From: Chloroflexota bacterium
Lineage (GTDB): Bacteria > Chloroflexota > UBA11872 > VXOZ01
NCBI GenBank assembly: GCA_026710945.1
Contig: JAPOQA010000028.1
Location: 62,001-126,000 of the forward strand
DNA length: 64,000 nucleotides
Reading direction: 5' to 3'
Both the position numbers and the translations under genes were made by a program. Positions 1-64,000 of this stretch are shown piece by piece. Numbering within the stretch: the first letter of the stretch is position 1; each line of letters opens with the position of its first letter. The notes beneath the pieces were generated by a model. It made no database searches and was not told where the DNA came from. It worked only from the letters and a program-made list of their open reading frames with translations.

Positions 1-2
1 TA

Positions 3-965
3 TTGGAATTCGCCCAACAGAAAGCCGGCAACCGGGGCATGCTTGACGAAGGCTGTTTGGAGGGTTCGCCGCTGGCGCTGGGCGGTCCGTGCCGCTGGGT
101 GCCGGTGATTTACGGCTGCAACATGCGCTGCGCCTTCTGTATCGTGCCGATCCGGCGGGGCCCGGAACGCAGCCGCCCGATCCCGGAGGTTGTGCGCGAG
201 CTACGCTGGTTGGTGCGGCACGGCACGCGGGAAGTTACCCTACTCGGACAGACGGTTGACGACTACGGCCGCGACCTGGAGGGCCGGCCCGACCTGGCGG
301 ACCTGCTGACGGCGTGCAGCGCAGTGCCAGGCTTGGACCGCATTCGCTTCCTTACTTCACATCCGCTCTTCATGAGCGACCGCATCATCGAAGCGGTCGG
401 CAGCTTGCCCAATGTCTGCGAGCACTTCAACATCGCCGTGCAGAGCGGCGATGACCTGGTCCTGCGGCGCATGAAGCGCGGCTCCCCCGCCAGCCGGTAC
501 GTGGACCTGGTAGCGCGCATTCGCGACATCATCCCCCACGCTTCCATCGCGACGGACATCATCGTGGGATTTCCCGGCGAAACGGAATCGCAATTCCAGA
601 ATACGCTGGCGATGCTGGAGCAACTCGAACTCGACGTAGTGCACACGGCCATGTATTCGCCGCGGCCGGGCACGAAGGCGGATGAAGAGATGCACGACGA
701 CGTGCCCCGTGACGAGAAGCATCAACGATTGCTGGCCGTCGAAGCGCTGCAGGAGCGGATTGTCTCGGCCAAGAACGCGCGCCTGCACGGCCGCACGCTC
801 GACGTGCTGGTGGAAGGCCAAAAGAACGGCAAGTGGTGGGGCCGCATTCGCACCGACCGTATCACGTTCTTCACCGATCCCCGTGAGAACCTGGTGGGCG
901 AGATTCTGCCCGTGCACATTGACGAGACGACGGCGTACTCCCTGCGCGGCACGGCGGTGGCGTGA
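3..965 (+). CDS. miaB: tRNA-2-methylthio-N6-dimethylallyladenosine synthase MiaB, 5' truncated by window edge
   Basis: Radical SAM methylthiotransferase that converts i6A37 to ms2i6A37 in tRNAs reading UNN codons. The fragment has the radical SAM cluster motif CNMRCAFC (C39, C43, C46 of the fragment), followed by the family signature RRGPERSRP, the SAM-binding TIM barrel (about 30-240) and a C-terminal TRAM-like domain (about 255-320). The N-terminal UPF0004 domain and its three cysteines lie before the window, because MiaB proteins are usually about 430-450 residues. The first codon visible (TTG at 3) is only the first possible start inside the window and is not the real one. RimO or MtaB are alternatives, but the ERSRP motif favours MiaB. 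Confidence 0.88.
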
Positions 966-1064
966 GCCTGTTCGGATTGAGTGCGTACCCCGCATTGGGA
1001 ACCTCCATGCGCCGCACGGACAGAGCGTAACGTACGTGGGGTAAGCGATGTGCATTCGTACGTA

Positions 1065-1089
1065 CTTCGACAGGCTCAGCACGAACGGA
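1065..1089. repeat. short dispersed repeat (family D, TTCGACARGCTCAG type)
   Basis: The sequence CTTCGACAGGCTCAGCACG followed by AACGGA is imperfectly self-complementary. A related copy lies at 4887-4909 inside a larger hairpin. It sits between miaB and the next gene and encodes nothing plausible. Confidence 0.6.
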
Positions 1090-1206
1090 TGCTTGTCGCG
1101 CCTCACTTTTCGAAGGCATTGCTCCGCCCTAGGATTTGCTCCGCGTTATTGAACTGTTGCGGGCAGATGTACATGAAGTAAATGATGACGAGACTGAGGT
1201 GACCAG

Positions 1207-2205
1207 ATGAAATTGCGGGTAGCAGGTATTGGCGCGGGACGCCGCGCGCAGGCGCACTATCGCGCGCTTGCACAGGTGGAAAACGCTGAAGTTGTGGCGA
1301 TCTGCGACGTGGACGCAGAGCGCGCTCAAGAGGCCGCGGCACCGTTTGGCGCGGAGACCTACGCCGACTACCGCGACATGCTCGACACCGAGCAGCCCGA
1401 TGCCGTGTTTATTGTGACCCCGCCGAACTTGCACGCCGAGCAAGTTGAGTATGCCGCCACGCAGAAGGCCGCCATCTTCGTGGAAAAGCCGGTGGCGCTC
1501 AGCGTGCTGGACGCGCGCCGCATTCGCATGGCGGTGGAGCAGGGCGGTATGCTTTGTTGCGTCGGCTACCAGCACCGGTACGGTAGTCAGGCTGCCCGTG
1601 CCCAGGAACTCTTGGCCGGACGTGAACTCGGACTGGCCCGCATCTGGTGGTATCAAGGCGTGCCGAAAGTCCCCTGGAACCTGGATTCCGCCCAGGGCGG
1701 CGGCCAGATCGTGGAACAGGCCACGCACCTGCTCGACTTGTGCCGGGTCTTCGGCGGCGAGGTGGACGAAGTTTACGCACAGTTCGGCCGCAGCGCGTGG
1801 AAAGACGATGAGTCTTTTCAAAATTGGGATGTCTATTCGGGTGCATTTGCCTTCAAAACCGGCGCTGTGGGCAGCGTGGCGACGACGTATGCGCTCTTCT
1901 TCGGCCTGCCGCAGAGTTCGGGGCTCGATCTCGTCAGTGAAGAGCAATTGCTGCGCTTCTCCGGACGAGACCTGCAACAGATCACGCCGCGCGGGACCGA
2001 GATCCACCCTGTAGAAGAACCGTCGTCGGAGGTGCGCATGGCGCAGGCGTTTCTGGCCGCGGTTGAAGAAGACGACGAATCACTGATACGGTCGCCGTTG
2101 GATGATGCCCTTAAGACGCTTGCGCTCACGCTCGCCTTCAATCGCTCCACGGCCGAGAATAGACCGGTAACCCCAGCAGAGATCGAAGATGAGATCTTTG
2201 CGTAG
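1207..2205 (+). CDS. Gfo/Idh/MocA family oxidoreductase
   Basis: 332-residue NAD(P)-dependent dehydrogenase of the glucose-fructose oxidoreductase family, usually acting on sugars, inositols or their derivatives in the cytoplasm. The N-terminal Rossmann fold has the glycine motif GIGAGRRAQAHY, and the family signature EKP is present as FVEKPVAL near residue 95. The C-terminal alpha/beta domain carries EQATHLLDL, the usual substrate-pocket helix. The ATG at 1207 follows GAGGTGACCAG, a good ribosome binding site. The next gene on this strand is a glycosidase-like protein, which fits a small carbohydrate locus, but no substrate can be read from sequence. Confidence 0.85.
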   Translation: MKLRVAGIGAGRRAQAHYRALAQVENAEVVAICDVDAERAQEAAAPFGAETYADYRDMLDTEQPDAVFIVTPPNLHAEQVEYAATQKAAIFVEKPVALSVLDARRIRMAVEQGGMLCCVGYQHRYGSQAARAQELLAGRELGLARIWWYQGVPKVPWNLDSAQGGGQIVEQATHLLDLCRVFGGEVDEVYAQFGRSAWKDDESFQNWDVYSGAFAFKTGAVGSVATTYALFFGLPQSSGLDLVSEEQLLRFSGRDLQQITPRGTEIHPVEEPSSEVRMAQAFLAAVEEDDESLIRSPLDDALKTLALTLAFNRSTAENRPVTPAEIEDEIFA

Positions 2206-2228
2206 GGCTGCCACGTCCACGACGGCGT

Positions 2229-2251
2229 GTAGCGCGGGGGCTTGTCCCCCG
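2229..2251. repeat. dispersed palindrome family E (GTAGCGCGGGGGCTTG type)
   Basis: First copy of a short palindrome, GTAGCGCGGGGGCTTG followed by TCCCCCG, whose arms CGGGGG/CCCCCG form a hairpin. Other copies are at 8077-8102, 8474-8498, 16911-16930 (weak), 29086-29112, 39848-39872 (inverted), 51879-51904, 55385-55412 (inverted), 60661-60686 and 60724-60749. All copies are intergenic. Confidence 0.85.
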
Positions 2252-2376
2252 TTTGAGATGGCCCAGGGCACGTAAAGATGCATACCTACGTGCGCGAGAG
2301 TGACGGAGAGAGCAGGCGCAGGCCCTCTTGAAGAAAGTCTCCGGTTTGAGAAACGCTAGGTTAGTAAGCACACTCA

Positions 2377-3381
2377 ATGCGTGACGCGAAAACCTACCAC
2401 CTACCCCTTACGCTGTTCGATCCTGAAACGGCACATGTAGTGCTGGAGCCGCTGGAGGCTGGGAACGGCCACTGGGCCGGCGCGCCGTGTGTGCTCTACC
2501 TGCCGGATGAGAAGGTTTTCTATCTCTACTACCGGCGGCGGCGCCCGCGCGGACAGGAGCCCGACCGCGGCTTTGCCTGCTACGTGGCGTGGAGTGAAGA
2601 CGGCAAGCATTTTGAGTCCGTCTGGTCGGCTGAGAAGACCGCTTTCGGCAACTCGCCTTCAGTAGAGAAGAGCAGTCTCGTCAGAGATGCTAACGGGCGC
2701 TTTCTGCTCTTCATGTCGTTCGTGGATAGCGCAGACAACCGCTGGCGCATCGATATGCTGGAAGCCGACACGCTAGACCAGTTCGATCCCGCCTCCCGCC
2801 GGCCGGTGTTCACGGCGGCGGACATCCACGCCGAGGGTGTCAAAGACCCGTACGTCTACAACGTGGGTGGCTTGTGGCACATGATTGTAAGCTACGCCCC
2901 CTCACCCCCGGTGGCCGACGAATCCGCCCGTGAAGCCATGCATGCCACCGCCGACGTCTACAACACCGGCATTGCCAAGTCGAGCACGGGGCTGGCCGTT
3001 AGCGCCGACGGACGCAACTGGGATTGGCAAGGCGACATCTTCGCGCCCCGCGATCGCGGCTGGGATAGCTATTGCAGCCGCATCTCTTCGCTCGTGCGGG
3101 TCGGGCAGCAGTGGGTCGCGTTTTATGATGGCTCCGCCGATGTCTCGGAGAACTACGAGGAGCAGTGCGGCGTGGCGCTCTCCACTGACTTACGCACCTT
3201 CACGCGCTTGAGCGTCGGTGGGCCGGTGGTGCGGTCGCGTGGCGGCTCGTGCTCCGTGCGCTATGTTGACGTGGTGCCGGTGGGTGATGAGCTCTACTTT
3301 TACTACGAGTGCGCCCGCGCTGACGGCGCCCACGATCTCCGCCTCAGCATCCTGCCGCACGATGTCTTTTGCCCCGGCTAG
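2377..3381 (+). CDS. five-bladed beta-propeller glycosidase-like protein
   Basis: 334 residues with the repeated blade pattern of the GH43/GH32/GH130-type beta-propeller superfamily: FYLYYRRRR near 50, AWSEDGKHFE, FLLFMSFVD, KDPYVYNVGGLWHMIVSY (about 152-170), ISSLVRVGQQWVAFYDG and ELYFYYECARADGAHDLRL at the end. The motif KDPYV resembles the acidic catalytic centre of these enzymes. No signal peptide is visible, so a cytoplasmic glycosidase or phosphorylase acting on imported sugars is plausible. The ATG at 2377 has only a weak upstream purine tract. The gene follows a Gfo/Idh oxidoreductase on the same strand with a 171 bp gap. The exact GH family is not resolved. Confidence 0.6.
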   Translation: MRDAKTYHLPLTLFDPETAHVVLEPLEAGNGHWAGAPCVLYLPDEKVFYLYYRRRRPRGQEPDRGFACYVAWSEDGKHFESVWSAEKTAFGNSPSVEKSSLVRDANGRFLLFMSFVDSADNRWRIDMLEADTLDQFDPASRRPVFTAADIHAEGVKDPYVYNVGGLWHMIVSYAPSPPVADESAREAMHATADVYNTGIAKSSTGLAVSADGRNWDWQGDIFAPRDRGWDSYCSRISSLVRVGQQWVAFYDGSADVSENYEEQCGVALSTDLRTFTRLSVGGPVVRSRGGSCSVRYVDVVPVGDELYFYYECARADGAHDLRLSILPHDVFCPG

Positions 3382-3401
3382 AACCAGCGTGGAATCTCTC
3401 C

Positions 3402-3426
3402 GTCACTCCGGCGGACGCCGGAGTCC
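3402..3426. repeat. dispersed palindrome family C (CCGGAATGAC type)
   Basis: GTCACTCCGGCGGACGCCGG forms a hairpin through CTCCGGC/GCCGGAG. Relatives with ends GATTCC...GGAATGAC lie at 18139-18159, 22846-22893, 22936-22965, 27986-28015, 51824-51860 and 51976-52012. Confidence 0.7.
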
Positions 3427-3501
3427 AGCAGCCTGGCAGTGCTGGCTGCCGCGACCCAGAGATCTTCCTCAGGCACAGCCGGAACACTCACGCGAAGGGC
3501 G

Positions 3502-3674
3502 CTGACAGGGGTATGTAAATGTCATTTCGAGCGCAGCGTCGAACAGGGTTCGCGGAATCTAAAGATGCTGATTTTGCAGGGCTGTGCCTTAGATTCCGCG
3601 CTCTTAGCGAAACTCCGCTGCGCTCCGTTTGGAATGACACGTGAAGTCGATTATAGAATACCTACCCTTGTCAG
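3502..3674. mobile_element. MITE-like element family A, copy 1, with 11 bp target duplication
   Basis: 173 bp with no coding potential. The left end is CTGACAGGGGTATGTA and the right end is its inverse with two mismatches (TACCTACCCTTGTCAG). The element is flanked by a perfect 11 bp direct repeat, CGCGAAGGGCG, at 3491-3501 and 3675-3685, which is the mark of a transposition event. The inside is a long imperfect palindrome starting TGTCATTTCGAGCGCAGCG and ending GGAATGACA, with GGAATCTA and TTAGATTCC near the centre. A second copy is at 48633-48814. Target duplications of 10-13 bp are known for the IS4/IS231 group; a link to such a transposase is inference, since none is in the window. Confidence 0.85.
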
Positions 3675-3684
3675 CGCGAAGGGC

Positions 3685-3712
3685 GTAGGGGCACGACATG
3701 TCGTGCCCCTAC
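3685..3712. repeat. perfect palindrome family F (GTAGGGGCACGA type), copy 1
   Basis: 28 bp made of GTAGGGGCACGA, a 4 bp centre and the exact inverse complement of the arm. It abuts the right target duplication of the A element. Other copies are at 44460-44487, 45541-45568 and 46386-46413, differing only in the central four bases. Confidence 0.85.
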
Positions 3713-3785
3713 GTGCTGTCCTACGCTATCGCTTCGTGGTCTATTCGTTGTAGGACAGTCCTATCCGTGCTAGTATTTTGGGGCC

Positions 3786-4268
3786 ATGAACTCCATCCCC
3801 CTGTGGCGCTACATTGCCGTGGGCATTGCCGGCGGTACCTTGTCCGGTCTCGCCGGTGTCGGCGGCGGTGTTGTCATCGTTCCGTTGATTACGGCCTATT
3901 TGGCTTTGTCGCAGCGGCAAGCCCATGCCGTCAGCCTGGGCGCCATCGTGCCCACGGCCATAGCTGCGTCTCTCGTCTATGCCCTGTGGCCGCGCGACGA
4001 ACCGCCGGGAAACGACGTGCCGGCGTACATCGCGGGCGCCGGCTTCATGATCAGCGCCGTGCTTGCGGCGCCCATCGGCGTGCGCATCTCCCACCGCATT
4101 AATCAAAAGCAACTCAAGCGCCTCTTTGCCGTCTTGCTCACCGCCGTGGGCCTGCGCATGCTCTTGCAGCATCCCGTGCTGGGCAATGCCATCCTCATTG
4201 CCGGTTTTGTGTTGTTGGCAGTCATGGCGGTTTGGAGTCTCGTGTTCCACCGGGAGGAAGCGGCATGA
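3786..4268 (+). CDS. half-length TauE/SafE (TSUP) membrane protein, first of pair
   Basis: 160 residues with about four hydrophobic segments. The TSUP signature GVGGG lies at 24-28 in SGLAGVGGGVVIVPL after the first membrane helix. TauE/SafE proteins export small sulfur- or carbon-containing anions and are normally about 250-300 residues with two homologous halves, each bearing a glycine motif. This protein has one half only. It overlaps the next gene by ATGA (4265-4268), and that gene encodes a second half, so the two probably assemble as one transporter in the cytoplasmic membrane. The substrate is unknown. Confidence 0.8.
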   Translation: MNSIPLWRYIAVGIAGGTLSGLAGVGGGVVIVPLITAYLALSQRQAHAVSLGAIVPTAIAASLVYALWPRDEPPGNDVPAYIAGAGFMISAVLAAPIGVRISHRINQKQLKRLFAVLLTAVGLRMLLQHPVLGNAILIAGFVLLAVMAVWSLVFHREEAA

Positions 4269-4720
4269 CGCTCGATCCCGAACTGAGCGTATTTCTCTTA
4301 AGTCTCGCTATTGGCTTTAGCGTGGGGCTGCTCAGCGGTACGATGGGCGTCGGCGGCGGCATCATCATGGTACCGGCCGCGGTGCTCATTCTGGGGTACG
4401 GCCAGCACATCGGCCAGGGCATTTCGCTCGTGGTAATGATCCCCACCACGTTGGCCGGGGCCTTCACGCACTACCGCATGAAGAATCTGAAGCTCAAGCC
4501 GGTGTTTCTTATCGCCATTGGCGCGGTTGCCGCCGGCCTGGTGGCCGCTTTGATTGCCCAGCAGCTTTCGCAATCCGCCCTACAGCGGGTGTTCAGTCTC
4601 TGGGTGCTCTACTCGGCCATCCGCGCGTGGGGCGTCAACGACTGGATCATGCAGCGCTTCTTTGGCAAAGAGCCTGCGGAGCACGAGGAAGAGGTCCCGG
4701 AAGAAGAACCTCTCACCTAG
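4265..4720 (+). CDS. half-length TauE/SafE (TSUP) membrane protein, second of pair
   Basis: 151 residues from the ATG at 4265, which overlaps the stop of the preceding gene (ATGA) and follows GGGAGGAAGCGGC, a strong ribosome binding site inside that gene. A longer frame from a TTG at 4232 has no such support. The TSUP signature is at 28-32 in SGTMGVGGGIIMVPA, followed by three more hydrophobic segments and an acidic tail (EHEEEVPEEEPLT) likely on the cytoplasmic side. Translational coupling to its partner argues for an obligate two-subunit TSUP transporter. Confidence 0.82.
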   Translation: MTLDPELSVFLLSLAIGFSVGLLSGTMGVGGGIIMVPAAVLILGYGQHIGQGISLVVMIPTTLAGAFTHYRMKNLKLKPVFLIAIGAVAAGLVAALIAQQLSQSALQRVFSLWVLYSAIRAWGVNDWIMQRFFGKEPAEHEEEVPEEEPLT

Positions 4721-5081
4721 CGAACTCCGATAGCGCAGAAGTACGCTGCGCGCAATATCCGTCGCGCATGGGGCTCAAGCGTAGTTTCCATTCGGCTTGA
4801 GCAAGAGAGCCAATAGCCCGGTTCTCGCACGAGACTCGCCTTGTGCGAAAAGCCCGTAAGCCAACACACCAGACCCCGTTTACCCTTCGACAAGCTCAGG
4901 GCGAACGGGGTCTGGTAAGCGCTGCCCACCAATTTCCACGGTCTCCCGCTCATGCTTTAGCAGGAGCTTTGCGCGACCCTCAACACGAATGTTCAAAGCA
5001 TTCGGTCTTCAGCGAACAGGATGAGCACGCACGTGCAAGCAACCTGGCACTGGCCAACTTTCGTGCCGAAAAAGAGACTAC
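4721..5081. other. intergenic stretch with one long hairpin
   Basis: No gene seen. A perfect 13 bp inverted repeat, ACCAGACCCCGTT at 4868-4880 and its complement at 4904-4916, encloses a family D repeat core (TTCGACAAGCTCAGGGCG). It lies between the ends of convergent genes and could act as a bidirectional terminator, although no T run follows. Confidence 0.5.
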
Positions 5082-5924
5082 CTACTCCAGTCCCAGCAGC
5101 GCCAGGCTCTCGCGGTGGATAATCCCCTCGATGACGTCCTCCGGCACACGCGGGAGCGCGGTGCCTTCTACCAGCGCGTTGACATTGCGTAGCCCGGCCA
5201 TCGTGTCAGCGGCGGAGAAGAGTGGGAAGTCCGTGCCGAAGAGCAACTTGTGCGTAGCGCCGTATTCGACGGCAGTCATGAGCGCGTTATAGTACTGCCA
5301 AGGGCGGGGATAGAGTCCGCTGATGTCGGTGAAGACGTTCGGCTGCTTGCGCACGACAGAGACGGTCTCTCCGACACCGGGATGTCCCATGTGCGCCACG
5401 ATGATCTTGAGATCGGGAAAGCGAATAGCAACCTCGTCCACCTGCCAGGGTTGGGCGAACCTCAGCGGCGCTTTGCGCACAAAGGTCGTGCCATGGTGCC
5501 ACATCACGGGAGTGCTGAGCGCCTCGGCTTTCGCAAACATGGCGAGCGCCCCAGCGGAAAGTGGATCGTAGCCCTGGTAGATTGGGCCGATCTTGAGGCC
5601 GCGCAGACCGAGTTGCTTGACCGCATGTTCAAGCTGGTCGGGGGCATCCACATCGTTGGCGTCGACACTCGCAAAGCCGATAACGTTCTCACCGGCCCCG
5701 CGCACATAGTCGGCCACGTATTCGTTGGGCACCACAATGCCGCTGTACGGCGCGTTGAGCGGAAAGACGATGACAGCGTCCACGTCGGCGACTGCTTCTT
5801 GCCGGTGCACCTCCGGCGGCGCGTGAATAGTATGGTCTTTCCACGATGCATCGAGATCGGACTTGAACTCATCACTAAGATGAAGCGTCGAATCTGCCAT
5901 GTGCGAGTGTACGTCTACAATCAT
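5082..5924 (-). CDS. amidohydrolase family (Amidohydro_2, TIM barrel) hydrolase
   Basis: 280 residues from the ATG at 5924 (MIVDVHSH); an in-frame ATG at 5936 is possible. The metal-binding DVHSH is at the very N-terminus, KIIVAHMGHPG supplies the next histidines and LLFGTDFPLF the C-terminal catalytic aspartate, the order expected for the amidohydrolase_2/ACMSD-like group. These enzymes hydrolyse or decarboxylate cyclic or aromatic acids in the cytoplasm. The gene is alone between convergent TSUP genes and divergent argS. The substrate is not determinable from context. Confidence 0.8.
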   Translation of the reverse strand: MIVDVHSHMADSTLHLSDEFKSDLDASWKDHTIHAPPEVHRQEAVADVDAVIVFPLNAPYSGIVVPNEYVADYVRGAGENVIGFASVDANDVDAPDQLEHAVKQLGLRGLKIGPIYQGYDPLSAGALAMFAKAEALSTPVMWHHGTTFVRKAPLRFAQPWQVDEVAIRFPDLKIIVAHMGHPGVGETVSVVRKQPNVFTDISGLYPRPWQYYNALMTAVEYGATHKLLFGTDFPLFSAADTMAGLRNVNALVEGTALPRVPEDVIEGIIHRESLALLGLE

Positions 5925-6211
5925 GCTACCTACCATTCTCAAGTGCGGCGACGCGCGTTCTTTGCTGCTGCTTACGTAGCACTAGAATACCACGCGCTGG
6001 GCAGCCGTACGCAGGAAGGAGAACCTGGCCAATCGTAGCCAAGGCTTGAAATCGAGGGCGCTACAACGTAGTATGGAGATTACAGATAGCGGCCACCAAG
6101 CGGTCGCTTTCTTTATTTGGAACTGTCGACTCTGAACGAACGGTAATGCTACCGCATGAGAGAGTCGTTACCAGGCCGTCGAGTGTCAAAGAGCAGGAAC
6201 GAATAAAACCC

Positions 6212-7879
6212 ATGAACAGAGAATCGGCACGCACGCACATTCGCGGACTCCTGGTGCAGGCACTCGGCGTGGCGCAGCAGGAGAATAAGCTCCCGCTGCT
6301 GGCGAATGCCGACGTGACCGTAGAGTACGCCCCGCCGGAAAAAGCCGATTACGCCTCTAATCTGGCTCTGCGGTTGTCGCGCGCCGTGCGCATGCCGCCC
6401 ATGCAGGTTGCCGAGGTGATTGTGGCGGCGCTGCCGGAGAGCCCATACCTTGCTAAGGCCACCGCGGCCCCGCCCGGATTCATCAACTTCCATTTGGACG
6501 AGACATGGCTGGCGCAGCAGGTAGGCGAAGTTGTCGCCCAAGGTGAAGCGTACGGCGACTGCGACGTGGGCGGCGGCGCTGCGCTCCAGATCGAGTTTTG
6601 CAGCGCCAATCCCACCGGCCCGCTCACCATCGGCAGCGGACGCAATATCGTGCTCGGTGACACGCTGGCGCGGGTGTTGGAAGCCGCAAACTACGCCGTG
6701 CAGCGGGAGTACTACGTCAACGACGTGGGCGGCCAGATGGATACCTTTGCCCGCACGCTGCTGGCACGTTACCAGCAACTGCACGCTATGGACGCTCACG
6801 TGCCGGCGGACGGCTACGCCGGGGAGTATATGATTGAGCTTGCCAAGCAGGTCAAGCAGGAAGATGGCGATACACTGCTGCACATCCCGGAAAGTGAGGC
6901 ACTGCACAAGCTCCACAAGCGCGGCCTTGCCCTGATGCTGGATTCTATCCGTGAGGACTGTGCGCTATTGGGCGTAGCGTTTGACGAGTGGCTTTCTCAG
7001 GCCTGGTTGGAGGATGAAGGCCGCGTGCAGGCCGCCATACACACCTTGCGCGAGCGCGGCCGCGTGGCCGAGCGAGAAGGGGCAACCTGGTTCGTCTCGA
7101 GCGACGTTGAGGATGATAAAGACAATGTCCTGGTGCGGAGCAACGGCGAACCGACGTATTTTGCCGCCGATGTTGCCTACCATGCCTATAAGCTGGAACG
7201 AGGCTTCACGAGCCTCATCGATGTCTGGGGCGCGGACCATCACGGTCATGTGCCGCGGGTCAAAGCCTCACTGGCAGCTCTCGGGCACGACCCCGAACAA
7301 CTAACGATTCTCCTCTACCAGCTTGTGCGCGTGCTGCGGGGCGGTGAAGAGGTACGCATGTCCAAGCGCACCGGTGACGTCGTAACCGTGCGTGAAGTAG
7401 TGGAGGAGGTCGGCGTTGACGCAAGCCGCTACTTCCTGGTGGCGCGGTCCCCGGATACCGCCATGACGTTCGACCTGGACCTGGCGCAGGAGCAGTCGGA
7501 CGAGAATCCGGTGTATTACATCCAGTATGCCCACGCGCGGACGGCGAGCATTTTGAAACGCGCGCAACAGGAGGGCGTCGGCTCAGGCGATTCCGATCTC
7601 GACCTCTTGCAGCATCCGGCGGAGCTTGCGCTGCTGCGCCTTATGATCCGCCTGCCGGAACTCGTCGAAGACGTGGCCATGCAGCATGCGCCCCACCGGC
7701 TGGCGTTCTTTGCCCAGGAATTGGCAGCGCTCTTCCATGCCTTCTACCGCGACTGCCGCGTGATAGACTCCGACAAGCTCGCGCTCTCACGCGCCCGCCT
7801 GCAACTCGTGCAAGCGGCCAAGCTCGTGCTGGCACGCTGCCTCAGCCTGATGGGCATGTCCGCGCCGGAACACATGTAG
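6212..7879 (+). CDS. argS: arginyl-tRNA synthetase
   Basis: 555 residues from the ATG at 6212 (MNRESARTHIRGLL); an ATG at 6146 would add 22 residues unlike the family. Charges tRNA-Arg with arginine. The N-terminal Add-1 domain is followed by CSANPTGPL, the usual lead-in to the class I HIGH motif, but the motif itself reads TIGS (139-142) in place of HxGH. The second class I signature is intact as RMSKRTGD (from residue 382), and the C-terminal DALR anticodon-binding domain with QYAHARTASIL is complete. Length and all other ArgRS blocks are normal, so it is probably the functional housekeeping enzyme with a divergent HIGH motif. Confidence 0.93.
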   Translation: MNRESARTHIRGLLVQALGVAQQENKLPLLANADVTVEYAPPEKADYASNLALRLSRAVRMPPMQVAEVIVAALPESPYLAKATAAPPGFINFHLDETWLAQQVGEVVAQGEAYGDCDVGGGAALQIEFCSANPTGPLTIGSGRNIVLGDTLARVLEAANYAVQREYYVNDVGGQMDTFARTLLARYQQLHAMDAHVPADGYAGEYMIELAKQVKQEDGDTLLHIPESEALHKLHKRGLALMLDSIREDCALLGVAFDEWLSQAWLEDEGRVQAAIHTLRERGRVAEREGATWFVSSDVEDDKDNVLVRSNGEPTYFAADVAYHAYKLERGFTSLIDVWGADHHGHVPRVKASLAALGHDPEQLTILLYQLVRVLRGGEEVRMSKRTGDVVTVREVVEEVGVDASRYFLVARSPDTAMTFDLDLAQEQSDENPVYYIQYAHARTASILKRAQQEGVGSGDSDLDLLQHPAELALLRLMIRLPELVEDVAMQHAPHRLAFFAQELAALFHAFYRDCRVIDSDKLALSRARLQLVQAAKLVLARCLSLMGMSAPEHM

Positions 7880-8076
7880 GCGAGGCCAGCTCAAGGATAC
7901 GGCTCGCAGGTCTAGCCTTCTGCTCAGTGCCGGTCGGCGAACAGCGTTAACCGTGTTCATTGCGGGTTTTCTTCAGACGAACACCACGCTCTCCGGTAGA
8001 GCAGGTTTGAAACCTGCGGCCATTCGGAACCACAGCCCAAAGGCTACCTCCGGCAGCGGTGAGGCGAACTCCTGCC

Positions 8077-8102
8077 GTAGCGCGGGGGCTTGTCCCCCGC
8101 TC
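8077..8102. repeat. family E palindrome
   Basis: GTAGCGCGGGGGCTTG then TCCCCCGCTC; nearly identical to the copies at 8474-8498 and 60661-60686. Confidence 0.8.
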
Positions 8103-8473
8103 TTTAGCTCCGGACGACCGCTATCAACTCACGTCAGGCGGAACGCTTCCTCTTCCAGGACAAGCGACCGTGCGCCGGTAGACAGCGCAGGTATTCTCTG
8201 GGGAGGTGTGCATCGCGGCTCCTCCCTGGTGTATGGACAGGGTTGATGGGTAACGTTTGCTCGGTTTGAAGGGTTACACCATCGAATATGGTTGATTTAT
8301 AATTGTGTGACGACCATGAAGTAAGACCATAAACCTCAAGGTTTTCATCCCAGCGGGTGGCGCAGGTTGCAAACCTGCGCTACCGTACTACGACTGGGGC
8401 TTGGCACAGCGGCCTCAGCACTGCTGGTATAGCAATGCGGGCGACGCGGGTCTTAGGCAATGGCTCTACTGCC

Positions 8474-8498
8474 GTAGCGCGGGGGCTTGTCCCCCGCC
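8474..8498. repeat. family E palindrome
   Basis: Second copy in this gap, same orientation as 8077-8102, just downstream of the hydrolase gene stop. Confidence 0.8.
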
Positions 8499-8535
8499 TC
8501 TTGGCCTTAGCCTAAACACCATCTCAGGCTAGACC

Positions 8536-9669
8536 CTAGGCCACCTCCTCGAGCACTGCGACCACGTGCCAATAGAGATTCCACACCTCGCGGAGAAAGA
8601 TGAGCTGGCCGGCGTCGTTCGTCGGGTAGAGGTGGGCAAAGAGGACAAACGACCGAAACACCACGGTTGTGTGTTCACGGGCCGCCTCCTCAAGGAGCAG
8701 CGATTCGCTGTGGGGTAGGAAAGCGTCGGCGTGGTCGTGGGCGATGTAGAGCCGTGCATGCACGTTCCGCATATCGGTTGAGGGCGATATCTCCTGCAGC
8801 CAACCCACCAGAGTCGGATCGCGTGCCAGTATTTCCCGGGTGCGGTGCGGGTCTTCATTCTCGTAGAGAGCAAGCAGCGTGCGTCCACGCTGTGAAAGTT
8901 CATCCGGTGGTTCACCTTCCCCAGCGAGAGCGGCTTGTAACTGCGCCCGTTCAGCCTCACTCTCAACCGTAGCCAGCAGCGCATGCTGAAACAGGCTGGC
9001 GGCGAGAGGATCTGGCGTCCAGGGCACGGCTTTGCCGTCGACAATGACCTGCTGCGTAGTCACGGCACTAAGCACATTCGCCGCGTCAAAGTAGCCGCCA
9101 AAACTGTGCACAAACGCGACGTCGTCGCGGATGCGCGGATCCGCCGCCGCCCGCAGCGCAAGGCCGGAACCGACTGAGAACCCCAGAATGCCCACGCGCT
9201 CGCGGTCGACCACTGGGCGTTCCCGCAGATAACGCACGGCTTGGACGATACCTTCGACTTCCGCGGGATCGATGATGCCGGCTTCCATGCGGCGCGACTG
9301 GTGGATGAGCACCACAATCCCTTGCTGCGCCAGGCCGCGCACCAGCGCTTGGGCATAGGGATCGTCCGCCGGCGATGCAATGCCCAGATAGATGAGAATT
9401 GCCCCAAACGGCCCGTCACCGTCAGGCAGGTAGAGGTCGCCAACGAGCGCGGGGTCTGTCCCGCTGTAGTCGGTACGCTCCTGTCGAATGGGATTGCCCA
9501 AAACGTTAAGCGGCTTGACTGGAATCTGCGGCAGTACTTCGGTGAGCAGCAACGCCGACTTGAATATCGCACGCTCTTGGGACGCGCTCAGACAACTCGT
9601 TGCCAACAAGCTAGCGACCAGAATCAGAAGAATAAGTGAACGAAGCACGCGCATTGGGCAGATTAGCAT
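8536..9669 (-). CDS. lipoprotein alpha/beta hydrolase (dienelactone hydrolase-like)
   Basis: 377 residues. The N-terminus is a lipoprotein leader, RSLILLILVASLLATSC, with the lipobox cysteine at residue 26 (or 21 if the ATG at 9654 is used), so it is probably membrane-anchored on the outer face. The body is an alpha/beta hydrolase: nucleophile elbow GFSVGSG and later an acid and histidine in IAHDHAD. These enzymes cleave esters or small lactones. The start is uncertain because neither ATG (9669, 9654) has a well-spaced ribosome binding site. It stands alone, convergent with argS across a repeat-rich gap. Confidence 0.75.
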   Translation of the reverse strand: MLICPMRVLRSLILLILVASLLATSCLSASQERAIFKSALLLTEVLPQIPVKPLNVLGNPIRQERTDYSGTDPALVGDLYLPDGDGPFGAILIYLGIASPADDPYAQALVRGLAQQGIVVLIHQSRRMEAGIIDPAEVEGIVQAVRYLRERPVVDRERVGILGFSVGSGLALRAAADPRIRDDVAFVHSFGGYFDAANVLSAVTTQQVIVDGKAVPWTPDPLAASLFQHALLATVESEAERAQLQAALAGEGEPPDELSQRGRTLLALYENEDPHRTREILARDPTLVGWLQEISPSTDMRNVHARLYIAHDHADAFLPHSESLLLEEAAREHTTVVFRSFVLFAHLYPTNDAGQLIFLREVWNLYWHVVAVLEEVA

Positions 9670-9997
9670 TCCTTACGAAGGGTCATAAACAGCAAGTCCT
9701 GAAAGCCGCTTCGGGTCTATTGTATGTCAATCATTAGCTGAAGAAAACGCGTGCGCCCCACATGATCGGTTGCCCTGCAATTCAAGCTGCGCCCACCAGG
9801 CTTCAATGAAGCATGAAACTTAAGCATGCGGATAATTCCGCACCTGTAGACAGTCCCAGGTCCGGTGGATCGCCTGAAGACCGCCCTGCTTGGCTGTGGT
9901 AGAGTTCCCATGAAACGTCACTGCCCGCCAGACGGACGGCGGACCACTATAAGGATGTCGAATAGAGCGACGCAGAGCTCATAGTGGAGGCCCCCTC
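9670..9997. other. intergenic, nothing recognised
   Basis: Contains the divergent 5' regions of the lipoprotein hydrolase and the nucleotidyltransferase-like gene. No open frame, strong hairpin or dispersed repeat was seen. Confidence 0.4.
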
Positions 9998-10621
9998 GTG
10001 GAGACGAGCATTCCGGGAAGCATGGCGCATATGCAAACGGACCCCCACGCGCAGTTCCTCGACATCGTTCTCGGAAATGAGAACATTCGGACGCTGACGG
10101 ACCGGTTGGCAGAGCTTGAGCTGCCGGACGCCTACCTAGCCGCAGGCTGCCTCTGTCAGACTGTCTGGAACAATGTAAGCGGGTTCCCTCCGGACTACGG
10201 CATCATAGACTACGATGTCCTTTACTGCGACCTCGACGACCTCAGTTGGGAGGGAGAGGACCGGACAATCCGGCGATGCGCGGCGGCTTTCGCGGAGCTA
10301 GGCGTCAATGTCGAAGTCCGCAATCAGGCCCGCGTTCACCTCTGGTATCCCGCGAAGTTCGGCGTTCCCCACCAGCCTCTCCACAGTACGAAAGAAGGCA
10401 TCGACAGTTTCCTCCACTGCTGCACCGCCCTGGGACTGCGCAAGACGCCAGAGGGCTACGACGTTTACGCCCCCTTCGGCTTTGTCGATGTTTTCCGGAT
10501 GGTCGTCCGCCCCAACTATTCGTACGGCTTGCCTGGGTGGTACGAGGAGAAAGCCAGCCGCTGGAAACGGACCTGGCCCGGCGTCGTTGTCGAGCCCTGG
10601 TGCGCTCCCGGCCCGCAATAG
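9998..10621 (+). CDS. nucleotidyltransferase-like protein (DUF925, COG3575 type)
   Basis: 207 residues from a GTG at 9998 preceded by GTGGAGGCCCCCTC, a good ribosome binding site. The family pattern is clear: AAGCLCQTVWN near 47-57, the acidic pair in YDVLYCDLDDLSWE, VEVRNQARVHLWY and a C-terminal block ending in YEEKASRWKRTWP. These proteins are predicted members of the nucleotidyltransferase fold; no reaction has been firmly assigned. It is followed by a GNAT gene on the same strand but 125 bp away. Confidence 0.75.
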   Translation: METSIPGSMAHMQTDPHAQFLDIVLGNENIRTLTDRLAELELPDAYLAAGCLCQTVWNNVSGFPPDYGIIDYDVLYCDLDDLSWEGEDRTIRRCAAAFAELGVNVEVRNQARVHLWYPAKFGVPHQPLHSTKEGIDSFLHCCTALGLRKTPEGYDVYAPFGFVDVFRMVVRPNYSYGLPGWYEEKASRWKRTWPGVVVEPWCAPGPQ

Positions 10622-10746
10622 GGGATTGAGATACCTCTTAGGGTGTCGCAGCGAGACTCTGCAGAGACCTACTTCGAGATACGTTGGCTCTAGGGATCGG
10701 ATACCGCGCCATTGGAGCCCCGCAACCCAGAAGGACGGTGACAGCG

Positions 10747-11247
10747 ATGACCAAACAGCCCCGGCTCACGATACGTCGTGCGACGGCAGATGACGTGCCC
10801 CGGCTCTTGGCCTTAATTCAAGGCATGGCGGAGTACGAACATCTGACACATCTAGTGACGGCGACGGAGGAAGCCTTGCGAGCGTCGCTATTTGGTGACC
10901 CGCCGGCGGCCGAGGCGCTACTCGGGTTTGCGGACGACGAGCCGGCGGGATACGCCGTTTACTTCCACACCTATTCCACGTTCCTTGCCGGGCGGAGCAT
11001 GTATCTGGAGGACCTCTACGTGTCCCCTGGATACCGACGCCGCGGGTTAGGCACACTCCTCCTGCGACGCGTGGCGGCTATTGCCGTAGAACGCGGCTGC
11101 GTGCGATTCGATTGGATGGCTCTGGACTGGAACACGGACTCCCACCGCTTCTATGAGGGCCTAGGAGCGGAAATGCTGCCCGAGTGGCGTCTCTTTCGCG
11201 TCCACGGCGATGCCCTGCTTCAGCTTGCGGAAGAGAGGCAAGGATAG
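10747..11247 (+). CDS. GNAT N-acetyltransferase, diamine/thialysine acetyltransferase-like
   Basis: 166 residues from the ATG at 10747, preceded by AGAAGGACGGTGA. The GNAT fold is evident: RRATADDVPRLLALI at the start, the acetyl-CoA pyrophosphate loop in YRRRGLGTLLL, and the spermidine/spermine acetyltransferase-like block LEDLYVSPGYRRRGLG with FDWMALDWNTDSHRFYEGLGAEMLPEW. This block is characteristic of the SSAT/thialysine Nε-acetyltransferase branch that acetylates small amines using acetyl-CoA. The gene ends about 90 bp before the tRNA-Glu promoter. The exact amine substrate is unknown. Confidence 0.82.
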   Translation: MTKQPRLTIRRATADDVPRLLALIQGMAEYEHLTHLVTATEEALRASLFGDPPAAEALLGFADDEPAGYAVYFHTYSTFLAGRSMYLEDLYVSPGYRRRGLGTLLLRRVAAIAVERGCVRFDWMALDWNTDSHRFYEGLGAEMLPEWRLFRVHGDALLQLAEERQG

Positions 11248-11335
11248 ACAGATGAGCCGCTGCGGCAGCATGACGATCCCGCCATCCCATATCCGCCCAG
11301 CCTCCTCGGACACAGGCGCCGCCTTCCTTCTCCCC

Positions 11336-11364
11336 TTGACCGACACTCTATTTTCGCCTATACT
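11336..11364 (+). promoter_or_regulatory. sigma-70 type promoter for tRNA-Glu
   Basis: TTGACC at 11336-11341, a 17 bp spacer and TATACT at 11359-11364. The predicted start is about 28 bp before the tRNA, the usual arrangement for a stable-RNA gene. Confidence 0.75.
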
Positions 11365-11398
11365 CAAGAGAAGAAGCCTGTGTCACAGAGGCTGGCGT

Positions 11399-11475
11399 GG
11401 CGCATTCGTCTAGTGGCCGAGGACACCGCCCTCTCAAGGCGGAGATCACGGGTTCGAATCCCGTATGCGCTACCA
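11399..11475 (+). tRNA. tRNA-Glu, anticodon CTC, CCA encoded
   Basis: Full cloverleaf: acceptor GGCGCAT paired with ATGCGCT (one G-U), D arm GTC/GAC, anticodon stem CCGCC/GGCGG around the loop CTCTCAA (anticodon CTC), T arm ACGGG/CCCGT with TTCGAAT loop, and encoded CCA at 11473-11475. It reads GAG codons. A strong promoter is 35 bp upstream. Confidence 0.95.
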
Positions 11476-11601
11476 AGTTTTGGGCTTCACAACAGGTAGC
11501 TGGCTTGTTGTGGAGTCTATTTTCATGCAGGGCTTATTGCCGCATAGCTTGCTGAGAGGGTCCTTATGGACAGTGGGGTATCGAAAAGACCATTACAAGG
11601 A

Positions 11602-11659
11602 CGCTAATTGGTTAGCGTTGCCGCGCTTGGCTGCAAACGCGACAACGGCTTTGCTAACC
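11602..11659 (+). promoter_or_regulatory. candidate switching leader upstream of valS
   Basis: Two mutually exclusive hairpins can form. One is CGCTAA (11602-11607) with TTAGCG (11612-11617). The other pairs GGTTAGC (11610-11616) with GCTAACC (11653-11659), extended inside by GTTGCCGCG (11617-11625) with CGCGACAAC (11638-11646, one mismatch). An intrinsic terminator follows at 11678-11709, 60 bp before valS. The layout suggests attenuation of valS. The sequence GTTGCCGCG is only a poor match to the T-box consensus, so a T-box is not claimed. Confidence 0.4.
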
Positions 11660-11677
11660 GTCGTAGGTGTAGTTCGG

Positions 11678-11709
11678 CCGCTCTCGTCTGGCGATGAGAG
11701 CGGGTTTTT
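11678..11709 (+). terminator. intrinsic terminator/attenuator before valS
   Basis: Stem CCGCTCTC (11678-11685) with GAGAGCGG (11696-11703), a 10-base loop, then GTTTTT. It could end tRNA-Glu transcription or attenuate valS. Confidence 0.75.
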
Positions 11710-11770
11710 GTTGCTGTGAACGCGAGACTTGGGTCAGGGAAAAGCAGAGACCGGAAAGGATAACCCGAGG

Positions 11771-14467
<2,697 letters not shown>

Positions 14468-14761
14468 GGGAGAGACTTCAGACTCAACATGCCCCCATCA
14501 TTCAGCACGTTCCCATTGGAATGCGTGTACTACTGATACTCACGGGCACCTGACAGGTAGCCTTTCTCCGTGCAGCCTGCGATAATTCAGAATGGTAGGC
14601 AGAGGTTCTTGGCATGTACCGTCGTCGCAGCCTGCAAATCTCAGATACATTGCATGAGCCGGAGGATACGCAGCGGAGCAACCGGTGCAATTCTAGCGCC
14701 CAAGAGACGAATGCAAGAGCAACAATTACTTCCGACAGACACGAGAGGATGACACTGATCG

Positions 14762-15478
14762 ATGATTACTTTGGTATGGAATGATATCCCGGCTACGCAA
14801 TTGATGATGGCTTCGCAGAAAGCGCAAAGCCTGGCAGACGCAGCGCCTGAAAAAGAAGAGACGCTGAGTTGGGCGCGCGCCGCCATCGGGGCTGCGACCG
14901 CCGTTGATCCGGTTGAATGCGATCTTGCCCCCTTTCAAACCTTCGCCGCAGCCCTGACGGCCTTGGACGACGAGCAAATCGTGAAGGATGCCGCCGAGGC
15001 CTTAGCCAAGCACCCCCAGGCCCTTTTTACGCTCGCTGCCGCTGCCAGAGAAAAAGGATGGAATGAGCTTGCCGATGCCGTCATCGTGCGCTGCCTTGCA
15101 CAGACGGTCGCCATGGCCTGGCCGGACGACTATTCCTATCAACGGGAGTGGAAGCAGCAGTATGAAGAACAGTTGGTAGGAACGCTGCTAAAAGTGTGGA
15201 AGAAGCGCGCGTCACGCACGGTGGCGAAGCAAGCAGTGTCATTGGCCGGGGAGTCGGAGGAGCTCGACGCGAAGCAGGTGGAAGAGAAGCTCAAGGCGCT
15301 GCTTACCCCGGCAGACTTGTGGCCGCGGCCGGTCCAGCGAGGGAGACAAGCGCGCGGCAGGCAATCGTCGGCCACTCGCTCTCGCAGCGGCGGACGTCGC
15401 CCAGCTACCACCGCTCGGTCGCAGCGGTCGCCTTCCCGCTCGCGCACTACCCGCAAGCCGGAAGGGGAAGCAAAGTAG
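14762..15478 (+). CDS. uncharacterised protein with Arg/Ser-rich basic tail
   Basis: 238 residues, no recognised family. Residues 1-180 are mostly helical with alternating Ala-rich and charged stretches and an aromatic patch (MAWPDDYSYQREWKQQYEEQ, about 120-139). From about 190 the protein turns into a disordered, strongly basic tail rich in Arg, Ser and Thr, with RGRQARGRQSS, TRSRSGGRRPATT and RSQRSPSRSRTTRK, ending in KPEGEAK. Such tails occur in nucleic-acid-binding proteins; binding to DNA or RNA is inference. Start ATG at 14762, with GAGAGGATGA upstream. It lies alone between valS and the SAM hydrolase gene. Confidence 0.6.
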   Translation: MITLVWNDIPATQLMMASQKAQSLADAAPEKEETLSWARAAIGAATAVDPVECDLAPFQTFAAALTALDDEQIVKDAAEALAKHPQALFTLAAAAREKGWNELADAVIVRCLAQTVAMAWPDDYSYQREWKQQYEEQLVGTLLKVWKKRASRTVAKQAVSLAGESEELDAKQVEEKLKALLTPADLWPRPVQRGRQARGRQSSATRSRSGGRRPATTARSQRSPSRSRTTRKPEGEAK

Positions 15479-15708
15479 GTCTGTACACGTCGGGGGCTTG
15501 CTTTGGCGACGGCCGAACCGTATCGCCGACCGGCAGGAAAACGGACGTTTGCGGCCGACTGCAGTGAACTCGGCGGCCTGCGTGGAAGATTCCTCGTCTC
15601 GGTCAGGTCCTCCATTGTCTCTCGCCACGTCTTGCCGCGAGGAGCAGTGTGCTTTTGCTGCATGCGGCAGTGTGAGACCGTCATAGATTCTGCCCCACGG
15701 TCTGTCTT

Positions 15709-16482
15709 ATGTCGACTGTCATCACCCTCACTACTGACTTTGGCACCGCGGACGGGTTCACGGGCGCAATGAAGGGCGTAATTCTACGCCTGGCGCCCCA
15801 CGCATCCATCGTGGACATTACACACGAAATACCGCCGCACGATATTCGTGCAGGCACGTTCGCGTTGGAATCGGCCGTACCGCACTTCCCACCGCATTGC
15901 ATCCATGTCGTTGTTGTGGACCCCGGCGTGGGCAGCGAGCGTGCCGCCATACTCGCCGAAACTGCGCAAGGCCTGTTCGTCGCGCCGGATAACGGTGTGC
16001 TTACGAGCGTGGTCCCGGATCCGGCCGCTGCCCGGATCTACGTTCTGGATAGACCGGAATACTGGCGGTCACACGTGAGCGCAACGTTCCATGGGCGTGA
16101 CATCTTTGCCCCGGTCGCCGCCCATCTAGCGCAAGGTGTCCAGCCTGAAGTTCTCGGCACATTAGTATCCGGTATGGCGCGGCTGCCCTGGCCGCTCCCC
16201 CAGCGGTGCGGAAGTGACATCCGGGGCGAAGTAATTCACGTTGAAATTTTTGGAAACCTGATTACCAACCTGCGGTTGGAAGACCTTGGCCCAGAACCTC
16301 AGCGCACTCGTTTTGAAATTGGCGGGCGCTCCATTCTCGGCATCACGCTCCACTATGCGGCGGGCGATGGCCTTATGGCAGTGGTGAATAGCGGCGGGCG
16401 TATCGAAATCGCCTTGCCCCGTGCCAGCGCGGCACATGCGCTTGACATCGGGGTTGGTGAAACAATTCGCGCATTTCTATGA
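15709..16482 (+). CDS. SAM hydroxide adenosyltransferase (DUF62 family)
   Basis: 257 residues, full length for the family that hydrolyses S-adenosylmethionine to adenosine and methionine and is related to the fluorinase and chlorinase. Signatures are TLTTDFGTADGFTGAMKG (6-23), VVDPGVGSERAAI, APDNGVLT and HGRDIFAPVAAHLAQG, and the C-terminal barrel contains NLITNL. The fluorinase-specific loop is absent, so halogenation is not expected. No good ribosome binding site precedes the ATG at 15709. The gene is followed by a repeat-rich gap. Confidence 0.9.
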   Translation: MSTVITLTTDFGTADGFTGAMKGVILRLAPHASIVDITHEIPPHDIRAGTFALESAVPHFPPHCIHVVVVDPGVGSERAAILAETAQGLFVAPDNGVLTSVVPDPAAARIYVLDRPEYWRSHVSATFHGRDIFAPVAAHLAQGVQPEVLGTLVSGMARLPWPLPQRCGSDIRGEVIHVEIFGNLITNLRLEDLGPEPQRTRFEIGGRSILGITLHYAAGDGLMAVVNSGGRIEIALPRASAAHALDIGVGETIRAFL

Positions 16483-16512
16483 AAGAGAGACAGCACCCTG
16501 GTCCGTCAATCC

Positions 16513-16823
16513 TGTAAGTGCCAGGTAATACGTTGACAGAATTCGCTTTCCCGTAGAGAGTGCTACAAGGCCTTGTCATTCCGAGCGTAGCGAGGAATCT
16601 AGGATCCCAGCTCAACACACTTTCACGGTCTCAGCACTCTAGATTCCTCACTCCGCTACGCTCCGTTCGGAATGACATGTATTCAGGCAAGCACAGAGCC
16701 CTGCTCCCATGTTTCTTCTACCAAATCTGTCAAAGAATTACCTGACATTTACAGGAATGATATCCACCGTCAACCCTTCAGAATGGAATGCGAATTCTGT
16801 CAGCGAATTACTCAATACTTACA
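16513..16823. mobile_element. MITE-like element family B, copy 1 (rearranged)
   Basis: Left end TGTAAGTGCCAGGTAATACG and right end ACTCAATACTTACA (inverted TGTAAGTATTGAGT) bracket a core palindrome (16573-16680, TGTCATTCCGAGCG...GGAATGACA). A second right-end-like segment, CCTGACATTTACA, ends at 16753 and suggests a nested or partial second insertion. The right flank runs into a family C half repeat. No clean target duplication is visible, unlike copies 2 and 3. Confidence 0.65.
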
Positions 16824-16910
16824 ATTTCCGCGCACGCGGGAATCCATCTTCTCCGTGCCACGTCAACGCCGTTGCCACGAAAACACCTTTGCCACGCAGG
16901 CGCCATCGCA

Positions 16911-16930
16911 AGCGGGGGCCTGCCCCCCGC
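16911..16930. repeat. family E palindrome, divergent
   Basis: AGCGGGGGCCTGCCCCCCGC, a short relative of the GTAGCGCGGGGG palindrome within the 16483-17110 gap. Confidence 0.5.
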
Positions 16931-17110
16931 ACTACACCCAGTTTCTATGGGGGAGTGGGAATGGGGATGTGGGCGATGATTGGGAGGCTGATTGTTATTC
17001 ACATCCCTTTTGCAGCTTCTTACAGTCCTAGCGATTTCAAGCACAATAAGAGCTTGAAGCACTATGCCGGAGCGCGGCGTTTGTTGGCGGACTGATAAAG
17101 GAGGCAAAAC

Positions 17111-17851
17111 GTGAGCACGCAATTTCCCGAGCGTTCTCAAGCACTAATGCAGGGCAGTGATGCGTTCTTGGCATACTTGACCGGCTGGCACGCTGGTCTC
17201 GCGCCACTTGATTTGGCAAGCGATTGGGCCGCTAACGGAGTCAGAGCAGAGAATGTCGCGGTGTTCGTCGTAGATATGGTCAATGGCTTCTGCCACAAAG
17301 GGCCGCTGGCGGGAGAACGGGTCAAGGGGTTGATTGCGCCGGTGCAAGCGGCAATCGAGCGCTGCCACTCCCTTGGTGTGCGCCACTTCTTGTTGCCGCA
17401 GGACACGCACCATCCCGATGCCCTGGAATTCGGCCAATTCGGCCCGCACTGCGTCGCCGGCCAAGACGAATCTAATACGGTGCCGGAGCTTGCCGGCTTG
17501 CCTGCCGCCGCTAACTTTACGGTTATAGAAAAGAACTCGCTGCACCCGGCATACGGCACCGGTTTGGCGCAATGGCTCCGACAGCACCCGGAGGTGGCAT
17601 ACTTTCTCGTCATGGGCGACTGCACGGATCTCTGTGTTTACCAAACGGCGATGTACCTGCGTCTTAGCGCCAATGCCATCCAGCGCGACTGCCAGGTGGT
17701 GGTACCGGAGAACTGCGTGCAGACATACGACTTGCCGGTCGAGATAGCTCAAGAAATAGGCGCTATGCCGCACGACGGCGACTTGCTGCACCTCGTCTTT
17801 CTCTTTCACATGGCGCTCAACGGTGTGCACATTGTGAAAGCAGTAGAATAG
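17111..17851 (+). CDS. isochorismatase-family cysteine hydrolase
   Basis: 246 residues from a GTG at 17111 preceded by AAAGGAGGCAAAAC, a near-perfect ribosome binding site. The catalytic triad of the isochorismatase/nicotinamidase family is readable: D55 in FVVDMVNGF, K141 in VIEKNSLH and C175 in GDCTDLCVYQTA. HHPDALEF matches the metal-ligand region of nicotinamidases (D-x-H type), so hydrolysis of nicotinamide or a related amide is plausible, but the N-terminal 40 residues and context do not prove it. It is isolated between repeat-rich gaps. Confidence 0.82.
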   Translation: MSTQFPERSQALMQGSDAFLAYLTGWHAGLAPLDLASDWAANGVRAENVAVFVVDMVNGFCHKGPLAGERVKGLIAPVQAAIERCHSLGVRHFLLPQDTHHPDALEFGQFGPHCVAGQDESNTVPELAGLPAAANFTVIEKNSLHPAYGTGLAQWLRQHPEVAYFLVMGDCTDLCVYQTAMYLRLSANAIQRDCQVVVPENCVQTYDLPVEIAQEIGAMPHDGDLLHLVFLFHMALNGVHIVKAVE

Positions 17852-17944
17852 AGGCATACTGTCGTGCGATCATTTGGGAGAATCGCGTGCAGCCCCTTTT
17901 CCCACAGATGGAGAACTTGGCGTAACTAGAACCTGAGGGAATTG

Positions 17945-18035
17945 TCTTAATCCCCTCTCCCTGGGGAGACCATTGCATAGCCCCACTTTCAAGCGGGCAC
18001 TCCCTCTCCTGGGGGAGAGGGGATAATTCTTGCGC
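17945..18035. repeat. CCCTCTCC-type intergenic repeat (family G)
   Basis: TCCCCTCTCCCTGGGGAGAC and, further on, CTCCTGGGGGAGAGGGG form inverted CCCTCTCC/GGAGAGGG arms about 70 bp apart. The same type clusters at 35161-35620 and occurs at 55681-55762. Confidence 0.6.
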
Positions 18036-18159
18036 CTCCGACCGGAGTTATGCAAAGTTCTCCATGCTGGGAGAAGGCTGGGATGCGGGTGAAGCAGAGC
18101 TGGCCGACGAGCGAGCGTTAGCCTCCTATGCCCCCTGAATTCCGGCGTGCGCCGGGAAT

Positions 18160-18418
18160 TGTAAATGTCAGATAATTCGTTGACAGATTTGAGAACAAAA
18201 GCAACCTTTCGCAGTGTTAGACATGACTAGTACACATGTCATTCCGAACGAAGCGCAGCGAAGAGTCGCTCTTAGCGCGGAATCTAGTATGCTGAAGCCG
18301 TTAAAGTAGGGACCCTAGATTCCGCGAACAGGGTTCGACGCTTCGCTCGGAATGACATGCACCGTCAACACATCAGAATGGAAAGCGGACTCTGTCAACG
18401 AATTACTCAACACTTACA
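18160..18418. mobile_element. MITE-like element family B, copy 2
   Basis: 259 bp with ends TGTAAATGTCAGATAATTCG and the inverse of TGTAAGTGTTGAGTAATTCG, followed inwards on both sides by TTGACAGA. GGAAT lies on both sides (18155-18159, 18419-18423), consistent with a 5 bp target duplication inside a family C repeat whose end GGAATGAC is split by the insertion. The inside holds the core palindrome TGTCATTCCGAACG...CTCGGAATGACATG. No open frame is supported. Confidence 0.8.
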
Positions 18419-18507
18419 GGAATGACTGGGGCTATTCCGAGATTCTTAGAGTGGGCGAACATCGTTTGGCGAGGTATAAGAACGGAAGCTGAGAGGAAAA
18501 AGAAACC

Positions 18508-19416
18508 GTGAAACTGGTGCAATTCTATGACGTGGATCAGAGCGTTCACGTCGGCGTGGTGCAGGATGAGAAAGTCTTCGACATCACGGATCCGGCCCAT
18601 GACTTAACCACGACGCTTGATTTCGTGGATGAAGCCCGTCGGCAGCGCCGCTCGCTCGACGCGGTTATCGAGGAGAAGCTTGCGGAGGCATCAGGCGGCG
18701 CTCATGCCTATGCAGAACTACTGGAGCCGGACGAGCCGCGGCTCACCATGCCGCTCTTTCCACCCCAGGTATGGGGCTGCGGGGTGACCTATCGCCGCAG
18801 CGCCGAATTCCGCGACGCCGACATGGAAGGACGCATGGGCATCTACGACAAGGTGTACCAATCGGACCGCCCGGAGATCTTCTATAAGGGGGACACGCAA
18901 CATTGTGCCGGGCCGAATGAACCCATCGGCATTCGCGTGGATTCCACGTTTACGGCGCCGGAACCGGAGCTCGCCTACGTGCTGGGCTTCGACAATGAAA
19001 TCATCGGGTATACGATCTGCGATGACGTGTCGGCCTGGGACATCGAGCGGGAGAATCCGCTCTACCTGCCCCAGTCCAAAATCTTTCTGGGTTGTACGGC
19101 TTTAGGCCCGACTATGGTCACCGCCGGCGAACTCACGGACCCGTACAACCTGGAGATTACGGCGCGCATTCGCCGCAACGGCACAGTAATCTTCGAGGGT
19201 TCGGCAAACACCGACCAGATCCGGCACCCGTTTGAGACGCTGACCGCATATCTCGTGCGCAATAATCCGGTGCCGGTTGGCACCGTGGTGAGCACCGGCA
19301 CGGGCATCATCGTGACAGAAGAAGCGGCCCTGCGCGCCGGCGACATTGTGGAAATCGAGATCGACGAAATCGGCCTGCTCGCGACGCCCGTGCGTCAATT
19401 GTCGGCTGACGATTAG
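18508..19416 (+). CDS. fumarylacetoacetate hydrolase-family protein, 2-keto-3-deoxy-sugar-acid dehydratase-like
   Basis: 302 residues from a GTG at 18508 with GAGAGGAAAAAGAAACC upstream. The FAH fold is shown by EPELAYVLGFDNEIIGYTICDDVSAWDIE, which carries the metal ligands E-x-E and D, and by LPQSKIFLGCTALGP. The segment VWGCGVTYRRS...VYQSDRPEIFYKG...GPNEPIGIRVDS closely matches 2-keto-3-deoxy-D-arabinonate dehydratases, which convert the keto acid to alpha-ketoglutarate semialdehyde in oxidative pentose breakdown. Specificity is inference. It stands alone after a B element and before a convergent DUF262 gene. Confidence 0.8.
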   Translation: MKLVQFYDVDQSVHVGVVQDEKVFDITDPAHDLTTTLDFVDEARRQRRSLDAVIEEKLAEASGGAHAYAELLEPDEPRLTMPLFPPQVWGCGVTYRRSAEFRDADMEGRMGIYDKVYQSDRPEIFYKGDTQHCAGPNEPIGIRVDSTFTAPEPELAYVLGFDNEIIGYTICDDVSAWDIERENPLYLPQSKIFLGCTALGPTMVTAGELTDPYNLEITARIRRNGTVIFEGSANTDQIRHPFETLTAYLVRNNPVPVGTVVSTGTGIIVTEEAALRAGDIVEIEIDEIGLLATPVRQLSADD

Positions 19417-19544
19417 ATTGGGACTAGTTTTGTGGCTATTCCCGCTGCCCATCGTCCTTAGGCCGGTAAACAAGGATACGCTTGGTGCCCTGCCCTACTA
19501 GTATGGGCACAAACAGATGGAGCGGGTTTCCTGCTTACATGCGA

Positions 19545-21338
19545 TTATACTGTATTTATTATCTTGTCAATGCTGTGTTGCAGCCGCTGTCGCCGTGCCT
19601 CGTAGAACTCCATAAAATCAACTATCTCTCCGGGAAGTTCGTCTAGATAGTGCTGGTCGCGATAACGCAGGCGAGCTTGAGGGTCCGGAAAATGTTCAGC
19701 CAACCATTCCTTCGGCAACTTGGCCCGCTTCTCGTTGTTGATATCACCGTCCAACAACTGGAGATTGCCAAGTCGATTGGCGCAATCACGAAACGCGTCG
19801 ACTTGATTGTCGCTGAGGCCGGCTCTGGTGAGCCGGGCCGGTGCAAAGCGACTGGCCGGGAACACATGGTCGATATGCAGCCGATTGCGCGAATCTATAA
19901 ACGAGAACAATAACCTTAGCAATGCAAATAGCCTGCTGTCCCCATACCCAATGTCCGCTAGGTCTTCGACTTCTTCCGCTGAAAACTCGAGACTCTTGCC
20001 CCGCTGCGCCATTACGCGACGCATCTCATGTGCCGGGAATTGTCTGCCGTCTGTAGTGCGTATAACATCGCGAAGATCGGTAAGCAGCGTGTCTAGACCA
20101 CTGCCCCAAATCCCAGAGGCTTTCAGTATCGATCTCGTGAGCCAGCCACGAATTGCGTTGCGCTCGTCAGCGTAGCTATCGCGAGTAGCGAAGCCTGATG
20201 GCATTCCTTGCCGATAGAAGTAGTAGGCAATCGGTAGCAGGGCGCTCTGCGCCCGGATAGTAGTGCCGTCAAACCCGAAACTTGCTACGAGTTCGACGGT
20301 AGCGGTCAGTGCTTCGCGAATTCTTGACCAGTTCTTTTCAAGCACCGACATGTTACCGTGAGTGAAGTTCTCGACTCTGAAACCTACGCTTGCTATATCG
20401 GCAAGCATGAGTCCGGCTTTCAGCACGAAATCCTTCGATAGACTGAACCCGTTTCCAACACGGTTCAATTCATCGACCAACTCGTGCACCTCTTTACGTG
20501 CATCTAGTTCTGTCCATTGCGATACGGCAATGCTCAACAAGAGGTCTGAGTAAGAGAGCACAGTTCCGCCACTGTTGCGACGAATGAATATGTTTAGGAC
20601 GCGGTCGATGTCTTGTCTTTTTTCTTCGTAGTAAATCACTGTCTGATCGACGCAGATAGCTTTGTATAACCGATCAAGGGATCGGAAAGCGACGCGTTGC
20701 TTATCGCGATCCAATTCCCTTTCAAGGAGCCAATCATTCATGTCCGGGCCCGTCTCCAGAGTCCTGATATCCGAAACCCTGAACCAAAGTCGATCGCCCT
20801 CAAGTCCAATCCTGTTTTCATCGATAAACTCGAAGGTGTAGAGGTTTCCATATTCATCCGGTCCGGACGACAAAAGGTCTAAAGCCAGAACACGGCGCGG
20901 AAAGGCATCCGAATTGCTCCACCTCTTGCGAGGAAGTTTGACTGACATTGACCCACGCAATCCGATGTTGAATGCAGTTAATCGCTGCTGTCCGTCAAGA
21001 ACGGCTGTCAGATATCTGTCGTGCAAGATTCCAAGGTCGGGGCAATGGGGATTGTCACGCTGGTGGTAGTCCCGGACGAATCCGTACCAACGATACTCAT
21101 GAGAGTGTTCCCTGGCTATGCGCCAGAATAGAAACTCTCCGAACGGATACCCCTGCATCACGCTGTCGAACAAAGAGGTGATTTGCTCCGGCCGCCAAAC
21201 GAACTCTCGTTGAATTGCTGGCAAAACATACTCATTCGATGCGATACTATCCAGCGCATCGCTGATAGTTCCTCCCTGTTGATACACTCGCTTGTCCTCC
21301 CTATTGGTAACAGGGCTGTCAATCTCAGAGTCGACCAA
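19545..21338 (-). CDS. DUF262/DUF1524 protein (GmrSD-type nuclease family)
   Basis: 597 residues from a TTG at 21338. The N-terminal DUF262 domain, a ParB-like nucleotide-binding module, shows AIQREFVW (41-48), GYPFGEFLFW and the signature LDGQQRL (114-120). The C-terminal DUF1524 domain has an HNH-type site HIDHVFP (488-494) followed by NRLGNLQLLDGDINNEKRAKLP. Fused GmrS-GmrD proteins cut modified DNA (type IV restriction), and the similar SspE works with phosphorothioate systems. No dnd, ssp, BREX or methylase genes are nearby, so it may act alone or be regulatory. AT content is somewhat higher than its neighbours, consistent with transfer. Confidence 0.85.
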   Translation of the reverse strand: MVDSEIDSPVTNREDKRVYQQGGTISDALDSIASNEYVLPAIQREFVWRPEQITSLFDSVMQGYPFGEFLFWRIAREHSHEYRWYGFVRDYHQRDNPHCPDLGILHDRYLTAVLDGQQRLTAFNIGLRGSMSVKLPRKRWSNSDAFPRRVLALDLLSSGPDEYGNLYTFEFIDENRIGLEGDRLWFRVSDIRTLETGPDMNDWLLERELDRDKQRVAFRSLDRLYKAICVDQTVIYYEEKRQDIDRVLNIFIRRNSGGTVLSYSDLLLSIAVSQWTELDARKEVHELVDELNRVGNGFSLSKDFVLKAGLMLADIASVGFRVENFTHGNMSVLEKNWSRIREALTATVELVASFGFDGTTIRAQSALLPIAYYFYRQGMPSGFATRDSYADERNAIRGWLTRSILKASGIWGSGLDTLLTDLRDVIRTTDGRQFPAHEMRRVMAQRGKSLEFSAEEVEDLADIGYGDSRLFALLRLLFSFIDSRNRLHIDHVFPASRFAPARLTRAGLSDNQVDAFRDCANRLGNLQLLDGDINNEKRAKLPKEWLAEHFPDPQARLRYRDQHYLDELPGEIVDFMEFYEARRQRLQHSIDKIINTV

Positions 21339-21616
21339 GTTGGCGTGGCAACCCTAATAGACAGTCTGTTAGATAAGGGTACTTGAAAACTGCTTCCACG
21401 ATTCTAGCACACGCGCCTCACACTTGATTCTGCGGGGAAACCTCTTGACTTTGCCCTTCCAGTACCAAGCTCTCTACGTGCCAAACACCTTATGCTTCGG
21501 CTTCGTTGACTTGCGAGATCCTCGCAGGTTCTTGGGCTGTGAGAGCGCATTCAAGGAGTGCCCTGGATTGTGGTGTCGGCATTACGGATGGAACAAGATG
21601 TGTGTATGTTTGGCGC

Positions 21617-21865
21617 TTAGTCGCTGTCGTGCGGTTTCTCGTTCCGTCCACTGAGATAGAACCAGACCACGTAAGCGATCGCGCAGCCCACGAGGAGCGC
21701 GCCGACGGCTACCTCGTCCCAGACGCCCACCGCGCCATGCTCCAGAGGGGCGGGGAGCACGGAAAGCGGCGCCGCAAGCGCAGGCAGGCACTGTTGGTGA
21801 ACGCAGTCCTGGTATCCGGCACGACGAGGTGTACGGCGATTGCGGTTCAAACGTGACAGTGGCAT
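21617..21865 (-). CDS. possible small membrane protein of the FixG-like operon
   Basis: 82 residues from the ATG at 21865. A basic N-terminus (RLNRNRRTPRR) is followed by CVHQQC, a Pro/Ala-rich stretch and one convincing membrane helix, VAVGALLVGCAIAYVVWFYL, then a hydrophilic tail SGRNEKPHDSD. It begins 61 bp after the FixG-like gene on the same strand and could be the third gene of that operon. No family is recognised and no clear ribosome binding site is seen, so it remains tentative. Confidence 0.45.
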   Translation of the reverse strand: MPLSRLNRNRRTPRRAGYQDCVHQQCLPALAAPLSVLPAPLEHGAVGVWDEVAVGALLVGCAIAYVVWFYLSGRNEKPHDSD

Positions 21866-21926
21866 CAAGTTACACTCTTAGTCCCCTCGGTATCATCGAA
21901 CCTACGTTTCATGTGCACTATTTTAC

Positions 21927-23603
21927 TCATCCAAGTATCGTGCCGCGCATTTCCATCGGCTGCGTCATCAGCCAGGCTCCGGTGAAGAAGAGCGCGACAA
22001 TCAAGACTGCCCACGGCAGCAGGCAGCGTATCGCCCTCGCGGCGGAGCTTTGACGGCTTCTCGCAATGCGATAGCCAGCGGTCAGTGAAACGAGCACGCC
22101 AAGTTCCAGGAGTAGCAGTTCAAGGGGCACCAGCCAGGCCTCAGGCACTATGGCAGCCAGCTCCCACTGCGGATCGCCCAGGATTGGCACACCAAAATCG
22201 GCTAGGAAACTCTGCATGACGGGAATAACCGTCAACGCGCCGATAAGAAAGTGAAAGCCATAGTGCGCCAGCCACATGCCTAAAGCAATAGGAATGAAGG
22301 CGAAGCTGAAGCGCGTGGCCGTGGCTGCCAACGTCTCGTTGCCGCCGACAAGCGCGCGGCTGGACCACGCGGCGGCGGTCACGAGCACAAAGGGCAGGGC
22401 CACCAGTCCCACGATGAAGAGTATGCCGAGCACCACGGGTTCACTGGTGACGCCGAGCTGTGTCGCCAGCCATTGCTCCAACACATAGACCGGCGCCACC
22501 ATGCCAAAGGCGTTCACAAAGGCCGCGAACACAAGCACGAAAACCAGCGCCGCTACGTCTGCGCGTTTCACTAGCGTGCCGACGCCGGAGTGCCATTGAT
22601 CCAAGCGCCTGAACTCGCTGGTGGGCGCACGCAGTTGGATGCCGACGTTATCGAAGGGACAAGCCTGGATACAGTCGAGGCAGAACGTGCAGTCCATGTT
22701 GCCGACTTTGCCTTCTTGGAAGAGCCACAGTTCGCAGCCACTTTGTACAAGTTGCAGGCCGGCGGGCATTGCTACTGATCTTGCCGGCTGGGAAGGACTC
22801 TTGGTCACCTCTCGCATACCTGCTTGAGGTCGCTGTTCGTCGGAAGATGGATTCCGCGCCCCGGCACGGGGCGAGCTTTCACGGGAATGACGGAGCAGAT
22901 GCGATACTTGCGCTTGCCGAGGTTTATCCCGTTCATCTGGATTCCGGCTTGTGCCGGAATGACGGAGGGAAGGCTCCGCTACTGGACCATACCGCCCCTT
23001 GATGCAGTCCTTTGTCGGACAGGACCCGCAGATGTCCGGCTGGCGCACCTTCACCTCCAGCGGCGACACCATGCTGTGCACAAAGTGGAACTGTCCGATA
23101 GGACAAACGTATTTGCAGAAGGCCGCGCCCTTAAAAATACCGTCTATCGCAAAGGCAGCGACAAAGTACGTTAGGGCTACCCACGCGGTGAGCCAGGGGC
23201 TCGCCCACAAGTCGAACGCCTCGTACGCCCAGAAGAAGACCAGGAGCACGCCGATTGCCAGCCACTTGCTCCGTATGAACGTCGGCCAGGGGCGGTCGGC
23301 GGGGAAGAGCTTCTTGGCCAGGCGGCGCGGCAGCATAAAAGGGCAGGCCATGCAGAAGAGGTTGCCGGCAATGAGTAACGCCAGCACAACAAAGCCCCGC
23401 CAGTGCACCCAGGGCAGCACGCCGGCGAGATTCTTCGGCGCAAGCTGCGGACCCCAAAAACCGTCGTAGAGGATGAGTGCCGATACCGCCAGCAGTACCG
23501 CCTGCATGGACGTACGGGCATGCTTCCAGCGCAAGAAGCGCCCGACGACAGGCACGTTGAGGAGATCGCGCTGTCTCGTTTGCTGGTTGCGCAACACGGC
23601 CAC
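21927..23603 (-). CDS. FixG/NapH-like membrane 4Fe-4S protein with in-frame repeat insertion
   Basis: 558 residues from a GTG at 23603, two bases after the stop of the upstream YtkA-like gene. Several membrane helices alternate with cysteine motifs: CMAC (84-87), CKYVC (163-167), CGSCPTKDC (192-200), C290 and the classical ferredoxin set CTFCLDCIQACP (305-316). Proteins of this group pass electrons or reduce metals in the membrane; FixG/CcoG helps copper delivery to cytochrome oxidase. Between C200 and C290 lies about 75 residues of low-complexity sequence, including peptides (214-223, 238-254) encoded by the dispersed family C repeat. The frame stays open through it. No cbb3 oxidase genes are present. 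Confidence 0.82.
   Translation of the reverse strand: MAVLRNQQTRQRDLLNVPVVGRFLRWKHARTSMQAVLLAVSALILYDGFWGPQLAPKNLAGVLPWVHWRGFVVLALLIAGNLFCMACPFMLPRRLAKKLFPADRPWPTFIRSKWLAIGVLLVFFWAYEAFDLWASPWLTAWVALTYFVAAFAIDGIFKGAAFCKYVCPIGQFHFVHSMVSPLEVKVRQPDICGSCPTKDCIKGRYGPVAEPSLRHSGTSRNPDERDKPRQAQVSHLLRHSRESSPRAGARNPSSDEQRPQAGMREVTKSPSQPARSVAMPAGLQLVQSGCELWLFQEGKVGNMDCTFCLDCIQACPFDNVGIQLRAPTSEFRRLDQWHSGVGTLVKRADVAALVFVLVFAAFVNAFGMVAPVYVLEQWLATQLGVTSEPVVLGILFIVGLVALPFVLVTAAAWSSRALVGGNETLAATATRFSFAFIPIALGMWLAHYGFHFLIGALTVIPVMQSFLADFGVPILGDPQWELAAIVPEAWLVPLELLLLELGVLVSLTAGYRIARSRQSSAARAIRCLLPWAVLIVALFFTGAWLMTQPMEMRGTILG
22846..22965. repeat. two family C repeats inside the FixG-like gene
   Basis: 22846-22893 starts GATGGATTCCGCGCC and ends ACGGGAATGACGG; 22936-22965 is TCTGGATTCCGGCTTG then TGCCGGAATGACGG. 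They share the GATTCC...GGAATGACGG pattern of the intergenic repeats and are translated on the minus strand as RHSRESSPRAGARNPSS and RHSGTSRNPD. Confidence 0.85.
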
Positions 23604-23605
23604 GT

Positions 23606-24052
23606 CTAATTGCCATCCTTGGGCTTATCGGACTTCATGCCCATCTTTATCTCGCCCTGCACGCCTTTCAGGTCAATGCGCCGCTCGGCGGTGGCGCCGT
23701 TGGCAAACGTGGCGCGCACAATGATGACCCAATCGCCGCCCATAGTGAACCTGAAGCCCTCGGTGACGTACTTGCCCGCGCCGCGGGCTTCAGTCCCAAC
23801 GATGACCGGCTGCATACCGGCGTGGGTCATGGTGCCCTTCACCAGAATGGTGGCGTCCGAAACGGGATTGCCTGCTATGTCGCGGACTTGCAGGGTGATG
23901 ACGGCGTCACCCACCGCTGCCGGTTCGGGCGAGATCGACAATACGGTTACGTCAAGGTTGCCGCCCTGCTCGGCGCGCGGGCCGCATGCGCTGAGAACAA
24001 GCGCTCCCAGTATAGCGATGAAGATGACGCAAGTCGTCCGTGCAAAATTCAT
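23606..24052 (-). CDS. YtkA/FixH-like lipoprotein
   Basis: 148 residues from the ATG at 24052, preceded by CGGAAACT; a longer frame to 24475 lacks any leader and is unlikely. The signal peptide TTCVIFIAILGALVLSAC ends in a lipobox cysteine at C23. The rest is a YtkA-like beta-sandwich: VLSISPEPAAVGDAVITLQV, GNPVSDATILVKGTMTHAGM and GGDWVIIVRATFANG. Such domains are found in FixH and in copper-handling lipoproteins. The gene runs directly into the FixG-like gene (two-base gap), so the two are almost certainly co-translated and act together at the membrane, probably in metal or redox handling. Confidence 0.82.
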   Translation of the reverse strand: MNFARTTCVIFIAILGALVLSACGPRAEQGGNLDVTVLSISPEPAAVGDAVITLQVRDIAGNPVSDATILVKGTMTHAGMQPVIVGTEARGAGKYVTEGFRFTMGGDWVIIVRATFANGATAERRIDLKGVQGEIKMGMKSDKPKDGN

Positions 24053-24656
24053 AGTTTCCGAGTAACCGCAATGGAACATTAGACCTCCCACTTCATAGTA
24101 ACAACTGTCGATACAGCTTTTGCAACGTGCGGGGGGATTTACCAACGCATCGGCGCCGCGCTCGCGTGGCGTAAAGCACTTTGCCATTTCGGGCGCACCG
24201 GCTTGCATGCGCTGCAATGCCTGCAGCTTGTAACGAGGCTCGAAGCGATGGAGGATAAAGGGCGGCGGACGCCAGACACGGAGAATGCCGCTGTTGGAGC
24301 AAAGCCGATCTGTCGACTTGACCGATGCAGATCGTAGCACAGAGATACGTAGGGACATCGCAACGGGCAGGGGCTCCCACGTCGTGTGCGTCCCAACGGC
24401 GCGGGCACCCAATTGCGGCTGCAGGTCAGGGCACGCGCTAGGCTCCGTGTGATGGTTGGCGGAAAGTGACGGCAACTGAGCGTGCCGCGTGGAGGATGAC
24501 GCCGCAGCAAAGGCGGAGGTGTGCTCAGCTTCCGGTAGGACTCAGACGACTCCATTAGACTAGGGGATGGCAAGATGCAGCACGATTGCACTGATAAGCA
24601 GATAGGAGCTTAAGGCAAGTGGCCTTTGCGCCACACTCTCTAGGGGTTTCCCTTGC
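24053..24656. other. 604 bp intergenic, nothing recognised
   Basis: Upstream region of the YtkA/FixG-like operon and downstream region of the ROK kinase gene. Open frames here (for example 24139-24591 minus) have no protein-like composition or start signals. No dispersed repeat was noticed. Confidence 0.4.
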
Positions 24657-25601
24657 TCAAGATTCCGGTTGGAGGACGAGCGCCGCCGCGCCGACAATGC
24701 CGGAGTGCTCGCTCTCCGCGGCGAGTCGGATGTAGTTCCCTACGTCGGGATGCGGGTTCCCGGCAAGACGCTGGAACCAATTGCGGATTTCCTGAATTAA
24801 GCGTCCGCCGTCTTGCATAACACCGCCGCCAAAGACGATGCACCCGGGGGCGAAGAGCTGCTGACAAATCTGGCAGCCGATGGCTAACCAGCGCGCCGTA
24901 TCGTCGCGCACCGCCTGCATCACCGGGTCCCCTGCTTCCGCGGCGTCGCGCACGGTGACACTCGTGAGGTTTTCAATGTCACCATCAGTGAGACGGCGCA
25001 CGATGTCCGTAAGCTCATTTGCCGCAGCCTGCCGCCCACGGCGGGCGATGCCGGGGCCGGCAGCCAGCGATTCCAAACAGCCGCGCACGCCGCACGGGCA
25101 GAGCGGGCCGCCCGGACTAACGAGAATATGGCCGATTTCGCCTGCTGAACCTTGCCCGCGCACCACGCGTCCGGCTTCGATGATGCCGCCGCCAATGCCG
25201 GTGCCGACAGTAATGTACACCAAGTTCTGTGCGTCTTTGCCCGTGCCAAACGCGTATTCGCCCCACGCGCCGGCATTGGCGTCATTCGCGATGACGCCCG
25301 GCAAATCGTACCGATCCTGTAAGAGCGGAACGAGCGGCAGGTCTTGCCAGCCCACGTTGACGGCAGATACTGCGATGCCTCGGTCACGATCAACCGTACC
25401 GGGAACGGCCACGCCAATGGCACTCGGCCGTTCCTGCGCTTGCGCGAGCAGCCGGTCGACCACGGCACAGATGCTCTCCAGCATCGTCTCGTGGGAGTCC
25501 TTTACCATCGGCGCGCGGTCGGTGGACAGAATGCTACCGTCCTGGTCGACAATGCCGGCGGCAACTTTCGTGCCGCCAATGTCAATACCAATACCGGTCA
25601 T
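24657..25601 (-). CDS. ROK family sugar kinase (glucokinase or N-acetylglucosamine kinase type)
   Basis: 314 residues. The ATP-binding phosphate motif DIGGTKVAAG is at 7-16, the sugar-binding and base region NDANAGAWGEY near 115, and the zinc motif CPCGVRGCLE that defines ROK kinases near 170-180. It phosphorylates hexoses or amino sugars with ATP in the cytoplasm. Five bases separate it from nagA upstream, so both are one operon, and the role is probably supply of sugar 6-phosphate for NagA, such as N-acetylglucosamine 6-phosphate. Confidence 0.9.
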   Translation of the reverse strand: MTGIGIDIGGTKVAAGIVDQDGSILSTDRAPMVKDSHETMLESICAVVDRLLAQAQERPSAIGVAVPGTVDRDRGIAVSAVNVGWQDLPLVPLLQDRYDLPGVIANDANAGAWGEYAFGTGKDAQNLVYITVGTGIGGGIIEAGRVVRGQGSAGEIGHILVSPGGPLCPCGVRGCLESLAAGPGIARRGRQAAANELTDIVRRLTDGDIENLTSVTVRDAAEAGDPVMQAVRDDTARWLAIGCQICQQLFAPGCIVFGGGVMQDGGRLIQEIRNWFQRLAGNPHPDVGNYIRLAAESEHSGIVGAAALVLQPES

Positions 25602-25606
25602 GATCG

Positions 25607-26782
25607 TTAGCCCAATGCGAATTCCGGTGCGCGATACACAATTTCGCCGCCTACTATCGTTAGCATAACGCGAAAGTCCCGGGAGAGCACGGCAATATCG
25701 GCATCCGCCCCAGCTTCGATCAAGCCTTTCCGGTGGCTTAGCCCAAGTTGCCGGGCCGGTACCAAGCTCGCCATGGCGAGAACATGCGGGAGGGGTACAC
25801 CGGCTTCCACGTAAACTCCGACATTGCGATTCAGCGACGAGGAACTCCCCGTAATCGTACCATCGTCCCGCGTAGCGAGAATTTCCGAAACCGTTAAGGC
25901 TACGCCATTCGCCCGCTCGTAGCGGCCCGGCGGCAGACCCGAAAACTCCACGCCGTCCGTGACGAGGGCCACGCGTTCCCAGCCTTTCGCCGCGATGAGC
26001 AGTTTGCCGGCTTCCCGATCCACGTGCGCGCCGTCGCCGATAAGCTCAGCGGTGATTTCGGGATGGGCCATCACGCCTCCCACCGTGCCCGGATCCCGGT
26101 GGTGAAGCGGACGCATGGCGTTGAAGGTGTGCGTCGCCTGGCGCACGCCACTGCCGACGGCTGCGGTCACTTGGGCGAATGTGGCGTCCGAGTGGCCGAT
26201 GGAGGCGATGATGTCATGCTTGGTGAGGTATGCCGCGAGCTCCAAGCCACCCTCCCGTTCGGGGGCGAGGGTCATTGACTTGATCATGCCTTGGGCGACG
26301 TCCTGCAGGGCGGCCACTTCGTCCACGCTGGGCTCTCGCATAAGGGGAATGCGCATGGCCCCGGGCCGTTCCGGGCTGAGATACGGTCCTTCCATGTGCA
26401 CGCCGAGCAGACGGCTGCCGGCAGGGGCTGCGGCGGCTTGCACGACGGCCTTGAGCGCTGCCAGCGTATCATCCCACGAAGAGGTGCCGATGGTGGCAAG
26501 CAGGCCGGTGGTGCCTGTGGTCGCGCGGTACGCCGTCACCTTGCGTATGTCCTCCGCCGACGGCGAGCGGAACGAAGCCCCCAAGGCGCCATGCACGTGC
26601 ATGTCGATGAAGCCGGGACAGACGATGCAGCCGGATACGTCGATCCTCTCATCGGACCCAGAGAGGTCTGAGATTGCATCGACGGGTGCTACGCGCGCGA
26701 TGCGGCCACCCTCTATCGCGACGCTCGTCTGCGGAAGCTCTTCCAGGGGCGTGTAGACCGTTCCGCCAGAGAGAAGAATCAT
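25607..26782 (-). CDS. nagA: N-acetylglucosamine-6-phosphate deacetylase
   Basis: 391 residues. It removes the acetyl group from GlcNAc-6-P to give glucosamine-6-P in amino-sugar catabolism. The amidohydrolase barrel shows FIDMHVHGALG (metal site region), MEGPYLSPERPGAM (catalytic Glu loop), SIGHSDATF, ATHTFNAMRPLHHRDPG and the catalytic Asp in LVTDGVEFSG. A promoter with TTGACG-17 bp-TACGAT lies 29 bp upstream, and AAGGATTGGAAATTGC precedes the ATG. The ROK kinase follows in the same operon; no nagB or PTS genes are in the window. Confidence 0.92.
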   Translation of the reverse strand: MILLSGGTVYTPLEELPQTSVAIEGGRIARVAPVDAISDLSGSDERIDVSGCIVCPGFIDMHVHGALGASFRSPSAEDIRKVTAYRATTGTTGLLATIGTSSWDDTLAALKAVVQAAAAPAGSRLLGVHMEGPYLSPERPGAMRIPLMREPSVDEVAALQDVAQGMIKSMTLAPEREGGLELAAYLTKHDIIASIGHSDATFAQVTAAVGSGVRQATHTFNAMRPLHHRDPGTVGGVMAHPEITAELIGDGAHVDREAGKLLIAAKGWERVALVTDGVEFSGLPPGRYERANGVALTVSEILATRDDGTITGSSSSLNRNVGVYVEAGVPLPHVLAMASLVPARQLGLSHRKGLIEAGADADIAVLSRDFRVMLTIVGGEIVYRAPEFALG

Positions 26783-26810
26783 GCAATTTCCAATCCTTGT
26801 TGCTCAATTC

Positions 26811-26839
26811 ATCGTACGGGGCGGTAGGGAGTGCGTCAA
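26811..26839 (-). promoter_or_regulatory. sigma-70 type promoter of the nagA-ROK operon
   Basis: On the minus strand, TTGACG (26839-26834), a 17 bp spacer and TACGAT (26816-26811). The predicted transcript starts near 26804, 22 bases before the nagA ATG. Confidence 0.7.
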
Positions 26840-26891
26840 TGTATACTAGGATTACGCGCAAATTGCAGGAAAATGAATGAGGAGAATTGCG

Positions 26892-27941
26892 ATGGGTACG
26901 AAAGTGCGGGTCGGCGTGATTGGCGCCGGTGGTATTGCCCGCGGCGCTCACCTACCGGGATACGCAAAGATTCCTGACGAGGCCGAGGTCGTTGCCATTA
27001 GCGACATCGATGTGCCGCGCGCCCAGACGGTCGCAGACGAATTCGGCATTGCTCAGGTCTACGCCGACTTCAACGAGATGGTGACGCAGGAAGACCTTGA
27101 TCTGGTGAGCGTCTGCACGCCGCCGTTCATGCACTGCGCCGCCAGCGTCGCCGCGCTGAATGCGGGCAGCAATGTCATTTGCGAGAAGCCCATGGCCATG
27201 AATGCCGCCGAGTGCGAGGAGATGATTGCCGCGGCCAACCAGAACGACAAGATGCTGACGATTGGGTTCCAGTCGCGCTTTGGCGAACGGGCGCAGTTCC
27301 TCAAACATCTCATCGATCAGGGCGAACTCGGCGAGATCTACTATGCCCGCGTGCTGGCGCTGCGGCGGCGCGGCATTCCCTGGTGGGGCGTGTTCGTGGA
27401 GAAGGACAAGAACGGCGGCGGACCGCTGATCGACATTGGTGTGCACACGCTCGATCTGACACTGTGGCTCATGGGCCACCCCACGCCGACGGCGGTGACC
27501 GGCGCGGTCTTCACCAAGCTGGCCAAGCGGCCCGGCCTCTTTACCCGTGGGAGAGATGCTGACCAAGACAGATACACCGTGGAAGACTTTGCGACGGCGC
27601 AAATCCGCTTCGACACCGGCGCCGTCATCAACCTTGAGACGAGTTGGGCGCTCAACATCGAGAATGAGGTGAACGCGTATCTCTGCGGCACTGAGGGTGG
27701 CGCGACGTTGCGTCCGCTGAAGATCCACAAAGAGGTGCCGAACGCCGGACTGCTCGACTACACGCCCGCCCATGAAGAAGGCAGAGAGCACAACCACGCG
27801 GGCCAATTCGCCCAGGTCGTGAGAAATGTGAAAGAGGGCACGCCGCCGCTGGTAAAAGCGGAAGAGGCGCTAATAGTACAGCGGATCGTGGACGCCATCT
27901 ATGAATCCGGCGAGACCGGCCGGATGGTGGATCTGGCGTAA
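26892..27941 (+). CDS. Gfo/Idh/MocA family oxidoreductase
   Basis: 349 residues from the ATG at 26892, which follows AGGAGAATTGCG; an upstream ATG at 26877 overlaps that ribosome binding site and is rejected. The Rossmann motif VIGAGGIARGAHLPGY, the cofactor loop CEKPMAMN near residue 98 and the catalytic-helix sequence DIGVHTLDLTLWLMG are all present. It likely oxidises or epimerises a sugar derivative with NAD(P). It is divergent from nagA and upstream of an SDR gene, suggesting a sugar-catabolic neighbourhood. Confidence 0.88.
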   Translation: MGTKVRVGVIGAGGIARGAHLPGYAKIPDEAEVVAISDIDVPRAQTVADEFGIAQVYADFNEMVTQEDLDLVSVCTPPFMHCAASVAALNAGSNVICEKPMAMNAAECEEMIAAANQNDKMLTIGFQSRFGERAQFLKHLIDQGELGEIYYARVLALRRRGIPWWGVFVEKDKNGGGPLIDIGVHTLDLTLWLMGHPTPTAVTGAVFTKLAKRPGLFTRGRDADQDRYTVEDFATAQIRFDTGAVINLETSWALNIENEVNAYLCGTEGGATLRPLKIHKEVPNAGLLDYTPAHEEGREHNHAGQFAQVVRNVKEGTPPLVKAEEALIVQRIVDAIYESGETGRMVDLA

Positions 27942-27985
27942 TGCCAAGCTAAAGTGAGGGTTCACAAGACCAAATCAATAGTCTC

Positions 27986-28015
27986 CGTCACTCCGGCTTT
28001 TCGCCGGAATGACGG
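27986..28015. repeat. family C palindrome
   Basis: CGTCACTCCGGCTTTTCGCC followed by GGAATGACGG; the two halves pair through TCCGGC/GCCGGA. It lies between the Gfo/Idh and SDR genes. Confidence 0.75.
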
Positions 28016-28104
28016 CGGTTGGCGTGCTGTTTTCACGGTGTTGACCGGCCGATTGAATCCTATTTCTAAGAATTGTGACACTGTAAGGTGAGGCAGGAAT
28101 TCCT

Positions 28105-28956
28105 ATGGCACGGTTGAGAGTGGTTGTTACCGGAGCCGCGGGCTACGTTGCGTCCCAGCTACTGCCCGCGTTCCGCGAGCGGTACGATCTCGTGTTGCTC
28201 GATGCGCGGGAAAAGACCCGCGACGGCACTCTGGTGAAAGGCGTCACCATCACCGATCTCCGCGACTCCGACCGCGAAACGTACCGCAGCTATTTCGTAG
28301 GAGCGGACGCCGTCGTACACCTGGCCTTCAACTATAAGCAGGGCCACTCGATGAACGACGGCGACTACTACTCGGAGCGGTCGAATCTCGACCTGGCGTT
28401 TCACGTCTACCAGACCGCACTCGAAGAGGACGTGCGGCGGGTCGTGATTGCCAGCTCGAACCACGCCGCCGACTGGTACGAGCACCTGCTGCGGCAGCGC
28501 AAGATGGAAATGCTCGACGTCACCGCGCCGCCGCTCTCAGACAACTACTATGGCTGGGCGAAAGCCTGCTATGAGCACCTGGGATTCCTCTTCGCCACCG
28601 GCAGAATGGGGCGTGCGTTGGAGGTGGTGCAAGTGAGAATTGGCGCGCCGCGCCAGATTCCGGCGGACAACGCCGCCAATGACCTCACGAGCTATAAGCG
28701 CAACCTCGGCGCGTACATCAGCCCACGGGACCTGCAGCAACTCTTCGTCAAGTCCATCGAGACGCCGGATATCACGAACGAGCACGGCATTCCCTTCCAA
28801 ATCTTCTACGGCGTTTCCAACAACGCCCGCGCCTTTTGGAGTATCGCCAACGCCCGCAAGGTGATTGGCTATGCGCCGCAGGACGACTCGGAAGTCACCT
28901 TCGCCGACGACATCCGGCAGGTGCTGGTCGAAAGCAAGAGCGTAGGGAGACTCTAG
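28105..28956 (+). CDS. NAD-dependent epimerase/dehydratase (extended SDR, uronate dehydrogenase-like)
   Basis: 283 residues from the ATG at 28105, preceded by GGCAGGAATTCCT. The extended SDR fold is marked by VTGAAGYVASQLLP (NAD-binding glycines), an Asp at the end of strand 2 (LLDAREK), VVHLAFN and the catalytic YYGWAKACYE (Y-x3-K). Length and the IASSNHAADWYE segment resemble hexuronate dehydrogenases and related sugar dehydrogenases. It follows a Gfo/Idh gene with a 163 bp repeat-bearing gap, so co-regulation is uncertain. Confidence 0.82.
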   Translation: MARLRVVVTGAAGYVASQLLPAFRERYDLVLLDAREKTRDGTLVKGVTITDLRDSDRETYRSYFVGADAVVHLAFNYKQGHSMNDGDYYSERSNLDLAFHVYQTALEEDVRRVVIASSNHAADWYEHLLRQRKMEMLDVTAPPLSDNYYGWAKACYEHLGFLFATGRMGRALEVVQVRIGAPRQIPADNAANDLTSYKRNLGAYISPRDLQQLFVKSIETPDITNEHGIPFQIFYGVSNNARAFWSIANARKVIGYAPQDDSEVTFADDIRQVLVESKSVGRL

Positions 28957-29281
28957 ACTGCGTTAGGCCCCAGCGTCATTTCGAGCGCAGGGAGAAATCT
29001 AGAGCCCTAGTGCAAGCAGCCCCATCGCACAGCCGATTGCAGCAATGGGGCAGCATGCGGGATCGCACCCCCATCACGACGAATCGTAGCGCGGGGGCTT
29101 TTCCCCCGCTCCGAACTGCGCGTGAAGTGGAAGCCGGCTAAGGCCGCACGTGCGCGACAATTCTGGGCCTGGTTACCGTGCTTCCCCCTTTTCCCTGATT
29201 GACGATTGCGTTAAGATGGTAATTGAGCGTATTTCTAGCTACTTCCTCACTTGCACATTCAGATTCTAGGGATTCAACAAC
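28957..29281. other. intergenic with remnant of core palindrome and a family E repeat
   Basis: CGTCATTTCGAGCGCAGGG with AAATCTAG at 28974-29002 is the left arm of the core palindrome found in elements A and B, without its partner arm. A family E palindrome follows at 29086-29112. No gene. Confidence 0.6.
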
Positions 29282-29767
29282 GTGGCAACGCTTCGGGTAT
29301 TCGACACCGGCAGAGCAGAGCGGGCGCAGGTAACGGACGTGCCCGCCATGAAACAGATCATCGACTACTACGCCAAGCAGAACCGCATGCTCTTCCGTTC
29401 GCTGGCAGAGCTCTACGGCGGCATTCGCGACTACGTGGTCTGGCGGCAAGACGGCAAGGTGGCAGGCTGCTGCGCGTTGCACGTCATGTGGAAAGACCTG
29501 GCCGAGGTGCGCGGTTTGGCCGTGCTACCGGAATTCCAGGGCCAAGGCATTGGTCGTCAGCTTGTGGACGCCTGCGTGGCGGAAGCGGGGGAACTGGGCA
29601 TCAAGACGGTGTTCACCCTCACGCTGGAGCCGACATTCTTTACGAAGTGCGGCTTCCGGCAGGTTGAACGGGATACCCTGTCCATCAAGGTATGGCAAGA
29701 GTGCTACCGCTGTCCCAAGTTCTCCAAGTGTGACGAGATCGCGATGATCCGCACGCTGCAGGAGTGA
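29282..29767 (+). CDS. N-acetyltransferase, ArgA-like short N-acetylglutamate synthase family
   Basis: 161 residues from a GTG at 29282. GNAT fold with VRGLAVLPEFQGQGIGRQLVDACVAEA (acetyl-CoA loop QGQGIG), TLTLEPTFFTKCGF and the C-terminal signature IKVWQECYRCPKFSKCDEIAM, which is typical of the short acetylglutamate synthases and their ArgA-like relatives in actinobacteria and Chloroflexota. The likely role is acetylation of glutamate for arginine synthesis. Cysteines in ECYRCPKFSKC may bind a metal. No other arg biosynthesis gene is in the window. Confidence 0.78.
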   Translation: MATLRVFDTGRAERAQVTDVPAMKQIIDYYAKQNRMLFRSLAELYGGIRDYVVWRQDGKVAGCCALHVMWKDLAEVRGLAVLPEFQGQGIGRQLVDACVAEAGELGIKTVFTLTLEPTFFTKCGFRQVERDTLSIKVWQECYRCPKFSKCDEIAMIRTLQE

Positions 29768-29982
29768 TATCGCTTGTTGGCCGGCCGCGACGAGAGGCAG
29801 TTCTTGTGGCAAGAACAATAGGCAACGTCAAGGCGTCCCACGGCCAACCTTCACAATTGCGTATTTCAATTTGCGTCCTTTGGCGCCGTGCATTGCTATG
29901 GGAGTGAGCGCGCTAACAGGGTCGCAAACAAGATGTGAAAGTGAATGTGTAGCGAGAGTTGCGGAAGAGGAGGGTCTGAGAG

Positions 29983-31461
29983 ATGGCACTGACGCGTCGA
30001 TCGCTTCTTGGTTTGATTGGGGGCGTGCCGCTGGCGGCAAGTATCGCGTCCGGTTGCGGCTTCTTTGGGGACTTGGTTGGAGGGGATTCCGGCGATAAAA
30101 CGGTAAACGTAGCCGTCTTCCTCCCCCAGGGAGAAGGAGCTAATTTCCAGGCCGCGCAGGCCGGTAACATCCTTGCCAGCCTCCAAACCGCCGCTAACGA
30201 AATCAACGATCAGAATCTCGGATTCCAAATGGAGGTAAAGCTGACGGTCGTGCCGCCGGGGCCCGTCTTTAATTTTGCCGCCTTCTTTGGCACGAGCGAC
30301 GCAAACGCGGAGCCCACGCCGACCCCTTTCAGTCCGATTGCCGAAACGCTAAACGAGGCGGCGGCAAGCGGACAGTTGGCCAGCGGCGACCCGCTGCCGG
30401 ACGTCTTGATGATCAGCAATATGAACGAGTTACCGCTCCTCTACCAGGAAGGCATCATCGAACCGTTCGAGCAGGCAACCAGAGTAGAAGGCAGTATCGA
30501 TCTCTCGGCATTTGCGCCCGGCGCCTTGGAAGCGGTGAGTTGGCAGGGGCAAGCCCTCGTTCTGCCGCTCTCCAGTTCCATCAACACACTTACGTACGAT
30601 TCAGAGCTCTTTGCGGATGCGGGTGTTGGCACACCCGGCAACGAATGGACGTGGCTCGATATGATCGAGGCGGGTAAGCGCCTCACCTACAGCGACGACA
30701 CAGGAGCGCAGTGGGGGACATATGCGCATGCTTCAGTCCCGCTACTCTTGAGCCTTATCTGGAGTCACGGCGGCGAGGTGTTCGGCTCCCAAGGCGGAGA
30801 CGTGCGCATTGCCGAACCGGAGGCAATCAAGGGCATAGAGCTTTGGCGCGATATGATTACGTTCCATCAAATTGCGCCAAATCCGCCGCAAGGCACCTTC
30901 GCCTTCCTACGCGCCGGTCGCGACGGCATGGAAGTGGTCAGCTTCGACCAACTGCCCCAGAGAGGCGGCGGCGGTGGCGGCGTTCGGCCCAGCGAAACGG
31001 CGCGCCTGGCTACTGCCGTACGCTCAGGCGGGGGGCAGGGACTTGGCCCGGAGCGCATTCATGCCGCGGCCATGCCGGTGGATGCACGGCAGGCAACGTG
31101 GGTATCACCGGTGGCAGGACTGGGCGTCGGCGCGCAAGCGAAAGACACCGGCCTGGCAGCGCAGGCGGCAGTGGTGCTGGCGCGGGAACTCTCGCAGTTG
31201 CCCGTTACGTTCTTCGGCTATCCAGTCTACAACGTCTCCGGTGAACGCATCAAGCAGGTGAGGCCGAGTCTGAGGATTGAAGACGCCACGATTATTTCCG
31301 ACGCTCTCGGCTATAGCCGGGGCGTGCCTCCCCTGCTTTCGCCGTACTTGCAGTCGCTCTTCCAGCAGCATCTCATGGCGCCGGTCTTGAGCGGTGAGAG
31401 AAATGTGGCCGACGCGGCGCACCAGTTGTCGATAGCCATGCAGGAAATGCTGCGGCAATAA
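29983..31461 (+). CDS. ABC-type extracellular solute-binding lipoprotein, paralogue 1
   Basis: 492 residues from the ATG at 29983, with GAGGAGGGTCTGAG upstream. A twin-arginine leader TRRSLLGLIGGVPLAASIASGC ends in a lipobox cysteine, so the protein is likely exported folded and lipid-anchored. The body is a family 1 (sugar-type) binding protein: FEQATRVEGSIDLSAFAPGALEAVSWQGQALVLPLS, WTWLDMIEAGKRLTY and GTYAHASVPLLLSLIWSHGGEVF. A glycine run (30964-30981) interrupts the C-lobe. About 73% similar by eye to paralogue 2 at 32257. No permease or ATPase gene is nearby. Confidence 0.85.
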   Translation: MALTRRSLLGLIGGVPLAASIASGCGFFGDLVGGDSGDKTVNVAVFLPQGEGANFQAAQAGNILASLQTAANEINDQNLGFQMEVKLTVVPPGPVFNFAAFFGTSDANAEPTPTPFSPIAETLNEAAASGQLASGDPLPDVLMISNMNELPLLYQEGIIEPFEQATRVEGSIDLSAFAPGALEAVSWQGQALVLPLSSSINTLTYDSELFADAGVGTPGNEWTWLDMIEAGKRLTYSDDTGAQWGTYAHASVPLLLSLIWSHGGEVFGSQGGDVRIAEPEAIKGIELWRDMITFHQIAPNPPQGTFAFLRAGRDGMEVVSFDQLPQRGGGGGGVRPSETARLATAVRSGGGQGLGPERIHAAAMPVDARQATWVSPVAGLGVGAQAKDTGLAAQAAVVLARELSQLPVTFFGYPVYNVSGERIKQVRPSLRIEDATIISDALGYSRGVPPLLSPYLQSLFQQHLMAPVLSGERNVADAAHQLSIAMQEMLRQ

Positions 31462-31465
31462 ACTC

Positions 31466-31491
31466 CGGATCACTGGTGGACCAGTGATCCG
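31466..31491. terminator. perfect hairpin after solute-binding protein 1
   Basis: CGGATCACTGG (31466-31476), loop TGGA, CCAGTGATCCG (31481-31491), four bases after the stop codon. No T run follows, so termination would be rho-assisted or the hairpin may protect the mRNA end. Confidence 0.6.
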
Positions 31492-32256
31492 ACACGAGCC
31501 AGGCAAGGTCTGGCTTTGCTTCCCTCAAGAGTGGGGCAGCCGCTGTAGATTCGTGATTTGGCAAATCCTCATAACGCGACGTGCACCCGGAATACTGTTA
31601 GAAGGTGAGCGACCGTGAGGTCCTACTAAAGAGGACCCGCGGCCTGCGCTTCGCCAATGCTTCGACAGCGCCCATGTTGTGCCTGTCGAAGCATTAGCTC
31701 TTAAGGGTCTTGCGGCTCCCAACCGAATCGAACGAGCGGTGATTGCGCACACTACCGATCGGGCACTCAATTCGACTCAGCGAATTTCGACCATACAATG
31801 CCTTTCAATGCCACGGGTGCGATGGATAGCAATGTGGTGGCAAGTCTACCTTGCAGCGGCCTGAATTGGCCCAGTGTTGCCGATTGCGCCGTATCCCGCC
31901 GGAAAGCGATGGCGCGAATCGTCGCTAAGGCATGTTCAAAGTCCCTTCGTCGTCACATTTACCTTCACATTCTCTTGACAATTGAGCAGTAGCATGGGGA
32001 TGAGTTGGCAAGCGCCGCGCGGCGCGCGGGTTGCCCTTCGGGGCTTGATTGCCCAGAGTGCTGCTGGAGAGTGTCGGTAAGTTCACTCGTCATCTTGTGG
32101 TTCGCCATCTGCGCGCAAGCAAACCAAGACGTAAGCGTGGGGCGCAAATGGGCTTTCATCGTGAGGAACTTTTGAATTCCACAAGACGAGCGGCAGCAGA
32201 GGTTGCTTTACATAGGACACGTGTAGCGCGAAAGATTGCAAAATGAGAGGTATGTG
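31492..32256. other. gap between the two binding-protein genes
   Basis: 765 bp without a supported gene. A perfect 13 bp inverted repeat, AATGCTTCGACAG at 31656-31668 and its complement at 31683-31695, sits near the middle. The last 50 bp, GTGTAGCGCGAAAG onwards, resemble the leader of the first binding-protein gene (GTGTAGCGAGAG), so the duplication included the upstream region. Confidence 0.5.
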
Positions 32257-33750
32257 ATGGCGATGACGCGTCGTTCGTTTCTTGGCCTGGTCGGTGGCGT
32301 GCCGGTAGTGGCAAGTCTCGCCGCCGGCTGCGGTTTTTTTGACGGCCTAGTGGGCGGAGATTCCGGAGACAAGACGGTAAACGTTGCGGTTTTTCTGCCC
32401 CAGGGGCAGGGGGCCAACTTTCAAGCTGCACAAGCCGGCAACATCCTTGCCAGCCTCCAGTCCGCTGCCAATGAGATTAACGATCAGAATCTTGGCTTCC
32501 AAATGGAGGTCAACCTAACGGTCGTGCCCCCGGGGCCGAACCCTAACTTTGGCGCCTTCTTTGGCGCTGCTGCTAACGCTGAACCGACGCCGACCCCGTT
32601 CAGCCCGATTGCCGAAACACTCAATGACGCGGCTGCGAGCGGGGAGTTGGCCGGTGGGACCCCATTCCCAGACTTGCTGTTGATCAGCAACATGAATGAG
32701 CTGCCGCTGCTTTACGATGAAGGCGTCATCGAGCCGTTTGAGCAGGCCACGCGGGTGGAAGGCAGCATCGATCTGTCGGACTTCGCTCCCGGTGCGATGG
32801 AATCGGTCCGTTGGCAAGGGCAAGCCCTTGCCTTGCCGCTTTCCAGCACTATCAATACGCTCACCTATGATGCGGACCTCTTGGCCAACGACGGTGTGGC
32901 GGCGCCGGACGGTGGGTGGACCTGGCCCGAGATGATCGAGGCAGGCAAGCGCCTCACCTACAGCAACGAATCGGGTTCCCAATGGGGTACCTATGCGCAT
33001 GCCTCGGTGCCGATGTTGCTCAGCATGATTTGGAGCCACGGCGGCGAGGTGTTTGACGCCCAGAATGGCGCCGTGCGGCTGGCTGAACCAAATGCCGTCA
33101 AAGCCATCGAGCTCTGGCGGGATATGATTGTCGTACACAACATTGCGCCAAATCCGCCGGAGGGCACTTTTGCCTTCATGCGCGCGAATCGCAATGGCAT
33201 GCAGGTAGTCTCCTTCGACCAAGCACCCGGCGGCGGCGGGGGCCGTGGCGGTGGCGGCGGCGGAGGAGGCGCGCAGCCCAGCGATACGGCGCGCTTGGCG
33301 ACTGCCGTGCGCTCCGGCGGGAACCAAGGACTAGGTTCGGAGCAGATCCATGCCGCGCCGTTGCCGACGGACTTAGGGCAGGCGACGTGGGTTTCCCCTG
33401 TGGCCGGGCTGAGCGTGGGGGCGCAGGCCAAGGATACTGGCCTGGCAGCGCAGGCGGCGCTGGTGCTATCCCGAGAACTCGCGCAACTGCCGGTTACGTT
33501 CTTTGGCTATCCGGTTTACAGCGTAACGGGCGATCGGATTAAGCAGGTGAGGCCAAGCCTAAGAATAGAGGACGCCAATATCATCGCAGATGCCCTCGGC
33601 TATAGTCGAGGCATTCCGCCCTTGATCGCCCCCTATCTACAGTCACTCTTCCAACAGCATCTCATGGCGCCGGTCCTGAGCGGTCAGACCACGGTATCCG
33701 ATGCTGCCGAAGAGCTGTCATTCGCGCTCCAGGAAATGCTGCGGCAGTAA
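32257..33750 (+). CDS. ABC-type extracellular solute-binding lipoprotein, paralogue 2
   Basis: 497 residues from the ATG at 32257 after GAGAGGTATGTG. Same architecture as the gene at 29983: leader TRRSFLGLVGGVPVVASLAAGC with twin Arg and lipobox, then a type 1 binding fold with WTWPEMIEAGKRLTYSNESG, GTYAHASVPMLLSMIWSHGG and QLPVTFFGYPVYSVTGDRIKQVRPSLRIED. The glycine run is longer here (33229-33273, GGGGGRGGGGGGGG) and encoded mostly by GGC/GGT/GGA. The pair arose by tandem duplication. Without a transporter beside them they may serve permeases encoded elsewhere or act as surface receptors. Confidence 0.85.
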   Translation: MAMTRRSFLGLVGGVPVVASLAAGCGFFDGLVGGDSGDKTVNVAVFLPQGQGANFQAAQAGNILASLQSAANEINDQNLGFQMEVNLTVVPPGPNPNFGAFFGAAANAEPTPTPFSPIAETLNDAAASGELAGGTPFPDLLLISNMNELPLLYDEGVIEPFEQATRVEGSIDLSDFAPGAMESVRWQGQALALPLSSTINTLTYDADLLANDGVAAPDGGWTWPEMIEAGKRLTYSNESGSQWGTYAHASVPMLLSMIWSHGGEVFDAQNGAVRLAEPNAVKAIELWRDMIVVHNIAPNPPEGTFAFMRANRNGMQVVSFDQAPGGGGGRGGGGGGGGAQPSDTARLATAVRSGGNQGLGSEQIHAAPLPTDLGQATWVSPVAGLSVGAQAKDTGLAAQAALVLSRELAQLPVTFFGYPVYSVTGDRIKQVRPSLRIEDANIIADALGYSRGIPPLIAPYLQSLFQQHLMAPVLSGQTTVSDAAEELSFALQEMLRQ

Positions 33751-34063
33751 GCGGAAGTCTGTCTTGGGTGTTTTCTAGATGTCTTCGGCACTACCCTGCC
33801 CGAGATTCGAGGTCCGCGGTCAACTTACAAGGGAACGCATTCCCACCCAACAACCGGAGTCCGCAAGACTTTGTGCGCTCAGTGCGAGTCTCGAGCACTG
33901 TACTTTGCGGTATTTGCCAACCGATGGCGTTCTGATGGATTGGAGATTGCACCAATCGGGTATGCTGCTCCCGTGCAAGCAACTGCATAGACCCTGGCAA
34001 TTAGAGGATGCGCCTGACGGGCTTTCTGTGCCTTGAAAGCGTTTGAGTGTGGTTGAGAATCTC
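33751..34063. other. intergenic, nothing recognised
   Basis: 313 bp between the second binding protein and a lipoprotein gene. No dispersed repeat, strong hairpin or promoter was noticed. Confidence 0.35.
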
Positions 34064-34582
34064 ATGCAATTTGAAGGGAAATTGGTTTTGGAACGAGAAC
34101 AGACTGCCGATTGGAAACTTGCCTCGGAGAGAACCAGACCCCATACCAGGCTGGCTCGGTACGCCTTAGCGATCGTATTCGCAGTGGGAATCGTACTTGG
34201 CGCGGCGTGTGGGGGTGACGATTCAGAATCAGGAGCAGCAGACACAACTACAAACCAGACTGCTGCCACTGCGGCACCTTCCGAGAGCTCAACAGAGAGT
34301 GAAGCAACTGCTGCACCCTCTGAAACCCCAGCGGCGCCTGCGGAAACCCCGGCTACGACCGCAGCCACACTCTCAGCAAATGACGCCAGCATCGCCGAAT
34401 TAACGGCTGCCTTCGAAGCAGCAGGGATTAGCAACGCAAGGAGATGGGCACGCGAAGTGGACGAGTACCGCCCCTATGAGACGGACGATACGGAGTACAA
34501 GAAGCTGCGCGGAGAACTCGCTAAATACAATCCGGCTCCCGGCGTGGTGGACGCAATCATTGCGCTCCTGCACCTGCCATGA
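34064..34582 (+). CDS. uncharacterised lipoprotein with Thr/Ala/Pro/Glu-rich linker
   Basis: 172 residues from the ATG at 34064; a TTG at 34043 is less likely. About 30 charged residues precede a hydrophobic leader ARYALAIVFAVGIVLGAAC with a lipobox-like cysteine followed by GGDDSES, typical of lipoproteins. Residues 60-115 are a disordered linker of Ala, Thr, Pro, Ser and Glu. The last 60 residues form a small helical domain (ISNARRWAREVDEYRPYETDDTEYKKLRGELAKYNP). No family recognised. The stop overlaps the start of a 4-TM protein gene (ATGA at 34579), so the two products probably work together at the membrane. Confidence 0.7.
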   Translation: MQFEGKLVLEREQTADWKLASERTRPHTRLARYALAIVFAVGIVLGAACGGDDSESGAADTTTNQTAATAAPSESSTESEATAAPSETPAAPAETPATTAATLSANDASIAELTAAFEAAGISNARRWAREVDEYRPYETDDTEYKKLRGELAKYNPAPGVVDAIIALLHLP

Positions 34583-35049
34583 GGCAGCTCATCCGCCGCA
34601 ATGGAAAGATCGACGGATTACGCGCTGTGCTCTTGGCGCTCGTGTTGCTGGGAGTCTTTGGCACCGCGGGAGAGTTGGCGTTGGAACGGCATTGGCACGA
34701 CTGGATCCAGATCCTGCCTTGGATCGCCGTGGGTGGAATCTGCGTCGGCCTAGCGGCTCTCTCCATTCGTACGACACCGGCGACTATCTGGCTGGCGCGC
34801 GCACTGGCGGCGCTGGCCGTCGCCTTTGCACTGGTGGGGATCTGGCAGCACTTGGCAGCGAACTATGACACCGCGCCGCTGGACTACCGCTACACCGACA
34901 TATGGGAAACAATGACACGCCTTGAACGCTGGTGGGCGGTGTTGAGCGGCGCGGTCGGCCCGGCGCCTCTGCTGGCCTCCGGCATCTTGCTCCAGGTCGG
35001 CGTGGCATTCGCGGCATTAACCGGCGGCCTGGATCGGACCTCGCGGTAG
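34579..35049 (+). CDS. uncharacterised membrane protein with four predicted helices
   Basis: 156 residues. Predicted membrane segments are AVLLALVLLGVFGTAGELAL, WIQILPWIAVGGICVGLAAL, IWLARALAALAVAFALVGIW and LSGAVGPAPLLASGILLQVGVAFAAL, with an extracytoplasmic loop of about 30 residues (AANYDTAPLDYRYTDIWETMTRLERWW). The start codon overlaps the upstream lipoprotein gene. Family not recognised. A complex of lipoprotein and membrane partner is the simplest reading. Confidence 0.7.
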   Translation: MRQLIRRNGKIDGLRAVLLALVLLGVFGTAGELALERHWHDWIQILPWIAVGGICVGLAALSIRTTPATIWLARALAALAVAFALVGIWQHLAANYDTAPLDYRYTDIWETMTRLERWWAVLSGAVGPAPLLASGILLQVGVAFAALTGGLDRTSR

Positions 35050-35719
35050 GTTAGGTAAATGTACTTGGCCCACCCAGTTCTTGTACGACCTCTCGGAAGG
35101 TGAACGCAGCCGAACAAATTCCCATGGAAGACCGTTGAATAACCCTTGCCGGCGCTGGAAGGTCCCCTCTCCCGGCGGAGACCTTTGCATTACCCTCGCC
35201 GGGACGGAAAAGTCCCCTCTCCCGGCGGGAGAGGGTTAGGGTGAGGGGGAAATTCCCGCAATCCGGGAGCTCCATTCCCGTTATTGCACTCTTGCGTATC
35301 GGTCTTGCCGGTAAAGAGGATGGGGTAAGCAGAAATCCCCTCACCCCAGCGCTCTCCCCAAGGAGATCTTTGCGAAACCTAAGCGGAAGCGAGTGTGTTC
35401 CCTCTCCCTCGACGGGAGAGGGCTAGGGTGAGGGTGAGGGTGAATCTCCTGAAATCTCTCCATATGCACACCGATTCTGCCTGATATATCTTGACACTAC
35501 TCAGCGTAAAGGGCCATTGTAGCAAAGAGATCCCCTCACCCCGACCCTCTCCCCCAGGAGAGGGAGTGCCCCTGATTGAAAATGGGGTTATGCAAAGGTC
35601 TCCCAAGGAGAGGGAGTAAGCTCTTGCGCCTCCGGCCGGGGGTTACGCAAGGAATTCCATGGGGCGCCAGGAGACCTTGCAGACCGCTGGGAGAGCGTGC
35701 GGAATTCTCTCACACGTTT
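35050..35719. repeat. cluster of family G CCCTCTCC repeats
   Basis: Three blocks (about 35161-35250, 35337-35434 and 35531-35620) each carry CCCTCTCCC with GGGAGAGGG or TAGGGTGAGGGG, in direct and inverted orientation. The first block pairs CCCTCTCCC-GGC-GGGAGAGGG exactly. The cluster separates two convergent genes and has no coding potential. Confidence 0.7.
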
Positions 35720-36463
35720 TCACTCCGCTACGGTCACCTCTTCCAGCGGCTGCACGTTGCCGAATACCGGTGCGGGACCGTCCGTGGTCGCTGCCCAGCG
35801 TACGGCATTGCCAATCACGTGGCGCACCTCATCTTGGTAGAACGTGGGGAAGGTTTCGTGTCCGGGGCGGAAGTAGAAGACCTTGCCGCGTCCGCGATGG
35901 TAGCAACAGCCGCTGCGGAAGACCTCGCCGCCCGGAAACCAGCTAATGAAGACGAGCTTGTCCGGCTCCGGGATGTCGAAGAACTCGCCGTACATCTCTT
36001 CGTGGGGAATGTCGATGTACTGCCCTACGCCCACCGCAATGGGGTGGCTGGGATCAACCACCCAAAGGCGTTCATTCTCGCCGATCTCCCGCCACTTCAG
36101 ATTGCACGTGGTGCCCATGAGTTTCTTGAAGATCTTGGAGAAGTGGCTGGAATGCAAGCAGATGAGCCCCATGCCGTCCAGCACGCGCGCGTGCACGCGG
36201 TCGACGATTTCGTCCTCTACGGCGGCATGTGCCTGATGTCCCCACCAGATGAGTACGTCGGTGCCTGCAAGCACATCTTCCGTGAGCCCGTGTTCCGGCT
36301 CATCCAGGGTGGCAGTCTGTACGGAGAAGCCCGGTTGTTCCTCTAAGTAGTCGGCAATGGCGCGGTGGATGCCTCGCGGATACACCTGCCTGATATGTTC
36401 GTCTGCCTTCTCATGGCGAAATTCGTTCCATACCGTGACTCTGACCGGCTGCGACATTTGCAT
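35720..36463 (-). CDS. ThuA-like domain protein (trehalose utilisation family)
   Basis: 247 residues with a class I glutamine amidotransferase-like fold but no catalytic Cys triad, as in ThuA. Family blocks are [75 protein letters not shown] and [20 protein letters not shown] near the C-terminus. ThuA proteins take part in oxidation of trehalose and related disaccharides in alphaproteobacteria. The start overlaps the stop of the upstream Crp/Fnr-type regulator (TAATG), so the pair forms an operon and may be autoregulated. Confidence 0.88.
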
Positions 36464-37194
36464 TACTCCCTCACCAAAACGGCAAGTTCTTGAAAGTTAC
36501 GCACGTACACACACTTATGCTTTACCTCAACCACACCGACCCGCGCCAATTCGCCGAGGGTTTGCGTGACCGTGGAGCGCAACGCCCCAATACTATCGCC
36601 GATTTCCTCGTGCGTGAAGCCCCGTACCTCCTGGGACTTCGGGTCCAGGTGTGTGAGGAGAAACGCTGCCACACGGGCGCGCACCGAACTAAACGCAAGG
36701 CGTGCCAACTGGTCCTCAAGCGCCCTGAGCCGATCCCCAATTACCTTGAAGAAACGCAGCCCGACGTCAGGCCGCTGGCGCAGGAGGTTTTCCATTTCAG
36801 CCCGCGACATGACGCACACGAGGCTGGGGGTAACTGTTTCGGCAAAGCAGCCGTGCATGCTCTGGCCCAGCAGACCCATTTCACCGAACACGCTGCCCAT
36901 GAAAACTCGGCGAATGCTCAGGCGTTTGCCTTCCTCGCTTAGCCGATAAATGTCGACGGCACCCATCTTGAGAATGTAGAGGCTTTCACTTCTGTCATCC
37001 GGCGTATACACTATCGTGTTCTTCGAATAAGAATACATCGGCAAGTGGCCGAAGAGCCGCTCAAGTTCGGTCTTTGACAGATCGCGAAAGAGGTCTACGT
37101 GAACGAGATAGCGCATTACGAGCGCCGTACGCTCGTCCTTGCTCATGATTGGCGTGCTCTTCTTGGAAGGGAGCACTTTGCTCAAGACGCTCAC
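36463..37194 (-). CDS. Crp/Fnr family transcription regulator
   Basis: 243 residues from a GTG at 37194 preceded by GGGGGATGCC; an ATG at 37146 is the alternative. An N-terminal cyclic-nucleotide-binding beta-roll (about 35-150) contains [16 protein letters not shown], the phosphate-binding cassette region, though the usual R-x-A of cAMP binders reads HGCFAETVT, so cAMP binding is doubtful. A long dimer helix ([19 protein letters not shown]) leads to a winged helix with [33 protein letters not shown] as recognition unit. No cysteine cluster for Fnr is seen. It is divergent from a cytochrome P460-like gene 107 bp away. Confidence 0.9.
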
Positions 37195-37301
37195 GGCATC
37201 CCCCAGCGAGCTTGTCGTCCAGAGAACAGTCTTGCCCTATGCGGTACAATAACATCATACACAACCTTTAGCAGGAACACCCAAAACAGGGAGGAATATA
37301 C

Positions 37302-37835
37302 ATGCCCAAGAGTTTGTCCGTACTGCGGAGGAGCTTCGTCTTGATGAGCGTCGCGCTCATTGGGTCAATGCTGCTCTTGGCGGGGTGCGGCGGCGAAGAA
37401 GCCGAGGATATGTCCGCCGATGCCCCGGAGGCCAACGGAGCCGCTATCATTGAGTATCTGAATTCGGCTGATTATCAGAACGCCTGGCAGCATCTGCCCG
37501 GCGTTGAGCCCTTGTATACCGGCCAGGACCCGCACGGCGCCTTGCTGAGCACGTACTTCAACGCGATCGCTCTAAAGGCGATTACCGACAAGACGGGGAG
37601 TGTTCCTGAAGGCGGCATAGTCCTGAAGGAGAACTACATGCCTGACGGTACGCTGGCAGCTATTACTGTGATGTATAAGCCGGCTGGCTACGAGAATCCT
37701 GACGCAAACGGCTGGTTCTTCTTGAAGTACGCGCCTGATGGAGCAATTGAGGTCGAGGGCATGGTGCAAGGCTGCACAGAGTGCCACAGCGACGTGAGCG
37801 ACAACGACTTTCTCTTCTCGGCAGACGTGAAGTAG
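37302..37835 (+). CDS. cytochrome P460-like haem lipoprotein
   Basis: 177 residues. Leader VLMSVALIGSMLLLAGC has a lipobox cysteine at C29 followed by GGEEAED. The mature domain has the cytochrome P460 pattern: IVLKENYMPDG, ITVMYKPAGY, GWFFLKYAPDG and the single haem c site CTECH (158-162) near the C-terminus. P460-type haem proteins oxidise hydroxylamine or bind small nitrogen and sulfur ligands; here the activity is inference. A perfect hairpin ends the transcript. The divergent Crp/Fnr regulator next door may control it. Confidence 0.82.
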   Translation: MPKSLSVLRRSFVLMSVALIGSMLLLAGCGGEEAEDMSADAPEANGAAIIEYLNSADYQNAWQHLPGVEPLYTGQDPHGALLSTYFNAIALKAITDKTGSVPEGGIVLKENYMPDGTLAAITVMYKPAGYENPDANGWFFLKYAPDGAIEVEGMVQGCTECHSDVSDNDFLFSADVK

Positions 37836-37890
37836 ATTATCCAAGCACCTGGGTGTCGAGTCTGTAGGCCGAGCCTTCCCGAATGAATCC

Positions 37891-37933
37891 ATACACAACG
37901 CCTGTGGGTAGCACACCCACAGGCGTTGTGTAT
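37891..37933. terminator. 19 bp perfect hairpin after the cytochrome gene
   Basis: ATACACAACGCCTGTGGGT (37891-37909), loop AGCAC, exact complement at 37915-37933. Very stable and symmetric, 55 bp after the stop; no T run. Confidence 0.7.
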
Positions 37934-38334
37934 GCTGTTAAGCAGCCATACCAAGTGGCTGCTAACATCACCTCTATATCAAGCGTGGCACGGTCCGCCT
38001 TGTGCAACCTGGCAATAATGGTAAGAACTCATCTATGGGGCAGACTCTAACCGCAGCGAATCCCCCGCAAGGGCAATGCAACGGACTGCATTCGACACTG
38101 CCTTCTGGAGTGGCGATCTGGACATCATCAACGACATGGTGCAAGAAAGAGGAGCGCTGGCAGATGTGTGAAAGAAAACAGAATTTCTTGCAAGTGTATC
38201 GAAGAACGGTGCTTCTCAGTACAGAAGGGTTACGAATCACATAGCAGAGAGAATTCTTGAGTCTGTAGACACAATTGGCACTCATACGTGGTATCCTCAA
38301 GTTAGGATGCGCTGTGAATTAGGGGGTGATAGCG
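37934..38334. other. 401 bp intergenic, nothing recognised
   Basis: Precedes the Panacea antitoxin gene. Somewhat AT-richer than the window average. No repeat family member or convincing frame. Confidence 0.35.
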
Positions 38335-38886
38335 ATGGGCCAAAACCGTCAGCCCAACGAGGGGAAGTTCAAGGAACTCCTCATCTACATCGCTTTGTGT
38401 TCGGAGGGCGATGACTCTTTCGGCGCAGTCAAGCTGAATAAGCTGCTATTCCTCTCGGACTTTCTTGCTTATCTTCGGCTTGGCAAGGCTATGACGTGGT
38501 TTGAATATCAGGCACTACCAAATGGGCCAGCGCCAACCAAGCTTGTGCCGATACGAGAGGAACTCATGCAAGAGGGTGCTATAGCGGAGAGGCAGGAAAG
38601 CTACTTTGGGTATAACCAATACCGCATACTTGCTTTACGCAGACCTAATCTCAAGCTGTTCTTGCCAGAGGAAGTAGACATAGTTCGTCAGGTAATCGAT
38701 CACTGGTGGGGCAGGAATGCCAGTGAAATTAGCGACTTTTCCCATAGAATTCTCGGATGGCGGCTTGCAAGTCAGGGAGAGACGATCCCCTATGGTTCTG
38801 CGCTGATTGGTTCTCGCAAACCCTCGAAACGGGAGATGGAACACGGCCTTGGATTAGCTGACCACGCAGCAAGCCTACTCTTCTAA
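38335..38886 (+). CDS. Panacea-domain antitoxin (DUF4065)
   Basis: 183 residues from the ATG at 38335, preceded by AGGGGGTGATAGCG. The Panacea fold is recognised by KLNKLLFLSDFLAYLRLGKAMTWFEYQALPNGPAP, the common start of SocA/GepA-type antitoxins, and by the helical C-terminal half. Panacea proteins neutralise many unrelated toxins by direct binding. Five bases separate it from a small toxin-like gene, giving the classical antitoxin-toxin order. Base composition is lower in GC than the flanks, consistent with a mobile module. Confidence 0.88.
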   Translation: MGQNRQPNEGKFKELLIYIALCSEGDDSFGAVKLNKLLFLSDFLAYLRLGKAMTWFEYQALPNGPAPTKLVPIREELMQEGAIAERQESYFGYNQYRILALRRPNLKLFLPEEVDIVRQVIDHWWGRNASEISDFSHRILGWRLASQGETIPYGSALIGSRKPSKREMEHGLGLADHAASLLF

Positions 38887-38891
38887 GATAC

Positions 38892-39173
38892 ATGCCAGCA
38901 TACCGTGATATTGTCCGCACAGAACGGTTCGAACGCGAACTACGAGAGATTGAAGAGAATCCACGGCGTGCCGATGAATTCACTGAAGCCGTCGAATGGG
39001 CGCTGGCGCGAGACCCTAGTTCCGGAACTCAAATCGAAGACGATCCCCCCATTTGGTTTATCCCGATGGCCGACACTCTTGACGATAGTACTGTAGCAAT
39101 CTTCTATACATTTGACGATCAAGTAGTGTGGCTGATCTCGATTCTAAAGTCACATTTGTACGAGATTTTCTGA
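38892..39173 (+). CDS. RelE/ParE-like toxin candidate paired with Panacea antitoxin
   Basis: 93 residues. A helical hairpin at the N-terminus (YRDIVRTERFERELREIEENPRRADEFTEAVEW) is followed by beta strands PPIWFIPMADTLDDSTVAIFYTFDDQVVWLISI, the order and length of RelE/ParE-superfamily toxins. The family assignment is by pattern only; key catalytic residues of mRNA interferases are not certain. Located immediately after the Panacea gene on the same strand, so it is the expected toxin of a PanAT pair. Confidence 0.72.
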   Translation: MPAYRDIVRTERFERELREIEENPRRADEFTEAVEWALARDPSSGTQIEDDPPIWFIPMADTLDDSTVAIFYTFDDQVVWLISILKSHLYEIF

Positions 39174-39267
39174 TACTTGCCTCTTCGGCATTCTCCGTCT
39201 GACCATACGGAGAGTTGGCATATACGACGCTCGCTAAATAACATCCCTTTGAATTTCAGCCGCCAGA

Positions 39268-39711
39268 TCAGCGAGCGGTGGCTTCCTTGTTCAGCCGTGT
39301 GAAGAACTGCTTCATGAGCAGTCTGGCGGCTTGCAGCATGAGACGCTGGCCGACGCGGGCCAGGGTGCCGCCGGCTTGACCGTCGCCGGCAACGTGGATG
39401 ATGGTCTCGCCTGCCTTCTCTTCGGATAGGGTGAAGCTGCCCTCGCCTTTCACAAAGCCCGGGCCGCCCTTGCCTTCCACGATCATGCGGTAGCCGTGGG
39501 GCGGGTCGCGGTCAGCCACGGACACCGTACCTTGGTAGCGGCCCTTGATGCCGGCCACGCCCACGTTCAGGGTCGCCGCGTAGGTGTCCTCGCCGGTCGG
39601 CTCCAGCTTCTCGCAGCCGGGGATGCACGCCGCCAACACGTCGGGGTCCTGCAGCAGCTCCCAGACGCGGTCTTGCTCCGCTTTGATCGTGAATGTGCCT
39701 TCTACCTTCAT
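39268..39711 (-). CDS. coxG: CoxG-like SRPBCC protein (CO dehydrogenase subunit G family)
   Basis: 147 residues with the family start MKVEGTFTIKAEQDRVWELLQDPDVLAACIPGCEKLE and the SRPBCC cavity pattern (GVAGIKGRYQGTVSV, GEGSFTLSEEKAGETIIHV). The C-terminal helix (LMLQAARLLMKQFFTRLNKEA) may touch the membrane. CoxG helps attach carbon monoxide dehydrogenase and similar hydroxylases to the membrane and quinone pool. It is divergent from coxSLM across a 700 bp gap holding a B element and a tandem repeat, so it belongs to the same functional locus. Confidence 0.87.
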   Translation of the reverse strand: MKVEGTFTIKAEQDRVWELLQDPDVLAACIPGCEKLEPTGEDTYAATLNVGVAGIKGRYQGTVSVADRDPPHGYRMIVEGKGGPGFVKGEGSFTLSEEKAGETIIHVAGDGQAGGTLARVGQRLMLQAARLLMKQFFTRLNKEATAR

Positions 39712-39847
39712 GCGCTATTCCCTTGTGCGGTGTGTGTGGCGTCTTGCTACCCCAATCATACCGCCAACCGTGATCGGCATCCTAATCCCAAGGGTGACTC
39801 CCAAGATGCAGTTGGCCGCAAAGGGTGTCTGAAAACTGCACGGTGAA

Positions 39848-39872
39848 AGCGGGGGACAAGCCCCCACGCTAC
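39848..39872. repeat. family E palindrome, inverted copy
   Basis: AGCGGGGGACAAGCCCCC then ACGCTAC, the reverse orientation of the consensus, one base lost in the arm. Confidence 0.75.
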
Positions 39873-39949
39873 GGTCTATGGGCAAGTCTGAGTTGCCCAT
39901 CATTGAGAGTTCTGCTCGCACACTCTGGATTCCTCGCTGCGCTCGGAAT

Positions 39950-40217
39950 TGTAAATGTCAGGTATTTCGTTGACAGATTCGGCACGAGTATTCGGTGGTT
40001 CTGTCGTCGTGAGCGACCACGACACCTGTCATTCCGAACGGAGCGCAGCGAAGTGTCGCTCTTAGCGCGGAATCTAGAGTGCTGAAGCCAGTGTACTGTG
40101 TGAAGCATGGACCCTAGATTCCGCGAACAGGGTTCGACGCTTCGCTCGGAATGACATGTACGTTCGACACAGTCCAGTGAGTAGAAGTTTTTGTCAGCGA
40201 ATTACTCAACGCTTACA
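39950..40217. mobile_element. MITE-like element family B, copy 3
   Basis: 268 bp, ends TGTAAATGTCAGGTATTTCG and the inverse of TGTAAGCGTTGAGTAATTCG. GGAAT flanks it on both sides (39945-39949 and 40218-40222). Left of it, GATTCCTCGCTGCGCTCGG is the half arm of another core palindrome, so the element has inserted into the GGAATGACA end of that older repeat. The inner palindrome (TGTCATTCCGAACGGAGCGC to CTCGGAATGACATG, about 40028-40157) closely matches copy 2. Confidence 0.82.
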
Positions 40218-40321
40218 GGAATGACACGAACTGTAAATGCGCTGTGTGCAAGTGCGGCCGTTTGGGAGATAGACACGTGTGCAATCGTGGTGCAATTGGT
40301 ATACTAGATCAAGAATTTTGC

Positions 40322-40375
40322 GTCTTTGACGAAGTCAGCGCCTTTGACGAAGTCGGAGTCTGCGACGAAGTCGAC
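40322..40375. repeat. three 18 bp tandem repeats upstream of coxS
   Basis: Units at 40322-40339, 40340-40357 and 40358-40375 share the consensus GYCTTTGACGAAGTCGGA; the inner TTTGACGAAGTC is nearly invariant. They end 35 bp before the coxS start, in the position of an operator or upstream activator site. Confidence 0.8.
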
Positions 40376-40410
40376 GCATGCAGATACGCTCTGCGTAGGG
40401 GGATAGACGT

Positions 40411-40884
40411 ATGCCCAATGAGATTTCCGTAACCATAAACGGCACTCGCCATGCGAGCAGTGTCGAATCGCGCATGTTGCTCGTGCACTACCTGCGTGAC
40501 GAACTGGGTCTCACCGGTACGCACGTGGGGTGCGACACCAGTCAATGCGGCGCGTGCACGGTGATAGTGGACGGGGCCGCCGTCAAGAGTTGCACGGTTC
40601 TGGCCGTGCAAGCTGATGGCAGCGAGGTGACCACGATTGAAGGCCTGGCCCAGGACGGCGAACTCCACCCGGTGCAAGAAGGCTTCTGGGAAGAGCACGG
40701 GTTGCAGTGCGGCTTCTGCACGCCGGGCATCATCATGACCCTCCACCAGGTCTTGGAAGAAGAGCCCGATCCCAGCGAGGATGAGATTCGCCACAAGCTG
40801 GCGGGCAACATCTGCCGCTGCACCGGCTATCAGAACATCGTGAAAGCGGCGCAATTCGCCGCCCGGCGGATGCAGGAAGCGTAG
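40411..40884 (+). CDS. coxS: aerobic CO dehydrogenase-like small subunit, 2Fe-2S protein
   Basis: 157 residues from the ATG at 40411, preceded by GTAGGGGGATAGACGT. The plant-type 2Fe-2S cluster motif is [18 protein letters not shown], and the second cluster motif is [10 protein letters not shown] with [11 protein letters not shown], as in all xanthine-oxidase-family small subunits. It passes electrons from the molybdenum centre to the FAD subunit. Gene order S-L-M and the large-subunit motif point to form II enzymes rather than true CO dehydrogenase. Coded 232 bp before coxL. Confidence 0.92.
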
Positions 40885-41116
40885 CCGGTGAGAGACGCTT
40901 TGCGGCGTCCAGGGCAGTGCGCAGTGGGTGCCGGGAAGTGCGTGAGGTTCAAAAAGGTAGCGCACTGAATGACGACAGGCATTCTGGAATTCATTAGAGT
41001 GGCCTCCGCCATTGCGGGATTGATGCAGGAATGAGTCCAGCCATCAGGCAAACGGTATTGCAGAGAATTCCCAAGTAGACGGCGTTGGCCGGGTGCGTAA
41101 GTAAAGGAGCGAGGCG

Positions 41117-43498
41117 ATGATCGCGGGCCAAGTATCGAAATTGATCGGTTCGCGCGTGAAGCGCAAGGAGGACCCTCGTCTCATTACCGGCGAGGGCAAG
41201 TACACCGATGACGTCATCCTGCCGGGTATGGCGTTCTTTGCCGTGCTGCGCAGTCCGTATGCTCACGCGCGCATAAACAGCATAGATACGTCGGCGGCTG
41301 CGGACCACTCCGGTGTGTTGGCTGTCATGACCGGCGCGGAAATCAACGAGCGCTGCAGCGAGCCGTTCCCCCTCTTTGCCATCTTGGAGGGCATGCAGTA
41401 TCCCGAGCGCTGGCCGATGGCGGCGACGAAAGCCAACTACGTGGGCGAGCCGGTGGCCGCCGTAGTCGCCAGTTCGCGGGCGGCGGCGCGGGACGCGCTT
41501 GATCTCATCGAAGTTGATTACGATCCGCTGCCCGTCGTGACGGACATGGAGTCCGCAGTAGATGCAGACGCGCCCGTTATCTTTGAGGAAATGGGCTCCA
41601 ATCTCTGTTACGAAGCCACCGATCAGGCAGGCGATCCCGACCGCGCGTTTGCCGAGGCCGACGGCGTGGTGGAGGCCCGCATGGAGCAGCCCCGCCTCAT
41701 TCCCAATCCCATGGAGCCGCGGGCGACCGTGGCGGACTATGAGCGCAGCAGCGGCAACGCGACGTTGTGGGTCACCACACAGAACCCGCACATCGAGCGC
41801 ATGGTCGTGGCACAGATGCTTGGCATGCCGGAGAACAAGCTGCGCGTGGTCGCCATCGACGTGGGCGGCGGCTTTGGCTGCAAGATTAATACGTACTCTG
41901 AATCGCTTATTGCCATTATCCTCGCCCAGGAAGTCAACCGGCCGGTGAAGTGGGCGGAAGACCGCACCGAGCATTTCGTCTCCACCAGTCACGGCCGGGG
42001 CCAGGCGCAGTACGTGCAGGCCGCCTACAAGAAAGACGGCACCCTGCTCGGCATGAAGCTGAAGATCTACGCCGATCTCGGCGCGTACGCCCAGGTGATC
42101 TCCCACGTCATTCCCACGCTCACGCCTTCACTGGCGCCGGGTGTCTACGCGTGCCGCGACATTGGCTGGACCACCATTGGCGTCTTTACGAATAAGATTC
42201 CCTATGACGCCTATCGCGGCGCCGGGCGGCCGGAAGCAGCGTACATCATCGAACGGGTCATGGACCTGATCGCCGATGCCACGGGCAAAGACCCGGTAGC
42301 CGTGCGGCGCAAGAACTTCATTCCCAAGGACTCCTTCCCCTACGAAACGCCAACCGGCATGATCTATGACTCCGCCGACTATGATGCGGCGCTGGACAAA
42401 GCGCTGGACATCGCGGGGTACGACGACCTGCGCGCCGAGCAAAAGGCCGCGCGCAAGGACGGCAAGCTTATGGGCATTGGCGTGACCGTGACCACCGAGG
42501 TCTGCGGGTTCGGCCCCGCCGCCGCCATGGGCGGCTTGGGCGGGTTCGAAAGTGCCACCGTGCGCGTCGATCCCATGGGCAAGGTAACCGTCCTTACGGG
42601 TGCGTCGCCCCACGGCCAGGGCGAGGAGACCTCGTTCGCGCAGATTGTGGCCGACGACCTCGGCGTTGCCTTCGAAGACGTGGAGGTCATACACGGCGAT
42701 ACAGCCATAGTTGCCAGGGGTGTCGGCACCTTCGGCAGCCGCACGCTGGTGGTTGGCGGTACGGCGATCCTCAAGGCCAACGAACAGATTAAGGATAAAG
42801 CCAAGCGCATCGCCACGGCCCTCTTGGAAAACAAGCTCGAGGATACGCTGGACCCGACGGTGGTGACGCTGGAGGACGGCTTGTTCTCGGTGCAGGACAT
42901 GCCGGACCAATATGTGACCTGGGCCGAGGTAGGGTCTGAAGCCTACGACGGTCAGTTGCTGCCGGAAGACGAGCAACCCGGCTTGGAGGCGGTGTCCTTC
43001 TGGGAGCCGCCGGGACTCACGTTCCCCTTCAGCGCGCACATTGCCGTGATTGAGATCGACCAGGACACCGGTGAAGTTTCTTTGAAACGCTATGTTTCCG
43101 TAGACGACTGCGGTACGGTGATCAATCCCACGCTCGTGGAAGGGCAGATCCACGGCGGCCTGGCGCAAGGCATCGGCCAGGCGCTGCTGGAGCAAGCAGT
43201 CTGGGACGACGAGGGCCAGCTTGTGTCCGGTTCGCTCATGGACTACGCCATGCCGTTCGCCCAGGAATTCCCCATGTTCGAGCTTGACCGCACGGTGACG
43301 CCGAGCCCGGTGAACCCGCTGGGCGCCAAGGGTATCGGCGAGATGGCAACCATCTCCGCCACGCCGACCGTTGCCAACGCAGTCATCGATGCGCTCTCGC
43401 ACCTTGGTGTGACCCACGTGGACATACCGATGACGGCGGAACGCATCTGGCGGGTACTGCAAACACATGGCCGTAGCCGGAGAGGAGGACGCTCATGA
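41117..43498 (+). CDS. coxL: form II CO dehydrogenase-like molybdenum hydroxylase large subunit
   Basis: 793 residues from the ATG at 41117 after AAAGGAGCGAGGCG. Molybdopterin-binding subunit of the xanthine oxidase family, with SRVKRKEDPRLITGEGKYTDDV at the start, GGGFGCKI in the cofactor region, GASPHGQGEET and the catalytic Glu loop GAKGIGEMATI near the end. The active-site loop reads AYRGAGR (365-371), the form II signature; true CO dehydrogenases have AYRCSFR with a copper-binding Cys. So the substrate is probably another aldehyde, purine or aromatic compound. The stop overlaps coxM (ATGA). Confidence 0.93.
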   Translation: MIAGQVSKLIGSRVKRKEDPRLITGEGKYTDDVILPGMAFFAVLRSPYAHARINSIDTSAAADHSGVLAVMTGAEINERCSEPFPLFAILEGMQYPERWPMAATKANYVGEPVAAVVASSRAAARDALDLIEVDYDPLPVVTDMESAVDADAPVIFEEMGSNLCYEATDQAGDPDRAFAEADGVVEARMEQPRLIPNPMEPRATVADYERSSGNATLWVTTQNPHIERMVVAQMLGMPENKLRVVAIDVGGGFGCKINTYSESLIAIILAQEVNRPVKWAEDRTEHFVSTSHGRGQAQYVQAAYKKDGTLLGMKLKIYADLGAYAQVISHVIPTLTPSLAPGVYACRDIGWTTIGVFTNKIPYDAYRGAGRPEAAYIIERVMDLIADATGKDPVAVRRKNFIPKDSFPYETPTGMIYDSADYDAALDKALDIAGYDDLRAEQKAARKDGKLMGIGVTVTTEVCGFGPAAAMGGLGGFESATVRVDPMGKVTVLTGASPHGQGEETSFAQIVADDLGVAFEDVEVIHGDTAIVARGVGTFGSRTLVVGGTAILKANEQIKDKAKRIATALLENKLEDTLDPTVVTLEDGLFSVQDMPDQYVTWAEVGSEAYDGQLLPEDEQPGLEAVSFWEPPGLTFPFSAHIAVIEIDQDTGEVSLKRYVSVDDCGTVINPTLVEGQIHGGLAQGIGQALLEQAVWDDEGQLVSGSLMDYAMPFAQEFPMFELDRTVTPSPVNPLGAKGIGEMATISATPTVANAVIDALSHLGVTHVDIPMTAERIWRVLQTHGRSRRGGRS

Positions 43499-44367
43499 TC
43501 CCCCAAGCATTTGATTACTTCGCACCGACTTCCGTTGCCGACGCCCTGCGGCTGCTGCGGCAGCACGGGGACGAGGCGAAACTGCTGGCGGGCGGCCACA
43601 GCCTGCTGCCCATCATGAAACTGCGCCTATCCACGCCGCAGTGCCTGATCGACCTGGGCAAGATTTCCGAGCTGCGCTTCATCGGCGAGGCCGACGACGG
43701 CTGCCTGGCGATTGGCGCCATGTCGACCTACCACGACATCAAAAACTCGGCGCTGGTGCAGGAGCGCGTGCCCGCTCTGGCGGCAGCCGCCGGTGAAGTA
43801 GGCGACGTGCAGGTGCAGAACAAAGGCACCATCGGCGGTAGCTTGGCCCACGCCGACCCGGCGGGCGACTTCCCCGCCTTGGCGCTGGCGCTGAATTTCG
43901 AACTGGTCACCGCGACGGCCCGCTCCGGCCGCACCATCGCCATCGATCGCTTCTTCCGCGACCTGCTGACCACGGCGCTGCGGCCCAACGAGATACTGAC
44001 TGAAGTCCACATTCCGGCGTTACCGGCCGGCACCGGCGTTTCGTACCAGAAGCTGCCGAATAAGGCCTCCCACTACGCTGTAGTGGGCGTAGCGGCGGCG
44101 ATCACGGTTGGGGACGACGGTGTCTGCACGGAAGCGCGCATCGGCGTGACCGGCGCCGGTCCCACGGCCGTCCGGGCGCGCAACACGGAGCGCATCCTCA
44201 AGGGCAAGCACATCGACGCGGCAGTGATCCGCCGCGCCGCCAAACGCGCAGCCGCCAACATCGAGGACCTCAACGACGACCTCCACGCGTCAGCCGACTA
44301 CCGCGAACACCTGACGACGGTCTTCGCCGCGCGGGCAATTGAGGAGGCGCTATCGCGGGCCGGGTAA
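43495..44367 (+). CDS. coxM: CO dehydrogenase-like medium subunit, FAD-binding
   Basis: 290 residues, starting within the end of coxL (ATGA at 43495-43498). The FAD-binding PCMH-type domain is shown by KLLAGGHSLLPIMKLRLSTPQCLIDL and by GDVQVQNKGTIGGSLAHADPAGDFPA, with a CO dehydrogenase flavoprotein C-terminal domain ending in YREHLTTVFAARAIEEAL. It takes electrons from the iron-sulfur subunit to the quinone pool. The S-L-M order with tight coupling marks a form II cluster. Confidence 0.92.
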   Translation: MIPQAFDYFAPTSVADALRLLRQHGDEAKLLAGGHSLLPIMKLRLSTPQCLIDLGKISELRFIGEADDGCLAIGAMSTYHDIKNSALVQERVPALAAAAGEVGDVQVQNKGTIGGSLAHADPAGDFPALALALNFELVTATARSGRTIAIDRFFRDLLTTALRPNEILTEVHIPALPAGTGVSYQKLPNKASHYAVVGVAAAITVGDDGVCTEARIGVTGAGPTAVRARNTERILKGKHIDAAVIRRAAKRAAANIEDLNDDLHASADYREHLTTVFAARAIEEALSRAG

Positions 44368-44459
44368 AGAAAACTTTACCGAGAGGCGGTCTCACCACTG
44401 CCAGGCTGTGATGCTTGAGAAGAGTTGAGAGTCCGCGTCAAATGAACTCTGTAGACGGT

Positions 44460-44487
44460 GTAGGGGCACGATATATCGTGCCCCTAC
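44460..44487. repeat. perfect palindrome family F, copy 2
   Basis: Arms GTAGGGGCACGA with centre TATA; 26 bp before the DUF4268 gene start. Confidence 0.85.
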
Positions 44488-44513
44488 GTTTGTAACCGTA
44501 CCAGGAGCCTACT

Positions 44514-45476
44514 ATGGATGCCTGCGAAGATGAGATTGAGCAGGTGGACGTCCGCGCCAAGTGGCCGGATGAGGCGCTCGACTTCACCCCCTGGCTCGCC
44601 GAAAACCTCCACATGCTGGGCGATGCGATCGGATTGAAACTGGAATTCGTCCAGAGGGAGGTGAAGGTGGGACCATACTACCTGGACATCAAGGCGAAAG
44701 AGGTCGACGGCAGCGCGATAGTAGCCATCGAGAACCAGCTAGAGATGACCGACCTGCACCATCTCGGGCAACTGCTCACTTATGCGACCGGATGCGAGGC
44801 GCAGACCGCAATTTGGGTCGCACCGTACTTTGGCTACGAGCATGCGCAGGCCCTGCACCGACTCAACGAATGGACGAAAGACAGCATCCGGTTCTACGGC
44901 GCCAAGGTCGAGGTCATCAAGCAGGCTGGTGGCGACCCTTCGCCTCGGTTCCGCAAGGTCGTGTGGCCCGGAGGCTGGTGCAAAGAGGCCACACTCCCAC
45001 CGGGTGAGATAGACCCACAAAAAATGAAGTACGATGAGTTCTTTCGGCCACTACTTGCTATGCTGCATGGCAAGTACTTTGAAGAGAAGCCGGTCTTTTT
45101 CTTTGGTCACACCGGCCGGATGTTTTGCTCTAACCTCAACCCGGGCATCAGATATGCGGTGGAAATGAACAGAGACAGCGCCTGGGTGATACTTAACATC
45201 TACATGAATGAAAAAGAGTCCACTAAGGGCATATTCGACACCTTGGTAGTCGACCGGGCGGCGATTGAACAGAGTATCGACGCTGATCCCGCGCCAGACT
45301 GGCATTGGTTAAGGCATAAGAACCAGAATTTTTCCTCCATCTGCATGAGGAGAGATGGGTCCATAGACGATCCTCCTGAGAAGCTGGAGGAAACCAGAGC
45401 GTGGATGCTTGATCTCCTTCCCAAGTTTAAGGATGTCTTTCATCCGCGTCTCACAGACATATTGGATTCCACATAA
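44514..45476 (+). CDS. DUF4268-type PD-(D/E)xK nuclease-like protein
   Basis: 320 residues. The N-terminal half has the restriction-endonuclease fold pattern: YYLDIKAKEVDGSAIVAIENQLEMTDLHHLGQLLTYATG gives the acidic D (about 55), then E-N-Q-L, a D-ExQ variant of the PD-(D/E)xK site. IWVAPYFGYEHAQALHRLNEW continues the fold. The C-terminal half is the DUF4268 domain (FFRPLLAMLHGKYF onwards). Related proteins are found near defence systems but their target is unknown. It is alone here, bracketed by two family F palindromes (44460 and 45541). Part of the gene has lower GC than the neighbouring cox genes. Confidence 0.78.
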   Translation: MDACEDEIEQVDVRAKWPDEALDFTPWLAENLHMLGDAIGLKLEFVQREVKVGPYYLDIKAKEVDGSAIVAIENQLEMTDLHHLGQLLTYATGCEAQTAIWVAPYFGYEHAQALHRLNEWTKDSIRFYGAKVEVIKQAGGDPSPRFRKVVWPGGWCKEATLPPGEIDPQKMKYDEFFRPLLAMLHGKYFEEKPVFFFGHTGRMFCSNLNPGIRYAVEMNRDSAWVILNIYMNEKESTKGIFDTLVVDRAAIEQSIDADPAPDWHWLRHKNQNFSSICMRRDGSIDDPPEKLEETRAWMLDLLPKFKDVFHPRLTDILDST

Positions 45477-45540
45477 CCATCGGAGACCCAGTCGGTTGCA
45501 ATCGACTCTATCCGACAGATGCAGTGTCCACGGCCTCTCG

Positions 45541-45568
45541 GTAGGGGCACGATGTATCGTGCCCCTAC
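45541..45568. repeat. perfect palindrome family F, copy 3
   Basis: Arms GTAGGGGCACGA with centre TGTA, between the DUF4268 gene and the DPH6-like gene, 16 bp before the latter's start. Confidence 0.85.
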
Positions 45569-45583
45569 ATTTGTGAATTAGCT

Positions 45584-46312
45584 ATGTCATTGAAGCCGGT
45601 TCTCGTCTCCTGGTCGTCGGGAAAAGACTCCGCTTGGGCGTTGCACGTGCTGCGCCAAGAGCCGGAGCGGTACGACGTGCGGGGAATCTTCACCACCGTG
45701 ACGCCGCATTTCGACCGTGTGGCGATTCAGGCCACGCCGGTGCCGGTGCTGCGTGTGCAGGCGGAACGGCTGGGTCTGCCGCTCTACGAGATTCCCATCC
45801 CCTACCCCTGCTCCAACGAAGAATACGAAGCGGCGATGACCGCTTTCCTCGATATGGTGCGCGACTTGCCGTCGCATTTGACAGCCAAGACCTTCGCCTT
45901 TGGCGACCTCTTCCTCGAAGACATCCGCGCCTACCGCGAATCCAAGCTGGCAGGCACAGGGTTCGAGGCCATCTTCCCTGTCTGGGGCATGCCGACGGCG
46001 GAATTAGCACAGACCATGTTGCAATCTGGGCTGAAGGCCATCGTAACGGCAGTGAGCCCAACCTCCAAGCTCGACCGCAACTTTGCCGGTCGCTGGTTCG
46101 ATCAGTCGTTCTTGAACGATCTGCCCGAGGGCACGGACCCGCTCGGCGAGAACGGCGAGTTTCACACCTGCGTCGTGGCCGGCCCCATGCTCAGCCAACC
46201 CATCGCCGCGCGACCCGGCACAATCGTCGGCCGGCCGGTGAGCCGCAATCACGACGGCACCGGCGGCACGGTCACCGCCTGGTACGCGGACGTGGCATTG
46301 CAGGATGATTAG
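45584..46312 (+). CDS. DPH6-like adenine nucleotide alpha hydrolase (diphthine-ammonia ligase family)
   Basis: 242 residues. The PP-loop ATPase motif SWSSGKDSAWAL (9-20) opens the protein, and the family blocks IPYPCSNEEYEAAM, AFGDLFLEDIRAYRE and the C-terminal DPLGENGEFHTCVVAGPM are present. In archaea and eukaryotes DPH6 makes the last amide of diphthamide on elongation factor 2. Bacteria lack diphthamide, so the bacterial homologue must amidate something else, probably an unknown carboxylate, using ATP. The gene lies between two family F palindromes. Confidence 0.85.
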   Translation: MSLKPVLVSWSSGKDSAWALHVLRQEPERYDVRGIFTTVTPHFDRVAIQATPVPVLRVQAERLGLPLYEIPIPYPCSNEEYEAAMTAFLDMVRDLPSHLTAKTFAFGDLFLEDIRAYRESKLAGTGFEAIFPVWGMPTAELAQTMLQSGLKAIVTAVSPTSKLDRNFAGRWFDQSFLNDLPEGTDPLGENGEFHTCVVAGPMLSQPIAARPGTIVGRPVSRNHDGTGGTVTAWYADVALQDD

Positions 46313-46385
46313 GGCATACGTCCGGCGAGGGATGGTGAGACAAAGTAGCGCAACGGACCGCAGTAGAAAATGCCTTGCCGAGAAC

Positions 46386-46413
46386 GTAGGGGCACGATAA
46401 ATCGTGCCCCTAC
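46386..46413. repeat. perfect palindrome family F, copy 4
   Basis: Arms GTAGGGGCACGA with centre TAAA, between convergent genes, next to a terminator for the minus-strand gene. Confidence 0.85.
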
Positions 46414-46424
46414 ACCATTTAACC

Positions 46425-46451
46425 AAAAAAGCGCCGGCGACATGCCGGCGC
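46425..46451 (-). terminator. intrinsic terminator of the alpha/beta hydrolase gene
   Basis: On the minus strand GCGCCGGC, loop ATGTC, GCCGGCGC and then TTTTTT. Stem arms are at 46431-46438 and 46444-46451, the T run at 46430-46425. Confidence 0.88.
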
Positions 46452-46497
46452 TCGTTACTGGAATGGGCGGGTACAGGCAACGGCTTGCGCGTGGCCT

Positions 46498-47358
46498 TCA
46501 CGCGGGCGCCAGCGGCAGATCGAGAAACGCCGCGAAGGTTTCTAGATACGTTTCGCCGCCGGCGTAATGCACGTCGTTGTGGTCCGCGCCGCGGACGATA
46601 TAGAGCTGCTTGGGCTCGTTGGCGACGGCGTAGAGCCTGTCGGCGTGTTGTGACGGGACGGTGCGATCGCGGTCCCCGTGGACAATGAGCACAGGCGCAT
46701 GGACGGAGGCGAGGTGGTCGTGGTTGCTGTAGCGCGTGTAGAGCAGCGGGCCCAGGGGCAGGAACGGGAATTGCACCCGCGCCATGTCCGGCGTGGACAT
46801 AAACGTGGATTCCAGAATCAGCCGGTAGGGCGCATCTTCAGTAGCGAGGTGCGATGCCACCGCGCCGCCGAGCGACCTGCCGTAGTAGACAATACGGTCG
46901 GGGTTGACATCGTCGCGGCTCTGCAAAAAGGCGAGGGCATCCCGGGCGTCCTGGTAGAGGCCGGGCTCCGACGGTCTGCCGCTGCTCTGGCCATATCCGC
47001 GATAGTCAAATATGAAGAACCCGACGCCCAGCCGCTCGTGCAGCAGCTTGATGAATTCCACCCGCCCGGGGTGCGAAAGATTGCTGGCATTGCCGTGAAA
47101 CCAGAGGATGGTCACGTCCGTGCGGCCGGGGACGTACCAGCCATGCAGCCGCCCCTCCTCCCCAAAACGAACTTCCTCATAGGCAAGGCCGAAGTCTGCG
47201 GGGGTTGTATAGGTCTGATAATCGGGAAAATAGATGAAGGCGTCTTCCAACCGCATGACCCGCGCCAGCACGACGAGCCCGGCCAGAAGGACCACTACGA
47301 TGAGAAAGCCTGTGCCCATATTCCGCATTGTCTTTATGAATGAAACAAGGATTGGCAT
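46498..47358 (-). CDS. membrane-anchored alpha/beta hydrolase (ABHD13/17-like)
   Basis: 286 residues. One N-terminal membrane segment, MGTGFLIVVVLLAGLVVLARVM, anchors the catalytic domain. The serine hydrolase triad is visible: nucleophile in YYGRSLGGAVASH, acid in HGDRDRTVP and histidine in GADHND; the oxyanion loop is WFHGNASNLSHPG. Such proteins cleave esters, thioesters or peptides. ATG 47358 is the first start; ATG 47328 is also possible, neither with a clear ribosome binding site. Ends in a strong intrinsic terminator. Confidence 0.82.
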   Translation of the reverse strand: MPILVSFIKTMRNMGTGFLIVVVLLAGLVVLARVMRLEDAFIYFPDYQTYTTPADFGLAYEEVRFGEEGRLHGWYVPGRTDVTILWFHGNASNLSHPGRVEFIKLLHERLGVGFFIFDYRGYGQSSGRPSEPGLYQDARDALAFLQSRDDVNPDRIVYYGRSLGGAVASHLATEDAPYRLILESTFMSTPDMARVQFPFLPLGPLLYTRYSNHDHLASVHAPVLIVHGDRDRTVPSQHADRLYAVANEPKQLYIVRGADHNDVHYAGGETYLETFAAFLDLPLAPA

Positions 47359-47480
47359 ACAGCTATAGAATCATCATACTAGAGGAGGATAGACGTGGTG
47401 CTCTTGTGCGGCGGATTGCGGAGACTAGGGCAGCGCAATCCCTCTTCAATCCGGCGTGGTGTGCGGAAGGCAGTGGAACT

Positions 47481-48176
47481 GTGAATCCTGAAGCGGACAT
47501 GGAATCCAAAGATTGGCGAACCTTACCAGCCTACTCTGTCAGTGAGGCTGCGAAACTGGCGGGTACGACAGCGCCTACCGTGAGACGTTGGATTTGGGGC
47601 AACGAAATTGCGCCCGTGTTCGGTAGGCAGTCTGCTTCTGCGGGTCAACCGGCGACAATCTCCTTTCTCATGCTGGCGGAAATCCTCGTGGCCGTTAGGT
47701 TCCGGCGCAGAAACATAAAGTTGGAGACAGTGCGCCAGGCGCACACCTTTGCCTGCGATTTTCTCAAAGTGTTACATCCATTCGCCTTCAGCGAATTCGA
47801 CACCCTTGGCGGCCATATAATGCATGAGTTCTCGCTGCAGACCGGTGAGCCGGCACTGTACCGCGCTCTGGATACAGAAGGCATGCAGGCAGCTTTGCCC
47901 ATGCCCGTCTTGGAGCGGTTTCTGCAGTTGGACTTCATCGAAGAGCGTGGACTTGCCGCGCGCTGGTTCCCGCTCGGCCGCGACGTGCCCGTCGTCGTGG
48001 ACCCTCGCTTTGCTGCCGGCCGACCTTCTATCGCGGGCAGTGGAATCCGGGCAGAGACCATTCTAACGCGATTCTTCGAGGGTCATGAGAGCATCAGTGC
48101 AATCGCCGATGACTTCGAGCTAGACGACAAGGTGATCGAACTGATCATCCAACACGAGAAGGCCCTTGCGGCGTGA
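47481..48176 (+). CDS. DUF433 antitoxin-like protein with N-terminal HTH
   Basis: 231 residues from a GTG at 47481 (GGAACT upstream); an ATG at 47499 is an alternative, and the longer frame from 47340 overlaps the divergent gene and is unlikely. A MerR-like helix-turn-helix (PAYSVSEAAKLAGTTAPTVRRWIWG) is near the start. The C-terminal DUF433 domain reads VVVDPRFAAGRPSIAGSGIRAETILTRFFEGHESISAIADDFELDDKVIELIIQHE. DUF433 proteins are antitoxins of PIN-like toxins. The stop overlaps the next gene (GTGA), typical of such pairs. Confidence 0.85.
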   Translation: MNPEADMESKDWRTLPAYSVSEAAKLAGTTAPTVRRWIWGNEIAPVFGRQSASAGQPATISFLMLAEILVAVRFRRRNIKLETVRQAHTFACDFLKVLHPFAFSEFDTLGGHIMHEFSLQTGEPALYRALDTEGMQAALPMPVLERFLQLDFIEERGLAARWFPLGRDVPVVVDPRFAAGRPSIAGSGIRAETILTRFFEGHESISAIADDFELDDKVIELIIQHEKALAA

Positions 48177-48649
48177 TCCTGTTCTTCGATGAGGATATGG
48201 GCACGGCCATACCCAGGTTTCTAAGGGGCGCTGATAGGGATGTAGATGTTCGCTGGCTCCGCGCGCAGTTTCCTAACGAGAGTGACCCACGCCGCCAGGA
48301 CGTAGAGTGGTTAGCGGAGGCGGGACGACAGGGCTGGTTAGTCATCTCGTGCAACAAGCGAATGCTCTCGGTGATATATGAACGCCAAGCGATTCTTCAG
48401 CACAAAGTAGGCATTGTCTACTTTGCAAGTGGTCAGGTCGGGCGGCTCCCGATGATGCGCGCGCTTCTCCGCAAATGGGACTGGCTCAAGGCTGCGGACC
48501 TATCTGAACCTCGACCGTTTGCCTACTACCTCTATGCCAGCGGTCGGACTCGGCAGCTAAGCCTCGAGACTAGGCGAGTACCGATTCAGGGCCCGGAGTC
48601 TGCCGGTGCCAACTGCCCTACCCCCGGTCGGGCTGACAGGGGTATGTAG
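48173..48649 (+). CDS. PIN-like toxin candidate (DUF5615 type), tail altered by MITE insertion
   Basis: 158 residues from a GTG at 48173 that overlaps the DUF433 gene stop. FFDEDMG at the N-terminus supplies the first acidic residues of the PIN-like fold, followed by WLAEAGRQGWLVISCNKRML, where family members usually carry a D-rich T-x-D-x-D motif; here the acids are replaced by CNK. The last five residues (ADRGM) and the stop lie inside the A element at 48633. Without the insertion the frame would run on into a 22-residue tail ending TAASS. The protein is probably an inactive or weak RNase, or the active site differs. Confidence 0.75.
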   Translation: MILFFDEDMGTAIPRFLRGADRDVDVRWLRAQFPNESDPRRQDVEWLAEAGRQGWLVISCNKRMLSVIYERQAILQHKVGIVYFASGQVGRLPMMRALLRKWDWLKAADLSEPRPFAYYLYASGRTRQLSLETRRVPIQGPESAGANCPTPGRADRGM

Positions 48650-48814
48650 ATGTCATTCCGAGCGCAGCGTCGAACAGGGTTCGCGGAATCTAGGGCCATG
48701 CCACATGTCGCAAGAAAGGCTCAGCACCTTAGATTCCGCGCTCTTAGCGACACTTCGCTGCGCTTCGTTCGGAATGACATGTGAAGTCGATTATAGAATA
48801 CATACCCCTGTCAG
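48633..48814. mobile_element. MITE-like element family A, copy 2, with 11 bp target duplication
   Basis: 182 bp. The ends CTGACAGGGGTATGTA and its exact inverse complement (48799-48814) form 16 bp perfect terminal inverted repeats. An 11 bp direct repeat CCCCGGTCGGG flanks it at 48622-48632 and 48815-48825. The inside is the core palindrome TGTCATTCCGAGCGCAGCG...GGAATGACATG. It sits exactly between two convergent genes and its ends supply their stop codons (TAG for the PIN-like gene, TGA for the creatininase gene). Confidence 0.9.
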
Positions 48815-49704
48815 CCCCGGTCGGGGATGTGCTGGTTGGCATGCCAGAAGGAATCTTCAGGCACCGGCTCCGGGGACTGCTGCATCGAGTTGAAGTCCTT
48901 GAGCGCCGGGCGCACGTCGTCTTCCCAGATGTCCTCAATGTCGGCAAACGTCAGAGTCTTGCGCGTCGGCTGCACACGGTCGTACTCCGCCACAAGTTCG
49001 TTAGCGGCTGCGCCGAGGCTTGCCACGATGTCGGCACTCATGCGTTCGCCGGCGCGGCGGTCGGATGCAGTGGCGTCATCGCCCATGGCAAAGTGCGGCC
49101 CCGGGGTACCGGCCGGCGGAATGCGGGTGAGGTCCACGCCGCCCGGCGTCACCGCCCACAGCAGCGATGTCTCGCCGCGGCCGGCGTGACCGCCCATGCC
49201 CGCATCGTCCTCGAAGCGCGACTCTTCCGTGCCCATGCCAATCGGCATATGGCAGTGCAGCCGGGTCGCCACGTGCCGCTGCATGATCTCCAAGAACACC
49301 GGAATGTCCGGGCTATGGGGGCCGGCGTGACCGGAGAAGATGATGGCGCCATGAAAGCCATGGGCGTCCACGGCACGGATGTGGTAGCTCATGTTCTTGA
49401 AGAACATCCACGGCGGGATGGACGTGAGCCACGTGCGGTTATTGCCGATGGTGCGGTCCCCCCAGTTGGCGGACGTCCCCGCCTCGTGATTGTGCCAATA
49501 CGTGGTCGGCATCACGATCCCGCCGTATTGTTCCGCCGCCTGGCGCATATGGCCTTCGGGCCGCAACGCATCACACCCCACCACGTTCTGCGGCCCGTGC
49601 GGCTCGCACAACCCATACGGCATGTACACCACCGGAAACGCCGCCACCGCCGCTTCCAACTCATCCCGGAACATCAATTCCCAACGCACTTCTCGCTGTT
49701 TCAT
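48811..49704 (-). CDS. creatininase family protein
   Basis: 297 residues from the ATG at 49704, which has GAGGAG nine bases upstream; an ATG at 49710 is too close to it. The family metal site is seen in VYMPYGLCEPHGPQNVVGCD and in GGHAGRGETSLLW, with IIFSGHAGPHS between. Members are metal-dependent amidohydrolases such as creatininase, mycofactocin peptidase MftE and formamide hydrolases. The stop TGA lies in the inverted end of the A element; before the insertion a TAG in the same place gave the same C-terminus (ANQHIPDRG). No substrate clue from the neighbours. Confidence 0.85.
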   Translation of the reverse strand: MKQREVRWELMFRDELEAAVAAFPVVYMPYGLCEPHGPQNVVGCDALRPEGHMRQAAEQYGGIVMPTTYWHNHEAGTSANWGDRTIGNNRTWLTSIPPWMFFKNMSYHIRAVDAHGFHGAIIFSGHAGPHSPDIPVFLEIMQRHVATRLHCHMPIGMGTEESRFEDDAGMGGHAGRGETSLLWAVTPGGVDLTRIPPAGTPGPHFAMGDDATASDRRAGERMSADIVASLGAAANELVAEYDRVQPTRKTLTFADIEDIWEDDVRPALKDFNSMQQSPEPVPEDSFWHANQHIPDRG

Positions 49705-49826
49705 GATCATAGGCTCCTCGGGGTATGCTAGTTTGTCCTGCTTAATCGGCTTTTTGGTCAGTCACTCCACTATGCGTGTAAAAGCCTGGCAAAGTCCAGA
49801 ACTACAATTCAGTCCAATCCTCTCGA

Positions 49827-50537
49827 CTATACAAGGTCTGACACCGACCCAATGGTCATATCCGGACGAACTGTGGTCCCGTCCGGCAGCCCTCTACCTT
49901 GTGTGTCCACCCACACGGCATAGATGCCCACCTGCTGCGCGCCGCGAATATCGAACTCCAGGTTGTCCCCAACCATCCAAGCATCGGCAGGCTCCGCGCC
50001 AAGGGCGCCAAGGGCATGGCGAAATGCTCGCTCGTCCGGCTTGCCGATCCCTAATTCCCCCTCAATTTGGATGTGGTCGAAGTAGCCCGCCAGGAAGAAC
50101 CGCTCAATCTTGGCTCGCTGCATCTCGGTATTGCCGTTTGTTAGCAGACCCAAGCTAATGTCTGTCATATGGAGCCGCAGCAGCGTAGTGAAGGCTCCTG
50201 GAAACGGTCGCATCGCCTCATCCCTGATTTGATTGTACCGCTCAACCATGCGGGTGATGAGCGGCGAATCGGGAACATTGAATGCGTCCAAGGCCCTCAG
50301 CAAGATGTCTCGCCTGGCCTGCAACATGTGAAGACGACCCAGGCGCGCACGCTCCATGTCGCTCCAATACCAGTCCCGGGCCTGCAGGACGGCAGGCTGG
50401 AGTTCCTCTGCAGTCACGTCTCCCAGACTGGCGGCAAACTCGCGGCAGAGCTGGAGCCACGCCAAATCGGGATCGCTGTAAGAATCAATGATCGTGTCGT
50501 CGAGATCGAGAAGAAGTGCTTTGGGCAGATCCTTCAT
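49827..50537 (-). CDS. HAD superfamily hydrolase, subfamily IA
   Basis: 236 residues. The four HAD motifs are in place: DLDDTIIDS (nucleophile D), LLTNGNTEMQ (Thr/Asn motif II), GIGKPDERAF (Lys motif III) and MVGDNLEFDIRGAQQVG (acidic motif IV). A helical cap of about 80 residues follows motif I. Likely a small-molecule phosphatase such as 2-haloacid dehalogenase- or phosphoglycolate phosphatase-like. Downstream overlaps nothing; divergent from an unknown gene. Confidence 0.9.
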   Translation of the reverse strand: MKDLPKALLLDLDDTIIDSYSDPDLAWLQLCREFAASLGDVTAEELQPAVLQARDWYWSDMERARLGRLHMLQARRDILLRALDAFNVPDSPLITRMVERYNQIRDEAMRPFPGAFTTLLRLHMTDISLGLLTNGNTEMQRAKIERFFLAGYFDHIQIEGELGIGKPDERAFRHALGALGAEPADAWMVGDNLEFDIRGAQQVGIYAVWVDTQGRGLPDGTTVRPDMTIGSVSDLV

Positions 50538-50796
50538 GTGGGCAATTATAGTTGTGCGGACAGGATGAAGCCAGAGGAATGGTAACTACGGTGCGGATTG
50601 AGGGCGCGGCGACACGCTGCCTCGGCGTTCGGCTATACTGCACAGAACAGCGCCACTCCAAGCAAGTACGTTTGGGCAAAAATGAAGCGTGTTACGCGAA
50701 GGACTTTCCGGTAGTCTTGCAGTATCTGGTGATTTAGCATGGCGCATTCTGCCTGATGAAAGCACCTCGTAGCAAAGCAAGAGAGCATGGTCGACT

Positions 50797-51705
50797 ATGG
50801 TTTCCTTAGCGTACGATGACGCAAACAGCGTTTACGATTTTGAGACAGCGGAATTGAAGGGTTCGCTGCGGGCGCAGTCGCCGGATCCGCAGATGGATAT
50901 TCGGCATGGGATCAGCGATTTGGTGCACAAGCCGAGTGGAGTCTCCATCATTCATCCCAAGTATTCGGCGCTCAATCTGTTTCGGTTGTTCGCGACTCAT
51001 ACGGGTCTGGGGGAACCGCGCCTGTTCGAGCGCACCGTAAGCGTGGACGGCGACACGCTGACCGTGCACTGGGGCCCCGCCGACGAGCACTTTGCCAGCA
51101 TCGAGGCCGTTTACCAGGTCAAGGAACCCAACCTCATCGACCTGACGATCACGGTCTGCGCCGAGGCGACGTACGAGAGCTACGAGATCTTCCTGTCGAA
51201 TTACTTCGACCCGCCGCTGCTGGCGCACGTCTACCTGGCGACGGAGCGCTACACGCGCGAGCCGGGGTCTGAAGAGTTGATCGCGCCGCAGGAAAACCCG
51301 GTCTTCAAAGGCATGGGGCTGGTGTACACGCGGGATGCCCACGCGGCGCGGCGCTGTGTGGACGGCCGCTGGGAGCGCAAAGAGATGGGACACCCGACGG
51401 CGCAGTTTCGCCCCCAGCGTGAGTATGCCGTGCCGGTGGCGTTTCAGGCCGATATGGAGAAGCGCGTGGCTGCAGTGCTGATGTCGCGGCCCGAGGAGTG
51501 CTTTGCCGTCACGAGCGGCTACAACACCGACGACCCGGAAGACGCCTGGAAGGTGCAGAACCCGCTTTACCTGTCTCTGTTTGGCAGCGACTTCGTGCCG
51601 GGAACGGAGCGTACGGCCCACGTGCGGTTGGCGATTACGGCGCTGGACGACGACATGTCGCAGCCGTTGGCGTTGTACCGGCAGTTTCTGGCGGACGTGG
51701 GGTGA
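50797..51705 (+). CDS. uncharacterised protein, beta-strand rich
   Basis: 302 residues, family not recognised. No signal peptide or membrane segment. The sequence alternates strand-forming segments such as LFERTVSVDGDTLTVHWGPADEHFASIEAVYQV and LIDLTITVCAEATYESYEIFLSNYF, which recalls the galactose-mutarotase-like beta-sandwich, but this is only a fold impression. It lies between a divergent HAD gene and a Gfo/Idh gene 395 bp downstream on the same strand, so a role in sugar metabolism is possible. Confidence 0.6.
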   Translation: MVSLAYDDANSVYDFETAELKGSLRAQSPDPQMDIRHGISDLVHKPSGVSIIHPKYSALNLFRLFATHTGLGEPRLFERTVSVDGDTLTVHWGPADEHFASIEAVYQVKEPNLIDLTITVCAEATYESYEIFLSNYFDPPLLAHVYLATERYTREPGSEELIAPQENPVFKGMGLVYTRDAHAARRCVDGRWERKEMGHPTAQFRPQREYAVPVAFQADMEKRVAAVLMSRPEECFAVTSGYNTDDPEDAWKVQNPLYLSLFGSDFVPGTERTAHVRLAITALDDDMSQPLALYRQFLADVG

Positions 51706-52100
51706 TGAAGCTGAGGGGGGGGGCAGCGGATTAGCTGAGGCCTCTCGTGGGCCAATTGGGAATTCTGGATTTGACGGCAGGCGACTCCACCGTCACTTCC
51801 GCAGGGCTGAACACGAGGAGGAAAGAGAAGATGGATTCCCGTTTTCACGGGAATGACGGACAGATTGGCCTTCTCTTAGTAGCGCGGGGGCTCGTCCCCC
51901 GCTCCTGGGTGGGCCTGTGCTCTGTTCGAGGGAAGCATTCTGGAGATAGTCAGTGGGCCGTTGGTCACGTGGTGAAGAGAAGATGGATTCCCGTTTTCAC
52001 GGGAATGACGGAAGGAAGGCATTTCCTTCGTATTGACGGAGTTGGGCACGCGAAAATGACGAAAATCAATGTTTTCGCTTAGAGATAAGGATTGCAGGGC
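51706..52100. repeat. gap with two identical family C repeats and one family E repeat
   Basis: A 37 bp unit starting AGAGAAGATGGATTCCCG and ending GGGAATGACGGA occurs twice without change (51824-51860 and 51976-52012), 152 bp apart. A family E palindrome lies between them at 51879-51904. No coding sequence supported. Confidence 0.8.
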
Positions 52101-53309
52101 ATGAAAAAGCTACGTATCGCCGTGATTGGCGCGGGGTCGGGGCCGGGTGCGCGGGCGCGGGGGTGGATCGAGACCGTGGCGAAACTCACCGATCACTTTG
52201 ACCTGTGCGCCATTTGTGACATCAACCCGGCGGTCGCGGAGGAAATCTCGGCAAAGCATGGCGTGAAGCAGTCCTTCACCAACGTCGCCGCTACGCTGGA
52301 TGAGGCCAAGCCCGATCTGGCGCTCATTTTGGTGCCCACCGACGGTCAGTCGGCGGTCGCCGTGGAAGCCGCCAAGCGCGGCATCAACATCATTACCGAA
52401 ATTCCTTACGGCATCACCCTGGAAGTCGGCGACGCCATTCGCGACGTGTGCCAGGAGCACGGCGTGGTCTGGGAGATTGCCGAGCAGGTCTGGCTCTGGC
52501 CGCAGGAGCAGCTCAAGGCCAAGATCGTCGAGTCCGGCTACATCGGCCAGGTCTCCATGTCACGTCTCTGGTACGCCAGCGGCAGTTACCACGGCTTCAA
52601 TGCCGTGCGCATGATCCTGCGCGATTCTGCGCGGCGCGTACTGGCCTACGTTACAGAATCGGAGACCGATCAGTACCTCACCTACGGCGGCGAGCAGGCG
52701 ACGACGGTGGTCTGGGAGGCCATGTGGATCGAGTATATGCGCGGCACGATGTGCCTCTACGAGCGCGCGCCGCGGCCGTTTTCCAAGCACTCCCGGCCCA
52801 ATCTCTGGGAAGTTGAAGGCTCTAGCGGCCACATTTCTGGCCGCGACGTGGTGCTGCTCGCCGGCGAACCCGATCAGCCGCAGACCATTCGCGAGCAGTA
52901 TCTACGTGCTGGCGGCGAGCAAGTGCTGGACTATGTGCATCTGGACGGCACCCCCGACCTGCGCTGGGAGAATCCTTACAAGGCCTACCGCGTCGGCGAT
53001 TTGGACGACGTGGCAAAGTCGGAAATTCTTACGAGCACACACCGATCGATTACGGAAGGCACGCCGGTGCAATACGGTCCGGAGGGTGCCCGCGCCGACC
53101 TGGAACTCTCCTTTGTGATGGCGGAAAGCCAGCGCCTGGGCAATACCTGGGTGGACGTGCCACTGCCGGGACCCACGGAACTCTCGAAACGCATCGAGCG
53201 CATATTTGTGGAGACGTACGGCCACGATCCCATCGCCGGCAGCCGAGAACTGCTGGATGTGCCGATCAGCCGCTTAGGGGTCTGGTGGCCGGCGGCGCAG
53301 TGGCTTTAG
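52101..53309 (+). CDS. Gfo/Idh/MocA-like oxidoreductase with altered EKP motif
   Basis: 402 residues from the ATG at 52101 (AAGGATTGCAGGGC upstream). Rossmann motif VIGAGSGPGARARGW and ICDINP confirm the dehydrogenase fold. At the position of the conserved EKP motif it reads TEIPYG, lacking the Lys that interacts with substrate and cofactor in most members. The C-terminal region is longer than usual and contains many aromatic and charged blocks (DYVHLDGTPDLRWENPYKAYRVGDLDDVAKSEIL). Function may be binding or a divergent oxidoreductase. Confidence 0.8.
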   Translation: MKKLRIAVIGAGSGPGARARGWIETVAKLTDHFDLCAICDINPAVAEEISAKHGVKQSFTNVAATLDEAKPDLALILVPTDGQSAVAVEAAKRGINIITEIPYGITLEVGDAIRDVCQEHGVVWEIAEQVWLWPQEQLKAKIVESGYIGQVSMSRLWYASGSYHGFNAVRMILRDSARRVLAYVTESETDQYLTYGGEQATTVVWEAMWIEYMRGTMCLYERAPRPFSKHSRPNLWEVEGSSGHISGRDVVLLAGEPDQPQTIREQYLRAGGEQVLDYVHLDGTPDLRWENPYKAYRVGDLDDVAKSEILTSTHRSITEGTPVQYGPEGARADLELSFVMAESQRLGNTWVDVPLPGPTELSKRIERIFVETYGHDPIAGSRELLDVPISRLGVWWPAAQWL

Positions 53310-53496
53310 GGGTACAATACCCAAGCAAGCTTCCTCTGCTGTCTCTTGAAATCCCTTCGTGGCCTCAATTATCCAATAAGGATTGGCAACCTTTGAAAGG
53401 CTGGGCACAACCCGTTTGCCATGCCCTACCATGCCACATCTAAGCTGTGCTATAATGGGAAAAGGCGCACGTTGCACTGCCCATGGAGGGTAGCCC

Positions 53497-54063
53497 ATGA
53501 ATTCAAGATCCGAAGACTTCGTATCTCTCAAGACTCTTGCGAACGAACTAAATATGGAACGCTCCAACTTGCTCAAATACGTCAAGAGTAAGACATCCAT
53601 CAATCTCCGAAAGCGTCGGACCGCTGATTCAAGAAATCAGCCTGCCATTGTATTCACACCAGAAGAAGCAGAGTTGATTCGTAAGCAAAGGGAGCGCGAA
53701 GGCTATGGATCGACTGCGACAATCCCTACCTCTGACAATGGCGAATTCTACATAATTCAACTTGTGCCAGAACTTGATCCGAATCGCCTTAAGCTTGGAT
53801 TTGCCGAAAACCTAGCCAACCGGTTGTCACAGCATCGAACCGCTGCTCCTACTGCTACTATTCTAACGTCGTGGCCCTGCAAGCGGTCATGGGAAACGAC
53901 GGTTATGGATGCACTTACAATTAAGCACTGTCGCTTGATTTCGAACGAGGTCTTTGAATGCAATTCTCACGAGGAACTCTTGAAGTCTGCGGAATCACTG
54001 TTTGAGCTTCTGCCTGACCCGAGTGACAGTCCCCGCTTATCCAAACACTCACCACACGGCTAG
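53497..54063 (+). CDS. GIY-YIG nuclease family protein with N-terminal HTH-like segment
   Basis: 188 residues from the ATG at 53497 (CATGGAGGGTAGCCC upstream). The first 45 residues (SLKTLANELNMERSNLLKYVKSK) look like a helix-turn-helix. The GIY-YIG-type domain starts at GEFYIIQLVPELDPNRLKLGFAENLANRLSQHRTAAPTATILTSWPCKR, with the usual KLGFA-x-NLANRL helix, and the catalytic acidic residue probably in WETTVMDAL. Lower GC than its surroundings. Such single-domain proteins are scattered among bacteria and phages; function unknown. Confidence 0.78.
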   Translation: MNSRSEDFVSLKTLANELNMERSNLLKYVKSKTSINLRKRRTADSRNQPAIVFTPEEAELIRKQREREGYGSTATIPTSDNGEFYIIQLVPELDPNRLKLGFAENLANRLSQHRTAAPTATILTSWPCKRSWETTVMDALTIKHCRLISNEVFECNSHEELLKSAESLFELLPDPSDSPRLSKHSPHG

Positions 54064-54270
54064 TTGGCAAAGTGAAGTACTGCTAGCTATTACGTGGTTC
54101 AGCAGCTTTCAATTGAATTCCCCCTTTGATCCAGTCATCGAGTAACTGTGAAACCGCCTGAATACCTTTGTTGCGCCTAAGATGGATCGGGCGGGGCGTC
54201 TGTCCTCACTCTCTGTGCGGAGACGTGCCCATCCTTTCATTCACGCAAAGGGCCAGTGCTAGCACCTAGT

Positions 54271-55317
54271 CTAAGCACCACTTGAAGCGGAGGCTGTCGC
54301 CGCCGCGAAGGTGTACTCTACAAACTCGTTCTGGCAGGGATACCCCCGTGCGATGAGCATACGGCGCTCGGCGGGGATCATCACGTAGCCGATGACGCTA
54401 TGCATGACCGGCCCATGCTGGCACATGGACGTCGGATCGGCGTGCGCGCGTGCGATCGCAATCACCTGATCCAGGGTGTGCGGCTGCTCGGCGGTGAGTT
54501 TCTCCAAGAGGTCGTAGCGGCCGCGGCTGTTGGCCATGAAAGACTCATTGTCCGTGCGGAGCATGGGTATTACGTTGTCGACCAAGCAGTGGTTGGAGGC
54601 CCAGATGGCGTGGTCGTCGAGGCGGCGCACGCCCATGGCCGTGGGAGTACGTTCTACCACCGCGCCGTTGCCCCCGGGATCGGTGAAGACCATGTTGTGG
54701 CCGTGGCACATGATAGGCGTGCGTTCGACCAAAGCAAGAGCGCCGTCCACGTCATCGGGATACTGCAGAAAGTAACGCAAAACGACGTTTGCGGGCAGCC
54801 CGCGGTCCCAGTCACTATCGGTATTCTGCAGACTACCGCCGCCGTACGTAAGTCCTGACTCATTGATGCCGGCGTTCATCCACACGGTGCCGGCCCAGGT
54901 AACGCCAATGAAGTCATTGCCGGATTCAGGATGGCCTTCCAAGTAGACGTGAAACTTCAGGGCTTCAAGGCTCACGTCATTGGACTTATAGTGTACGACG
55001 CCGTGTTCGGGCGTAACCAGCACAAAGTTTGTGCACGCTTGCTGCATGCGGCTTAATTCCTGGCATGAGTTGTAAGCAAGTAAGTCTGTAAAGGATACGT
55101 TCGCGCCGTCGGCAATGCCGTGAAGTTCCTCAAGCGCTTCCGGGAAAACCTTCTCCATGTTGCGCTCAACCTGCGCGAGCACCCGTGTTGAGTGATCGGC
55201 GTCAAACCTCCCCTCAGGGACCACCATCTCAATGGCGGCCGCCACCAGATCCGCAAAGGACTCGCCGTGCTGGCGACCCATCTCGTACGGTGTACCGCTC
55301 AGAACTACCTTACGCAT
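54271..55317 (-). CDS. C45 family peptidase / acyltransferase (Ntn hydrolase)
   Basis: 348 residues. The family start MGRQHGESFADLV is followed by YNSCQELSRMQQACTNFVLV, where C95 becomes the N-terminal nucleophile after autocleavage. Further blocks are GTVWMNAGINESGLTYGGGS and HNMVFTDPGGNGAVVERTPT. This group includes isopenicillin N acyltransferase and related amide hydrolases. The AAT-like ANHCLVD segment (as SNHCLVD) is present. It is a single gene with no visible biosynthetic context. Confidence 0.85.
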   Translation of the reverse strand: MRKVVLSGTPYEMGRQHGESFADLVAAAIEMVVPEGRFDADHSTRVLAQVERNMEKVFPEALEELHGIADGANVSFTDLLAYNSCQELSRMQQACTNFVLVTPEHGVVHYKSNDVSLEALKFHVYLEGHPESGNDFIGVTWAGTVWMNAGINESGLTYGGGSLQNTDSDWDRGLPANVVLRYFLQYPDDVDGALALVERTPIMCHGHNMVFTDPGGNGAVVERTPTAMGVRRLDDHAIWASNHCLVDNVIPMLRTDNESFMANSRGRYDLLEKLTAEQPHTLDQVIAIARAHADPTSMCQHGPVMHSVIGYVMIPAERRMLIARGYPCQNEFVEYTFAAATASASSGA

Positions 55318-55817
55318 TGCTTTGCCCTCCTCGGCTGCAAAGTGCCCGTGCCTTGTCTACGTTAACGTTCGCCGCTTCCACCAAGAGGCGGGGGACAAGC
55401 CCCCGCGCTACGCATTCAATCCCGTTGCTTGCGCAAGTTCATCCCATGTCCAACATGGTACTGGTGTGCACTCGGAGTAACTTGAAATAGCCTGTGCTGG
55501 ACATGATCCAGTATCAACTACTCTTTCACCAAGCATCGTATGTGTCAATAGTCTCTTTCTTCTCCAGTAGACTTTTGCATGGTATCTGCCGGAGGCGCAA
55601 GGACTACCCCTTCTCACCAAGAACCCATTGCGTGACAGCTTCCAACAGCAAGATTCGGGCCGGTCTAGCACCAATTTCCCCTCACCCCGGCCCTCTCCCC
55701 AGGGAGAAGGAGTAATCCGCGCCTGCCGCCTAGGTTGGGCGAGGATCTCCCCAGGGAGAGGGAGCATTCCCGCCAGCAGGCTCGGATTGTGCCTAGGTCA
55801 CCCAAGGAGGCTTGCGG
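55318..55817. other. 500 bp intergenic with family E and family G repeats
   Basis: A family E palindrome in inverted orientation is at 55385-55412. CCCTCTCCCCAGGGAGAAGG (55691-55710) and CTCCCCAGGGAGAGGGAG (55748-55765) form family G repeats downstream of the methyltransferase gene. No gene. Confidence 0.6.
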
Positions 55818-57059
55818 CTACGCGGCGGCAAGATACGGTGCCAGCACGTCGCCGAGCAGCTCTTCCAGATAGGGCGTCACATTCCAGAACTGCTTCAATT
55901 GCATATATTCTTGAATGGCGGCGCTATCGCCAGGCGCCTGCGTCTTCACAGCGCGGATCAGCAGGTTTCTCGACGTGTGCTCCGGAGAAACGAATTCCAC
56001 AACGTCCGTGCGGTAGCCCATTATCCGCAGCACAAGCGCGCGGAAAGCATCGGTAAGAATGTCCGCGGTGCGTTGTTTGAGGATGCCGTGCCGCAAGACA
56101 GGTTGAAAGAGCGGATGCTGGACCCGGTCGTGCAGTTCGTGCTGGCAGCAAGGCGCCGCCAAAATCACGCTGCCCTGCCAGCGAATGCCTTGCGCAATGG
56201 CCTCGTCAGTGGCGGTGTCGCAGGCATGGAGACTCAGAATGACGTCCGGCGGCGTTGCCGGTTCAAAGTCCGCAATCGCGGCTTCGTGAAAAGACAGTCC
56301 GTCCCACTGCAGCGACTCCTGAAGCCGTCGACACTTGCCAATGATTTCCGCATCAGAATCTACTCCAACAACCTGCGCAGGGCGTTCTTGGATGTGGGCA
56401 GAGTAGTGGTACGCGGCAAAAGTGAGGTAGGCGCTGCCGCAACCACAGTCGATGATGGTGAGGGGCCGTCCGGACTCGTCCGCCGCCGGCAGAACATGAC
56501 TGAAGAGTTCCAGGAATGCATTGACTTGCCGAAACTTGCCGCGCATCGCGGGACGAACGTTGCCCGCGCGGTCGGTTACGCCGGTTGTCCATAAGAACGT
56601 ATCCGGCTTCCCTACAGGCAACGGATGCTGCTTTGTGCGGTTATGGGCCAGATCGGGCTGGGTCTGTTGGCGTGATGGCTTGCCTTGTGAGATAAGCGCC
56701 TTGCCTTTCTTGGTGAGACGCACGTGGAGATCGCCGGTCGTGGCTTGCACGTGAAATTGACTGAAAGGCGCAGCGAGGACCTCAGTTAGCTCGGCATCGC
56801 TGGCGGCGCTGGCGCAGTTCTTGGTCAACGCCTTCCTGCCGTCGAAGTAGGTGAACTGCAAACAGCGTTCGCCTTTGACGGCGACCGGACGCACCGTTAC
56901 CTTTTGCCACGGCGGCACGCCGCCGCGCGCCTTGCCGCTTGCGGTCAATTGCAGGAAGGTGTCTTCCCGGTTCACCGCACCGCGGATTTTGGCGCGGAAG
57001 TCTTCCGTTTGAGGTTCAGCAGACACTGTGGATGAGTTTGAACTGTGTGTTCGCTCCAT
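55818..57059 (-). CDS. class I SAM-dependent methyltransferase (METTL25/GSTCD-like)
   Basis: 413 residues from the ATG at 57059, two bases past the pyrE stop. The N-terminal 150 residues are a separate, basic domain of unknown role. The methyltransferase fold begins with KFRQVNAFLELFSHVLP, then IIDCGCGSAYLTFAAY (SAM-binding motif I), VVGVDSDAEIIGKCRRL and the characteristic LSLHACDTATDEAIAQG with VILAAPCCQHELH, which matches the eukaryotic METTL25/GSTCD and related bacterial proteins that act on RNA or protein. It is translationally coupled to pyrE. Confidence 0.85.
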   Translation of the reverse strand: MERTHSSNSSTVSAEPQTEDFRAKIRGAVNREDTFLQLTASGKARGGVPPWQKVTVRPVAVKGERCLQFTYFDGRKALTKNCASAASDAELTEVLAAPFSQFHVQATTGDLHVRLTKKGKALISQGKPSRQQTQPDLAHNRTKQHPLPVGKPDTFLWTTGVTDRAGNVRPAMRGKFRQVNAFLELFSHVLPAADESGRPLTIIDCGCGSAYLTFAAYHYSAHIQERPAQVVGVDSDAEIIGKCRRLQESLQWDGLSFHEAAIADFEPATPPDVILSLHACDTATDEAIAQGIRWQGSVILAAPCCQHELHDRVQHPLFQPVLRHGILKQRTADILTDAFRALVLRIMGYRTDVVEFVSPEHTSRNLLIRAVKTQAPGDSAAIQEYMQLKQFWNVTPYLEELLGDVLAPYLAAA

Positions 57060-57061
57060 CA

Positions 57062-57745
57062 CTAAAGAGCAGAATCCTCGAGCGCTTCCGGTGTGCGGTG
57101 CGTGCGGATGTACTCAAGGCTGCGGCGGTACTGGTCTTCCGTGATGAGCTGCTTGGACATGTAGAGGTTGAGCATGACTTCAAGGCGCAGGATGGGGTAG
57201 AGATTGTAGCCGTGTCGCTTGAGCCGCGCTTCGCCGCCTTGATCGCGGTCGACGAGGACGATGGCATCGCGCACGACAAGCCCGGCTTCTTCCAAGACCG
57301 CGGCGGTCTCCAGAATACTGCCGCCGGACGTAATCAGGTCGTCAATGATGAGTACGGTCTCGCCAGCGTCATAGCGCCCTTCAATCCGGTGCTGCCCGCT
57401 CTCGCTGCGCGCGTAGATCATGGGAATATTCGTGGCCAGAGAGAAGGCGGTAGCCAAGTGCAGTCCGCCGAAAGGGACACCCGCCACGAGGGTGAAGGGA
57501 TGGATCTTGGGATGCCGCATGGCTTGGCCGGAGCTTGTCTCCTGGGCAATGAGCTGCGCTGCGGCGCGCAGCGAATGCGGATTGCTCACCAAGACCCGGG
57601 GGTCGATATAGATTGGTGAATGCACCGTTGTGCGGCCAAGGGTATAGTCACCAAAGCGCACGCCGCCTAGATTGAAGATTTCCTCAGCGAGCCACAAGTT
57701 CGATACGGGCTGCTCCACGTCTATCCCTTTCCCCAACAGAGTCAT
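57062..57745 (-). CDS. pyrE: orotate phosphoribosyltransferase
   Basis: 227 residues. Transfers ribose phosphate from PRPP to orotate, step five of UMP synthesis. The PRPP-binding motif VLIIDDLITSGGS lies at 131-143, the PRPP loop and flexible loop precede it (FTLVAGVPFGGLHLATAFSLATNIPMIYAR), and the N-terminal region contains FGDYTLGRTTVHSPIYIDPR, like the OPRT domain of fused UMP synthases. A methyltransferase gene is directly downstream. No other pyr genes are in the window. Confidence 0.92.
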   Translation of the reverse strand: MTLLGKGIDVEQPVSNLWLAEEIFNLGGVRFGDYTLGRTTVHSPIYIDPRVLVSNPHSLRAAAQLIAQETSSGQAMRHPKIHPFTLVAGVPFGGLHLATAFSLATNIPMIYARSESGQHRIEGRYDAGETVLIIDDLITSGGSILETAAVLEEAGLVVRDAIVLVDRDQGGEARLKRHGYNLYPILRLEVMLNLYMSKQLITEDQYRRSLEYIRTHRTPEALEDSAL

Positions 57746-58143
57746 ATCCAGTCGGACATACCATTATCCGTCACGAGCAACGCGAATGTCAATTGGGTCG
57801 CTTGGCGTTGGCGAGCACTTGCGCATCCGGCCGGGAATGCCCGAGTTTCGCAATTGCTCTTGCCGCTGCGGCTCTGGCGTGACCGTGCTCCACCGACGAG
57901 AGCGCCGAAACTATACAATTGTCATGCGGGAGAGCGTGTGCGTGACCCGTTCGCCCTACTCGTATCATTGACAGGTTGTTGTGCAAAAAGTGATGCTTCT
58001 GAGCTCGCGACCGGCCGAACTGAGCGCAAGACCCACACCCCGCATTGCCGTGAACCCGTGCCCAAATCTCTTGCTGGGTGCAAGGCGATATGGTAGCATG
58101 AACTCACTCATTGCCATGGCCCTCCCCGAGTGTAAGGATTCGT
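57746..58143. other. intergenic between divergent pyrE and a membrane protein gene
   Basis: 398 bp. TTGACA at 57968-57973 with a weak TGATGC 17 bp downstream could be a promoter for the gene at 58144. No repeats or hairpins noticed. Confidence 0.35.
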
Positions 58144-58737
58144 ATGGCGTCCCCGCCAAAGCAGCCTCAGTCGCGGCGCGTGGGCCTTCGCAAGCAGTAC
58201 TCCCCAGCATCTGCTGCGTTGAAAACGCCTCGTCTCGAGTCTATTCTTACTACCAATAAGAGTCCCGGCGCGAAGATCACAAACTGGTCGACTCCCGCGG
58301 CACCGGCCCGGCGTCCTCGGCAACGGCGCATACCCGCTTCGGTACGGTCGTTCTCGCTGCGCCGGCTCATGCCCGCTTGGCTGGTGTCGTCGTTAGTTAT
58401 CATAGCCCTTATTGCTGCAAGCTGGCTTACACTGCTCTGGGTGATGGTTACCCAAGATCCGGCTCAAAGCAGTAGCCGCTTGATCTTCGTTATCAGTGTC
58501 TTCGTCACCACCTTCGTCACAAGCTTGCCTGTCATGCACCGCGTATTTTCGCGCTTTGCGCCGTCGCGGTTACAGCAGGGCAATCCGGTACTGGTTGCCG
58601 GTCACTCGTTTCTGCTGGCGAGCATCATTGTGGCCAACTTGAGCCTCATGCTCGTGGGAAGCTGGAACGTGACGATGTTCATCCTCATTGCCGTGCTTGC
58701 GGCTGTCGTCGAGTCGCTCTTCTTGGCACGCAAGTAA
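58144..58737 (+). CDS. uncharacterised membrane protein with basic N-terminal region
   Basis: 197 residues from the ATG at 58144, five bases after AAGGA; an ATG at 58111 has no such site. Residues 1-80 are Pro/Arg/Ser-rich and basic (PKQPQSRRVGLRKQ, PARRPRQRRIPASV), probably cytoplasmic and disordered. Four membrane helices follow: LVSSLVIIALIAASWLTLLW, LIFVISVFVTTFVTSLPVM, LVAGHSFLLASIIVANLSLML and VTMFILIAVLAAVVESLFLA. Family not recognised. A methyltransferase gene begins 30 bp downstream, possibly in the same transcript. Confidence 0.7.
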   Translation: MASPPKQPQSRRVGLRKQYSPASAALKTPRLESILTTNKSPGAKITNWSTPAAPARRPRQRRIPASVRSFSLRRLMPAWLVSSLVIIALIAASWLTLLWVMVTQDPAQSSSRLIFVISVFVTTFVTSLPVMHRVFSRFAPSRLQQGNPVLVAGHSFLLASIIVANLSLMLVGSWNVTMFILIAVLAAVVESLFLARK

Positions 58738-58767
58738 ATTCACGAGAAGACCTCGTAAGCGGGTATT

Positions 58768-59547
58768 ATGCTTGAATCAGATGACCTCGCCCGGCTCTAC
58801 GATCTGGAATACGACGACTGGAATGAGGACAGCGCATTCTGGCAGAGCTTCGCCGCACGTACCGGGGGCCCGATCGTCGAGCTTGGCTGCGGGTCGGCCC
58901 GCGCTCTCGCGCCGTTAGCGCAGCAAGGCTATGCGGTGATCGGCCTAGACTCCTCGCAGGCTATGCTGGCACGAGCGGGGGAACGATTTCAGGCACTTGG
59001 GATTCCCGGAGACCAATACCAGCTTGTGCATCAACCAATGGAGTCTGCGGCCATTGCCCCGCGAGCGCGCCTGGTTTTCTCCGCGCTCAACGCGTTTGCC
59101 CACCTTGCAACGCCACTGCGACAGACCCAAGCGCTCGCCGCCGCCCACCGCTTGCTTCACCCGGAAGGTTTGCTGATTGTCGATCTCTTCAATCCGCTTA
59201 CGCAGGAGTACGACGAACGCGATCGCATGGTCACCCTGCGCAACGTCTTGGCAGACCCGCAAACCGGCGCGCCAATCCAGCAGTTTGAAGTATGGGAGGT
59301 GGACCGCGAGACGCAGGTGGTGCAAACGACCTATCTCTATGACTGCTTGCACACCGACGGCAGCATTCGCCGGGTGACAACTACCTTTCCCATGCGCTAC
59401 TCCTACCGCTATGAGATCGAGGCACGGCTGGCCCAGTGCAACTTTGCCATCGAGAATGTCTTCGGCACCTATGAGGCCGATCCCTTTACGGGCAGCGAGG
59501 AGAAGATGATTTTCGTGGCGCGGCCGCAACGTGAGGGAATGCTGTAA
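58768..59547 (+). CDS. class I SAM-dependent methyltransferase
   Basis: 259 residues. LARLYDLEYDDWNEDSAFWQSFA leads into the SAM-binding motif IVELGCGSARALAPLAQQGYAVIGLDSS, with motif post-I ending in the acidic LDSS and motif IV at LVFSALNAFAHL, the Asn-containing variant typical of small-molecule methyltransferases. The C-terminal strands (EVWEVDRETQVVQTTYLYDCL) complete the fold. Substrate unknown. lipA starts 138 bp downstream on the same strand. Confidence 0.85.
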   Translation: MLESDDLARLYDLEYDDWNEDSAFWQSFAARTGGPIVELGCGSARALAPLAQQGYAVIGLDSSQAMLARAGERFQALGIPGDQYQLVHQPMESAAIAPRARLVFSALNAFAHLATPLRQTQALAAAHRLLHPEGLLIVDLFNPLTQEYDERDRMVTLRNVLADPQTGAPIQQFEVWEVDRETQVVQTTYLYDCLHTDGSIRRVTTTFPMRYSYRYEIEARLAQCNFAIENVFGTYEADPFTGSEEKMIFVARPQREGML

Positions 59548-59685
59548 GTTCATGGCACTCCGGTTGCACCACAGAACATGCCGGAGCAGTGCATTGGCGT
59601 CGGTGGGAATACGTACTGCGAACGTGCTATTCTGAGGGTGAGTTTCCGTAGAAGCGCATCACGACACGTGTAGAGTTTTCGCCAC

Positions 59686-60564
59686 ATGGCTACGACACTG
59701 GAACGAAAACCGGAATGGATTCGCGTCCGCTGGAAAGAGGGCGAGCAGTACCGCGAACTCAAGCAGATCATGCGGGGCATGGACCTGCATACGGTCTGCG
59801 AAGAGGCGCGGTGCCCAAATATCAGCGAGTGCTGGAACTCCCGCACGGCCACGTTCATGATCCTGGGCGATACGTGCACGCGCGCGTGTAGCTTCTGCGC
59901 GGTAAAGAGCGGGCGTCCCGCCGGTCTCGACAAGATCGAGCCCATCCGCGTGGCCTGGGCCGTGAAGCAGATGGGCCTGCGCCACGCTGTGATTACGTCC
60001 GTGGCCCGCGACGACCTGGCAGACGGCGGCGCGCAGATCTTTGCCGAGACCATCCGCAAGGTGCGCGAACTCAACGAGGACTGCTCCATCGAGGTGCTCA
60101 TCCCCGATCTGGGCGGCAGGCACGATTCGTTGCAGGAAGTAATAGCCGCCAAGCCGGAAATCCTGAACCACAATGTGGAAACCGTGCCCCGCCTGCAACG
60201 CCGCGTGCGCCCCAAGGCCCGCTACGAGCGCAGCCACTGGGTGCTCCGCACTTCTAAGCAACTCGACCCCGAGATCCTCACGAAGTCCGGCATGATGCTC
60301 GGCCTGGGCGAGACCTGGGACGAAATCCTCCAAACGCTCACCGACATGGCCGAGACCGGCGTGGACATCTTCACCATCGGCCAATATCTGCGCCCCTCCA
60401 AAAAGCACCAGAAGCTGGAACGCTACTACCGCCCCGAAGAATTTGTCGAACTCAAAGAGATTGGCGAGTCCCTCGGCATCCGCCACGTCGAATCCGGCCC
60501 TCTCGTCCGCTCCTCCTACCACGCCCGCGACCAAGTGGAAACGCTGCACGACAAGGCAGAGTAG
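59686..60564 (+). CDS. lipA: lipoyl synthase
   Basis: 292 residues. Radical SAM enzyme that inserts two sulfur atoms into octanoyl groups on lipoyl domains. The LipA-specific auxiliary cluster motif C-x4-C-x5-C is at C38, C43, C49 in [14 protein letters not shown], and the radical SAM motif C-x3-C-x2-C at C64, C68, C71 in CTRACSFC. Family blocks [40 protein letters not shown] and [10 protein letters not shown] are intact. The conserved RSSYHA near the C-terminus ([11 protein letters not shown]) supplies the Ser cluster ligand. lipB lies 2 kb downstream with other genes between. Confidence 0.96.
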
Positions 60565-60886
60565 GCCACCCTTCAACGAAAACTTTCCTACCTGTCATTC
60601 CGAGCGCAGCTACGTGTCATTCCTGTAAGTGTTGACGGATTGCGCTCCGCTTCCCTCTTCGTAGCGCGGGGGCTTGTCCCCCGCTCTTGTCGGTAGCGCA
60701 TGGCCTGTCCATCGCTCTTCTTGGTAGCGCGGGGGCTTGCCCCCCGCTCTTGCATGCAAGGTGATACTCTCATTTGCAGGAGTCCCGCTTCGTTTGACGT
60801 GTGGGACAGATTGCGCGCGGATGCGATGGCATGAACTGTGCCGGGTTTGAGTTCAAGAGCGGCCGCGGTCTCCAAGGACGATGCCA
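60565..60886. repeat. gap with truncated core palindrome, B-type end and two family E repeats
   Basis: CCTGTCATTCCGAGCGCAGC at 60592 and TGTCATTCCTGTAAGTGTTG at 60618 combine a core arm with a B-type end (TGTAAGTGTTGACGG), without a matching right end. Two family E palindromes in the same orientation follow at 60661-60686 and 60724-60749. No gene. Confidence 0.6.
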
Positions 60887-61660
60887 ATGAAGAGAAGCCA
60901 AGAGAGCAGCAGGACCCAGTGGTTCGAGGATGAGTCCCTGTGGATAGATACGTACGACTTCATGTTCCCGCCGTCGCGGATCGCCGCCGCTGAGGAGGAG
61001 GTCGAGCCGCTGCTGCGCCTCGTTGGCGGGGAACCGCAGGCGGTCCTCGACCTTTGCTGCGGGCCGGGTCGCTTTGCCGTGCCTCTGGCCCGGCGCGGTT
61101 TGCACGTAACCGGCGTGGATAGGACGGCGTTCTTCCTCGCGAAAGCGCAGGAACGGGCGGCTGCAGAAGACGTCCAAGTCGAGTGGGTCCACGACGACAT
61201 GCGCACGTTCGTGCGCCCGGGGGCTTTCGATCTGGCCCTCAGCATGTTCACGTCGTTCGGCTACTTTGACGACAAGACCGAGGATGCAACGGTGCTGCGG
61301 AACATCCACACGAGCCTGCGACCGGGCGGAGTACTGGTCATGGACGTGGTGGGCAAGGAACTGCTGGCGCGCGATTTCGAGCCGACACGTTCTCGAAAGC
61401 ACCAGGATGGCACCGTGGTAATTGATCGCCGCGAAGTTTACGACGACTGGACGCGAGTCCGCATGGAATGGACAATTATCAAAGGCGATGCCGTGCGCGT
61501 CTTCACCATCGACCATACGGTTTACTCCGGCCAAGAGCTCAAGGACCGCTTCATTGCCGCCGGCTTTCGCGACGTGCGGCTCTACGGCAGTATGGATGGC
61601 TCGGCCTATGATCGGGAGGCTGAGCGCCTGATTGCCGTCGGACGCAAGCCCGCTCCGTAA
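60887..61660 (+). CDS. class I SAM-dependent methyltransferase
   Basis: 257 residues from the ATG at 60887, eight bases after AAGGA; an ATG at 60881 is too close to that site. Motif I is VLDLCCGPGRFAVPLARRGLHVTGVDRT with the acidic D at the end of strand 2, motif IV FDLALSMFTSFGYFDD, and the post-II strand GGVLVMDVVGKELLA. The C-terminal part ends in a lid with YSGQELKDRFIAAGFRDVRLYG. Small-molecule methyltransferase of unknown substrate. It precedes the MNT/HEPN pair on the same strand by 231 bp. Confidence 0.87.
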   Translation: MKRSQESSRTQWFEDESLWIDTYDFMFPPSRIAAAEEEVEPLLRLVGGEPQAVLDLCCGPGRFAVPLARRGLHVTGVDRTAFFLAKAQERAAAEDVQVEWVHDDMRTFVRPGAFDLALSMFTSFGYFDDKTEDATVLRNIHTSLRPGGVLVMDVVGKELLARDFEPTRSRKHQDGTVVIDRREVYDDWTRVRMEWTIIKGDAVRVFTIDHTVYSGQELKDRFIAAGFRDVRLYGSMDGSAYDREAERLIAVGRKPAP

Positions 61661-61891
61661 ACTAAACGGCGCACCACAGGGCTCGAGCCAAAGCGCATGC
61701 AGTCATGCGTGATTGGAGTGTCTAATCCCAGCACTCATTGTCCCGCTCTGGCTTTTCCCGTGCCATAATGAATGAGAGCAGTGTCTTGCCATGCCAATTG
61801 GCACTACTCCGGCAGGCAGGGAACGCTCATTGCAGATGATTGCATCCTGTCGCGTATCGAGCGGTATCATTGATGGAATAGGATAAGCGGC

Positions 61892-62215
61892 TTGGCAAAG
61901 CAACTACAGCCCGCCCCGCAAATTCCGGTACCCCGGGAGCAAACCGCCGTAGTCTGTCAGCGGTACCACATCCGCACGCTGGCGCTCTTTGGCTCGGTGT
62001 TGTGCGAAGACTTTTCGCCCGAGAGCGATGTTGACGTGCTGGTGGAGTTCGAATCCGGTAAGACCCCGGGCTACTTCACGTTGGCCAGAATAGCGCGGGA
62101 ACTTTCGGCGTTGTTGGGTGGCCGGGAGGTGGATATTCGCACTCCAAACGGCCTCTCCCCGTATTTTCGCGATGAAGTTGTAGAATCGGCATTTCCAGTC
62201 TATGGATTCCGATGA
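61892..62215 (+). CDS. MNT-type nucleotidyltransferase antitoxin
   Basis: 107 residues from a TTG at 61892. The minimal nucleotidyltransferase motif GS-x10-D-x-D is complete: G34 S35, then D46 and D48 in GSVLCEDFSPESDVDVLVEF. MntA-type proteins silence HEPN toxins by AMPylating a Tyr near their active site. The gene overlaps the HEPN gene by 14 bases, the order MNT then HEPN. Together they form a HEPN/MNT toxin-antitoxin module placed immediately upstream of lipB. Confidence 0.85.
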   Translation: MAKQLQPAPQIPVPREQTAVVCQRYHIRTLALFGSVLCEDFSPESDVDVLVEFESGKTPGYFTLARIARELSALLGGREVDIRTPNGLSPYFRDEVVESAFPVYGFR

Positions 62216-62534
62216 TCGCGCGCGACTGACGCACATGCTGGAAGCAGCCCAGGAGGCACGATCGTTTGCGGAAGGCAAGACACGTGCAGACCTAGAGTTA
62301 AATCGTATGTTGGCGCATGCTTTGATGGCGTGTCTGCGAGTTGTAGGAGAAGCCGCACGGCAAGTTTCGCCGGAATCCCGACAGGAGTATCCAGATGTCC
62401 CTTGGCGAGATATAGTTGGCATGCGCAACCTACTCGTACACGAGTACTTCAAAATAGACGAAGACGTTGTTTGGCAGACGGTGACTGTTGACTTGCCCAA
62501 GCTGATTGACGCCTTGGAGCAAGAGGAGTTGTGA
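62202..62534 (+). CDS. HEPN domain toxin (DUF86 family)
   Basis: 110 residues. The DUF86 HEPN fold shows the RNase motif R-x4-H as R75 and H80 in MRNLLVHEYFKID, after VVGEAARQVSPESRQEYPDVPWRDIVG, a highly typical segment; the Tyr of EYF (82) is the usual AMPylation target. It cuts RNA when free of its MNT partner. The stop codon overlaps the lipB start (GTGA at 62531-62534), which ties the toxin to an essential gene. Confidence 0.87.
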   Translation: MDSDDRARLTHMLEAAQEARSFAEGKTRADLELNRMLAHALMACLRVVGEAARQVSPESRQEYPDVPWRDIVGMRNLLVHEYFKIDEDVVWQTVTVDLPKLIDALEQEEL

Positions 62535-63292
62535 GCACACGGCAGCGGTATGATTGCGCTTTGGTAGACCTGGGCTCCGTGCCGTATCACGAGGCCTGGG
62601 AATTGCAGCGTCGGTTGGTTGCGGCACGGCAGGCGGACGTGATCCCCGACGTTGTGCTGTTGCTGGAGCATCCCCACACCTACACCATCGGTCGCAGGGG
62701 AGATGACAGCGAGGTGCTCGCCACGCCGGAGCACCTTCATACGCTGGGTGCGACCGTGGTAGAGGTAGATCGCGGCGGTTTGGCGACGTATCACGGGCCG
62801 GGGCAACTGGTGGGGTATCCCATTCTCGATCTGCGGCCACGGGGCCGTGCAGTCCACAGCTATCTGCGCAACCTCGAAGAGGCGCTTATCAACACGCTGC
62901 GGGAAATCGGCATTCCGGCGCAGCGCGTCGCGCAGAAGACCGGCGTGTGGGTGGACGACCGCAAGATTGCCTCCATCGGCGTGCGCTTCAGCCGCTGGAT
63001 CAGCAGCCACGGCTTCGCCCTGAACGTCACCACCGACCTCAGCTATTTTTCCCACATTGTGCCGTGCGGCATGCCAACGGTCACGATGACGTCTGTTGCA
63101 CAGGAGTCGTCTGTTTCACAGGGGTCGACTGTTGCGCGGGAAACTGGGAAGGCGGACATGGCGCTCATTCGCGAGCGCATCGCGCATCATCTCGCGCAGG
63201 TCTTCGACTTGCAATACGTCAAAGAGTTCTCTCCCGCGTTGGCAGAGCACCTTGCCACGCTCGACGAGAGTCAAGTGATGGCGCTGAGGTAA
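62531..63292 (+). CDS. lipB: octanoyltransferase LipB with internal six-residue repeats
   Basis: 253 residues from a GTG at 62531 that overlaps the HEPN stop. Transfers octanoyl groups from ACP to lipoyl domains, the step before LipA. The family motif RGGLATYHGPGQLVGYP (81-97), the catalytic Lys in DRKIASIGVRFSRWISSHGFALNV (K145) and the catalytic Cys C179 in HIVPCGM are all present. Behind the Cys an insertion made of three 6-residue repeats (SVAQES, SVSQGS, TVARET; 188-205) is coded by three 18 bp tandem units. The rest ends normally. Confidence 0.94.
   Translation: MSTRQRYDCALVDLGSVPYHEAWELQRRLVAARQADVIPDVVLLLEHPHTYTIGRRGDDSEVLATPEHLHTLGATVVEVDRGGLATYHGPGQLVGYPILDLRPRGRAVHSYLRNLEEALINTLREIGIPAQRVAQKTGVWVDDRKIASIGVRFSRWISSHGFALNVTTDLSYFSHIVPCGMPTVTMTSVAQESSVSQGSTVARETGKADMALIRERIAHHLAQVFDLQYVKEFSPALAEHLATLDESQVMALR
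63092..63145 (+). repeat. three 18 bp tandem repeats inside lipB
   Basis: Units TCTGTTGCACAGGAGTCG, TCTGTTTCACAGGGGTCG and ACTGTTGCGCGGGAAACT keep the reading frame and code for residues 188-205. Confidence 0.85.
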
Positions 63293-63582
63293 TCGCCCCA
63301 GTCGCGAACGTGGACCCTTCGCCCATGGCACAATCGCACCCGCCACTTCCGCATAGCCCAGTTCCAGGGCGCAGTCATCAGGATTGTCGCGCATTGTATG
63401 CCGCCAGGCTTGGCACCTGACGATGACAGGGAAAGACGGTGCGGTACGCCGTCAAGGCTCGCCCGGACTATGGCCCGCTACACCGGCGGTCGGTGCACAT
63501 TGACATCTAGTGGCAGAATCCCTTGATACGAAACAAGGGCGAGTGGGGCACCGCGCACGACTGCGCTTACGCCGCAAGCGGC

Positions 63583-64000
<418 letters not shown>

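Follow-up and report, generated by a model that had tools for sequence, protein, structure and literature searches.

A MITE family inserted at the tagged end of CGTC-type REP palindromes in a Chloroflexota genome and its candidate IS481-like parent

Copies of the element in the window

The window analysed here is a stretch of 64,000 nucleotides, positions 62001-126000 of contig C28, in the 3.52-Mb, 70-contig assembly of a Chloroflexota bacterium (genome G000). It contains two complete copies of a MITE, designated family B in an earlier sequence-only reading, both on the forward strand. Copy 1 (259 bp, 18160-18418, ends TGTAAATGTC.. and ..ACACTTACA) is 86-94% identical to its nearest full-length copies elsewhere in the genome and is bordered by GGAAT at 18155-18159 and 18419-18423, the right repeat being followed by a GAC tag at 18424-18426. 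The REP that it interrupts forms the stem-loop AATTCCGGCGTGCGCCGGGAAT at 18138-18159. Copy 2 (268 bp, 39950-40217) is bordered by GGAAT at 39945-39949 and 40218-40222, again followed by a GAC tag. The TGTAA...TTACA ends, the GGAAT flanks and the coordinates that the sequence-only reading had given for both copies proved exact.

Joining the flanks yields ...CCGGGAAT followed by GACTGG for copy 1 and ...GCTCGGAAT followed by GACACG for copy 2. The motif is restored in both cases, as had been claimed, but copy 1 sits in a short REP-type palindrome, AATTCCGGCGTGCGCCGGGAATGAC, and the label "family C" given to its host is undefined; it is the genomic copy C22:31760, not copy 1, that sits in a GCTGACAGGGGTAT-ended repeat (81% over 171 nt). 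A partial copy had also been placed after the motif at 60627. The motif GTCATTCC is indeed present at 60616-60623, but the match starts at 60624 and extends for only ~13 nt (feature 60616-60637, forward strand), so that this truncated relic or chance match is weak evidence. A third, composite copy that had escaped notice occupies 16513-16823 of the forward strand: an element at 16513-16753 is followed by GGAATGA and what is left of the right arm of another copy (16754-16823), and its right flank, ATTTCCGCGCACGCGGGAATCCA, is a REP.

The interior of copy 1 (18238-18356) consists of REP-like palindromes paired head-to-head, with the target motif GTCATTCC at 18238-18245 and GGAATGAC at 18349-18356. 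One motif of each kind (≤1 mismatch) lies at the base of an internal hairpin in 46 of the 49 full-length copies. At least three copies are nested within others; at C47:23004, C46:13046 and C59:93328, the rejoined flanks match another MITE across the junction. Ends spaced ~70 nt apart, such as 16753/16823 in the composite copy, fit an element that entered the inner GGAATGAC of a further copy, after which one arm was presumably lost.

Other repeats share the window. A second miniature family with ends GCTGACAGGGGTAT...TACCCYTGTCAGC (3501-3675, 48632-48815) encloses a head-to-head REP pair similar to that of family B, as would result from the capture of one core by different transposon ends. Palindromes starting with GTAG, GTAGCGCGGGGGCTTGTCCCCCGC (8071, 8468, 51873, 60655, 60718) and GTAGGGGCACGAT..ATCGTGCCCCTAC (3685, 44460, 45541, 46386), seem to coexist in the genome with the CGTC-type repeats. 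The window also includes a tandem gene duplication (29982-33552), in which the adjacent paralogous ORFs 29983-31461 and 32236-33750 share 77-79% DNA identity.

Element ends across the genome

The terminal 20-mer, with up to 3 mismatches, has 75 matches in the genome compared to 0 for the reversed control, and a degenerate 27-mer search detects 138 ends. Many contigs of the assembly break off within a copy. Stretches were fetched around the copies, and 135 ends were read with their flanks; 123 of these adjoin GTCATTCC or GGAAT, exactly or nearly. The adjoining motif is GTCATTCC at 41 ends exactly, at 33 with 1-2 mismatches and at 6 with a shift of 1-3 nt; it is GGAAT at 35 ends exactly and at 8 with 1 mismatch, the remaining 12 having other flanks. 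Because the background of GTCATTCC is low (461 occurrences in 3.52 Mb, 38 for the reversed control), chance is excluded as the source of this pattern. This is the tabulation of genomic copies that the sequence-only reading had called for, and the outcome that would count against it, most copies lying in unrelated sequence without GGAAT, was sought and not found.

The family has the hallmarks of a MITE: it is non-coding, 226-270 bp long, with 27-bp terminal inverted repeats and a 5-bp target site duplication (TSD). Roughly 20 of the 52 paired copies show no legible 5-bp duplication, and many have the tagged motif on both sides. The missing duplications could be explained by recombination between copies sitting at opposite ends of a single palindrome, which the doubly tagged copies would fit, or by nesting; loss of duplications through such recombination has been documented for other ISs (PMC11708052). 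At about 6 ends in G000 and several in the congener G039, ATTCC and TGTAA are separated by 1-3 additional bases, mostly C; the extra C bases recur as GTCATTCCC followed by TGTAA at L060:2059-2070, near position 747 of L210 and near 669 of L213.

The target site

Empty sites were rebuilt by joining the flanks of the 32 copies that retain at least 4 of 5 duplicated bases. The resulting consensus is YGTC-ATTC(C/T), with the last five bases duplicated and the cut falling where the YGTC tag meets the stem of a CGTC-tagged REP. Among the 32 sites, the individual bases of GTC are conserved in 30, 31 and 29 and those of TTC in 30, 32 and 32, and the exact 8-mer is present in 20. The stems beyond the junction vary (CGCG..CGCGGGAATCC, GGCG..GCCGGAATCC, GAGCGCAGCGAGGAATC and others), and the outer flanks past the tag share nothing (0.01-0.6 bits at positions -4 to -10), which indicates that the insertions are independent. 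Insertions are found in both orientations. In three copies at GTCATTCT targets, the variant ATTCT is duplicated on both sides; therefore, the 5 bp derive from the target. Nine ATTCC flanks lack GTC and have GTT, GTG, GTA, AAC, ATC or TTC instead.

The target shows the Y-GTC tag, the AT-starting stem and the unpaired CCA-like tail of CGTC-tagged REPs, as in CGTC-ATTCCCGCGCACGCGGGAAT-CCA at a C15 site and in an unoccupied example in the window, CGTC-ATTCCCGTGAAAACGGGAAT-CCA near 51850 (reverse strand, 51833-51860, coordinates approximate to a few bases). The GAGCG-type palindromes, which end in CTA or CCA, are looser matches. Most copies are inserted at one point of a REP, the behavior that defines REP-targeting ISs. 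The proposal that the transposon aims at another repeat is thus upheld, with the target refined from GGAATGAC of one family to the tagged end of CGTC-type REPs, YGTC-ATTCC. Target choice by the element, as judged from the sequence, appears probable.

Candidate parent element and its transposase

An autonomous element with matching ends, the candidate parent, lies outside the window, ~35 kb before it, at C28:26570-27668 (L060:2071-3169). This 1,099-bp element has the 27-bp ends of the MITE (25-26 of 27 positions match), and its single ORF encodes a 348-aa DDE transposase, the only close gene copy in the genome. Its flanks, gtcATTCCC and ATTCCGAG, represent the MITE target plus one extra C. The best-matching family of the transposase is IS481 (NCBIfam, E=1.9e-53, 181.8 bits), and the TGT...ACA ends and a TSD within 2-15 bp agree with this assignment; because the scores, 181.8 and 195.8 bits, fall under the curated cut-off of 224, we only use the name "IS481-like".

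The catalytic residues were assigned from conserved motifs as D169, D249 and E291, with 41 residues separating D249 from E291. The motif ERFWRTLN has N, not Q, at +7, and the length of 348 aa compares with about 394-507 aa in the IS1202 family, which argues against membership there. The DDE (rve) transposase and the 5-bp TSD likewise separate this system from RAYT-mobilised REPs, which depend on an HUH tyrosine enzyme. Two short insertions in the G000 transposase (L060:2111-3154), located near DFSPS and CFCEAEDG, are absent from relatives; the frame is open, and the protein may be active. An AlphaFold2 model of a relative's transposase reached a mean pLDDT of 57.7 (two sequences) and was set aside. 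Most likely, the MITE is moved by the transposase of the IS481-like element with the same ends.

Congeners and other genomes

At the locus of copy 1, five congeners keep both genes with 80-296 bp between the matched blocks, against 647 bp in G000, and lack the element; the spacer in G038 holds a REP, GGATTCCGGCGTTCGCCGGAATGACGG, which may not be the orthologous repeat. At the locus of copy 2, G040 keeps both flanks but no element, and GAAATGAC stands at the equivalent position. In G039, 10 of 36 ends have unrelated flanks, and no transposase is found at E≤1e-60. In this genome, element ends lie tens of bases from the edges of contigs C5, C13, C19, C25, C36, C43, C45, C61 and C64, as expected if a multi-copy autonomous element had collapsed in the assembly.

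Relatives of the transposase are encoded by MAGs that carry the labels Dehalococcoidia (two complete copies), Nitrospirales, Chloroflexota and Deltaproteobacteria; two of these relatives have a complete or near-complete gene and share 71% and 66% identity with the query. Their element ends lie at the same junction in 11 of 14 cases in Dehalococcoidia, 13 of 16 in Nitrospirales, 1 of 1 in Chloroflexota and 5 of 6 in Deltaproteobacteria. The Dehalococcoidia genome contains 557- and 778-bp deletion derivatives in CGTC-ATTCC sites with the TSD ATTCC. The Nitrospirales MAG contains a 251-bp MITE in TGTC-ATCCC-CGACCTAATCGGGGATCCA, with ATCCC duplicated, matching the local REPs. This MITE has no CGTC REP inside, whereas the G039 copies do, so that target-carrying may be peculiar to the genus of the window. 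The cross-phylum distribution rests on record titles because MAG labels may be wrong through contamination. Within the phylum, none of the other 399 genomes sampled has the transposase at E≤1e-50, and in this sample the exact ends are confined to the genus of the window. Plasmids and viral contigs yielded no close relative, and phages only remote ones (<30% identity).

Proposed mechanism and alternatives

In all probability, the whole of these observations is explained by an IS481-like transposase moving the MITE into YGTC-ATTCY, mainly at REP bases, with the MITE carrying its own landing sites. Family B would be driven, through its 27-bp terminal inverted repeats, by the transposase whose intact source is C28:26570-27668. 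The transposition complex would read YGTC-ATTCY, which here is chiefly the base of CGTC-type REP palindromes on their tagged side, and make a staggered 5-nt cut spanning from the GTC tag to the fifth base of the stem, so that the element could enter in either orientation with duplication of ATTCC. The head-to-head REP-like pair in the MITE would provide two landing sites per copy, each copy thus becoming a landing place in which further copies nest and then recombine. By inference, the transposase itself reads the target and acts on the MITE in trans, and the family remains active.

The same flanking bases at most ends might suggest that GGAAT/ATTCC belongs to longer ends of the element that are copied along, with no target choice. 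This is scarcely credible: the flanks are direct, not inverted, repeats; sequence past GTC differs from site to site, and one flank runs into many different REP stems; an unrelated genome has ATCCC instead, and the congener loci are uninterrupted. GGAAT was rejected as a part of the element on target covariation, given that variant flanks agree with each other (ATTCT/ATTCT). Alternatively, homologous recombination or gene conversion between REPs might have spread the copies with no need for a transposase. This would account for those with chimeric flanks and missing duplications, but is very improbable in view of the coding element with the same ends and of the many unrelated sites, occupied in both orientations, that show an exact 5-bp duplication. 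Equally improbable is random or broad insertion in which only the copies in intergenic REPs survived selection. The avoidance of genes that it predicts is observed: 2 of 48 insertions lie inside an ORF of at least 200 aa compared to 334 of 480 positions drawn at random from the same loci. Selection fails, however, to explain the base-exact junction, the restriction to the tagged end and the nested copies at the same junction. The suggestion of the sequence-only reading that the target specificity limits gene damage thus holds descriptively and need not be an adaptation; the genes are spared because REPs are intergenic, and selection could contribute to this.

The alternative with the greatest weight, still an unlikely one, is that the complex reads the REP hairpin or cruciform, in a RAYT-like manner, rather than a linear motif. 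A shuffle-based stem test (4 of 32 positive) lacked the sensitivity needed for short stems, and a comparison of partner motifs with controls took its place. A hairpin partner is present at 26 of the 32 occupied sites compared to 263 of 976 ATTCY sites without GTC, and in the Nitrospirales MAG the motif shifts to ATCCC along with the local REP. However, unoccupied GTCATTCY sites are partnered equally often (57/68, p=0.78), so that among these 32 occupied and 68 unoccupied sites the hairpin adds no measurable preference once GTCATTCY is present, and the linear motif is the simpler reading. Moreover, none of the 135 flanks corresponds to an insertion at the untagged end (GATTCC) of the same hairpins, and 6 of the 32 sites, by the simple criterion, have no partner, C2:12227 and C31:63244 being among the sites without a hairpin.

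Beyond the reading of YGTC-ATTCY by an IS481-like transposase, we offer, as a conjecture with the odds against it, that a cross-phylum IS481-like clade is dedicated to CGTC REPs and tracks the local REP, and that the MITE of this genus enclosed a REP pair, multiplying the element together with its landing sites. If true, the MITE would be a vehicle spreading CGTC REPs and one answer to the question of how REPs without a transposase multiply. A target-carrying MITE represents a natural case of an element multiplying its own targets, and as a parasite it would largely spare genes. The base-exact target common to relatives in differently labelled phyla makes the transposase a candidate for dissecting site choice by a plain DDE enzyme.

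Comparison with known systems

The literature searched, which excludes most subscription journals and ISfinder, holds no report of an IS481-like, CGTC-REP-specific element, and a text search for the target 8-mers returned unrelated papers, apparently primer matches. What is new here is an IS481-like, CGTC-REP-specific clade with target-carrying MITEs; REP-targeting ISs are already known in other families.

REP-specific ISs have been described in the IS3, IS110, IS4, IS256 and IS5 families, for example, IS1397, ISKpn1 and ISPsy8 (IS3), IS621, ISPpu9/10 and ISPa11 (IS110) and ISRm22 (IS4), and the specificity of IS1397 and ISKpn1 is thought to reside in the transposase (PMC1525189). The present element shares with them a fixed insertion point in an intergenic palindromic repeat. 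Unlike those ISs, none of which is IS481-like, it targets a CGTC-tagged REP, and nearly all of its copies are MITEs, which carry the target. An IS481-like lineage would thus join the ISs for which REPs serve as safe landing sites.

Among members of the IS481 family, duplications are mostly 6 bp, with a range of 2-15 bp (PMC10045372). The single DDE transposase, the TGT...ACA ends and a TSD length in this range are shared with that family (PMC10045372; NCBIfam NF033577), whereas the sub-cut-off score, the D-D-41-E spacing, the TSD of 5 bp instead of the usual 6 and the REP target are not. The IS1202 family, related to IS481, includes dif-targeting elements with 5-bp duplications (PMC10132070). 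Its ISAjo2 group resembles the present element in the TGT ends, the 5-bp TSD and a strong site preference, in that case for dif, but those elements are 1.5 kb long and encode proteins of 441-457 aa with Q seven residues past the catalytic E, compared to 1.1 kb, 348 aa and N here.

CGTC-tagged REPs, including Neisseria dRS3, apparently have no dedicated transposase, their association with transposase genes being only fortuitous (PMC3733652), and they had no known transposase partner. The target hairpins described here resemble them in the Y-GTC tag, the AT-starting stem and, in places, the CCA tail. The difference is that here an IS clade lands at the junction of tag and stem, which need not involve mobilisation of the REP itself.

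What the first reader, a model, noticed from the sequence alone, without database searches (positions are those of the whole stretch)
22846..22965. Dispersed intergenic repeat in frame within a 4Fe-4S membrane protein
Two family C repeats, otherwise intergenic, lie inside the FixG-like gene and are translated as RHSGTSRNPD and RHSRESSPRAGARNPSS. They fall between CGSCPTKDC and the C290/CTFCLDC motifs, in about 75 residues that have no counterpart expected in FixG/NapH proteins, and the frame stays open. This parallels Rickettsia palindromic elements that enter genes and yield tolerated peptide insertions. It would be a case of new protein sequence born from a repeat.
Basis: partly seen in the sequence, partly recalled or inferred. 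Interest (0 to 1): 0.8.

Follow-up and report, generated by a model that had tools for sequence, protein, structure and literature searches.

The report
REP palindromes translated inside protein loop
Short mobile-looking DNA palindromes that pepper this uncultured Chloroflexota genome have landed, in frame, in a flexible loop of an iron-sulfur membrane protein and of at least a dozen other conserved proteins (among them the DNA-repair protein UvrA), a known but rarely documented route by which genome repeats become protein.

Summary
Gene 23603-21927 (-) encodes a 558-aa FixG/NapH-like polyferredoxin. Two palindromic repeats (22938-22964 and 22848-22892) lie in frame between its two cysteine clusters. 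The short copy belongs to the known CGTC-1 REP family (tag, 8-bp stem, 4-nt loop, CCA tail), which Di Nocera 2013 equates with Neisseria dRS3 and Rickettsia RPE-6. So the Rickettsia parallel is apt.

Two corrections. (1) The repeats are not otherwise intergenic: 14 of 100 exact copies in this genome and 18 of 57 in a genus-mate lie inside predicted genes (UvrA, MoeA, GalE, MidA, GT2 and others). That is far below random, but far above five other repeat families. Hydrophilic registers (HSxxSxNP, DSRxxGND) are used in 12 of 14 gene families. (2) The loop was permissive beforehand. Gemmatimonadota homologues carry unrelated loops, mostly 28-90 aa. All five genus members with the gene have 81-160-aa loops mosaic of repeats, most with a second family (HPHPGPLPQGRG). 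A Planctomycetota homologue captured that second family independently in the same loop.

The repeats are the best-conserved DNA in the loop (66/72 versus 31/45 for the spacer), which suggests homogenisation or DNA-level constraint. Mode of mobility and any peptide function remain unproven.

The parts
21927..23603 (-). FixG/NapH-like 4Fe-4S polyferredoxin membrane protein, 558 aa
   Evidence: ORF; weak NCBIfam NapH/MauN match TIGR02163 over residues 142-200, no Pfam match; 25-homologue alignment with invariant Cys84/87/163/167/192/195/200/290/305/308/311/315
22740..23000 (-). expanded loop (residues 202-288, 87 aa between the DCI and GCEL motifs); 7-15 aa in many homologues
   Evidence: AlphaFold2 residues 211-295 pLDDT <50, almost without regular secondary structure
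22938..22964 (-). CGTC-1 REP: CGTC + 8-bp stem ATTCCGGC/GCCGGAAT + loop ACAA + CCA; translated RHSGTSRNP
   Evidence: folds at -14.5 kcal/mol, z -4.7
22848..22892 (-). long variant of the same repeat (CGTCATTCC...GGAATCCA enclosing an inner CGCCCC/GGGGCG hairpin); translated RHSRESSPRAGARNP
   Evidence: same long type intergenic elsewhere in the genome (e.g. G000:C3:10038-10079)
22893..22937 (-). 45-nt spacer between the two repeats, far less conserved than the repeats (31/45 identical to G003)
23004..23030 (-). first cysteine cluster CGSCPTKDC (C192, C195, C200) just before the loop
22659..22736 (-). second cysteine cluster C290 ... CTFCLDCIQAC (C305-C315) after the loop
51834..51857 (-). intergenic CGTC-1 REP copy
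51986..52009 (-). intergenic CGTC-1 REP copy

Best explanation
The segment is a pair of CGTC-tagged REP palindromes, one of the canonical CGTC-1 type and one long variant. They were inserted in frame into a structurally permissive, probably exposed loop between the two iron-sulfur cysteine clusters of a FixG/NapH-like membrane protein. Shown: the short repeat belongs to a 100-copy dispersed family, the loop holds repeats in all five genus species that have the gene, the frame stays open and the rest of the gene is under purifying selection. Inferred: most insertions into genes are lost by selection. The survivors keep the reading frame, sit in loops and mostly read the palindrome in one of its two hydrophilic registers (HSGESRNP on one strand, DSRFRGND on the other). 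Once inside, copies serve as homologous patches for tandem duplication, deletion and sequence exchange with other genomic copies, so the loop grows and shrinks between species. The resulting peptide is most likely a tolerated, disordered, functionally neutral insertion, not a new functional domain.
For: The 23-mer CGTC-1 pattern gives 101 copies in G000 and 0 for the reversed control. Of 100 copies examined, 93 have the CGTC tag, 95 a perfect 8-bp stem and 94 a CCA tail, as in the published family definition (PMC3733652). Genus-mates have loops of 147, 160, 111 and 129 aa with the same repeats in the same register. Many other homologues have loops of 7-15 aa. AlphaFold2 gives pLDDT <50 for residues 211-295. 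Genome-wide only 14/100 (G000) and 18/57 (G001) exact copies are in genes, against about 70 and 43 expected (P ~1e-30 and 2e-12). Twelve of 14 interior gene families use the hydrophilic registers (P = 6e-4 under equal use of the five open registers). UvrA shows the same thing: inserts of 147 and 100 residues fall between residues 261/263 and 629/634 of a solved UvrA chain. MidA orthologues show intact and decayed copies at one site.
Against: No transcript or protein data. No precise empty site or target duplication could be defined, because the loop differs too much between species. The inside-gene calls rest on a home-made gene caller; Pfam supports 12 of the 14 gene families, not FixG (known from homologues) or L331. 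Repeats are better conserved than the surrounding loop, which plain neutrality with point-mutation decay does not predict.
Confidence: 0.85

Rival explanations
1. The repeats inside genes are maintained because the palindrome does something as DNA or mRNA (protein-binding or gyrase site, mRNA hairpin slowing translation or protecting the transcript); the peptide is a by-product.
For: Between window and G003 the repeats match at 66/72 positions, the spacer at 31/45 and four-fold core sites at 57% (P = 4e-6 against the spacer rate). Differences fall mainly in the loops. The short copy folds with z = -4.7. The HPHPGPLPQGRG element differs at only 1-2 of 36 nt between species.
Against: Copies decay in MidA of G000 and G005. 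Copies are missing or rearranged in FixG of other species. Homogenisation from other genomic copies explains the same pattern. Against the overall core nucleotide identity (82%) the excess is weak (P = 0.02).
Confidence: 0.2
2. The inserted peptide is functional (for example a regulatory or interaction segment) and kept by selection on the protein.
For: Every genus species with the gene keeps a long hydrophilic loop. UvrA of all five also keeps inserts.
Against: Loop length varies 81-160 aa. Amino-acid sequence outside the repeats is poorly conserved. The same peptides sit in unrelated proteins. Homologues have as few as 7 aa.
Confidence: 0.1
3. The loop is an old low-complexity linker unrelated to mobile repeats, and the resemblance to intergenic repeats is compositional.
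For: Gemmatimonadota sister homologues have 28-90-aa linkers without recognisable CGTC repeats.
Against: Exact 23-mer matches have an expected number near zero. Two different dispersed families sit in the loop in genus-mates. The same families are intergenic elsewhere.
Confidence: 0.03

Closest known systems
CGTC-1 REP family (Di Nocera et al. 2013, PMC3733652), including Neisseria dRS3
   Same: CGTC tag, 8-bp stem starting AT, 4-nt loop, CCA tail; mostly intergenic; some copies inside genes; REP-decorated uvrA genes are reported there too
   Different: Host is Chloroflexota, not among the five phyla listed there for CGTC repeats; orthologous gene sites are shared by several species; long inner-hairpin variant
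Rickettsia palindromic elements, RPE-6 (CGTC-1) and RPE-4 (CGTC-4)
   Same: In-frame palindromes in genes for conserved proteins; RPE-6 is classed in the same CGTC-1 family by PMC3733652
   Different: A 3.5-Mb genome, not a reduced intracellular one; unrelated host; several repeat families mixed in one loop
GTAG REPs and RAYT transposases
   Same: GTAG palindromes (GTAGCGCGGGGGCTTGTCCCCCGC) coexist in this genome
   Different: 57 of 57 exact copies in sampled DNA are intergenic; CGTC REPs have no dedicated transposase according to PMC3733652
NapH/FixG/CcoG polyferredoxin proteins
   Same: Membrane helices, cysteine clusters, weak NapH/MauN profile match
   Different: Match far below the family cut-off; no Pfam family; expanded loop

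Membership tests
CGTC-1 REP | CGTC tag at one end | tested here: met
   Both window copies begin CGTC; 93/100 genome copies
CGTC-1 REP | 8-bp stem with AT first and 4-nt loop | tested here: met
   Short copy ATTCCGGC-ACAA-GCCGGAAT; 95/100 perfect. The long window copy does not fit this and is filed only as a variant
CGTC-1 REP | unpaired tail CCA | tested here: met
   Both copies; 94/100
CGTC-1 REP | high copy number, mostly intergenic | tested here: met
   101 copies; 85 of 100 intergenic
Protein-coding palindromic insertions (RPE-like behaviour) | in frame within a conserved, selected gene, absent from homologues | tested here: met
Protein-coding palindromic insertions (RPE-like behaviour) | peptide actually present in the expressed protein | not testable with these tools
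   Needs proteomics
RAYT-mobilised REP | cognate tyrosine transposase flanked by the repeat | not tested
NapH/FixG protein family | score above family cut-off | tested here: not met
   TIGR02163 24.6 bits against cut-off 213; hence 'FixG/NapH-like' only

The most novel reading that the evidence does not exclude
Certain protein loops are long-term capture sites for genome repeats. In this genus intragenic CGTC palindromes are refreshed or homogenised from intergenic copies, while selection for a hydrophilic register decides which survive. The same loop of the same protein independently captured repeats in another phylum (L055, Planctomycetota). Repeat capture would then be a continuing, repeatable source of new protein sequence.
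Probability: 0.35. Interest if true: 0.7.

Novelty: new member of a known kind. Interest (0 to 1): 0.55.

Why it matters
It carries protein-coding palindromic repeats, best known from Rickettsia, into large-genome Chloroflexota, with five species in which the same sites can be compared. That makes two questions testable: how REPs without a known transposase enter genes, and whether reading-frame hydrophilicity and loop location decide survival. It also warns annotators that RHSGESRNP-, DSRFRGND- or HPHPGPLPQGRG-like peptides in conserved proteins can be genuine.

Tried and rejected
Two pattern searches had the wrong spacing and returned nothing; corrected. An earlier pattern was also mis-spaced. 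Rfam found no RNA family at the gene. No solved structure matched the protein by profile, and Foldseek of the model against the PDB gave nothing significant. The idea that the repeats are otherwise only intergenic was rejected. The idea that the insertion was a single recent event was rejected. Chance or compositional resemblance was rejected. The Ogata Rickettsia paper was not held, so Rickettsia statements rest on PMC3733652. One search used a query in one register and was not used for the register statistic.

Full report
WHAT WAS CHECKED. The window is G000:C28:62001-126000 of a 3.52-Mb, 70-contig genome. Its closest homologues lie in MAGs titled Chloroflexi/Chloroflexota. The gene at 23603-21927 (-) encodes 558 aa. 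Pfam finds nothing. NCBIfam gives a weak NapH/MauN match to residues 142-200, far below its cut-off. A 25-member alignment shows invariant cysteines on both sides of the segment in question. The two repeats are at 22938-22964 and 22848-22892, in frame, translated RHSGTSRNP and RHSRESSPRAGARNP. Four-fold sites of the core are only 47-57% identical between the window gene and its genus-mates, while amino acids are 82-88% identical, so the gene is under purifying selection.

WHAT THE REPEAT IS. The short copy reads CGTC-ATTCCGGC-ACAA-GCCGGAAT-CCA. Di Nocera et al. (PMC3733652) define CGTC-1 REPs by a CGTC tag, an 8-bp stem, a 4-nt loop and mostly a CCA tail. They equate CGTC-1 with Neisseria dRS3 and R. 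conorii RPE-6. Among 100 exact copies examined in this genome, 93 have CGTC, 95 a perfect stem and 94 CCA. The strict pattern has 101 copies here, 56-137 in five genus-mates, 129 in one genome of another family of the class, and none in several others. The reversed control is always 0. The long copy is a variant with an inner hairpin that also occurs intergenically.

THE LOOP IN RELATIVES. Loop length between the DCI and GCEL motifs is 7-15 aa in many homologues, 20-50 aa in some, 28-90 aa of unrelated sequence in the sister Gemmatimonadota clade (91/79 support), and 87-166 aa in the genus (the narrower definition used gives 81-160). Genus-mates G001, G003 and G004 also carry an HPHPGPLPQGRG-type stretch, encoded for example by CACCCTCACCCCGGCCCTCTCCCTCAAGGGAGAGGG. 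This second dispersed family has 103 copies in G000 and 129 in G003. On the tree the window sequence is sister to G003+G004, with G001 and then G002 outside. The simplest reading is that the HPHP element and the first CGTC copy entered before G001 split off, and that the window lineage later deleted about 65 residues holding the HPHP element (inference). A Planctomycetota homologue (L055) has a 37-aa loop that is essentially two copies of the HPHP-type repeat (TPNPSPLRGEG, PNPSPQRGEG). Its genome holds 44 exact-pattern copies, 0 in the control. That is best read as an independent capture in the same loop. AlphaFold2 gives pLDDT <50 for residues 211-295 within a mostly well-modelled helical protein.

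NOT ONLY THIS GENE. A peptide search led to UvrA in five species and to what look like a HerA-type ATPase, glycosyltransferases, methylases and others. For UvrA of this genome, alignment to a solved chain places inserts of 147 residues (244-390) between chain residues 261 and 263, and of 100 residues (757-856) between 629 and 634. The first holds four exact CGTC-1 copies in tandem units. The second holds GPSTSSGRT, encoded by a TTCGACAAGCTCAG-type repeat. For a view not biased by register, DNA around the listed exact copies was fetched from G000 and G001, and genes were called with a Markov model trained on the data. Copies inside genes: 14 of 100 and 18 of 57 (of which 1 and 4 at gene edges), with coding fractions 0.70 and 0.76. 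Insertion into genes is therefore strongly selected against or avoided. Five other dispersed families had 2 of 192 copies inside genes in G000, both in UvrA (Fisher P = 1e-5). Caveat: exact patterns miss decayed copies, such as a GTAG-like TVARGLVPR in the APH-type kinase. Merging orthologues, 14 gene families have interior copies. Twelve use HSxxSxNP or DSRxxGND, two (MoeA, a GT2 enzyme) use VIPAKAGIQ, and none use WIPAFAGMT or SFRRKPES although those are open (P = 6e-4, a post hoc test). Pfam supports the identity of 12 of the 14. In MoeA the copies lie inside the stretch aligned to the MoCF_biosynth domain.

DYNAMICS. In MidA the same site holds an intact copy in G003 and G001, a mutated one in G005 and a more decayed one in G000. 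In the window gene, by contrast, the repeats are the best-conserved part of the loop: 66/72 identical to G003, against 31/45 in the spacer and 57% at four-fold core sites (P = 4e-6 against the spacer rate, 0.02 against whole-core identity). Exchange with other genomic copies or DNA-level constraint could explain this; it is not resolved.

CONCLUSION. This is an RPE-like, in-frame REP insertion in a permissive loop, part of a genus-wide pattern. The kind is known; the host group, the shared multi-species sites, the mosaic of repeat families in one loop and the register bias are additions. Function of the peptide is not supported; tolerance is the best reading.

Noticed in passing
L202:613-4200 (G000:C49), L201, L203, L205, L206: UvrA of five species carries one to four or more tandem repeat units just before the LLFSEQFAC zinc motif, with copy number varying between species; in several of them a second insert has GPSTSSGRT-type repeats.
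   Followed up: yes
L055:3001-4491: A Planctomycetota homologue has its whole loop made of two TPNPSPxRGEG-type repeats; its genome has 44 exact-pattern copies.
   Followed up: partly
L010 and L012: Gemmatimonadota homologues have RSDASDLSDLSDRSD-like sequence in the same loop, which may be yet another repeat family; not tested.
   Followed up: no
L286:2192-3790 and L303:2157-3776: MoeA has about 100 extra residues inside its molybdopterin-binding domain, holding two CGTC-1 copies in the VIPAKAGIQ register and a GILPSPGGEGQGEG repeat.
   Followed up: partly
L288:1862-3145: An APH-type kinase holds both a CGTC-1 copy (KKMDSRLRGNDG) and what looks like a GTAG REP translated as TVARGLVPR.
   Followed up: no
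window 3501-3675, 16513-16831, 18135-18426, 39925-40225, 48632-48815: A longer (about 150-300 bp) inverted-repeat element with GTCATTCCGAGCG-type ends, MITE-like; 62 exact-pattern ends in sampled G000 DNA, none inside genes.
   Followed up: partly
window 2223, 8071, 8468, 29080, 51873, 55381, 60655, 60718: GTAG-tagged REP of the type GTAGCGCGGGGGCTTGTCCCCCGC, many copies, all intergenic in the sample.
   Followed up: partly
window 29982-33552: Tandem duplication of a gene or domain about 2.3 kb apart, 77-79% identical.
   Followed up: no
window 23606-24052: YtkA-like protein gene directly upstream, probably in one operon with the FixG-like gene.
   Followed up: no
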